Of a stretch of DNA of 27,243 bases, positions 1-27,243 are shown in pieces; the stretch's first letter is position 1; each line of letters starts with the position of its first letter. Source of the DNA: a virus; the IMG/VR virus record IMGVR_UViG_3300022934_000141, positions 1-27,243 of that record. One strand, written 5' to 3'. The notes below the pieces were generated by a model. It was given only the letters and a program-made list of their open reading frames with translations, ran no database searches and had not been told where the DNA came from. The position numbers and the translations under genes are program-made.

Positions 1-2079
1 TTTTAAAAACTGATCAACGGAAGTTGTTACTGTTTTTCCACCAGAGAAGAAAGGACCTTCCAATCCAAAAAAAGAAGGATACTGACTAGCAGTAATATAC
101 ATCTGCTCTAATCTAGGTAAAGCTACTTCCACTCCTAAGTTATAACGCTCAGCTAAAGTTCTATCTCCCCCTTTAAAAGCAGTTGTGTTAAGAAGACTTC
201 CAAAAGGAATATATTTTGTTGTATCAACACCTGCTTGTGTTAGTTCTTCTGAGCTAGGTATGTTTTCTAAAGAAGGAGATGAAAAACTAACTTCACCACC
301 TATAGGGTTGTCATCTGTTCCTTTGCTTCTTTTTACCACTTCACCACCATCTTTAAATCCTTCAGGGTTAATAAATATTTGTGTTTCCGAAGGTTTTATA
401 AATTGTTCTATTTTTAATGCACCTTCCTGTAGCTGATTTATTCCTCTATAAAAGTTTAATTGTTCCATAAAATTTTTATCTTTAGGATTTAAAATAATAT
501 CAACCTTTTCTTTTTGTCCTGTGGTATCCGATACATATTCTCCTTTAACTACTATTAATTGACTAGCACTAATATTGTCTGGCTTAATAACACTCATAGT
601 TCCTGTGGAAGTTTTCTGAACAATGGTTCCCTTTGGTAGAGCTCCCGAAGTACCCTCTCCGAATACATTATCAATCACATCATCATTTGTTCCAACAACA
701 CCAACTGTTCCTATTCCGTCTCTTTTTTCTCTTTCCTTAGCTAAATCAAAACTTTTTTCTAAAACAAGTTTTTGAATCTCTTGATTATTATCGACTTGAG
801 AAGCGTAATCACTCATTGCTAATTTTAGAGGTAATTGAGATTCTGCTTGTTTTATTTGTAAGGCCATAGGTAAAGCTGATTGAGTTGCTTCTTGAAATCT
901 TGTTAAAGCAGCTTCTGGAACATTCTCTCCTCTCGCTACATCTAATCCAAATTGTGTAATTCCACTATAAAAAGGTAATTTTAAGGCATCTTTTTGACTA
1001 CCATATAAATCAAGATTAGCCATTAAATCTTTTTTCTCTTGAAGTATCTCTGCAAAAGTTTTGTTTTTTTGTAAATTCTGCATTTGTAATAAAAGAGCTT
1101 CAGGACTAAATTCTGATTTTACATCTGCTGCTCCTGTTGTGTAAGCTCCCATTGCGACATTTGCTAATTCACCTTTGTTATAAAGATCATACATATTGGC
1201 AAAATCTTTAGCTCCTAAAACATTGAAATTAGTAGGCTGTCCTTGAAAATAAGTATTTCCGTCTAAGAACATACCAGTATTAGCTCTTACAATACCCATG
1301 TTTTCAGGGTTAGCTAATTGCTCTGAAGCCATAGGTGGCGTCATACTCTGAGCTTGTTGTGTTTGAGCAATACCTTGTTGTTCTTGTAATTCAAATACTG
1401 GTTGAACTAAAGCGAGAACAGATAAAGGTGTATCAGTAGCATCTTTTTCGCCAACAACGCCTGCTAGTTCTTGGACTCTTCCTTCCATAGGCACATCATC
1501 ACCACGAATTTCATTCATTAATTGAACATATTGTTCTGGAGAAACTTTAGCGATACCCTCGTTCGACGGTTCACGATCCACGGTCTTCTCTTCTTCTCTA
1601 TCTAATCCGTCAGCAATGCCTACAGCATCAGATTCCATTTCACCACCTTCAGCCATGCCTGCTATTTCATTAAACTCAAACATTCCACTTCTAATCATTT
1701 CATAAGTATCCGTGTTTCGTGGAACAGTTATCTTTTGACCAAAAGTTTCTGAATTAGGTCTTCGATCAATAACCATAACGGTCTCTCCTATAAACGTAGG
1801 ATCTACCTTAGGAGTGCCAGTTAAAGGACCACTCATGGGTTCCATTTCACCACTCATTGGGTTTCGAACATATTTACCTTGAAACTCTTCAAAAGGAACT
1901 CTTAATAAATCACCTAATTGTCTGCTCACATTATCAGCTTCTTTACTACCGATAACATCTCTCATTCCTTCATTGGCTCTAATATCTTCTATTATAGACC
2001 TTAGTTCTGCTGATCGTTCACCGATCATGGGTGATCCTGATTGCCTAAATAAAGGACGAGCCATAACTTTATTCATCAT
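1..2079 (-). CDS. Large internal-virion/ejection-like protein, 3' end outside window
   Basis: Open frame of 693 codons from ATG at 2079 to the window edge with no stop, so the C-terminus is missing. The start overlaps the upstream TAA (TAATG) and is preceded by GGAGGATTATTTTA, a strong ribosome binding site. It begins MMNKVMARPLFRQSGSPMIG and carries a segment around GIAKVSPEQYVQLMNEIRGD that I recall from marine phage genomes. The rest is Gln/Ala/Glu-rich and helical with Gly-rich turns such as MAEGGEM. It is the last and largest of three consecutive low-complexity proteins after the tail genes, the place where short-tailed phages keep proteins ejected with the DNA. The coding frame is sure; the ejection role is inferred from position and composition only. 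Confidence 0.8.
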   Translation of the reverse strand, partial: MMNKVMARPLFRQSGSPMIGERSAELRSIIEDIRANEGMRDVIGSKEADNVSRQLGDLLRVPFEEFQGKYVRNPMSGEMEPMSGPLTGTPKVDPTFIGETVMVIDRRPNSETFGQKITVPRNTDTYEMIRSGMFEFNEIAGMAEGGEMESDAVGIADGLDREEEKTVDREPSNEGIAKVSPEQYVQLMNEIRGDDVPMEGRVQELAGVVGEKDATDTPLSVLALVQPVFELQEQQGIAQTQQAQSMTPPMASEQLANPENMGIVRANTGMFLDGNTYFQGQPTNFNVLGAKDFANMYDLYNKGELANVAMGAYTTGAADVKSEFSPEALLLQMQNLQKNKTFAEILQEKKDLMANLDLYGSQKDALKLPFYSGITQFGLDVARGENVPEAALTRFQEATQSALPMALQIKQAESQLPLKLAMSDYASQVDNNQEIQKLVLEKSFDLAKEREKRDGIGTVGVVGTNDDVIDNVFGEGTSGALPKGTIVQKTSTGTMSVIKPDNISASQLIVVKGEYVSDTTGQKEKVDIILNPKDKNFMEQLNFYRGINQLQEGALKIEQFIKPSETQIFINPEGFKDGGEVVKRSKGTDDNPIGGEVSFSSPSLENIPSSEELTQAGVDTTKYIPFGSLLNTTAFKGGDRTLAERYNLGVEVALPRLEQMYITASQYPSFFGLEGPFFSGGKTVTTSVDQFLK

Positions 2080-2993
2080 TAAAATAATCCTCCACCCATT
2101 CCACTTAACGCTTGGTATTGACCTAAAGCACCTAAACCTGCAATACCATAGCCTGCGATTTGAGCTAGAGGAGATCCTGTGCTTGAAGGAGCAGTTTGAG
2201 TTTGAATTACAGAAGATGTACTAGGAGCTCCTGCATAAATATCAGATAAGAAACCTACTCTTTGATAAGGCTCATACATTTGTTGCATAACGTTTTGTCT
2301 TGCTACGTCTAATTCTGTTTGCGCTTGTTGTTGTCCTAAAGAACCTAAACCTAATAAAGTATTAATGTCTTGTGAACCTAGTTGCTGACCTGTCACTCCT
2401 AATTGAGCTTGTTGTCCTGCGAATCGTCCATACTCAGGAGCTAAAGCACCTAAACCTGCAGCAGAAGATTGTTGTCTTTGACCTAATTGCTGTTGTGCAT
2501 TTAAAAAAGCTTGAGCTTGAGCTTGAGCTAAAGCAGAAGCACGATTACGTTCTAATTCAGCTTGAGCAATACCTTCTCTTCCACCACCAAAAGCACCTGC
2601 TTGAATGGCTTGGGCTGCTTGACCTTGTTGAGCAATATTGTAAGCACGATTAATTTCATCTTGAATCGCTTGTTGATAAGGATTCATGAAGGGCTGAATC
2701 TCAGCCATAGTTGGGGCACGAGCAATATCTGTGTAAGCTTGGGCTGCTTGACCTAACGTTCCGAGGCCCGCGGCTTGTGATTGAAGAGCACTGGCCAAAT
2801 AGTCTTGATAAGCACCTATGCCTGATCCTCCTAACTCAATAGCCTGTAACTGTTGAGGAGTTAAGCCTGCTACCTGTTGTTGAGGTAAGGTTAATGGCTG
2901 ATCTGCCAAAGCCTTTGCAGTGTCTAAAAGACCCAGTTTCCTTGCTTCTACTTCAGGAGCTTCTCTTACAATTTGTTCTGTTGTTGTTACCAT
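2079..2993 (-). CDS. Ala/Gln-rich internal virion (ejection-like) protein
   Basis: A 304-residue protein dominated by Ala, Gln, Leu and Gly, with long predicted helices. The N-terminal third holds LTLPQQQVAGLTPQQLQAIE, the middle (about 105-175) holds NPYQQAIQDEINRAYNIAQQ and AGAFGGGREGIAQAELERN, and the C-terminus is a Gly-rich hydrophobic tail ending GMGGGLF. No enzyme motif or signal peptide is visible. Such Gln/Ala-rich helical proteins after the tail genes are typical of internal core or ejected proteins of podoviruses (T7 gp14-like role); that role is inferred. The start overlaps the upstream stop (TAATG at 2993) and its own stop overlaps the next start (TAATG at 2079), so all three proteins are probably translationally coupled. 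Confidence 0.8.
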   Translation of the reverse strand: MVTTTEQIVREAPEVEARKLGLLDTAKALADQPLTLPQQQVAGLTPQQLQAIELGGSGIGAYQDYLASALQSQAAGLGTLGQAAQAYTDIARAPTMAEIQPFMNPYQQAIQDEINRAYNIAQQGQAAQAIQAGAFGGGREGIAQAELERNRASALAQAQAQAFLNAQQQLGQRQQSSAAGLGALAPEYGRFAGQQAQLGVTGQQLGSQDINTLLGLGSLGQQQAQTELDVARQNVMQQMYEPYQRVGFLSDIYAGAPSTSSVIQTQTAPSSTGSPLAQIAGYGIAGLGALGQYQALSGMGGGLF

Positions 2994-4102
2994 TATACCA
3001 TACCTATGCTCTGTCGTGATAAACTACCACCGTTTTCTAAACTTTTCATCATTTTATACATATTTTTTGCTCCCTCTTTTCGCGATCCACCACCCGCGTT
3101 TCGCACTGCTTTTGCAGTCATGACAAATTCACCGTCACTTAACATTGCAGGAATGTCATCAGAAGTCCCTGTCCCAGGGCCTGCGATTTCTCCAATACGT
3201 TTAGGATGTTCTCTTACTTTTCCGTCAGGATGTTCTATTTGTTGTCCACTACCAGAGGCAAAACCTGTTATTTCTCCACCCATAGCAGCATAAATTGTAG
3301 GGTCATATCCTTGTGGACCTGTGATATCTAATAATTGATACTGAGCATAATTTGGTGTGTATAAATCTTCTCTCACATACCCTTCTTCTTCTTCTTCTTG
3401 AGGAGCTAAATATTGTTCAGCTAGAGGTAAGGCAGTCAAACCTGCATACAAAGCTGGTCCATATTGGTAGGTGAAAGAAGCTTCTGGAGAAATACCAGAA
3501 GCAATTATTTTTTCAGGTGCAACACCTAAAGCTTCTAATTGAGCATATTTAGGATTAACTGTTCTTTGAGTTGGATCAAAAGTCTGACCTAAACTTTTAG
3601 TTAATCTATCCATAAAAGTGGGTTCAGGCATTTCTGGAGGAGTGATTGGTCCTCCAACATTGGTCATAAGATTGCCTGAACTAATATCACCTTGAATTGC
3701 TTTTGCAAAATCAGCTTCTCTTACACTAGGTAAATCTCTTCCTGTCACACCACTCATAAATCGTTGACCGATGTTTCCTGATCTATCGCTTAAAGCTCCT
3801 TGAATACCTGAAGTTGCAACTTGTAGAGCTAAATTTTTTGCTATGTCAGCAGGTTTTTTTCCTGCTAATCCTTGAATACCAGCACCTAGTGCGTACTGAC
3901 CTAAACGACTTCCTAAAAAAGAACCTAACTTACCTCCTACTAAGCTTCCTAATCCAGGGGCTACAAAAGGTAAAACTAAAGGAGCAATGGGAGCAACAGC
4001 TTTAGCGACACCTGTAACGGTGTCTTTGACGTTTTGAAAAAAATCACCGATCAACGATCCGAGACCTAATTCATAAATCTGAGCGTACTCCTTTTCTTGC
4101 AT
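2993..4102 (-). CDS. Putative virion protein with SDGEFVMTAKAVRNAG motif
   Basis: A 369-residue protein. Residues about 12-80 form a Gly/Ala/Val-rich hydrophobic segment (VAKAVAPIAPLVLPFVAPGL) that could interact with a membrane. The middle is Pro-rich and includes an EEEEE run. The C-terminus (about 305-345) carries GTSDDIPAMLSDGEFVMTAK followed by AVRNAGGG, a motif I recall as recurrent in marine phage structural proteins. The ATG at 4102 lies 10 bases past the upstream stop, with AAGGA upstream. A nearer ATG overlapping that stop is in another frame. It is first of three low-complexity proteins suggested to be internal or ejection proteins. A membrane-active role in DNA delivery is a guess. 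Confidence 0.78.
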   Translation of the reverse strand: MQEKEYAQIYELGLGSLIGDFFQNVKDTVTGVAKAVAPIAPLVLPFVAPGLGSLVGGKLGSFLGSRLGQYALGAGIQGLAGKKPADIAKNLALQVATSGIQGALSDRSGNIGQRFMSGVTGRDLPSVREADFAKAIQGDISSGNLMTNVGGPITPPEMPEPTFMDRLTKSLGQTFDPTQRTVNPKYAQLEALGVAPEKIIASGISPEASFTYQYGPALYAGLTALPLAEQYLAPQEEEEEGYVREDLYTPNYAQYQLLDITGPQGYDPTIYAAMGGEITGFASGSGQQIEHPDGKVREHPKRIGEIAGPGTGTSDDIPAMLSDGEFVMTAKAVRNAGGGSRKEGAKNMYKMMKSLENGGSLSRQSIGMV

Positions 4103-4111
4103 TGTTTTTCA

Positions 4112-4369
4112 TTATCCTTGTTTAGGCGTAATCGCACCCGTGAATAATTTAGGGGCGATGACATTAACATCCCGACGAATATCTTCGGTAGTAGTATCAG
4201 TATTAGGATCGGCAATATCGTTATTGGCATGATCCTCTGAGTCATATTCCACACCTGTTCTAGTATTGGTAATTGTAGTTTCGACCTTACAGCTATAGAC
4301 GGGGATTTGATTTCCTTCGATGTCATATTCATAGCGTAAGATGATTGGTTCATCTATAATCTTTGCCAT
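4112..4369 (-). CDS. Small conserved virion-associated protein, unknown function
   Basis: An 85-residue acidic protein starting MAKIIDEPIILRYEYDIEGN. The middle (VETTITNTRTGVEYDSEDHA) is followed by an Asp/Thr-rich linker and a C-terminal DIRRDVNVIAPKLFTG segment. It looks like a short beta-rich domain plus a tail. I recall similar proteins beside tail and internal protein genes of marine phages but no function. The start follows a 39-base gap with no clear Shine-Dalgarno sequence, so it may depend on readthrough from upstream translation. A second frame of about 95 codons overlaps it on the same strand but lacks family-like features. Confidence 0.75.
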   Translation of the reverse strand: MAKIIDEPIILRYEYDIEGNQIPVYSCKVETTITNTRTGVEYDSEDHANNDIADPNTDTTTEDIRRDVNVIAPKLFTGAITPKQG

Positions 4370-4408
4370 ATTATAGTTTTATCGATGAAAAGCTAAGAAA
4401 TCAACCGA

Positions 4409-4768
4409 TTATTGTTGTTGTTTAATCTCTAAAAGAGATGCAGATAAGACCAATTCAGAGTTGGCATTGGCGTTAGCATAAAGGATATCTCCTGACTCAA
4501 AGACATAAAGACCTTGCTCTAAAACGTTAAATACTTCAGTAGTTTTACTCTCAGCGCTAAGAGTAATAGTATTATTAGCACTAGCATCATAATGAGATAA
4601 TTGAAAAGCAGTCTTACTAGGACTGGTGGTGCTATGAACCACATAAATTGTTTTACAAACAAAGGTTGATACAGGGATATTGTTAGCTACGTCTGCTTCT
4701 GGAACAGTGAACACAGCGGTATTAGCTGTTGTCATCTCCAATGTAAAATTTTTATATACGTCTGCCAT
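4409..4768 (-). CDS. Small beta-rich structural protein
   Basis: A 119-residue protein with alternating polar and hydrophobic residues, Thr/Asn/Ala-rich, typical of a phage beta-sandwich. It has no signal peptide or enzyme motif; the C-terminus is LVLSASLLEIKQQQ. The ATG at 4768 overlaps the stop of the 57-residue gene upstream (TAATG). Placed between nozzle-associated genes and internal proteins, it is probably a minor virion or tail-tip protein; this is inferred from composition and location. Confidence 0.75.
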   Translation of the reverse strand: MADVYKNFTLEMTTANTAVFTVPEADVANNIPVSTFVCKTIYVVHSTTSPSKTAFQLSHYDASANNTITLSAESKTTEVFNVLEQGLYVFESGDILYANANANSELVLSASLLEIKQQQ

Positions 4769-4941
4769 TATGTTGTACTAAAAAACCACGCTCTACGTGC
4801 GGACTCTTCTAATGTATCTTGTGTGTATTGAGTATTCAACTGTTGTATCATTTCCTCTAATTGTCTGATTAATTCAGCAGCTTGCTGAGCATCGTACTCA
4901 GGTCTCGGATCTGGAAATCTTTGTAGGGTTAATTTGGCCAT
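4768..4941 (-). CDS. 57-residue helical tail-region protein
   Basis: A short gene beginning MAKLTLQRFPDPRPEYDAQQ and continuing with an amphipathic helix (about 18-40) rich in Gln, Glu and Leu, then ending RRAWFFSTT. Both ends are fixed by TAATG overlaps with its neighbours (4941 and 4768), a good sign that it is real. The N-terminal Leu-Gln-Arg-Phe-Pro plus PEYD pattern resembles small proteins I have seen after tail-tube genes in marine podoviruses. The helix could form a coiled coil. Function unknown. Confidence 0.75.
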   Translation of the reverse strand: MAKLTLQRFPDPRPEYDAQQAAELIRQLEEMIQQLNTQYTQDTLEESARRAWFFSTT

Positions 4942-5480
4942 TATTCTATATTACACGTCATAGATAATTTTGCATCACTTATTTCTACCACTTGATGCTC
5001 TGTAAATTTATCAAACCAAATACAGTCTTGATTGTCTAGCAGTACCTCTTTTTCATCGATTATCCATTTTGATTTACCCAATATGTTTTTTACAATTACT
5101 GGATAATCATGATGGTGTTTATCAAAAGAAATATCTTTCAATCCTTTGCTGAAATATAAATTACAATTTATGTTATTCTTATTAAAAGCACGATTTAAAA
5201 GCTGTTGAATTATCCAAGTGTCTTTACACATATTTCCTGAATTAGAAATAATTAAAGTGTATCCTTCTTCATAGAATTTAATGACTTTTTGTGAGTCTAA
5301 ATAACCATCCAGTAAAAAAAGATCTTCATAGTCTACATCAGCAATAACTTCAACAGTTCTTTGTTTCCAAGGATAAAACTTAGGCCATCTAAATCTATCT
5401 AACAGTCTTTCAAGAACATCATCTTCGGTAAGATTGATTTTTTTATTATGTATTGCTTGTATTAAATTATCTTCTACCAT
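4941..5480 (-). CDS. Cupin/JmjC-like Fe(II) oxygenase
   Basis: I place the start at ATG 5480 (MVEDNLIQA), which overlaps the nozzle gene by 14 bases; the longer reading frame would need TTG. The 179-residue protein has an N-terminal helical part and a C-terminal half resembling the metal-binding core of cupin/JmjC oxygenases: DKHHHDYPVIVKNILGKSKW (about 120-139) supplies H-x-D (H123, D125), and H162 in FTEHQVV is the likely third iron ligand. The G-K-x-K-W turn after the HxD matches JmjC-like cupin hydroxylases. These families hydroxylate protein side chains with 2-oxoglutarate and O2; the substrate here is unknown. It sits directly behind the tail nozzle gene. Confidence 0.65.
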   Translation of the reverse strand: MVEDNLIQAIHNKKINLTEDDVLERLLDRFRWPKFYPWKQRTVEVIADVDYEDLFLLDGYLDSQKVIKFYEEGYTLIISNSGNMCKDTWIIQQLLNRAFNKNNINCNLYFSKGLKDISFDKHHHDYPVIVKNILGKSKWIIDEKEVLLDNQDCIWFDKFTEHQVVEISDAKLSMTCNIE

Positions 5481-7296
5481 CTGGTTGTACGTCAAAACGT
5501 TGTGTGCCTAATCTCCAAGCAGTCCCTGTTGTGTTAGAAACAACATTAACTGTGAACTCCCTACCTCGACCACGTAAACTAACGAAGTCGGTTGTATCAG
5601 TGAATGTGGTTGTCTTTGTAACTCCGTTACTATTATTTGGATAATATTTAAATTCTAAATCCATGTTTAAAACACCAGATTGATTTTGAATATCTGGTAT
5701 TAGTTTTTGTACAAAAAGAATATCATTTCCCTCGCCTATCTCTACAGATCCAGATTTAACATAAGCAGTCATCGCTTGTCCGTCAGCATCATTCCCTGTT
5801 TCATGTAGGTAAGCTTGTGTTGCTCCATTAGTTAGTCCCAAAATTGTTTCATTGTTTGCAGTTGCGGTTGCATCATATTCTGTTCCAATAGGATTATCGT
5901 AGACTTCACGATCAATCCAAGATGTACGAGCTAAAGTTCCTGTCCACCAAGTTTGCTCTAAATAATTGTAAGCTACAATGGCATTAATTTGTGAGGAACC
6001 CTCTCTGGGGTAAAACCAAAGAACCTCATTAAACTCACCATTGTGTCCTGCGAAGGCATTCTCAGATGCAGTTTGATTAATATTATTAAATACAAACTGT
6101 TCTACGGTGCATGGTAGTTTTTTTACTGTACCATCAAAGAGATAAAAAGAATCCTGTGACATCCAATAGCTTACACCATTTAAATCAATGCCCGCATGAC
6201 TACCAATGATTCCACAGTTTTGACCTAACTGACGTAGACCAAAAGTAAATGGTGGACCAATAAATTGCATCGAGTGTAGTGAGGTGTCTGTCCAAATCAA
6301 TATTTGACCTCTAGAACGTTCTGCTGCCACGATCCGTGATCCGTCGGCAATGCGTAGTGAACCAGCAGTATTCTCTGCTGTTGGTTGATACGTTGTTATA
6401 TTTTCTTGATCAGAAAAACGAATGAGTAAATCATCTTGAGAACTTGGTGTACCAATTGTATTTTCAGTTCCCATAATTACTAGGTGTCGATCAGGTGTAG
6501 AAACTAAACTTAATCTTGAGGCAGTGGGTGCATTAGCTACAGCACTTGCTCTTGTGGAAACTCCTACAGAAGTATCCCATTGATATGTGCCACCGTTTAA
6601 TTGAGTAGCAATTAAATCTTCACCAAAGTTGTCTAAAGACCATTGTCTTGCTTCTAGTGTTACGTTAGAAACTGTTGAAGGAGATCCCCAACCTCCCGCA
6701 CTCCAATCATCTGTACCCCAACCATAAGCGGGAACAGAAAACTCTGGACCAGGATTGATTTGATAATTAGCATTACCTGTTCCTCCTCCACCTGCGGTTG
6801 AACCACTAGCAGTGTCGGTATGAGTAATAATATAAGCAGAGGTGTTTACTACTGATGTTACTTCAAACTCTTGATTCATATCTAAGCCATCAATTGCTGA
6901 GAAAGAATCAAATGTCACAAAACTTCCTTGAACACAACCGTGTCCTGAGTCTGTGACTAATACAGAGGTTGTTGCGTTGGTTGTAAAAGGATCTGTAAGA
7001 GAGGTGGGTCCTCTTCTAATAGGAGTAATATCATAGGCTAAGCCTTCTTCTAAAACATATAATTTTCTATCCGTGCCAATTGCATCATATCTTGTGCCAT
7101 CTAAAGCTACCCAAGCGTGTTGATCACGAGCCACGCCCACCAAAGTGGTAGAAATAAACTTCTCCCATCCTTTGATCTTTTGTGGCAATCCTTGAAAAAA
7201 GCGTACATTATCACCGTCTGTCCACTTGCCTTCGCCTGTGTAGTCGGTTACTTCTTTATTGATGCCTGGTGCTGGTCTAAAATTAACTAATGGCAT
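5467..7296 (-). CDS. Tail nozzle/tail tubular protein B-like
   Basis: A 609-residue protein from ATG 7296 (MPLVNFRPAPGINKEVTDYT); the frame extends five codons to a TTG but the ATG gives the family-like start. Features typical of P22 gp10 or T7 gp12-type nozzle proteins: NVRFFQGLPQKIKGWEKF near the N-terminus, beta-propeller-like repeats with LVIMGTENTIG, and ILIWTDTSLHSMQFIGPPFT followed by G-LRQLGQNCGIIG in the middle. A Trp-Gly rich segment (YGWGTDDWSAGGWG, about 192-205) resembles motifs in the structural protein at 13978-14934. It probably forms the distal tail tube of a short tail. It is separated from the oxygenase gene upstream by an AT-rich hairpin. Confidence 0.75.
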   Translation of the reverse strand: MPLVNFRPAPGINKEVTDYTGEGKWTDGDNVRFFQGLPQKIKGWEKFISTTLVGVARDQHAWVALDGTRYDAIGTDRKLYVLEEGLAYDITPIRRGPTSLTDPFTTNATTSVLVTDSGHGCVQGSFVTFDSFSAIDGLDMNQEFEVTSVVNTSAYIITHTDTASGSTAGGGGTGNANYQINPGPEFSVPAYGWGTDDWSAGGWGSPSTVSNVTLEARQWSLDNFGEDLIATQLNGGTYQWDTSVGVSTRASAVANAPTASRLSLVSTPDRHLVIMGTENTIGTPSSQDDLLIRFSDQENITTYQPTAENTAGSLRIADGSRIVAAERSRGQILIWTDTSLHSMQFIGPPFTFGLRQLGQNCGIIGSHAGIDLNGVSYWMSQDSFYLFDGTVKKLPCTVEQFVFNNINQTASENAFAGHNGEFNEVLWFYPREGSSQINAIVAYNYLEQTWWTGTLARTSWIDREVYDNPIGTEYDATATANNETILGLTNGATQAYLHETGNDADGQAMTAYVKSGSVEIGEGNDILFVQKLIPDIQNQSGVLNMDLEFKYYPNNSNGVTKTTTFTDTTDFVSLRGRGREFTVNVVSNTTGTAWRLGTQRFDVQPDGRR

Positions 7297-7310
7297 TTTG
7301 TGAATATACA

Positions 7311-7339
7311 ATAAAATCTAAAAGAAAACTAGATTTTAT
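7311..7339 (-). repeat. AT-rich perfect inverted repeat at oxygenase stop codon
   Basis: ATAAAATCTA (7311-7320) and TAGATTTTAT (7330-7339) form a perfect 10-bp stem with a 9-base loop. The stop codon of the upstream oxygenase gene lies in one arm. No T-run follows on the minus strand, so it is not a classical terminator. It may stabilise or process the mRNA, or attenuate weakly before the nozzle gene. Confidence 0.55.
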
Positions 7340-7908
7340 GTTTTATCTAATGCCTCATTAAGAAAATTAAAAGCGACTGATATTCTATCAAATTTACATT
7401 CTACTACAGAATGGTATAAATATGCAGGGAAAAGGATCAAAGTGCCTTTTTTTTCATTAATTTTTTGATTTTCTATTTGTGTAAAGTTTCTATTTATATT
7501 TTCGACATCCCTATTATTATGAAATAAAAGATTTCCCTCACCTGGTTTTAAAATTAAAACACCACAAAAATCAGCGCCTATATGATTATGCAAGTTTGCA
7601 AAGTCTCCTTTTTCATAAAAATTTATCCAGGCCTCATATGCTGCCCAATTGTTATATTTCCAGTTTTGACTTTCTCCTATCTTAGGCAACAAAGTTTGAG
7701 TAATTAATAACTTTATTTCATCTAGCTCTTCATATTTTCCTAAACCATTCCAACCTGTGGTTTTAGCTTGAACATTTCTTAATCCTTTTGTCCAAGTATC
7801 TTTGTCAACCATGACTTTTTCTATCAATTTATCACATAATTGATCATCAATTTGAGTATGAAAAATAGTTACAGGGAACCAATTAACAAGGTGAATATTA
7901 TAATTCAT
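7336..7908 (-). CDS. 2OG-Fe(II) oxygenase, TIGR02466-like
   Basis: A 190-residue protein with the pattern of the putative 2OG-Fe(II) oxygenase family TIGR02466. WINFYEKGDFANLHNHIGAD (about 94-113) gives the first iron-ligand motif as H107-x-H109 rather than HxD, followed by CGVLILKPGEG; LFPAYLYHSV gives H166; FDRISVAFNF gives R175, which should bind the 2-oxoglutarate carboxylate. The N-terminus VNWFPVTIFHTQI is also typical. The start overlaps the glycosyltransferase stop by 11 bases. It closes the run of four consecutive modification enzymes before the nozzle gene. The substrate is unknown; a fibre or glycan substrate is inferred from context. Confidence 0.75.
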   Translation of the reverse strand: MNYNIHLVNWFPVTIFHTQIDDQLCDKLIEKVMVDKDTWTKGLRNVQAKTTGWNGLGKYEELDEIKLLITQTLLPKIGESQNWKYNNWAAYEAWINFYEKGDFANLHNHIGADFCGVLILKPGEGNLLFHNNRDVENINRNFTQIENQKINEKKGTLILFPAYLYHSVVECKFDRISVAFNFLNEALDKT

Positions 7909-8716
7909 TTATCGTTTCATTTTTTTTAGCAAATAAAGAGCCAACATGGCCTTTGAAAGCTCTATTTCCGAAGTGAGTTAAAGGCATGGCAACATCCGCC
8001 CATATCTCTCCACCACACTCTTGCCATAGCCTTGAGAAATAGTAATCCTCCGATAAGTATCTTTTCTTCCCGTTGGTTTCATAAGGACCAACAGAAAACA
8101 AATCATAGCAATTATCGGAACTAAAAGATTGACCATTAATGATTTGATCTGATTGATACTTTCGCTCTGGAAACTTTTTCATCATAGTGCGAAACACTTC
8201 TCTTTTAACAAGCATCATCCCTGTCGCCGCTTCTGATACTTTACAAAAACCGTTTTCCATTTGAACATTTTTAGGATCATCAAAATTAAGGTTATACCCT
8301 AATGATTTTACTTCTATTTCATCATCACTTGCGTTGGGGTTTTCTTTTAATACTTCTCTAATTTTTTCAAAATGAACATGTTTACGAGGATAAATACCAC
8401 ACACTACATCTTTATCTGCACATAAAAGTCTTTCAATATTTTGTGCTGAAAAACCTATATCAGCATCAATAAATAATAAATGAGTAGCAACATAATCTTT
8501 TTGATCCATCATCATGGAAACAATGGTATTTCTGGCTCTGGTAATTAAGCTTTCGTTACCCATGGTTTGAACTCTCATTCCAACTCCTTTAGCCATGGAC
8601 CATTGTTGTAATTGTAATAATCCATGCATCGTATTTTCAGTAAGCATCCCGCCATACATAGGCATTCCTAAAAATATTTTAAAATTTTTATCTTTTAGTT
8701 CTTCTGGCTTAATCAT
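7898..8716 (-). CDS. GT-A fold glycosyltransferase
   Basis: A 272-residue protein. The N-terminal FKIFLGMPMYGGMLTENTM segment, ESLITRARNTIVSMMM and LLFIDADIGFSAQNIERLL (DxD-type motif D84-A-D86) match GT-A glycosyltransferases that bind nucleotide sugar and a divalent metal. Later VVCGIYPRK and the C-terminal LSEDYYFSRLWQECGGEIW, with the E-D pair as likely catalytic or acceptor-site residues, support this. No membrane segment is visible, so it probably acts in the cytoplasm. The start is ATGA-coupled to the sulfotransferase-like gene and has an excellent GAAGGAGATATC leader. It likely transfers a sugar to a phage or host molecule; donor and acceptor are not evident. Confidence 0.75.
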   Translation of the reverse strand: MIKPEELKDKNFKIFLGMPMYGGMLTENTMHGLLQLQQWSMAKGVGMRVQTMGNESLITRARNTIVSMMMDQKDYVATHLLFIDADIGFSAQNIERLLCADKDVVCGIYPRKHVHFEKIREVLKENPNASDDEIEVKSLGYNLNFDDPKNVQMENGFCKVSEAATGMMLVKREVFRTMMKKFPERKYQSDQIINGQSFSSDNCYDLFSVGPYETNGKKRYLSEDYYFSRLWQECGGEIWADVAMPLTHFGNRAFKGHVGSLFAKKNETINEL

Positions 8717-9381
8717 GATATCTCCTTCTCATAGAAATCTATAATTTCTTGGGGTACTTTACTATTGATATAATCAATTTGTTTATTAGTCAATTTTGTT
8801 GTCTTGTTTTCTAAGTAGTCTTTCTTTCTTTGATCAAAAGAATTATCTGTTTGAGAAACTCGGTAATCAACATTATTGGTAAAAAGTGTCCATTGTGATG
8901 ATTTCTTTAAAAGATTTAATTTACTTTCAATGTTACTTAATATCTCAATAGCACTTGGTTGTTCTAACATTTTTCTCTGATTCATAATAACAAAGTTACA
9001 ACGATGAGAAAACTTTATCCATTCTGTGTGAAACTCAATCCATTTATCAATAGCCATTGGAATACTAAATTTATACAAAGCGTTTTCCCACAATAAATCT
9101 TCATCATGATAATCTGGGTATTTTGCTAGTCCCCAACGATTAATGAAGTCCACATCATTTCTAATAATACTTTCCATCCACATTAAAGGAGTTTTGTAAC
9201 AAAGAATGACAGGACTATCTTGTGTTAAATGAGAAGTAGCTTTATCTGCATTAGGAGTATGTTTCCAAGACCAATGACCAAAGTCATTTATGTTTCCCCA
9301 ATCAGCACTGAAGTTATGTTCTATAATTCTCCTTGCAAAATTAGTGCAAGTCCTTTGAATTCCAAAGGTATAAAATTTCAT
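8713..9381 (-). CDS. Sulfotransferase-like P-loop protein
   Basis: A 222-residue protein whose N-terminus FGIQRTCTNFARRIIEHNF (residues 6-24) resembles the 5'-phosphosulfate-binding loop of PAPS-dependent sulfotransferases (P-R-S-G-T-x-x-x type). VILCYKTPLMWMESIIR (about 58-74) fits the 3'-phosphate-binding strand and helix. The C-terminus is helical and Lys-rich. The expected Arg in the second motif is replaced by Lys/Thr, so assignment is moderate; another P-loop kinase or transferase is possible. It overlaps both neighbours (TAATG at 9381, ATGA at 8713), placing it between an oxygenase and a glycosyltransferase, as expected if sugars are sulfated. Confidence 0.6.
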   Translation of the reverse strand: MKFYTFGIQRTCTNFARRIIEHNFSADWGNINDFGHWSWKHTPNADKATSHLTQDSPVILCYKTPLMWMESIIRNDVDFINRWGLAKYPDYHDEDLLWENALYKFSIPMAIDKWIEFHTEWIKFSHRCNFVIMNQRKMLEQPSAIEILSNIESKLNLLKKSSQWTLFTNNVDYRVSQTDNSFDQRKKDYLENKTTKLTNKQIDYINSKVPQEIIDFYEKEIS

Positions 9382-9983
9382 TATTTATATTCTTCGCCTA
9401 AACAACTGCGCTTATCAAATTTATATTCTTTATAAGGTCCTTCTTGATCAACATAATGTAGAAAAACAGTGATGAAATGATCATGATTACATGTTTCTCT
9501 CCAATGAATCTTTTCCATTCCTTGAAATATTAAGGCATTATTAGGAACCATAGGAAACTTATGTTCTATTCTATATCTTTTGTATTCTCCTTTATTGTTG
9601 TAGTATTTATAATCAGATTGATTGTCTTCTTCTCCTACAAAAATTTCATACGGTTGATTAATTGGATCTGCTCCTAAACACAAAGCAACACTATACTCAC
9701 AAGAAGGTCTGTCCTTATGTATTTTTAAATCAGAACCTTTATCATATACTCTTAAATAAGAGTAAGTGGGCCATAGTTTTTTTCCAACGTTTTGTTCAAT
9801 AATAGGAGTGCTCATATCCATAATAGTTTCCATGAGATTATCTCCGTGAGAACTAACCAAAGAATTTGATTGAGAATCAATATTAAATTTTTTTTGATTA
9901 GAAAATTTTAAAATAGAATAAGAATAACAAATATTTAAAATATCTTGAGGTAGAAATTCTTTTATAAAAATTGGTTGCATCAT
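9381..9983 (-). CDS. Divergent 2OG-Fe(II) oxygenase
   Basis: The start chosen is ATG 9983, which overlaps the previous stop as ATGA (an upstream GTG at 9992 is the alternative), giving 200 residues. A double-stranded beta-helix core is suggested by YLRVYDKGSDLKIHKDRPSC with iron ligands H89-x-D91, then SVALCLGADP, NNALIFQGMEKIHWRE with H160 as third ligand, and FITVFLHYVDQ as the last strand. The Arg normally found about ten residues after the distal His is not seen; R162 may substitute. It is a paralogue-like partner of the oxygenase directly upstream. Substrate unknown. Confidence 0.65.
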   Translation of the reverse strand: MMQPIFIKEFLPQDILNICYSYSILKFSNQKKFNIDSQSNSLVSSHGDNLMETIMDMSTPIIEQNVGKKLWPTYSYLRVYDKGSDLKIHKDRPSCEYSVALCLGADPINQPYEIFVGEEDNQSDYKYYNNKGEYKRYRIEHKFPMVPNNALIFQGMEKIHWRETCNHDHFITVFLHYVDQEGPYKEYKFDKRSCLGEEYK

Positions 9984-10528
9984 ATTACCCACCCTATTAA
10001 AGCGTATCTTATTCCTTTAGTTATTTTATTCACTTGATGTGGAAACATAAAATTTGATGGAAAAATAACTGCATCTCCTATATTTTGAGGAACAACATAT
10101 TTACCAGAAGGTAAATCAAAAACAAATTCTCCTCCTTCATATTCATTGTTTAAACAAATAGATATAGATAAATGCCTTTCACTTACCTTATCCCCAAAGT
10201 CTTGATGAAAATCATATCCCGCTTTGTATTCATTAAATTCATATTTTAATATATCAAGTTGAGATATTCTACTTATGTCTATATCATATCTGTTTTTATA
10301 AGCAGAAACACAAGTAAATATTTTTTCTTTAATAGCGTTTGAACATATTTTTTCACCAAAAGTTTTTGTTTCCAAAATACTTCTAGTTACACAATTTCTA
10401 ACATTTTTATTTACATCTGGTGAACCAACAGTCAACGCATCATTATAACTATGATCAAAATAATTAATTATTTTTTCACAAAAGATAGATGGAATTGCTT
10501 TTTTAATTTCTAAAATGTATTCTTTCAT
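9980..10528 (-). CDS. 2OG-Fe(II) oxygenase, prolyl 4-hydroxylase type
   Basis: A 182-residue protein with a complete prolyl-4-hydroxylase-like signature: AGYDFHQDFGD (H108-x-D110), RHLSISICLN, YEGGEFVF, GDAVIFPSNFMFPHQV (H164) and GIRYALIGWVI (R174, the 2-oxoglutarate anchor). This family hydroxylates protein or other substrates using Fe(II), 2-oxoglutarate and O2 in the cytoplasm. The start has no Shine-Dalgarno sequence but follows a run of A residues 19 bases after the preceding gene. It opens a block of four or five enzymes inserted between tail fibre genes and the nozzle gene. Confidence 0.8.
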   Translation of the reverse strand: MKEYILEIKKAIPSIFCEKIINYFDHSYNDALTVGSPDVNKNVRNCVTRSILETKTFGEKICSNAIKEKIFTCVSAYKNRYDIDISRISQLDILKYEFNEYKAGYDFHQDFGDKVSERHLSISICLNNEYEGGEFVFDLPSGKYVVPQNIGDAVIFPSNFMFPHQVNKITKGIRYALIGWVI

Positions 10529-10536
10529 TTTTTTTT

Positions 10537-10566
10537 ACACAGAAAACTTAGTAAGTAATACTGTGT
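10537..10566 (-). repeat. Nested inverted repeat at gene boundary
   Basis: ACACAG (10537-10542) pairs with CTGTGT (10561-10566), and between them lies a near palindrome ACTTA-G-TAAGT. It spans the stop codon of the small fibre-associated gene and the gap before the first oxygenase gene. No T-run follows on the minus strand. It could be an RNA structure at the boundary of the enzyme block or a chance AT-rich repeat. Confidence 0.35.
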
Positions 10567-10982
10567 GCAGTAAGGTAATCATCCCTCGCTGTGTTCGCAG
10601 TTGATGTAGCATTTGCTTGAGAGTCTGCGTCTCCCGCCATAGCATTATCATAAGCTGTTTGCCAAGCATCTTGAGCCTCACATCTTATTACAACATTAGT
10701 TGCCCATTGAGGAAAAGAAGATAGAGATTCATTTGCTCTATTATCAATGTATTCTAACTCTCCAGTATTAGTTGTAGCATTCCATTGTAGTGCATGAACG
10801 TTAGCATCAATTTCAGTGTGAGATCGAATATTAAAATATGATTTATTATCAACAATAACATCAGACTCAGTGTTGCCTGTGCCTAATCTAGGCCCATTAT
10901 TTTCATTTTCAGGATTTATACCTGAATCAAAAATTATTGTAATTCTTGAATTTGCAGTTGTGTTATTTACTGTTGTTGTCAT
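10548..10982 (-). CDS. Small tail fibre-associated/assembly-like protein
   Basis: A 144-residue acidic protein. The N-terminal half is beta-rich (SRITIIFDSGI, SYFNIRSHTEIDANVHALQW) and the C-terminal part (about 95-144) is a helical Ala/Asp/Gln-rich tail with WQTAYDNAMAGDADSQANAT. A beta domain with a terminal helical tail, following directly after a fibre gene, recalls tail fibre assembly or tip proteins, but no family is certain. The start overlaps the upstream Cys4 gene by 20 bases and has an AAGGAA ribosome binding site. Confidence 0.7.
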   Translation of the reverse strand: MTTTVNNTTANSRITIIFDSGINPENENNGPRLGTGNTESDVIVDNKSYFNIRSHTEIDANVHALQWNATTNTGELEYIDNRANESLSSFPQWATNVVIRCEAQDAWQTAYDNAMAGDADSQANATSTANTARDDYLTAHSITY

Positions 10983-11400
10983 CTTTTTTTCCTTTCTTTA
11001 CTTTTATCTTATTATTACTTAATTGTCTAATAGTTTCATCTTCCATTTTAGGATCATTTTTTTCAATTGCTTTTTGATGATTTCCTATTAATTCAAATAT
11101 ACTAGCTGCATTCATCGCTAAATTCTTTGCGGAATCACTTCCCTGTAATAATTTATTCATAGCGTTTTGAGATTTAACCATTTCATTTCTAAAAGATTCG
11201 GTGGCCGCTTGAGTTCCTTGAATGTGTTTCGCATTTTCGACCATCAATAATGGCATCCAAGCTATAGAACACCCCCATTCTTGAACTGCTTGACCTGTTT
11301 GAGGGTGTGCTCCTTGAAGCATGTTATACCAAATACATTGATGTTTAATACACTTCTTATTAAGAAGTGGACACTTCCCATCGGGATCAAATATAGGCAT
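10963..11400 (-). CDS. Cys4 protein of fibre locus, conserved in marine phages
   Basis: A 145-residue protein with a striking N-terminus MPIFDPDGKCPLLNKKCIKH, then QCIWYNMLQG, and a fourth Cys in EWGCSIAWMPLL. Cys10, Cys17, Cys22 and Cys44 could bind zinc or an iron-sulfur cluster. The remainder is helical and ends in a highly basic, Lys/Asn-rich tail. I recall near-identical N-termini beside fibre genes of uncultured marine phages, without a known role. The start overlaps the fibre gene stop (TAATG at 11400), suggesting stoichiometric coupling to the fibre. Confidence 0.75.
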   Translation of the reverse strand: MPIFDPDGKCPLLNKKCIKHQCIWYNMLQGAHPQTGQAVQEWGCSIAWMPLLMVENAKHIQGTQAATESFRNEMVKSQNAMNKLLQGSDSAKNLAMNAASIFELIGNHQKAIEKNDPKMEDETIRQLSNNKIKVKKGKKDDNNSK

Positions 11401-12476
11401 TAATCTTTGTTAGCGACGATTACGTTAGCGTATTTAATATCCATTGCTGGAACGGATATAGTTCCTGTTAAAGAAGAAGAATCTACACTGAAAGGGTGTG
11501 AGTGAGATCCACCACCTCCTGCTGGATTAACAACACCCCCTTGATTTTGCTGGGGGTTTCCACCTGTGTTAATAGGTACTTTAGAAGTACCAGGTGGTCC
11601 TGGATTAACTGTATTTAGACCATGAGCGTGAGAAGCAATTGTTGGAGTCGAAAGAGTTGTTCCTCCTACTGTACCCGAGACAGAAACACCTGCGTTTGCG
11701 TTATCAGTATTTTTTGTAGATACAAAAGTTGAATAAAAAGAATCTGAACCACCTGTACCACCACCAGTTCCTGTGACGATTGACATTGCAGTGTTGGCTA
11801 AAGCTGTACCTGTTTGTTTTGTCCAGCCTGTAGGAGCAGAAGCTTGATTAAAAATCATTGAGGTGTTGGCTTCAAAAGGATCAACACCTGTTAGCCCCGC
11901 ACCATTACCTGTATATGAAGTAGCAGTAACTAATCCATTTGCGTTTAAAGTAATAGCAGAGTTGACATCAATACTTTTACCAGAGGCAACAGATACGTTA
12001 TCCTGGAAAGAGGCAGCTCCTGTTACGTTAGCTGTTCCCTTAACTGAAAGATTACCTAGAGAATTTGCAAAGAGGTCAACAACAGTGTCGCCAGTGCAAT
12101 ATTGAACTGTGTGTGCACCTTGAGTGATAGCTACACCATTTGCACCATGTCCTGTTGGAGCAACGGTTAACGTAAATGCTCCAGAAGTATTATTAAAAAA
12201 TATATAGTTGTTTTCAACCGCAGGTATAAATACGGTGATATCACCTGTTAAAGTTCCTGTAAATTCAATGACTTTGTTAGAAGATTCAGCATTTGGATCA
12301 GCATTGGCAGTTGTCAATGTGACGTTTGCAGATCCCGCAACAGATTTAGATAAATAACCTGCGTTAAAAGCATCTAATGTTTCTAAGTTTGTATTGGTAT
12401 TATTTCCCCATGTATTGGCGTTAGCGCCTGTCTCCATGAGTTCGAGTTTGAGTCTATCTGAATATGTACTTGCCAT
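11400..12476 (-). CDS. Tail fibre protein with collar-like C-terminal domain
   Basis: A 358-residue protein. The N-terminus SDRLKLELMETGANANTWGN is a virion-attachment module that I recall from many marine phage fibres. The middle has Val/Thr/Asn-rich repeats, including NLSVKGTANVTGAASFQDNV and SYTGNGAGLTGVD, typical of trimeric beta-fibres. From about 205 onward APTGWTKQTG starts a collar-like domain with Gly-rich loops and the His-containing motifs IASHAHGLNT and GSHSHPFSVD, which in collar/T4 gp12-type tips bind metal ions. It ends with IKYANVIVANKD. It is the likely receptor-binding fibre. An AGAGG ribosome binding site precedes the ATG. Confidence 0.8.
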   Translation of the reverse strand: MASTYSDRLKLELMETGANANTWGNNTNTNLETLDAFNAGYLSKSVAGSANVTLTTANADPNAESSNKVIEFTGTLTGDITVFIPAVENNYIFFNNTSGAFTLTVAPTGHGANGVAITQGAHTVQYCTGDTVVDLFANSLGNLSVKGTANVTGAASFQDNVSVASGKSIDVNSAITLNANGLVTATSYTGNGAGLTGVDPFEANTSMIFNQASAPTGWTKQTGTALANTAMSIVTGTGGGTGGSDSFYSTFVSTKNTDNANAGVSVSGTVGGTTLSTPTIASHAHGLNTVNPGPPGTSKVPINTGGNPQQNQGGVVNPAGGGGSHSHPFSVDSSSLTGTISVPAMDIKYANVIVANKD

Positions 12477-12508
12477 GTTTTAAACCTCTTTAAAATATAT
12501 CTTTTTTA

Positions 12509-12534
12509 ATACACAAAACAACTATTTTGTGTAT
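12509..12534 (-). repeat. Perfect hairpin enclosing carbamoyltransferase stop codon
   Basis: ATACACAAAA (12509-12518) and TTTTGTGTAT (12525-12534) make a perfect 10-bp stem with a six-base loop that contains the TAG stop (12522-12524). The RNA continues with A-rich rather than U-rich sequence, so factor-independent termination is unlikely. It sits 33 bases upstream of the tail fibre start and may protect a message end or modulate translation. Confidence 0.5.
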
Positions 12535-13970
12535 ATACCATCCCCTATAACTAATACATCTGCTTGTGAATTGTCAAACATAAATATAGCTTGTTTTTTT
12601 GTGCCTACAATTGGTTTTCCGGGTATATTTAGAGAAGTGTTAATCAGCACAGGATACCCTGATAATTTTTCAAATTCTTTTAATAACTTTAAAAATGTAG
12701 GATTATGGTCCTTATCTACGGTTTGAATTCTGCATGTTCCATCTGCGTGAGTAATATTTTTAAATTTTACAGGATCTTTTACTTTTGCTTGATATAACAT
12801 CCAAGGACTTTCATAATCTAAATCAAAATAAGTTTTATAAGTATCAGTAGGAACACTCGCTCCATAAGGTCGAAACCATACTCTCTTTTTTACTTTATCG
12901 TTGATTATTTCTTTTGCATTAGCAACGCAAGGATTCATGAGAATAGAACGAAAACCTAACGCTCTTGGTCCAACCTCTCCCCACCCTTGTCCCCACATAA
13001 CTAATTTTCCATCATATAAAAGCTTAGCAACCTTCTTTATTGTTTTTTGACTAGCAAATCCAAAATTTTCATCATGTTGATGTAAATTTTTAAAATTTAA
13101 TTTTGTTCTTATTCTATGTAAATTTTTTAAACCGTAAATTAATGCTCCTATCGAAGTTCCTTCATCTCCACAATGAGGAGAGGGTTCAAAGTTTGGATAT
13201 TCATTTTTTATTAAGGTGTTTAATATAATGTTTTCTCCAACCCCTCCAGTCCCAGAAAAAAATTGATTTTTATCAAAATATTTTTTTAAAATATTTTTTA
13301 TTTTTTTAAACCAATAAAAATGTAAGGAAGTAACGTAGTTATTACACTTTTCTGTGTGGTCTTTCCCTGTATCTTTTTTTAAAAAATCAAAAAAACTATC
13401 ACTGTATCTATTTTGAAATTGAATTGATATTTTTTCAGAATAATCTTTACCAAACGCAGATAAAGCCATGCAATGCCCTGCATGACTAGAATGACTTTCT
13501 TGACTCTCATCTAAAAACCAAATTTTCCATAAATGTTGAAGCACCTTTCCAAGACTATAATTATTAAATGTAAACAATTTTTCTTTTATTTTATGTTTTT
13601 TAAAAATAGATAAACAATCATGTTGACTTCCTGTGTCATCCAAAACAATAGAATTTAAATTAGATGTGCTATGGTGATGACACTCATGATGGTCAACAAC
13701 CATTATTCTTTCTCTGTTTGGAAAAGTATTAGACGATAAATTAGGTAAAATATCTGAACAGTTTACCAAAAAAATAGAAATTATATCTTCTAAACCATAA
13801 TTTAAGTAATTTAAATATTTTATCCAAGAAGTTAAATCATCGTGACACTGCCATTTTACTCCTGTAATTCTTTCAAATTTTAAATATTTAAATTCTTTTG
13901 TATCTAAATCATACGTAGCGATACTACCATCATGATAAAAAAGGTGAAGACCTATTACTATTCTTTTCAC
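12522..13970 (-). CDS. Carbamoyltransferase, NodU/CmcH family
   Basis: I place the start at GTG 13970, seven bases after the previous stop, giving 482 residues that begin KRIVIGLHLFYHDGS, the usual N-terminus of this family; the frame could extend to 14024. Recognisable parts: VDHHECHHHST (about 92-102, metal and phosphate site of the Kae1-like domain), DDTGSQHD, SSHAGHCMALSAFGK, FFSGTGGVGEN (about 237-247) and the C-terminal GWGEVGPRALGFRSILMNP (about 329-347) with FRPYGASV. These enzymes move a carbamoyl group from carbamoyl phosphate, via a carbamoyl-adenylate, to a hydroxyl of a sugar or nucleoside. Placed between two structural genes, its acceptor may be a fibre glycan or a modified DNA base. 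All core motifs appear intact. Confidence 0.85.
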   Translation of the reverse strand: MKRIVIGLHLFYHDGSIATYDLDTKEFKYLKFERITGVKWQCHDDLTSWIKYLNYLNYGLEDIISIFLVNCSDILPNLSSNTFPNRERIMVVDHHECHHHSTSNLNSIVLDDTGSQHDCLSIFKKHKIKEKLFTFNNYSLGKVLQHLWKIWFLDESQESHSSHAGHCMALSAFGKDYSEKISIQFQNRYSDSFFDFLKKDTGKDHTEKCNNYVTSLHFYWFKKIKNILKKYFDKNQFFSGTGGVGENIILNTLIKNEYPNFEPSPHCGDEGTSIGALIYGLKNLHRIRTKLNFKNLHQHDENFGFASQKTIKKVAKLLYDGKLVMWGQGWGEVGPRALGFRSILMNPCVANAKEIINDKVKKRVWFRPYGASVPTDTYKTYFDLDYESPWMLYQAKVKDPVKFKNITHADGTCRIQTVDKDHNPTFLKLLKEFEKLSGYPVLINTSLNIPGKPIVGTKKQAIFMFDNSQADVLVIGDGIYTK

Positions 13971-13977
13971 TATATTT

Positions 13978-14934
13978 CTAAGCTGCGACTGGTGTCCATG
14001 TATTACTTGCACCCGTGACAACATTTGCCCAAGGTGTTGATCTCATATTACCCAAAACTACGGACATTTCAATACCTGTTGGTGTTACGATTGCACCTGC
14101 TGTCGAAGTAGCTGTACCATCATCAAACTGCATTGATAGACCAGCAACTGTAATTGGAATAACTACATCACCAATATTGGTGCTAATTTCTTCGCCTGTT
14201 GGTAAGGCGGCAGCGGGAGCCACTACTGTACCTAAATCAAATGTAGAAACAAGAGAAGTTGGATCTACTTGTGTAAAGATATCAATCGTTACAGAACCAA
14301 CAAAAGTATCCATGATATCTGCGGGAGCAGATGTTGTAACACTTCCGTCAGCAATAATCGTTGCTAGAGCTGCACTTGATTGAATATTAATACCAGTAAC
14401 TGAAAGTATTTGATCGGTGGTTTGAGTGGTCGTACCTAAGTTGGTCGACATCTCAATTCCTGTAGCATTAGCTACAATACCTGTTCCTGTGAAGACATCG
14501 ACATTTGATTGACCAAATGTCATTTGCTCGCCTGTTACTGGAGCATTGATTGTGATGTTTTCACCCCAGGCAAATGATCCCCAAGTATTTCTTCCCCAAC
14601 CAAAATCAGTTGTTGTGATAACAGTTTCAGTGCCATCAGCAAAAGACATCTCAACGCCTGTTGGTTGAACGCCATGTCCTTCAGCTATAGTTACTGATCC
14701 TGTTGATGTATTAGATTGTGCTCCTGTTAAAGGATAAATAGATTCAGGTTCGCCAATTGCTTGACCAACCTCAGCAGGTGCTTGCACACCTGTAGGATTA
14801 ATTAATGCTGTGCCTGTACGCCCAACATCTTCAAGTGTAAATGAACTTTCTACACCAGTGACAGTCGCTGTTATGGAACTCTGTTGGCCCCAAAAGCCTT
14901 CGCCCCAATTATTTTCACCCCAAGCGTCTGCCAT
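13978..14934 (-). CDS. Repeat-containing virion protein with WG motifs
   Basis: A 318-residue protein beginning MADAWGENNWGEGFWG. A second Trp-Gly cluster, FGWGRNTWGSFAWGENI, lies at about 111-127. The body is built of units with a P-T-G-[VI]-E-M-S turn; the Thr of successive turns lies at 26, 48, 70, 92, 158, 180, 246 and 286, close to a 22-residue period. This suggests a beta-solenoid or stacked beta-hairpin shaft. No enzyme motif. A strong AGGGAG ribosome binding site precedes the ATG. Position between a structural protein and the fibre region suggests a tail or fibre component. Confidence 0.75.
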   Translation of the reverse strand: MADAWGENNWGEGFWGQQSSITATVTGVESSFTLEDVGRTGTALINPTGVQAPAEVGQAIGEPESIYPLTGAQSNTSTGSVTIAEGHGVQPTGVEMSFADGTETVITTTDFGWGRNTWGSFAWGENITINAPVTGEQMTFGQSNVDVFTGTGIVANATGIEMSTNLGTTTQTTDQILSVTGINIQSSAALATIIADGSVTTSAPADIMDTFVGSVTIDIFTQVDPTSLVSTFDLGTVVAPAAALPTGEEISTNIGDVVIPITVAGLSMQFDDGTATSTAGAIVTPTGIEMSVVLGNMRSTPWANVVTGASNTWTPVAA

Positions 14935-14952
14935 GGTAAGGACTCCCTAGGA

Positions 14953-15396
14953 TTAGGAAATCCTTAAAATAGCACTTGTTGCGTCGTTGGTTGGAAACTG
15001 AATTGTGAATGTTCCGTTTGTGGATGTTTTTACGCCACCAAAATCTAATACTGCAATCGCTGCATTTGTATTTGCTGATGAAGTGTTGTAAATCAAAGCT
15101 GCTTGAGCTGAGATTGTTGCACTTGTAAATGATAAGTCATCAAAGTCTACAAAAGCTGTTGACGCTGTTGCGTTAGTTTTAGTTAAGCTGACGTTTGCAT
15201 TTTGTAATGTTGCACCGCCTGCTGCGTATGAGCCTGATGCACCAACTTCGTTAGTTGCTGAATAGGCTGATGTGTTTGCATCCAATGTAGCAGAACTTGT
15301 ATAGAGAGCGAGATTGACTGTATCGCTTGATATATCATGATCGCCATCTAACAACTGCTGTTTGAATGTTGCACAAACTGCTTGGTTAATTGCCAT
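14953..15396 (-). CDS. Conserved beta-rich virion protein
   Basis: A 147-residue protein starting AINQAVCATFKQQLLDGDHD, then VNLALYTSSATLDANTSAY and ATNEVGASGSYAAGG, ending TFTIQFPTNDATSAILRIS. I recall this pattern (short N-terminal helix, LALYTSSATL, TNEV..G.Y..GG) from many phage structural proteins of unknown exact role, near tail fibres or necks. The Ser/Thr/Ala-rich beta composition fits a virion surface or tail protein. The GGGAG ribosome binding site is clear. Confidence 0.75.
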   Translation of the reverse strand: MAINQAVCATFKQQLLDGDHDISSDTVNLALYTSSATLDANTSAYSATNEVGASGSYAAGGATLQNANVSLTKTNATASTAFVDFDDLSFTSATISAQAALIYNTSSANTNAAIAVLDFGGVKTSTNGTFTIQFPTNDATSAILRIS

Positions 15397-15411
15397 TTTT
15401 AGTTACTCCCT

Positions 15412-16089
15412 TTATGGTGTTAGCGATTTCATCGGAATGCGTAACACACCATTTTGATACTCATCCCTACGTTTACGACCCATTTGCTCTTGTGCAAAAT
15501 CTTGCAGAGCTACTTGGTACTTAGCTTCGTATAATTGCATATCTTGAGGGTTTTTCAAGTAGGAAAAGGTTTCTCCTAAAACCCCATATAGCAATACCTC
15601 AGGAGCATTATTAGATACAAAAGTAGTTGAACTAGAATTGCTTGTATCCAAATGTTCTGGTGTTTCGTCGTACCACATTTCAATGGTGTAAACTTGATCT
15701 GGAGTAGGAGCTAAAATTAAAGTATTTTGATCCCAGTTACCCCAATATTTTGGCTCTCCTGTATAATCTCCTGCTGTTGATCTTTCCACAGCGTATTCAT
15801 CCATAAAGGTATTATCTCTTTGCTCTAACCAAACACGCTCATCGTTTGATTTCACTAACTGTATTGCTCTAGCAAAACGAAAACCACCCTCTGGTCCTGA
15901 TACATCTAAAAATGCATTGTTAGCAGTACAAGTAGTAGTTGCATATCTTCTTTGATCGTCAGTATCTAATTGTCGTGCTATTTTATTTTCTATATTGGTA
16001 ATAAATACATTGATAACTGCGTTAGTTAATACATCGGAAGTCACCTCTGTGTAGTTTCTGACGTTTGTTAATAATTCGCTATAGTTCAT
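15412..16089 (-). CDS. Head-tail connector/adaptor protein
   Basis: A 225-residue protein starting NYSELLTNVRNYTEVTSDVL, with predicted N-terminal helices, a beta-rich middle (FLDVSGPEGGFRFARAIQL, YWGNWDQNTLILAPTPDQVY) and C-terminal helices ending RKRRDEYQNGVLRIPMKSLT. The layout and the phrases EPKYWG and LILAPTPD match the phage adaptor (T7 gp11-like or gp6-like) family that joins the portal to the tail nozzle. Start is ATGA-coupled with the zinc-ribbon gene upstream. Role by family resemblance and by clustering with the 227-residue connector. Confidence 0.7.
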   Translation of the reverse strand: MNYSELLTNVRNYTEVTSDVLTNAVINVFITNIENKIARQLDTDDQRRYATTTCTANNAFLDVSGPEGGFRFARAIQLVKSNDERVWLEQRDNTFMDEYAVERSTAGDYTGEPKYWGNWDQNTLILAPTPDQVYTIEMWYDETPEHLDTSNSSSTTFVSNNAPEVLLYGVLGETFSYLKNPQDMQLYEAKYQVALQDFAQEQMGRKRRDEYQNGVLRIPMKSLTP

Positions 16090-16418
16090 GATATTACAAT
16101 TGTGACTGTACCAACTGATGTTACAGGATTCAAGTCTCTTGTTTCTGTCGAAGGTTGCATTCCATTAGAGGTAAAAGGACTGTCTCCTGGAGCTCCAACA
16201 AAAACGGTTACTGGTTCTTGTCTCGCTGGTCGTGTCCATGGAAGAGCCTGTGCATCAGCACTATGATGTGGAGGATCTAACTGAGGATGTTTCGGTTCAA
16301 AACACTCAGGACAAGTCATCAGACCATTCCATTCTTTTTTTACTTGGTGAAACTTATACTGTTGACCACATCGATCACAGATAGCTAAAGCATGTTTACC
16401 TGTAGCAAAGGTAGCCAT
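16086..16418 (-). CDS. Small zinc-ribbon virion-region protein
   Basis: A 110-residue protein. Cys14 and Cys17 in ICDRCGQQY and Cys36 and Cys39 in TCPECFEPKHPQL form a CxxC-x18-CxxC zinc ribbon. The C-terminal half is Pro/Thr-rich (PARQEPVTVFVGAPGD) and ends in beta-forming residues. Similar proteins occur between connector genes in marine phages. It overlaps the next gene by 4 bases (ATGA) and follows the 227-residue connector by one base, so it is likely co-translated with connector components. DNA contact or structural stabilisation is possible; function is not known. Confidence 0.75.
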   Translation of the reverse strand: MATFATGKHALAICDRCGQQYKFHQVKKEWNGLMTCPECFEPKHPQLDPPHHSADAQALPWTRPARQEPVTVFVGAPGDSPFTSNGMQPSTETRDLNPVTSVGTVTIVIS

Positions 16419-16419
16419 A

Positions 16420-17103
16420 TTATGATCCGTTTATAAAATAGTTTTGAGGAGTTAGATGTAGAGAGGCTCGTTGACCGTCTTCCGTTAATGCTCTTTGTAA
16501 TTCATCTTCATAATAAAGTTTAAGAGTTTGAGTCATTTGAGGATTCTTCTTTTGAGAAAGATAAAACGCTAGTCCTGATACCATACAAGGTAAAAACCTA
16601 AAAGGTGCATCAGGCTGATTTGTATAAGCTCCGACATCCTGTATTCTTCCAATGTAATTGTAGTTTATCTGTGTATCTGTTGTATTAGGTGTTTGATACA
16701 AATTAATTACAACATTAGAAAGATTTCTCTCTACATAATACTGAGTAGGTTGTCCTTGAGAAAATTTATTTGGAATAGCTTGATACTCTGAACGAGATAT
16801 TTTTGTCATTGTAGTATCAGTTGTTGTTCCACTAGAAACTGTTCTAAAAGTCATTTCTAAAACATCACTGGCATCGCTAGGAGCAGTGTATGTTGTCGTG
16901 CCTGCTACCAAATTAGTAGTTTGATTTTCTACTTTCCATAAATGAATACCTCTGTTCATCCATTCTTGAAATAAAATATTAAGGCTACGTCTTGCAGATT
17001 TTAAATCATAACCAGAACGAGTTTGAATACCACAGCGTTCATACGCGTCCTCAATAACGTCGTCTATATCTAAATTAAAAGTAGTTGTTCCAGAGGTAGC
17101 CAT
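16420..17103 (-). CDS. Head-tail adaptor, P22 gp4-like
   Basis: A 227-residue protein. The N-terminal helical part DIDDVIEDAYERCGIQTRSG followed by LNILFQEWMNRGIHLWKVE strongly recalls P22 gp4-like head-completion adaptors that bind below the portal dodecamer. A beta-rich middle (residues about 65-150) carries TTYTAPSDASDVLEM, and the C-terminus is helical with AFYLSQKKNP and LYYEDELQRAL. It is the first of the connector genes in transcription order after the small basic gene group. Named by motif recall. Confidence 0.75.
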   Translation of the reverse strand: MATSGTTTFNLDIDDVIEDAYERCGIQTRSGYDLKSARRSLNILFQEWMNRGIHLWKVENQTTNLVAGTTTYTAPSDASDVLEMTFRTVSSGTTTDTTMTKISRSEYQAIPNKFSQGQPTQYYVERNLSNVVINLYQTPNTTDTQINYNYIGRIQDVGAYTNQPDAPFRFLPCMVSGLAFYLSQKKNPQMTQTLKLYYEDELQRALTEDGQRASLHLTPQNYFINGS

Positions 17104-17105
17104 TA

Positions 17106-17270
17106 TTAATTAACCGTCTCTCCCATAGCCATTCTTTTGTGTTGATTTATAGCGCCACCTGATTTCATTTTTTTCATCATGCCACCACCACGCTTCTTCA
17201 TCATTCCTCCACCACGCTTCTTCATCATTCCCCCACCTCTTTTTTTGATTACTTGTTTCTTTTTCATCAT
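17106..17270 (-). CDS. Tiny basic protein with KKRGGGMM repeats
   Basis: A 54-residue protein from ATG 17270, which overlaps the preceding TGA (ATGA); AAGGGAG lies upstream. After MMKKKQVIKK come three tandem K-K-R-G-G-G-M-M units encoded by near-identical 24-base repeats, then MKKMKSGGAINQHKRMAMG. It is very rich in Lys, Gly and Met and probably disordered. Similar Met/Lys/Gly micro-proteins are common in marine phages but uncharacterised. A role in binding nucleic acid or membrane is only a guess. Confidence 0.7.
   Translation of the reverse strand: MMKKKQVIKKRGGGMMKKRGGGMMKKRGGGMMKKMKSGGAINQHKRMAMGETVN
17176..17235 (-). repeat. 24-base tandem repeats inside a coding gene
   Basis: Two and a half nearly identical 24-base units (core CACGCTTCTTCATCATTC on the plus strand) encode K-K-R-G-G-G-M-M. 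They differ only by synonymous third-base changes in the Gly codons. Copy number could change in frame by slippage or recombination. Confidence 0.65.
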
Positions 17271-17716
17271 GATTTGACTCCCTTTTTAAAAAGTTTTTCG
17301 TACGTACTTTGGCGCTCAGCTACTACTTCATTGTAGTATTCCTTTGGCCATTTCTCATAATAGCCTATCTTATGCAGTTTGCAACTTGCTTCATAAAGTT
17401 GTTTAAACTTCTGTATGAGCATCATGGAATACTCTAGTTCAGAGTGTTCGACAGGTTCCTCAGTTGGGTCACAAAGAAAAGCTTCGCTGTCAGGATCAGC
17501 AGGAGTTTTTGGATGAAATCCCATAAAATATACATCTTTTCTGTTATAAGTTTTGTTATAAAAATCTATTTTTTCTTGAAATTGTTCAGGACTATATTGT
17601 TCAAAAAAAGGGTCACAGTAAATTATAATATCATGTTCTTTTTTGTTCCAAGACTTAATAACGGAAGTTAACTGTTTTTCATATTTAGATTTATCCATAC
17701 GAACTTCAATTCGCAA
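17267..17716 (-). CDS. C-terminal part of DUF1415-like protein, cut by in-frame TGA
   Basis: A 149-codon open frame starting at TTG 17716 (ATG 17698 is an alternative), reading LRIEVRMDKSKYEKQLTSVI, then HDIIIYCDPFFEQYSPEQF, DVYFMGFHPKTPADPDSEAF and a helical C-terminus. It resembles the rear part of a family whose N-terminus reads W-x-x-x-V-L...CPFA...LRIEV (DUF1415-like), and exactly that N-terminus lies upstream in the same frame, separated by one TGA. So the gene was probably a single protein of about 195 residues. The family function is unknown. It may be expressed by reinitiation, by readthrough or not at all. Confidence 0.65.
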   Translation of the reverse strand: MRIEVRMDKSKYEKQLTSVIKSWNKKEHDIIIYCDPFFEQYSPEQFQEKIDFYNKTYNRKDVYFMGFHPKTPADPDSEAFLCDPTEEPVEHSELEYSMMLIQKFKQLYEASCKLHKIGYYEKWPKEYYNEVVAERQSTYEKLFKKGVKS

Positions 17717-17731
17717 TTTTTTATCTTTTCT

Positions 17732-17851
17732 TCATTTAGCGGCAAAAGGACAAGCAGGAAAACCGATATGTTTGTTCATTGGTTCTAAGACAGTCTTAGA
17801 CCAGTTAATAACGTCTTTTTTTATTTCTTCAGCTTTTCTTTTTCTTGACAA
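17732..17851 (-). pseudogene. N-terminal fragment upstream of in-frame TGA
   Basis: From TTG 17851 the frame reads SRKRKAEEIKKDVINWSKTV, then LEPMNKHIGF and PACPFAAK, stopping at TGA 17734-17732. After five sense codons the same frame continues into the 149-codon segment. The W-x-x-x-V and C-P-F-A motifs are the expected start of the same family, so this is the broken front half of one gene. It overlaps the DUF5872-like gene upstream by 23 bases. One base (TGG to TGA) would restore continuity. Confidence 0.6.
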
Positions 17852-18086
17852 ATGTTTTTACCATTGTGGGTTTACCTCCAGGATTACCTGCGGCTCTTTT
17901 ACGTCTGACTGCTGAAGCTTTCTGACCTTTTGTCATACTTCTTGCTTTTGCAAGCGGAACACATTTTGGATATTTTCTTTTAGAACCTTTAGAACGTCCA
18001 CAAGGTTGATATTTACCGTCTTTTTTAGGAGCACCAATATCTACCCATTTCTCAGCTACCCATTTACGTAAACCACCCTTAGCCAT
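17829..18086 (-). CDS. Basic DUF5872-like protein
   Basis: An 85-residue protein from ATG 18086, which overlaps the preceding stop (TAATG); an upstream in-frame ATG at 18134 would add an unlikely leader. It reads AKGGLRKWVAEKWVDIGAPK, then QPCGRSKGSKRKYPKCVPLA and AVRRKRAAGNPGGKPTMVKT. This pattern is what I remember as DUF5872, small basic proteins found in phages and other large viruses. Two Cys flank a Lys/Arg-rich loop, perhaps a metal or DNA-binding knuckle. Function unknown. Confidence 0.75.
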   Translation of the reverse strand: MAKGGLRKWVAEKWVDIGAPKKDGKYQPCGRSKGSKRKYPKCVPLAKARSMTKGQKASAVRRKRAAGNPGGKPTMVKTFVKKKKS

Positions 18087-18346
18087 TAGAATTTCTGCGT
18101 AACTTTTCTTTTTTCTTCCATAACAGCACCACAACCTTTTGCAATACCACCTTGATCATAACTAGAAATCTTTTTTCTTTGCTGAGAGATAGATCCTCCA
18201 TTGGCTTTTTTCTTTACCTTCTTCTTCCCTCCTGGAGTAACTTTTCCTGAACATACAGCACTTGCATACATATTTGCATAAGCTGATGGGTACACTTTAA
18301 ATTTCCTCTTAGCGGCCGCTTTACCTCTTGCACATAATTTACCCAT
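18086..18346 (-). CDS. Basic conserved phage protein MGKLCARGKAAAKRK
   Basis: The start at ATG 18346 is supported by GAGGAG seven bases upstream; a longer frame from 18418 gives a non-conserved leader. The 86-residue protein begins MGKLCARGKAAAKRKFKVYP, then SAYANMYASAVCSGKVTPGG, a Lys-rich linker, and ends YDQGGIAKGCGAVMEEKRKV. Three Cys and very many Lys are evident. I recall this N-terminus as highly conserved in marine phages. It probably contacts DNA or RNA, or is packed in the virion; no function is established to my knowledge. Confidence 0.75.
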   Translation of the reverse strand: MGKLCARGKAAAKRKFKVYPSAYANMYASAVCSGKVTPGGKKKVKKKANGGSISQQRKKISSYDQGGIAKGCGAVMEEKRKVTQKF

Positions 18347-18482
18347 CTTGTTTCTCCTCGTGTTCACAGACTGCGCACTCACACATACAAGTTTGCTCGC
18401 AGTGACAAGTACATCCACATTTTACACATTGCTCCATCATTGACTCACACTTTATGCAAAGCTTATCACAGCCATCACACAT
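18339..18482 (-). CDS. 47-residue protein with 13 cysteines
   Basis: This small frame runs from ATG 18482, immediately after the TAA of the preceding gene, to TAA at 18339, overlapping the next gene start by 8 bases. The 47 residues contain 13 Cys at positions 2, 5, 9, 12, 19, 22, 24, 26, 28, 32, 34, 36 and 39, in CxxC and CxC spacings, plus His at 27 and 41; the C-terminus is charged (EHEEKQDG). The spacing resembles metallothioneins or multi-zinc knuckles. The precise fit between two coding neighbours supports reality. Zinc, copper or iron-sulfur binding is inferred. Confidence 0.65.
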   Translation of the reverse strand: MCDGCDKLCIKCESMMEQCVKCGCTCHCEQTCMCECAVCEHEEKQDG

Positions 18483-18647
18483 TTATTTTACTCTACCACC
18501 TTTTTTCATATATCCCATTTTGTTTCTTACCTTCGTAGGTAATTTTTTTAGTCCCTTATTTTTAGCTGGGACAGGTTTTAGTTTCTTTTTCATTTTTCTA
18601 CCTCCTGTAGATACTTCTTGCTGCATTTGTGCTCTTGAAATAGCCAT
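18483..18647 (-). CDS. 54-residue basic protein ending MGYMKKGGRVK
   Basis: From ATG 18647, which overlaps the stop of the TM/coiled-coil gene (TAATG), to TAA 18483. It begins MAISRAQMQQEVSTGGRKMK and continues with Lys-rich sequence (KPVPAKNKGLKKLPTKVRNK), ending MGYMKKGGRVK. It is strongly basic and probably unstructured apart from the N-terminal helix. Similar M-K-K-G-G peptides recur in marine phages. Function unknown; part of a run of tiny basic genes. Confidence 0.65.
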   Translation of the reverse strand: MAISRAQMQQEVSTGGRKMKKKLKPVPAKNKGLKKLPTKVRNKMGYMKKGGRVK

Positions 18648-18868
18648 TAATAATCCATAGTCTTGATTAGGAACTCTTCAATCCATTGAGTTCTATCATC
18701 AAGCATTAATAATCTATCTTTGATAATAGCAATATCCTGTTGCATTTGTGCAACAGTGTCTGCTTTCTTTTCGACTGCGTTTAATCTTTCAGACCACATA
18801 CCCCAAGTCATAGCTAAAGTTGCTACTAATACTATGTACGGAAGTATTGTTTTTAGATCTAGTTTCAT
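18647..18868 (-). CDS. Small membrane protein with coiled coil
   Basis: A 73-residue protein: TM segment ILPYIVLVATLAMTWGMW (about 8-25), then an amphipathic coiled coil SERLNAVEKKADTVAQMQQD and IAIIKDRLLMLDDRTQWIEE. The N-terminus is short and positive, so the coiled coil probably faces the periplasm. The start is ATGA-coupled to the larger TM/coiled-coil gene before it. One-TM plus coiled coil resembles inner-membrane spanin or haemolysin XhlA-type proteins, but no catalytic or lipobox feature is seen. Confidence 0.75.
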   Translation of the reverse strand: MKLDLKTILPYIVLVATLAMTWGMWSERLNAVEKKADTVAQMQQDIAIIKDRLLMLDDRTQWIEEFLIKTMDY

Positions 18869-19326
18869 TTTGATTTTGCACTCATATCATTTAAAGGGTT
18901 ATTTAACGCTTTATTTATAGACAAGTTTAACTCATCTTCAATAATTTTCAACTCGTCAAATATTTCTCTTGTATCTTCTTTTTGTCTATCTTCAATGTCA
19001 TTAACTATTTCTGTAATATGTCTAATATCATTATTCATAGACCTTAAATCAGTCTTCATATCGTTCTTTAAATCTTTAGCAACATCAGCCACTAAGGTAA
19101 TCTCATCGAGAATAGAATCTATTTCTGCTTTTAAAACTGCTATTTTTTCATCATAAGAGGATAAATCAGGTGCTGTGTATTCTTCTATTTTGGCTTTCAT
19201 ATCTAAGTAATCATCGTAAAACTTATAACCAGTCCATCCACCACCGACAATAGCGCCAATTAAAGAAAGGATAATGAAGAATTTTCCTCCGGAAAACTTA
19301 AGTCCCTGATACTCAATACTGGCCAT
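18865..19326 (-). CDS. TM-anchored coiled-coil protein, spanin-like
   Basis: A 153-residue protein: short N-terminus, TM segment FFIILSLIGAIVGGGWTGYK (about 16-35), then 110 residues of charged coiled coil (for example IAVLKAEIDSILDEITLVAD, HITEIVNDIEDRQKEDTREI). The long helical domain probably lies outside the inner membrane. Such architecture is shared by i-spanins, but no o-spanin lipoprotein with a clear lipobox follows. The start overlaps the 482-residue secreted protein by 14 bases; it has GGAGATGATTA upstream. Confidence 0.75.
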   Translation of the reverse strand: MASIEYQGLKFSGGKFFIILSLIGAIVGGGWTGYKFYDDYLDMKAKIEEYTAPDLSSYDEKIAVLKAEIDSILDEITLVADVAKDLKNDMKTDLRSMNNDIRHITEIVNDIEDRQKEDTREIFDELKIIEDELNLSINKALNNPLNDMSAKSK

Positions 19327-20761
19327 TAATCATCTCCTGAATAGTATTTTCTTGTGCCATGTTGAACAAAATACCATACTGATCTTCTATTGTCTTGTTT
19401 AAATATTCATTAACATCGGTATCAACTATTGTTGATTGTGCATCAAAGAATGTTTTTGTATTACCAAGCATCTGCATGACAATTAAAGTTTTTGTTTGAG
19501 CAGCATCGTCATATCTAGCCTTATCATCAATTTTCTTGACTATTTTAGTAGCAGCTTTTTCTTTCTCTGATACCTTAGGTTCTGATGATTTCTCTTCTTC
19601 TACCGTTTCTTTTGAATCTTCTTCTTTTTGTAGTGTTTGTGGTTTTTCTGGTTCTGGTTCTGGTTGTTCTTCTTGAGACTCTTCTGTAGTTCCTTCTGGC
19701 TCAGGTTCAACTACCTCAACTTCTTCCATTTCCATTTGAATCTCAGTTTCTACTTCAGTTTCAACTTGAACAATCTCAGCTTCAGGTTCTGGTATATCGA
19801 GCTTTAATTCTGCTATTTCAATTTCAACACTTTCGTAAGTAATTTCTTCTTGTACAGTTTCTATGGGTGTAAACTCAACTTCACCAGAATCATCTATTTT
19901 AATATCATTGTATTCAATAATTTCTTCTATCAAATCTATTTGAGTAGGATCTGTAATATTTAAATAAACTATTTCCTCTACTGTAGTTATTTGTTGTTCA
20001 ATGATAGTAGAAATAACATTATAGAAAACATTAACCGATACATCGTCAAACATAGGACCAACAGCAAGATTGATATCTCGACCACCGATTTCGATTGTAA
20101 CTTTGCTTAGAACGCCACTGAAATCAAAAGACCCATTGTATGTTTGGTAGCCTGAGGCAACTCCAGATTCAGACAAGATATCAGTACCTGCAAAGACGGT
20201 AGTCCCTCCACCAGTTCCTGTAACGTGCATGTAGATTCTATCTTGAGCATCTTGTTTATCGACTTTTATGGAATATGTAACCTCACCACCGTTATCTATG
20301 TTTAAATCAGAAATGTCAACTTCTTGATAAAAAGTAGAACCCATGCCATCAACTAGCATACGAGATTTATTATCATCACTGCCTGTAATTTCTGCACAAG
20401 TATCAGTTCCTAAATCACCACAGTAAGTTCCTGATGGTATACTCGCAGGCCCTTCACCACCCCAATCATAATCCATATCTCCTTCATATCTTTCAATAGA
20501 TAAAAAACCTTCTTCATATTCAAGAATATCACCAGAGTCTTCATTAGTAACAGTGGTTGTGGTAGTTGTTTTGGTTGTAGTCGTAGTGAAGATAATTTCT
20601 GTACCTTTATCTTCTTCTGTTTTTTCTAGAGTGACTTGCTCATCAATAGTGACACCTGGAGTACAAAGTCCTTCAGCATTGGGTAAACAGTCTGCTTTAG
20701 AGGATAAGGAAGCCAGTAGCAATAATAAACAAAGTTTTGAAAAGAGCAGCATTTTGTGCAT
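19313..20761 (-). CDS. Secreted acidic protein with carbohydrate-binding-like domain
   Basis: A 482-residue protein. Residues 1-23 form a signal peptide (KLCLLLLLASLSSKA), without a clear lipobox. A Thr-rich stretch (59-72) precedes a beta-sandwich-like domain (about 108-250) that includes TYCGDLGTDTCAEITGSDDN, FYQEVDISDLNI and MFDDVSVNVFY, the last typical of the closing strand of galactose-binding-like domains. Residues 300-400 are Glu/Pro-rich repeats (EPEPEGTTEESQEEQPEPEP). The C-terminus is helical. The start has AAGGAG eight bases upstream inside the preceding gene, and the two genes overlap by 65 bases. No function is known to me. Confidence 0.75.
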   Translation of the reverse strand: MHKMLLFSKLCLLLLLASLSSKADCLPNAEGLCTPGVTIDEQVTLEKTEEDKGTEIIFTTTTTKTTTTTTVTNEDSGDILEYEEGFLSIERYEGDMDYDWGGEGPASIPSGTYCGDLGTDTCAEITGSDDNKSRMLVDGMGSTFYQEVDISDLNIDNGGEVTYSIKVDKQDAQDRIYMHVTGTGGGTTVFAGTDILSESGVASGYQTYNGSFDFSGVLSKVTIEIGGRDINLAVGPMFDDVSVNVFYNVISTIIEQQITTVEEIVYLNITDPTQIDLIEEIIEYNDIKIDDSGEVEFTPIETVQEEITYESVEIEIAELKLDIPEPEAEIVQVETEVETEIQMEMEEVEVVEPEPEGTTEESQEEQPEPEPEKPQTLQKEEDSKETVEEEKSSEPKVSEKEKAATKIVKKIDDKARYDDAAQTKTLIVMQMLGNTKTFFDAQSTIVDTDVNEYLNKTIEDQYGILFNMAQENTIQEMINGQY

Positions 20762-21266
20762 CAGTGAACTCCTTAGGTTCTAGTTTGTTGGCTTGAACGT
20801 ATTCTGTTTTGTATTTACTTCCGTCTGGAATTTCATCTGGATTGTCAGTCCAATATTGAGCAGCTTCAGCGCCTATGGATCCTCGTGCAGGACAAGGGGT
20901 CCCAGCATCGGTCATGGCGTCCCAAACACGACTGTCTTGACATAATATTGATACTGCCGCCACTTTCATGCCATAGGCATACATAGAACGACTTAGCTTT
21001 AATTTCTGACATAGCTCATCGTCAATGACGTATCCTGTAGCTAATCCTAAAACGTTATTTTGAACGCTAGAGCCAACAGAAACTTTACATATATCATTAT
21101 TTGTGACCATTGAATTTGGTGCAGAAGCTGTTGGTGGTGTTGAATTTGTTACTACCGTGCTGGACACGGTATTTGTCTCAGCGTGAGATTTTTTTTGAAA
21201 GCCTATAAAAAGAACAAAAGTTATTAAGATCGCTGAACATAACCACATAAACCAATCTTGTCTCAT
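20697..21266 (-). CDS. Exported protein with N- and C-terminal hydrophobic segments
   Basis: A 189-residue protein. An N-terminal hydrophobic helix (about 7-23) followed by SHA gives a plausible signal peptide with cleavage near residue 29. The body has four Cys (KLSRSMYAYGMKVAAVSILC, TPCPARGS) and a hydrophobic C-terminus ALFKTLFIIATGFLIL that would anchor it in a membrane. The ATG directly follows the previous TAA, with GGAGATGT upstream. The last 65 bases also encode the signal peptide of the next protein. Unknown function; part of an envelope-directed gene block. Confidence 0.75.
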   Translation of the reverse strand: MRQDWFMWLCSAILITFVLFIGFQKKSHAETNTVSSTVVTNSTPPTASAPNSMVTNNDICKVSVGSSVQNNVLGLATGYVIDDELCQKLKLSRSMYAYGMKVAAVSILCQDSRVWDAMTDAGTPCPARGSIGAEAAQYWTDNPDEIPDGSKYKTEYVQANKLEPKEFTDAQNAALFKTLFIIATGFLIL

Positions 21267-21551
21267 TTAACATCTCCAACGTTTACGAGCTTGTCTTAAT
21301 CTTGAGTTAGGATCTTTTGCAGCTTTGGGAAATTTTTTCATTTGTCCTGCTGATCGAGCGCAAAAAGACTTTCTTCTTTTAGCAGCCTTACTTCCAGGTT
21401 TTACCTTACCTGTAACAGCAGTTTTTAGTTTAGAACCAGGATTCTCTCGTCTATAACGAGCGACACCTGCTTTAGTCATTCCCGCTCCACTTTTAGTGGA
21501 ACGGAAATATTTTTTTGTTTTAGGTGGTTGCTTGTCAGCTTTCCTAGTCAT
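21267..21551 (-). CDS. Highly basic DUF6321-like protein
   Basis: A 94-residue protein with more than a quarter Lys/Arg. It reads KYFRSTKSGAGMTKAGVARY, RRENPGSKLKTAVTGKVKPG, SKAAKRRKSFCARSAGQMKK and ends RQARKRWRC. The AGxTxxGxxxYRRxNPGSxLK...RRKSFCARxxG pattern is what I recall as DUF6321 in phages. Two Cys near the C-terminal half. The charge suggests binding to nucleic acid, perhaps in the virion; not established. The start overlaps the preceding stop by 8 bases. Confidence 0.75.
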   Translation of the reverse strand: MTRKADKQPPKTKKYFRSTKSGAGMTKAGVARYRRENPGSKLKTAVTGKVKPGSKAAKRRKSFCARSAGQMKKFPKAAKDPNSRLRQARKRWRC

Positions 21552-21957
21552 ACTTTTTTACCCACTCACACCAAACTGTAAACTCTTGACCTGCTACTGT
21601 AGTTGCAGGAATTTCCAATTTTACATCTCCTGTGTATCCTGTAGCTTGAGTGTTATCAAGACCACCAAAAGAAGAGAAGTCAAAATTGTTGTCATAGTTT
21701 AACGATAAGAAAGGAACGTCGGCAGTAGCATCCCAAGTAAGAGTGGCAGAAGAGTTTGCTGTTCCACCACCACTATACCAAATTTTATTTAAGGATACTT
21801 GTGTACATGCTTCACCAGCTTTATTAGTAGCTAAAGCAGATACATCGACAAGAGTAATTGAGCTAGTATTGCCACCATCACAAGATACAAAACAAGTGTT
21901 AATCATTTTACGATCACCTTGAAATTGAATTGTAGGTCCTGTTACTGTGTTAGCCAT
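21544..21957 (-). CDS. Beta-rich virion protein, unknown role
   Basis: A 137-residue protein with a beta-sandwich composition: TGPTIQFQGDRKMINTCFVS, then TLVDVSALATNKAGEACTQV, LNKIWYSGGGTANSSATLTW and a C-terminal EFTVWCEWVKKYD. No signal peptide. It follows the 158-residue capsid-region protein with a strong AAGGAGT ribosome binding site. It is probably a head accessory or decoration protein by location and composition; no family could be named. Confidence 0.72.
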   Translation of the reverse strand: MANTVTGPTIQFQGDRKMINTCFVSCDGGNTSSITLVDVSALATNKAGEACTQVSLNKIWYSGGGTANSSATLTWDATADVPFLSLNYDNNFDFSSFGGLDNTQATGYTGDVKLEIPATTVAGQEFTVWCEWVKKYD

Positions 21958-21967
21958 GATTTACTCC

Positions 21968-22444
21968 TTACGCAGGTACGTCGCCAGCAAGTGCTATTTG
22001 AGCGTTTTGTAAATATTTTACAGTTACTGTTGCATTACCTGTGGTTCCATCACCATCTGTTCCTGTAAAATCAGCAAGAACTTGAATGTCAGTTGAACCA
22101 ACATTTGATGCTTCAGTATCTAAAGTACCATAAGTTGTGCCTAAAGCTTTGACGTTTGCAGTTGCGATAAAAGCATCACCATCATCTGTTGTGCCAACAG
22201 AAACAGTCGCTGCATTAGTATCATCATTTACAGTTGTTACGTTTAAAACAACGTCTGTAATTTGTGAATTTGCAGGAATTGTTCCAATTACCTGATTAAG
22301 ATGTGAAGCACCTGTAATATCAATAAATGCAGATTGTGCCATTACAACTTGGCCTACGTTTTTAACATCAGATCCTAAAGTAGTACCTGTTGTTTCTTTG
22401 ATTGTTCCGGCCTTTACTGGACCAGAAAATGTAGTTGTTCCCAT
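21968..22444 (-). CDS. Capsid-region structural protein
   Basis: A 158-residue protein, Thr/Ala/Val/Asp-rich and poor in charged residues, reading like a secreted or capsid-surface beta-sandwich (HLNQVIGTIPANSQITDVVL, VNDDTNAATVSVGTTDDGDA). It is the first gene after the terminator that closes the major capsid gene, with a good AAAGGAGATAG leader. A head fibre or cement role is possible, inferred from its place and composition. Confidence 0.72.
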   Translation of the reverse strand: MGTTTFSGPVKAGTIKETTGTTLGSDVKNVGQVVMAQSAFIDITGASHLNQVIGTIPANSQITDVVLNVTTVNDDTNAATVSVGTTDDGDAFIATANVKALGTTYGTLDTEASNVGSTDIQVLADFTGTDGDGTTGNATVTVKYLQNAQIALAGDVPA

Positions 22445-22508
22445 GTCTATCTCCTTTTGTTAATAGTCCCCTAAGGGTCATGAGGTTAATAAAGCTACAT
22501 TCTTGCAT

Positions 22509-22544
22509 AAAAAAAGGGCGCAGTCAAAGACATACGCCCTTCTT
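22509..22544 (-). terminator. Intrinsic terminator after the major capsid gene
   Basis: On the minus strand AAGGGCG (complement of 22535-22541) pairs with CGCCCTT (complement of 22514-22520) with a 14-base loop; pairing can extend three more base pairs including one G-U. Seven T residues follow directly (22509-22515). It lies about 20 bases after the capsid stop. It would reduce transcription of everything downstream and favour abundant capsid message. Confidence 0.8.
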
Positions 22545-22561
22545 GTTTAATTAATTATTTA

Positions 22562-23488
22562 TTAGGCAGCGCCTGAAGTACCAAAGATACCTCTAGGATC
22601 AGAGAAACCAAATGAGTATCTCTCTCTAGCTTTGTATCTTACGTTACCTGTGTCGAAATCACCTTCCATGTTTGTGGACATTGGTGTTCTCACGAAGTGC
22701 TTTAGACCATTAGGTGCATCAGTTTTAATGAAGAATGCATCTGTGTCAGTTAAGAAGTGATTTACTACATAACCTTCAGGAATCATTCCCATGTTTCTGA
22801 TAGCGTTAATGTCATTGTCTGCTGTACCTGTTCTTAGCGCTGAGCTCATTAATCTGTCAGCAGTAAACTGTAATTCTTTTGGAATGATCAGTTTTCTACC
22901 TTGAGTTGCGATTTTTAAACCACGCTCGTCTACGTATGCAGCAATGTCAATTAAAGCTTGCTCAAGTGATACTTCGTTTAAGTCAGCGTCTACTGCTAAT
23001 CTGTTGGAGAAAGTACCACCGACTGCAAGTGGGTGTGCTGTGTTAATAAGTGAAACACCGTCACCACCTGGGTTAGTACCTGCAGCTCCACCAGCAGCAA
23101 ATGCTGTGTTTAAAACGTCAGCAGCTTTAACTTGCTTTGTGTTAGCCATTGATCTTGCAAGAGCTTTTGTGTAACGAGAAGAAAGCTGATCGTAGAGATT
23201 ATCTTCTACAGCTTCTTCAGTGATTGAAAAGCCTAATGCAATTGTTTCGTGTGTGTAACGTGAAGTATAAGCTTCAGCAGCAGTATCATAAGAGATACCT
23301 GCGCCTTCAGATTTAACTGGAGCTGATCCAAAACCTGAAAGCATTACTTCTTCTTCGAATGCTCTGTCAGAAGACTCTTGATCGAAGATTTCTGTGTGCT
23401 CTTGCTCATATCTTGCGTATTCCAAGCCAAACAGTGCGTTTAAACCTGGTTCTAACTCTTTAACGAGTTGACTTCTTGAAATAGCCAT
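22562..23488 (-). CDS. Major capsid protein
   Basis: A 308-residue protein: N-terminal helical region (SRSQLVKELEPGLNALFGLE), EEVMLSGFGSAPVKSEGAGI, HETIALGFSITEEAVEDNLY (about 79-98), SSRYTKALARSMANTKQVKA, then ALIDIAAYVDERGLKIATQG and RKLIIPKELQFTADRLMSS. This order (N-arm, E-loop-like region, long spine helix, P-domain) and the phrases on a test plate-like layout match HK97-fold coat proteins that carry a scaffold partner. It follows scaffold and decoration genes and is closed by an intrinsic terminator. HK97 fold is inferred from family resemblance. Confidence 0.82.
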   Translation of the reverse strand: MAISRSQLVKELEPGLNALFGLEYARYEQEHTEIFDQESSDRAFEEEVMLSGFGSAPVKSEGAGISYDTAAEAYTSRYTHETIALGFSITEEAVEDNLYDQLSSRYTKALARSMANTKQVKAADVLNTAFAAGGAAGTNPGGDGVSLINTAHPLAVGGTFSNRLAVDADLNEVSLEQALIDIAAYVDERGLKIATQGRKLIIPKELQFTADRLMSSALRTGTADNDINAIRNMGMIPEGYVVNHFLTDTDAFFIKTDAPNGLKHFVRTPMSTNMEGDFDTGNVRYKARERYSFGFSDPRGIFGTSGAA

Positions 23489-23491
23489 GGT

Positions 23492-24061
23492 TTATACCCC
23501 TGCCTTTCCACCAGTGTAATAGTGAAGGTTTGGTTTTACGATCAAGTTACCGTTAGCAGAAGATGTATCATCGTTATCTGGATCTTTTGAAAGACCTACG
23601 ATAATCCATGTTGAGCTAGCGTTTGATGCAAAAGTGTCCACTTCAGCTTTAGATATACCTGATTTTGTGCTACCTGCAGTGTATGCTGTCTCAGCATTTT
23701 CACCGACATTAGCAGCTGTTACTGTTCCAGATGCTTGAACTTCAAACAACTGATTCGGATCATCGATAACGTTTGCTACGATGTCGTCAGCTAAAATGCT
23801 ACCTGGGTAGTAATTACTAAAAGTTGGTTTTTGTGTAGTTGGGTCTGTATAAAAACAACCATTAAAAATACCAACAATAGTATTACCTGCAGCATTAGCG
23901 ACTTCTAGTGTACCAGTGGAAACGAGTTCAACTGGATCACCTTGGAAGATGGCAGTACCATAGTTATTGGCAATAGCATATTCAGTTTGCCCTTGGTTTG
24001 ATACTCCGCCACCCACCTTTTGTACGGGTCTGAACCCGAATGGTGCGTCTACGTTTGCCAT
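23492..24061 (-). CDS. Head decoration-like protein
   Basis: A 189-residue protein starting MANVDAPFGFRPVQKVGGGV, a start I recall from phage decoration or accessory head proteins beside major capsid genes. The body is beta-rich (YAIANNYGTAIFQGDPVELV, AAGNTIVGIFNGCFYTDPTT, QLFEVQASGTVTAANVGENA) and ends LIVKPNLHYYTGGKAGV. The gene ends three bases before the capsid start and has AAAGGAG eight bases upstream in the loop of an inverted repeat. Confidence 0.75.
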   Translation of the reverse strand: MANVDAPFGFRPVQKVGGGVSNQGQTEYAIANNYGTAIFQGDPVELVSTGTLEVANAAGNTIVGIFNGCFYTDPTTQKPTFSNYYPGSILADDIVANVIDDPNQLFEVQASGTVTAANVGENAETAYTAGSTKSGISKAEVDTFASNASSTWIIVGLSKDPDNDDTSSANGNLIVKPNLHYYTGGKAGV

Positions 24062-24093
24062 AATATTACTCCTTTGTAATACGTGTTAATATT
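24062..24093 (-). repeat. Inverted repeat presenting a ribosome binding site
   Basis: AATATTA (24062-24068 on the plus strand) and TAATATT (24087-24093) form a 7-bp stem whose 18-base loop contains the complement of AAAGGAG, the ribosome binding site of the decoration gene. It occupies most of a 55-base gap. It could keep the site single-stranded and raise translation, but AT-only stems are weak. Confidence 0.35.
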
Positions 24094-24116
24094 GGTCGTC
24101 TAACAAACCGTGCCGA

Positions 24117-24572
24117 TTACGACTTGTTTCCTGAACCAAAAGTTACTTTGGTTTGCCTTTGGGGTTTACTGATCGGCATCCTTGGATCCTCGACTTTCAA
24201 TAGATCATTGTCAACAGCTTGCTTTTGGCCCTCTGTTAATTGTCTGTAATAAGCGTTTCGCTCTTCAATTGTCTCTATTGGCATACGAGCTAACAGCAAC
24301 CCACCTACCCCTATCACACCAGCGTGCTTACCGTCTTCGATAGTAGGAAGTTCCCAGTCAGGATACTCGTCGGCTCGGACTAATTCCCAACCTTCGCGTA
24401 ATTTTCCACTGATGTTTTTGTAATCATCAAATCCTCTGACTGATTCCCTGATCCATCGATGTCTATAACCATCTGGAGCTGGGGGTGCGTCTAATGCAGA
24501 AGGTCTTGTCCAACCTTTTTTACGAGCTGTCTTTTCCCTTGTCTCATTAGACCTAAGCGTTTTATTTACCAT
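24117..24572 (-). CDS. Conserved head-module protein, unknown function
   Basis: A 151-residue protein. Basic N-terminus (LRSNETREKTARKKGWTRPS), then PDGYRHRWIRESVRGFDDYK, REGWELVRADEYPDWELPTI and a C-terminal basic tail after EERNAYYRQLTEGQKQAVDN. The motif order (RHRWIRES..G..D..N....LREGWE.V..DE.PD) is one I recall between scaffold and capsid genes in marine phages. It has no catalytic motif. GGAGATAAT precedes the start. A head assembly role is inferred from its fixed place between scaffold and capsid genes. Confidence 0.72.
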   Translation of the reverse strand: MVNKTLRSNETREKTARKKGWTRPSALDAPPAPDGYRHRWIRESVRGFDDYKNISGKLREGWELVRADEYPDWELPTIEDGKHAGVIGVGGLLLARMPIETIEERNAYYRQLTEGQKQAVDNDLLKVEDPRMPISKPQRQTKVTFGSGNKS

Positions 24573-24584
24573 ATTATCTCCAAT

Positions 24585-25523
24585 CTATACATATTTTGCG
24601 TATTCTTCAAGGGGAACGCCTAATTTTTTCGCTATCGCTACTTGACTAGGAGTTAGCTTCACCTTTTTAGAACCACTTGATTTTGATGTTCGAGATGCTC
24701 CAGCAACTGTTTGAGGAGCTTTTTCTCTTACTTCTTTGGTTTCTTCTTTAGCTTCTTGATTAAATTTATGTGGAAATTGATTTCTCATGTATCCATTTAT
24801 TTCCTCATAATATTCATCACTTTTAGGATCAAATCCTTCTCTTAAAAGTTTTTTGTGATGAGCTAAAGCAGTAAAAGTCATTGCTTCATCTTTACCAAAC
24901 CAATCATTATCTTCTGCCCACTGCTCAGCTCTAGGATCAGGCTGTCTTGGTGCAGTTTGTTGTGGTTGTGCTTTTTCAGCCATCAAACCTTCTTGTTGTT
25001 TTAATAACTGTTCTCTTTGATTTTTAGAAGCAATTGCTCTTTCTTCTTCGATCGCTAATCTTGTCAAAGCTCTTTGAGCCTCGACTTGAGCATTAACGTC
25101 GTTGTTATACAAAGCGTCTTGATAAGCTTTTTTAGCTTGTTCAATCTGAGACTTAACTCTGGTCTCGTACTCTGTAATATAGTTTTCATCCAAAGATTTA
25201 ATCTTACCTTCATACTCTTCATATTTTTTCTTTGCTGTTTCTGCAAATCGAAGAGCTTCTTGTTCTCTTTGTTCAGTTTTCTCTATACGATCTAAAAGTT
25301 TTTTAATTCTTCTTTGAACGTTCTTAGAGTATTTATCTAAATTATCATCTTTAGAATCGTCTCCTGAGTCTTCCTCATTAGATTTTTCTACTGATTGTTC
25401 TGTTTCAGATGTGGCTTCTTTTTCTTCAGCCTTATTCTCTTCAGTAGATTTATCTTCTTCTTGAAGTTCAACCTCTTGACCCTCTCCTGTAGTGTCAAGG
25501 TCTACCATTTTTTCTTCAGCCAT
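24585..25523 (-). CDS. Capsid scaffolding protein
   Basis: A 312-residue, strongly helical protein. Residues 1-60 are extremely acidic (Glu/Asp/Ser-rich). About 65-185 is a coiled coil (RRIKKLLDRIEKTEQREQEA, EERAIASKNQREQLLKQQEG), followed by a Gln/Pro linker and a globular-like segment (WAEDNDWFGKDEAMTFTALA). The C-terminus is a basic linker plus KLTPSQVAIAKKLGVPLEEY, a helical element typical of the coat-binding end of phage scaffolds. It precedes the coat genes, as scaffold genes do. CTAAGGAGATAATT provides the ribosome binding site. Confidence 0.78.
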   Translation of the reverse strand: MAEEKMVDLDTTGEGQEVELQEEDKSTEENKAEEKEATSETEQSVEKSNEEDSGDDSKDDNLDKYSKNVQRRIKKLLDRIEKTEQREQEALRFAETAKKKYEEYEGKIKSLDENYITEYETRVKSQIEQAKKAYQDALYNNDVNAQVEAQRALTRLAIEEERAIASKNQREQLLKQQEGLMAEKAQPQQTAPRQPDPRAEQWAEDNDWFGKDEAMTFTALAHHKKLLREGFDPKSDEYYEEINGYMRNQFPHKFNQEAKEETKEVREKAPQTVAGASRTSKSSGSKKVKLTPSQVAIAKKLGVPLEEYAKYV

Positions 25524-25533
25524 AATTATCTCC

Positions 25534-25956
25534 TTAGTAGATTGTTAATACGTCTTCAGGTGATTTTAATTTAGCTAAAATTTCATCGTCGTTAAGAATA
25601 CGAATTTCTCCACCTTCAATTTTAACTCTGGATCCCGCATATCTTGCAAAGACTACCCAATCACCTTTTTTACACCATGGTCCGTTGGGAAACTTTTCTT
25701 TATCAGCATAAGCGTCTTGACCCATGCTTAAAATTAAACCAACGTTGGTTGTTAGTTGTTGTTCTTCAATGGCTTTATCTGTGAGATATAAACCACCTTT
25801 TGTTTTATCAACACCTTTATAAGGCAGAACAACCATTCTCCATCCTGTTGCTTGAGGTATTCTTTCTAAAGCAGGACCTTTGTCTTCTTCTTCTTTCTTT
25901 ACTTCTTTTACTTTAGGTTTTTTATTAAAACCTTCTGGTAATATTAATTTACTCAT
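25534..25956 (-). CDS. Phage GroES-like co-chaperonin
   Basis: A 140-residue GroES-type protein: a Lys/Glu-rich extension of about 35 residues, then GWRMVVLPYKGVDKTKGGLY, with GGLYL (54-58) at the mobile-loop position that docks on GroEL, NVGLILSMGQDAY, WCKKGDWVVFARYAGSRVKI (96-113; the K-x-GD-x-V-x-F barrel strand) and GGEIRILNDDEILAKL. It is longer than bacterial GroES (about 97). By analogy with T4 gp31 it would help host GroEL fold the capsid protein. It is encoded directly before the scaffold and coat genes, which fits that role. Confidence 0.82.
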   Translation of the reverse strand: MSKLILPEGFNKKPKVKEVKKEEEDKGPALERIPQATGWRMVVLPYKGVDKTKGGLYLTDKAIEEQQLTTNVGLILSMGQDAYADKEKFPNGPWCKKGDWVVFARYAGSRVKIEGGEIRILNDDEILAKLKSPEDVLTIY

Positions 25957-26143
25957 CGTCTTTCATCACCTTTCCTAAAACTTGTTTGTAGTCGATTAAA
26001 AACATCTCCATTGCATGAAGTTTTCCTAATGCGTATTTGTAGTCTTCAAAGGAAACAATATTTTTAGAAAGAACATCATCTTTATATTCGTCAATTCTTT
26101 TTTGAATTTCCTTTTTTACCAAATAGTCAAAAGACTGTTGCAT
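25949..26143 (-). CDS. Small helical protein, unknown function
   Basis: A 64-residue, helix-rich protein (SFDYLVKKEIQKRIDEYKDD, FEDYKYALGKLHAMEMFLID) ending KVMKDDE. The ATG overlaps the holin stop (TAATG at 26143), and its end overlaps the GroES-like start by 8 bases. Similar short helical proteins with an F-x-D-Y-K-Y-x-x-G motif occur before the head genes of marine phages. Function unknown. Confidence 0.7.
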   Translation of the reverse strand: MQQSFDYLVKKEIQKRIDEYKDDVLSKNIVSFEDYKYALGKLHAMEMFLIDYKQVLGKVMKDDE

Positions 26144-26529
26144 TATTTTTTAAATTTTTTGATAGCTAAATCAGTTACTTTTAAGCCGAAGCTACTTGCG
26201 ATAGCAGCCATTAATGCCCAAATGTACCAGTCCGGGAGACTGTCTAAAGTAGTAAAACCTTCTTTTAATTTATCGATCCACTCGTATTTACCAAAGAATA
26301 TAGCTCCAAAAACTATAAGGAGTGGAATTGAGAGAATGACGGTAAACCATTCATCACGCCAAGAGTTTTGCATATTTTTTTGAGTTTCAATGGCATAGGC
26401 AATTTCGCCCTCAGCCATTTTTCTAATATGCGTTTGCTCAGCCTGAGCCATAAGCTTTTTAGTCTCTGTCTTTGTCTTAACAACATCGACTACGCCTTTT
26501 AAAACTGTGGGAACTAGATTCCAGAGCAT
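26143..26529 (-). CDS. Holin-like protein, 3TM GTA-type
   Basis: A 128-residue protein. An N-terminal amphipathic or partly hydrophobic segment (LWNLVPTVLKGVVDVV), a charged helix, NSWRDEWFTVILSIPLLIVF (TM near 61-79), then PDWYIWALMAAIASSFGLKV (TM near 99-118) and a Lys-rich C-terminus. The S-W-R-D-E-W followed by a TM, and P-x-W-Y with A-A-x-A-S-F-G-L, match the 3TM holin family (GTA holin-like) used for release. Placement in the head module before GroES is unusual. It overlaps the preceding 36-residue TM gene. Confidence 0.75.
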   Translation of the reverse strand: MLWNLVPTVLKGVVDVVKTKTETKKLMAQAEQTHIRKMAEGEIAYAIETQKNMQNSWRDEWFTVILSIPLLIVFGAIFFGKYEWIDKLKEGFTTLDSLPDWYIWALMAAIASSFGLKVTDLAIKKFKK

Positions 26530-26624
26530 GACCAGTATCCTATCACAAAGAATATAACAGCTATAATAGCGTCACGCTTCTTTATACTAGAAGACCAGTC
26601 TTTAATTTTTCCAAGTATATTCAT
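26514..26624 (-). CDS. 36-residue single-TM protein next to holin
   Basis: Runs from ATG 26624, overlapping the previous stop (TAATG), to TAG 26514 inside the holin gene. It reads MNILGKIKDWSSSIKKRDAI followed by a TM segment IAVIFFVIGYWSCSGI. A GAAGGAG ribosome binding site lies six bases before the ATG. A single TM after a basic stretch beside a holin suggests a holin partner or regulator (antiholin or pinholin), by analogy only. Confidence 0.65.
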   Translation of the reverse strand: MNILGKIKDWSSSIKKRDAIIAVIFFVIGYWSCSGI

Positions 26625-26794
26625 TAGAATACTCCTTCAAATTTAAGACCTTTTGATGCTATTCCATAACCACGCTTGTGTTTTTTATCCTCAGGTACAG
26701 ACTTCACTTCCATGATCTTACCTGGTGGAATAGATTCACCCTGTGAAACAGGGCCCTTTTTTGGAGGTATTGTTTTTGTTAAACGTTTTTTCAT
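26624..26794 (-). CDS. 56-residue basic protein, unknown function
   Basis: From ATG 26794 to TAA 26624, with TAATG overlaps at both ends. It reads MKKRLTKTIPPKKGPVSQGE, then SIPPGKIMEV, and ends KRGYGIASKGLKFEGVF. It is Lys/Pro-rich and probably flexible. The T-I-P-P-K-x-G-P and P-P-G patterns recur in small marine phage proteins beside the portal. Function unknown. Confidence 0.7.
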   Translation of the reverse strand: MKKRLTKTIPPKKGPVSQGESIPPGKIMEVKSVPEDKKHKRGYGIASKGLKFEGVF

Positions 26795-27060
26795 TAGTGT
26801 AATGTTAGACTATTTTCCTGATTTTTCAAATAACTAATTTGCTGTGCAATATAACTATCTGCTGCTAGTTCACCATAAGCATCAACCAATGTTTCACGAC
26901 TCATTGATAACATCACTTGAGCTAATTCAATTAAATCAACGCCTTGCTCTGATTGTTGTTGAACAAAATCTCTTATTTCATCGATAATCTTTTGAACTCT
27001 TTTTTTAGTTACTTCGTCAATCATCTTTAAATGATATTCTGATTTTAGTTTATTTTCCAT
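26794..27060 (-). CDS. Small helical protein after portal region
   Basis: An 88-residue protein made of helices (KRVQKIIDEIRDFVQQQSEQ, DLIELAQVMLSMSRETLVDA, GELAADSYIAQQISYLKNQE). It is acidic to neutral with no Cys. The start overlaps the 45-residue basic gene by 11 bases, and the end overlaps the next start (TAATG). No family recognised. Confidence 0.72.
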   Translation of the reverse strand: MENKLKSEYHLKMIDEVTKKRVQKIIDEIRDFVQQQSEQGVDLIELAQVMLSMSRETLVDAYGELAADSYIAQQISYLKNQENSLTLH

Positions 27061-27187
27061 TTTTCTTTTCTACTTTCTTTATTGTGCCTTTGTTTTTAGA
27101 AGCGTAGAATACTTGTTCACCTTTTTTCTTTCCGTAACTTTTCTTCATTGACTTCATAATCTTTTTACCTTTGCTTGTTAATGGCAT
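27050..27187 (-). CDS. 45-residue conserved basic phage protein
   Basis: From ATG 27187 to TAA 27050. It reads MPLTSKGKKIMKSMKKSYGK, then KKGEQVFYASKNKGTIKKVE. This M-P-L-T-x-K-G-K-K-I...YG..KGE.VFYAS.NKGTI pattern is one I recall as widespread in marine phages. AGGAGAGAAGAG precedes the start, which lies inside the end of the previous gene in another frame. Function unknown; Lys-rich, possibly nucleic-acid binding. Confidence 0.72.
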   Translation of the reverse strand: MPLTSKGKKIMKSMKKSYGKKKGEQVFYASKNKGTIKKVEKKNGK

Positions 27188-27243
27188 CTCTTCTCTCCTG
27201 ATTTAGAGTTTGGGTTGTCATCTTGTCGTACTGAACTTCAGCA
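27165..27243 (-). CDS. C-terminal end of upstream gene, possibly portal
   Basis: The last 25 codons of a frame entering from the window edge: AEVQYDKMTTQTLNQERRDA followed by INKQR and TAA at 27165. It is helical and charged, and overlaps the next gene by 23 bases. By gene order (upstream of head genes) it may be the end of the portal protein. The identity cannot be judged from so short a piece. Confidence 0.45.
   Translation of the reverse strand, partial: AEVQYDKMTTQTLNQERRDAINKQR

Follow-up and report, generated by a model that had tools for sequence, protein, structure and literature searches.

In a tail-fibre locus of a marine phage, the genes oxyA and oxyB, which encode a core pair of 2OG-Fe(II) oxygenases, are inherited together with the variable tip of the fibre rather than with the virion backbone, and this pattern suggests that the two enzymes chemically finish the virus's own fibre. 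The locus lies in the window, by which we mean the entire 27,243-nucleotide stretch analysed (positions 1 to 27,243 of IMG/VR record IMGVR_UViG_3300022934_000141), and the source phage is an HTVC023P-type pelagiphage, a member of the marine podoviruses of SAR11. Rather than forming a single pathway, the enzymes are arranged in three layers, namely a fixed glycosyltransferase (GT), a fibre-matched oxygenase pair and a set of interchangeable tailoring enzymes. This division is drawn from the constancy of GT, the co-inheritance of oxyA and oxyB with the tip, and the rotation of accessory genes among relatives.

A preliminary description of this DNA had listed six enzymes (CARB, oxyA, oxyB, ST, GT and oxyC), and each is present as an ORF exactly where that description put it or within a few bases (Table 1). 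It had also depicted the enzymes as woven into the fibre locus and as overlapping stop-to-start from 10528 to 7336, and on both counts it was right. Approximately 70 contigs repeat the frame FIB-s145-s144-oxyA-oxyB-...-GT-...-NOZ in this or a variant form, and thus the locus is no chance assembly. The junctions from oxyA through oxyC share 1 to 11 nt (oxyA/oxyB as ATGA, oxyB/ST 1 nt, ST/GT 4 nt, GT/oxyC 11 nt). Given that the same tight run includes the upstream fibre genes (overlaps of 1 nt for FIB/s145 and 20 nt for s145/s144, and a gap of 19 nt between s144 and oxyA), the enzymes do not have an operon separate from the fibre. CARB occupies a slot between the repeat protein and the fibre, where it begins with GTG 8 nt past the repeat-protein stop. 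A promoter scan returned 52 candidates compared with 56.2 in shuffled sequences, and hence no excess; terminator-like sites numbered 11, with 5.8 expected.

Table 1. Genes of the tail-fibre locus, with coordinates in the window
Gene	Coordinates	Strand	Assignment	Basis
CARB	12522..13970	-	NodU/TobZ-type O-carbamoyltransferase, 482 aa	Pfam Carbam_trans_C (PF16861) E 9.5e-53
FIB	11400..12476	-	Tail fibre	phrog_12796 tail fiber protein E 7.8e-5; phrog_31104 E 4.3e-21
s145	10963..11400	-	Conserved fibre-region protein, four Cys	Homologues directly 3' of tail-fibre genes in P-SSM2 and CRP-361
s144	10548..10982	-	Probable tail-fibre assembly protein/chaperone	Same position as tail-fibre-assembly proteins of P-SSM2 and CRP-361
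oxyA	9980..10528	-	P4H/PKHD-type 2OG-Fe(II) oxygenase	Pfam 2OG-FeII_Oxy_3 E 5.6e-13
oxyB	9381..9983	-	Predicted 2OG-Fe(II) oxygenase of the family called 'ferrochelatase' in marine phages	phrog_2954 E 1.4e-36; fold
ST	8713..9381	-	Distant sulfotransferase-like protein, tentative	Chain of distant relatives
GT	7898..8716	-	Probable GT-A glycosyltransferase	phrog_34859 glycosyltransferase E 4e-8; phrog_1574 (unknown function)
oxyC	7336..7908	-	2OG-FeII_Oxy_5 oxygenase, accessory	PF13759 E 2.3e-10; phrog_81 E 1.3e-27
NOZ	5467..7296	-	Nozzle-like tail protein (name from the preliminary description)	ATG start 7296
Cupin-like gene	4941..5495	-	Putative cupin/JmjC-like oxygenase	phrog_29157 (unknown function) E 3.3e-33; directly after nozzle

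The enzyme families named in the preliminary description hold for CARB, oxyA, oxyB, oxyC and GT on the basis of profile, fold or motif, and only weakly for ST. The Fe(II) facial triad (HxD...H) of oxyA is present as H108-x-D110 and H164, invariant in 44 relatives, and the 2OG-binding arginine R174, located ten residues after H164, is likewise invariant among the 44 sequences. Profile comparison with the PDB places protein hydroxylases as the nearest solved structures, including a PKHD-type hydroxylase (E 1.6e-11), prolyl-4-hydroxylases (E 1.5e-7) and the mimivirus lysyl hydroxylase (1.9e-4), and oxyA is prolyl-hydroxylase-like by this measure.

For oxyB, a Pfam search gave no match. Nevertheless, H92-x-D94, H163 and R165 are invariant in an alignment of 46 sequences, the arginine standing two residues after H163 where the usual 2OG-ligand spacing is about ten. 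The AlphaFold2 model has a pLDDT of 91.6, and among its top 50 Foldseek matches in the PDB, all those read belong to the 2OG-oxygenase superfamily (probability 1.00); the best include prolyl hydroxylases, with Pseudomonas putida P4H first. We therefore predict, from the modelled double-stranded beta-helix and the HxD...H triad, that oxyB is a 2OG oxygenase. Ferrochelatase was considered and set aside, as the Pfam search returned no ferrochelatase domain at E<=1 and the predicted fold is that of a 2OG oxygenase. Homologues of this family occur in 149 phage records, and the annotated 'ferrochelatases' of P-RSM4, S-RIM44, HTVC008M and HTVC033P also retain HxD...H, which weakens that annotation for the family as a whole. 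A proposed link to heme consequently loses its basis if the family consists of oxygenases, as predicted.

CARB matches the Nol-like carbamoyltransferase phrog_1601 (E 2.5e-108) over residues 23-500 of the longer ORF, and matches TobZ, GdmN and others in PDB profile searches. Its C-terminal YrdC-like domain is clearly present (Table 1; TobZ E 7.8e-29), the match to an N-terminal Kae1-like domain scores 20.6 bits against a cut-off of 24 (PF02543, E 3.3e-4), and the metal-type motifs DHHECHHH and GDEGTSIGA are in place. GT is probably a GT-A glycosyltransferase, as its DxD motif (DADIGF; D84, D86) is invariant in an alignment of 24, along with E223-D224 and H248; its sole PDB profile match below E 1 is A197 (2c0n, E 0.019). 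The protein encoded at 4941-5495 has matches to Cupin_2 (E 0.005) and JmjC_2 (E 0.018) that both fall short of cut-off, and an HxH..H..K pattern is invariant within its cluster. We regard it as a likely seventh enzyme of the locus, one that the preliminary description had missed.

Sequence searches with ST itself yielded no significant match in Pfam, PHROGs, NCBIfam or PDB profiles, and its AlphaFold2 model (pLDDT 74) retrieved nothing from the PDB or BFVD by Foldseek at E<=0.001, and therefore it does not qualify as a clear sulfotransferase. The 5'-PSB loop pattern R-[ST]-G-T is replaced by RTCT in most relatives and by NTHT in one of them. A chain of relatives reaches proteins with sub-threshold Sulfotransfer_3 matches (best E 8.8e-5). 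We retain the assignment tentatively because distant relatives carry an RSGT loop, although these too lie below the family-profile cut-off, and because six of the best seven PDB profile matches are sulfotransferases, albeit at E>=0.4.

Using NOZ as a backbone anchor for comparison across genomes, we scored the complete fibre-to-nozzle intervals of 30 relatives, which had been retrieved by way of the nozzle gene and dereplicated. All 30 intervals contain GT, and oxyB occurs in 29/30, oxyA in 25/30, CARB in 5/30, oxyC in 3/30 and ST in 0/30. Homologues of oxyA, oxyB and GT are also carried by HTVC023P itself, a phage cultured on HTCC1062. The oxygenase pair is situated 3' of the fibre genes, and of the 36 upstream copies of oxyA, 35 have oxyB immediately behind them; both genes are missing upstream of GT in four fibre modules (L064, L097, L108 and L111). 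Around this core, the accessory slots turn over approximately 25 oxygenase families, and the metal ligands are invariant in most of the clusters examined. Some phages have ST between oxyB and GT, whereas others carry it beyond the nozzle. Three positions were seen for CARB, namely ahead of the fibre, in the interval from oxyB to GT, and past the nozzle. The preliminary description had proposed a combined route of hydroxylation, glycosylation, and sulfation or carbamoylation, and had held that independent occurrence in relatives would speak against it. ST, CARB and oxyC do occur independently, being gained, lost and moved between slots, and one fixed pathway is rejected on this ground; what stands of the expected co-occurrence and order is the constant GT and the oxyA-oxyB pair fixed with the fibre tip. 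We also considered whether CARB is tied to T1, the fibre type of the window, and make no such claim (3/12 versus 0/18 in the unbiased set, p 0.054; a further count of 12/28 is biased by the CARB scan).

FIB combines a conserved N-terminal part that follows the backbone with a variable C-terminal tip bearing HxH motifs (SHAH, SHSHPF). In Spearman/Mantel tests uncorrected for shared ancestry, oxyA and oxyB show rank correlations of 0.43-0.82 with the fibre tip, s145 and s144, versus approximately 0 with the virion backbone. For oxyA, r is 0.72 with the fibre, 0.72 with s145 and 0.76 with s144, and the corresponding values for oxyB are 0.52, 0.73 and 0.82 (all p 0.0002). Correlations with the nozzle (oxyA 0.07, oxyB 0.05), the repeat protein (-0.04, -0.09) and GT (0.14, 0.07) are negligible, GT tracking the backbone. 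The C-terminal 150 aa of the fibre give r 0.70 with oxyA and -0.16 with the nozzle, whereas the N-terminal 110 aa give 0.09 and 0.51. Adjacency alone does not account for the correlation, because the repeat protein adjoins the fibre and has an r of only 0.10 with it. By the same tests s145 is part of the co-inherited module; s144 shares a short motif with CRP-361 gp41 (E 3e-5). Accessory content also depends on fibre type, with mutual information, again uncorrected for ancestry, of 2.03 before GT (shuffled 0.86 +/- 0.12) and 2.52 after it (shuffled 1.08 +/- 0.15). The coupling of tip to oxyA and oxyB holds between fibre types, inside T2 and largely inside T3, and is lost within T1 (0.01 and -0.06).

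We consider it somewhat probable that the enzymes modify the phage's own fibre proteins, and the decoration of virions envisaged in the preliminary description is a leading option. The locus would be a fibre-maturation region, a closely spaced run of genes from which the fibre proteins are translated along with two prolyl-hydroxylase-like oxygenases. Residues in the fibre tip, or in its partners s145 and s144, would be the most likely sites of hydroxylation by this pair, while the universal GT would place a sugar on a conserved part of the virion, and CARB, ST, oxyC and the cupin-like protein may add further groups to protein or sugar. Whole fibre-tip modules would be exchanged between phages together with their own oxygenase pair, and neighbouring slots refilled with other small oxygenases. 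Gly-X-Y repeats are the classic target of prolyl and lysyl hydroxylases, and their absence from FIB, as read directly, counts against this reading, as do the loss of coupling inside T1 and the fibre modules that lack the pair upstream of GT. No proteomic study of virions from this group came to our notice.

Possibly the enzymes have host targets instead. One such account, which we judge unlikely, is that host surface glycans are modified during infection for receptor masking or superinfection exclusion. In it, the enzymes that transfer glycosyl, carbamoyl, sulfo and methyl groups would act on a polysaccharide of the host, with sugars or lipids as substrates of the oxygenases. GT, CARB and ST do represent typical glycan-tailoring families, PF13578 methyltransferases reside in or beside the same slots of relatives, and the ubiquitous GT goes with the backbone, not with the fibre. 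However, the genes sit within a run of structural genes, the choice of accessory enzymes varies with fibre type, no genes for sugar-nucleotide or polysaccharide synthesis were seen nearby, and oxyA resembles protein hydroxylases. Another account, to which we assign similarly low probability, has the oxygenases act on host proteins or metabolism, by hydroxylating translation factors or ribosomal proteins or by altering 2-oxoglutarate levels. The P. putida enzyme that best matches oxyB by fold has also been solved with EF-Tu, and one accessory family matches JmjC_2, which includes ribosomal oxygenases. Roles in 2OG/nitrogen and in DNA repair are proposed for cyanophage oxygenases in PMC3037559. 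This account leaves unexplained why alleles of oxyA and oxyB go with the tip of the fibre instead of the backbone, and why some 25 families rotate at one virion locus.

Less probable still is that a recombining fibre region simply gathers small genes of little or mixed function. Co-inheritance could arise from linkage alone, if recombination swaps one block without its genes acting on each other, and this would agree with the many slots and their high turnover, the loss of coupling inside T1, and the AT-richness of the enzyme genes (GC 0.26 for oxyA and 0.29 for CARB, versus 0.41 for both the fibre and MCP). However, a single fold strongly predominates in the slots, most clusters examined keep their metal ligands invariant, and oxyB and GT are nearly or entirely universal. 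DNA modification, also raised in the preliminary description, with an oxygenase hydroxylating a base, GT glycosylating it and CARB or ST decorating it, is very improbable: the thymidylate synthase family, to which base hydroxymethylases belong, is represented in 0/12 relatives or isolates with positive controls detected (the window's own genome is incomplete), and the oxygenases are P4H-like. None of oxyA, oxyB or oxyC matches TET_JBP in Pfam, and a search for TET/JBP-type oxygenases found 0/12 genomes, with no control genome detected either. Some HTVC023P-type clades do carry hypermodification genes, and a part of PMC9599517 places those of this lineage elsewhere, near the DNA polymerase.

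2OG-Fe(II) oxygenases are numerous in the marine phages that infect cyanobacteria and SAR11, and what they are for has been debated since at least 2010; nitrogen sensing, DNA repair and heme/iron are among the ideas in sections of PMC3037559 and PMC9599517. The present data tie a core oxygenase pair to the tail-fibre tip, and approximately 25 oxygenase families turn over at one virion locus. A broader and doubtful extension is that, among the most abundant ocean phages, dedicated hydroxylases in exchangeable sets give the fibre tips their chemical variety. If so, each tip type would have its own oxygenase pair, rotating oxygenases and tailoring enzymes would alter the surface chemistry of the tip, and receptor binding would be varied through post-translational modification.

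Among known systems, mimivirus L230 and related collagen-modifying enzymes (e.g. PMC9546862) also bring a viral 2OG oxygenase and a glycosyltransferase to fibrous virus proteins, and it is the hydroxylase domain of L230 that the oxyA profile reaches. There, a fused enzyme acts on collagen with Gly-X-Y repeats, whereas the present system has separate small enzymes, several oxygenases and no collagen repeats. The pair described here resembles P4H/PKHD-type hydroxylases (PiuC/YbiX, P. putida P4H, PHD2) in its HxD...H triad and its homology to double-stranded beta-helix proteins, and oxyA also in the arginine of the HxD...H...R active site; it differs in being virally encoded inside a fibre locus. 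CARB resembles NodU/TobZ O-carbamoyltransferases in both its strongly matching C-terminal domain and its N-terminal metal motif, but is shorter, with an N-terminal domain under the Pfam cut-off. A section of the HTVC027P transcriptome paper names gp73 an oxygenase. T4-like cyanophages and pelagiphages (P-RSM4, HTVC008M, S-RIM44) carry a 2OG-Fe(II) oxygenase, a 'ferrochelatase' (T4-GC 615) and a carbamoyltransferase, the same families as here, often adjoining each other and near tail or fibre genes; the relevant sections of PMC3037559 and PMC9599517 interpret them through nitrogen/2OG signalling, DNA repair or heme/iron, without a link to fibre type. In P-RSM4, fibre-region genes are followed by carbamoyltransferase, oxygenase and 'ferrochelatase', and cyanophage P-SSM2 has the same order as our locus: fibre, s145, fibre-assembly protein and 2OG oxygenase.

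The 27,243-base virus record is probably a fragment, in which genes on the minus strand run in the order capsid, adaptors, repeat protein, fibre and nozzle. A preliminary description had placed six enzymes with overlapping gene borders in the fibre locus, and both the positions and the overlaps were confirmed; the tight run, however, begins already in the fibre gene. This observation is real and well placed. In the cluster of a further likely enzyme next to the nozzle gene, an HxH...H...K set is invariant. Two small Lys/Arg-rich proteins encoded amid the structural genes are possibly DNA-binding or packaged.

Genes of the fibre locus and other features of the window, with their downstream junctions
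Feature	Positions	Strand	Junction or remark
CARB, NodU/TobZ-type carbamoyltransferase	12522-13970	-	
FIB, tail fibre	11400-12476	-	1 nt shared with s145
s145, fibre-region gene	10963-11400	-	20-nt overlap with s144
s144, fibre-region gene	10548-10982	-	19-nt gap to oxyA
oxyA, 2OG-Fe(II) oxygenase	9980-10528	-	ATGA in common with oxyB
oxyB, predicted 2OG-Fe(II) oxygenase	9381-9983	-	1 nt with ST
ST, tentative sulfotransferase-like	8713-9381	-	4 nt with GT
GT, probable GT-A glycosyltransferase	7898-8716	-	11 nt with oxyC
oxyC, 2OG-Fe(II) oxygenase	7336-7908	-	
Nozzle-like tail protein	5467-7296	-	
Likely enzyme, cupin/JmjC-type	4941-5495	-	adjoins nozzle on far side; PHROG family of unknown function
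Lys/Arg-rich protein	17829-18418	-	
Lys/Arg-rich protein	21267-21551	-	

The proposed enzyme families are supported, though ST can only tentatively be called a sulfotransferase. The carbamoyltransferase domain of CARB is strong at the C-terminus and weaker at the N-terminus. GT has invariant DxD, ED and His residues, and the only solved protein found by its profile below an E value of 1 was A197 (2c0n), an archaeal-virus protein of the GT-A type. For oxyA, HxD...H...R is invariant in 44 relatives, and its profile matched PDB entries for PKHD-type hydroxylases and prolyl hydroxylases (1.6e-11 to 1.5e-7), as well as a mimivirus lysyl hydroxylase (1.9e-4).

The oxyB family, with homologues in 149 phage records (tblastn), carries the label ferrochelatase in PHROGs and isolate records and apparently also in PMC9599517. 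Its H92-x-D94 and H163 do not vary among 46 relatives and are likewise kept by the annotated ‘ferrochelatases’ of P-RSM4, S-RIM44, HTVC008M and HTVC033P. The best 50 PDB matches to an AlphaFold2 model (pLDDT 91.6) belong to the 2OG-oxygenase superfamily (probability 1.00), with P. putida P4H first among them. Given these residues and predicted-fold matches, the oxygenase and ferrochelatase ‘partner’ pairing described in PMC9599517 is most likely two oxygenases, and the name ‘ferrochelatase’, as given to cyanophage and pelagiphage proteins, looks like a wrong annotation of a 2OG oxygenase that has long been passed on.

Approximately 110 loci were gathered from three viral-contig scans (queries CARB, ST and nozzle), and their gene order was assembled from HMM and BLAST classes. 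Their frame consists of repeat protein, slot (a site of exchangeable accessory genes), fibre (1-3 copies), s145, s144, oxyA, oxyB, slot, GT, slot, nozzle, slot, g4409, slot and g4112. The nozzle scan, made without selection for enzymes, yielded 30 complete intervals after dereplication, of which 30 contain GT, 29 oxyB, 25 oxyA, 5 CARB, 3 oxyC and none ST. These intervals carry a mean of 3.9 oxygenase-type genes (range 1 to 6). In the slots, oxygenases fall into about 25 clusters when linked at 35% identity; representatives of 15 accessory clusters score above a Pfam 2OG or JmjC threshold, and an invariant metal-ligand pattern is kept in the rest. Eight non-orthologous types were already reported for this lineage in PMC9599517. 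The slots also house genes for methyltransferases, DUF6065 proteins and a carbamoyltransferase of a second type, and accessory content varies with fibre type.

SAM-dependent methyltransferases (PF13578; loci L042:14002-14601 and L016:8491-9075) lie inside or beside accessory slots, and a DUF6065-like 237-aa protein (cluster c5; L039:11568-12281 and 30 others) is located before GT or after nozzle, varying with fibre type. That second type of carbamoyltransferase shares 30-33% identity with CARB; it follows nozzle in L079, L087, L088 and L091, and lies between oxyB and GT in L049 and L105. Fibre-region oxygenase genes are inverted, and so read from the opposite strand, in L058, L059 and L022 (HTVC027P). 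Two isolates, L021 (HTVC023P gp77-gp78) and L022 (gp80-gp81), carry a GT homologue (about 31-34% identical) beyond g4112 and away from nozzle, adjoining another glycosyltransferase.

Pairwise distances among 42 dereplicated loci form two blocks, with correlations that ignore relatedness. Fibre, s145, s144, oxyA and oxyB intercorrelate at 0.52-0.82 (permutation p 0.0002 for tested pairs), and values of -0.09 to 0.07 show no correlation of either oxygenase with nozzle, repeat protein or g14953. GT tracks those three (0.50-0.53) and is only weakly related to oxyA (0.14) and oxyB (0.07); s145 and s144 reach 0.30-0.35 with nozzle. The block boundary falls inside the fibre, whose C-terminal tip tracks oxyA (0.70) and whose N-terminal anchor tracks nozzle (0.51). 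Adjacency is not sufficient for such matching, since the repeat protein adjoins the fibre and is uncorrelated with it (0.10). Within T1, the window's fibre type, the tip correlates with neither oxyA (0.01) nor oxyB (-0.06), and thus the matching is visible at the level of fibre type. A few fibre modules lack the oxyA/oxyB pair upstream of GT.

A three-layer organisation is supported, in place of the single hydroxylation, glycosylation and sulfation or carbamoylation pathway originally proposed. In its best reading, which we consider somewhat better than an even prospect and for which we infer each chemical step, oxyA and oxyB would act as hydroxylases of the fibre tip or of its partners, GT would glycosylate a conserved part of the virion, and slot enzymes would tailor the resulting product. 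The tip of FIB carries HxH motifs (SHAH and SHSHPF), reminiscent of the metal-binding tips of T4-like fibres, with a possible link to iron chemistry. Action on host surface glycans is unlikely, and we regard host proteins or metabolism as an equally improbable target. Carriage of the genes as neutral cargo seems more doubtful still. Modification of DNA is very improbable, as the thymidylate synthase family is absent from the 12 relatives searched.

Oxygenases of this kind have previously been explained by 2OG/nitrogen signalling or DNA repair (PMC3037559) and by iron/heme (PMC9599517). Similar gene orders occur in cyanophage P-SSM2 (fibre, s145 homologue, fibre-assembly protein, 2OG oxygenase) and P-RSM4 (fibre-region genes, carbamoyltransferase, oxygenase, ‘ferrochelatase’), and HTVC008M, HTVC033P and S-RIM44 carry oxygenase runs with a ‘ferrochelatase’.
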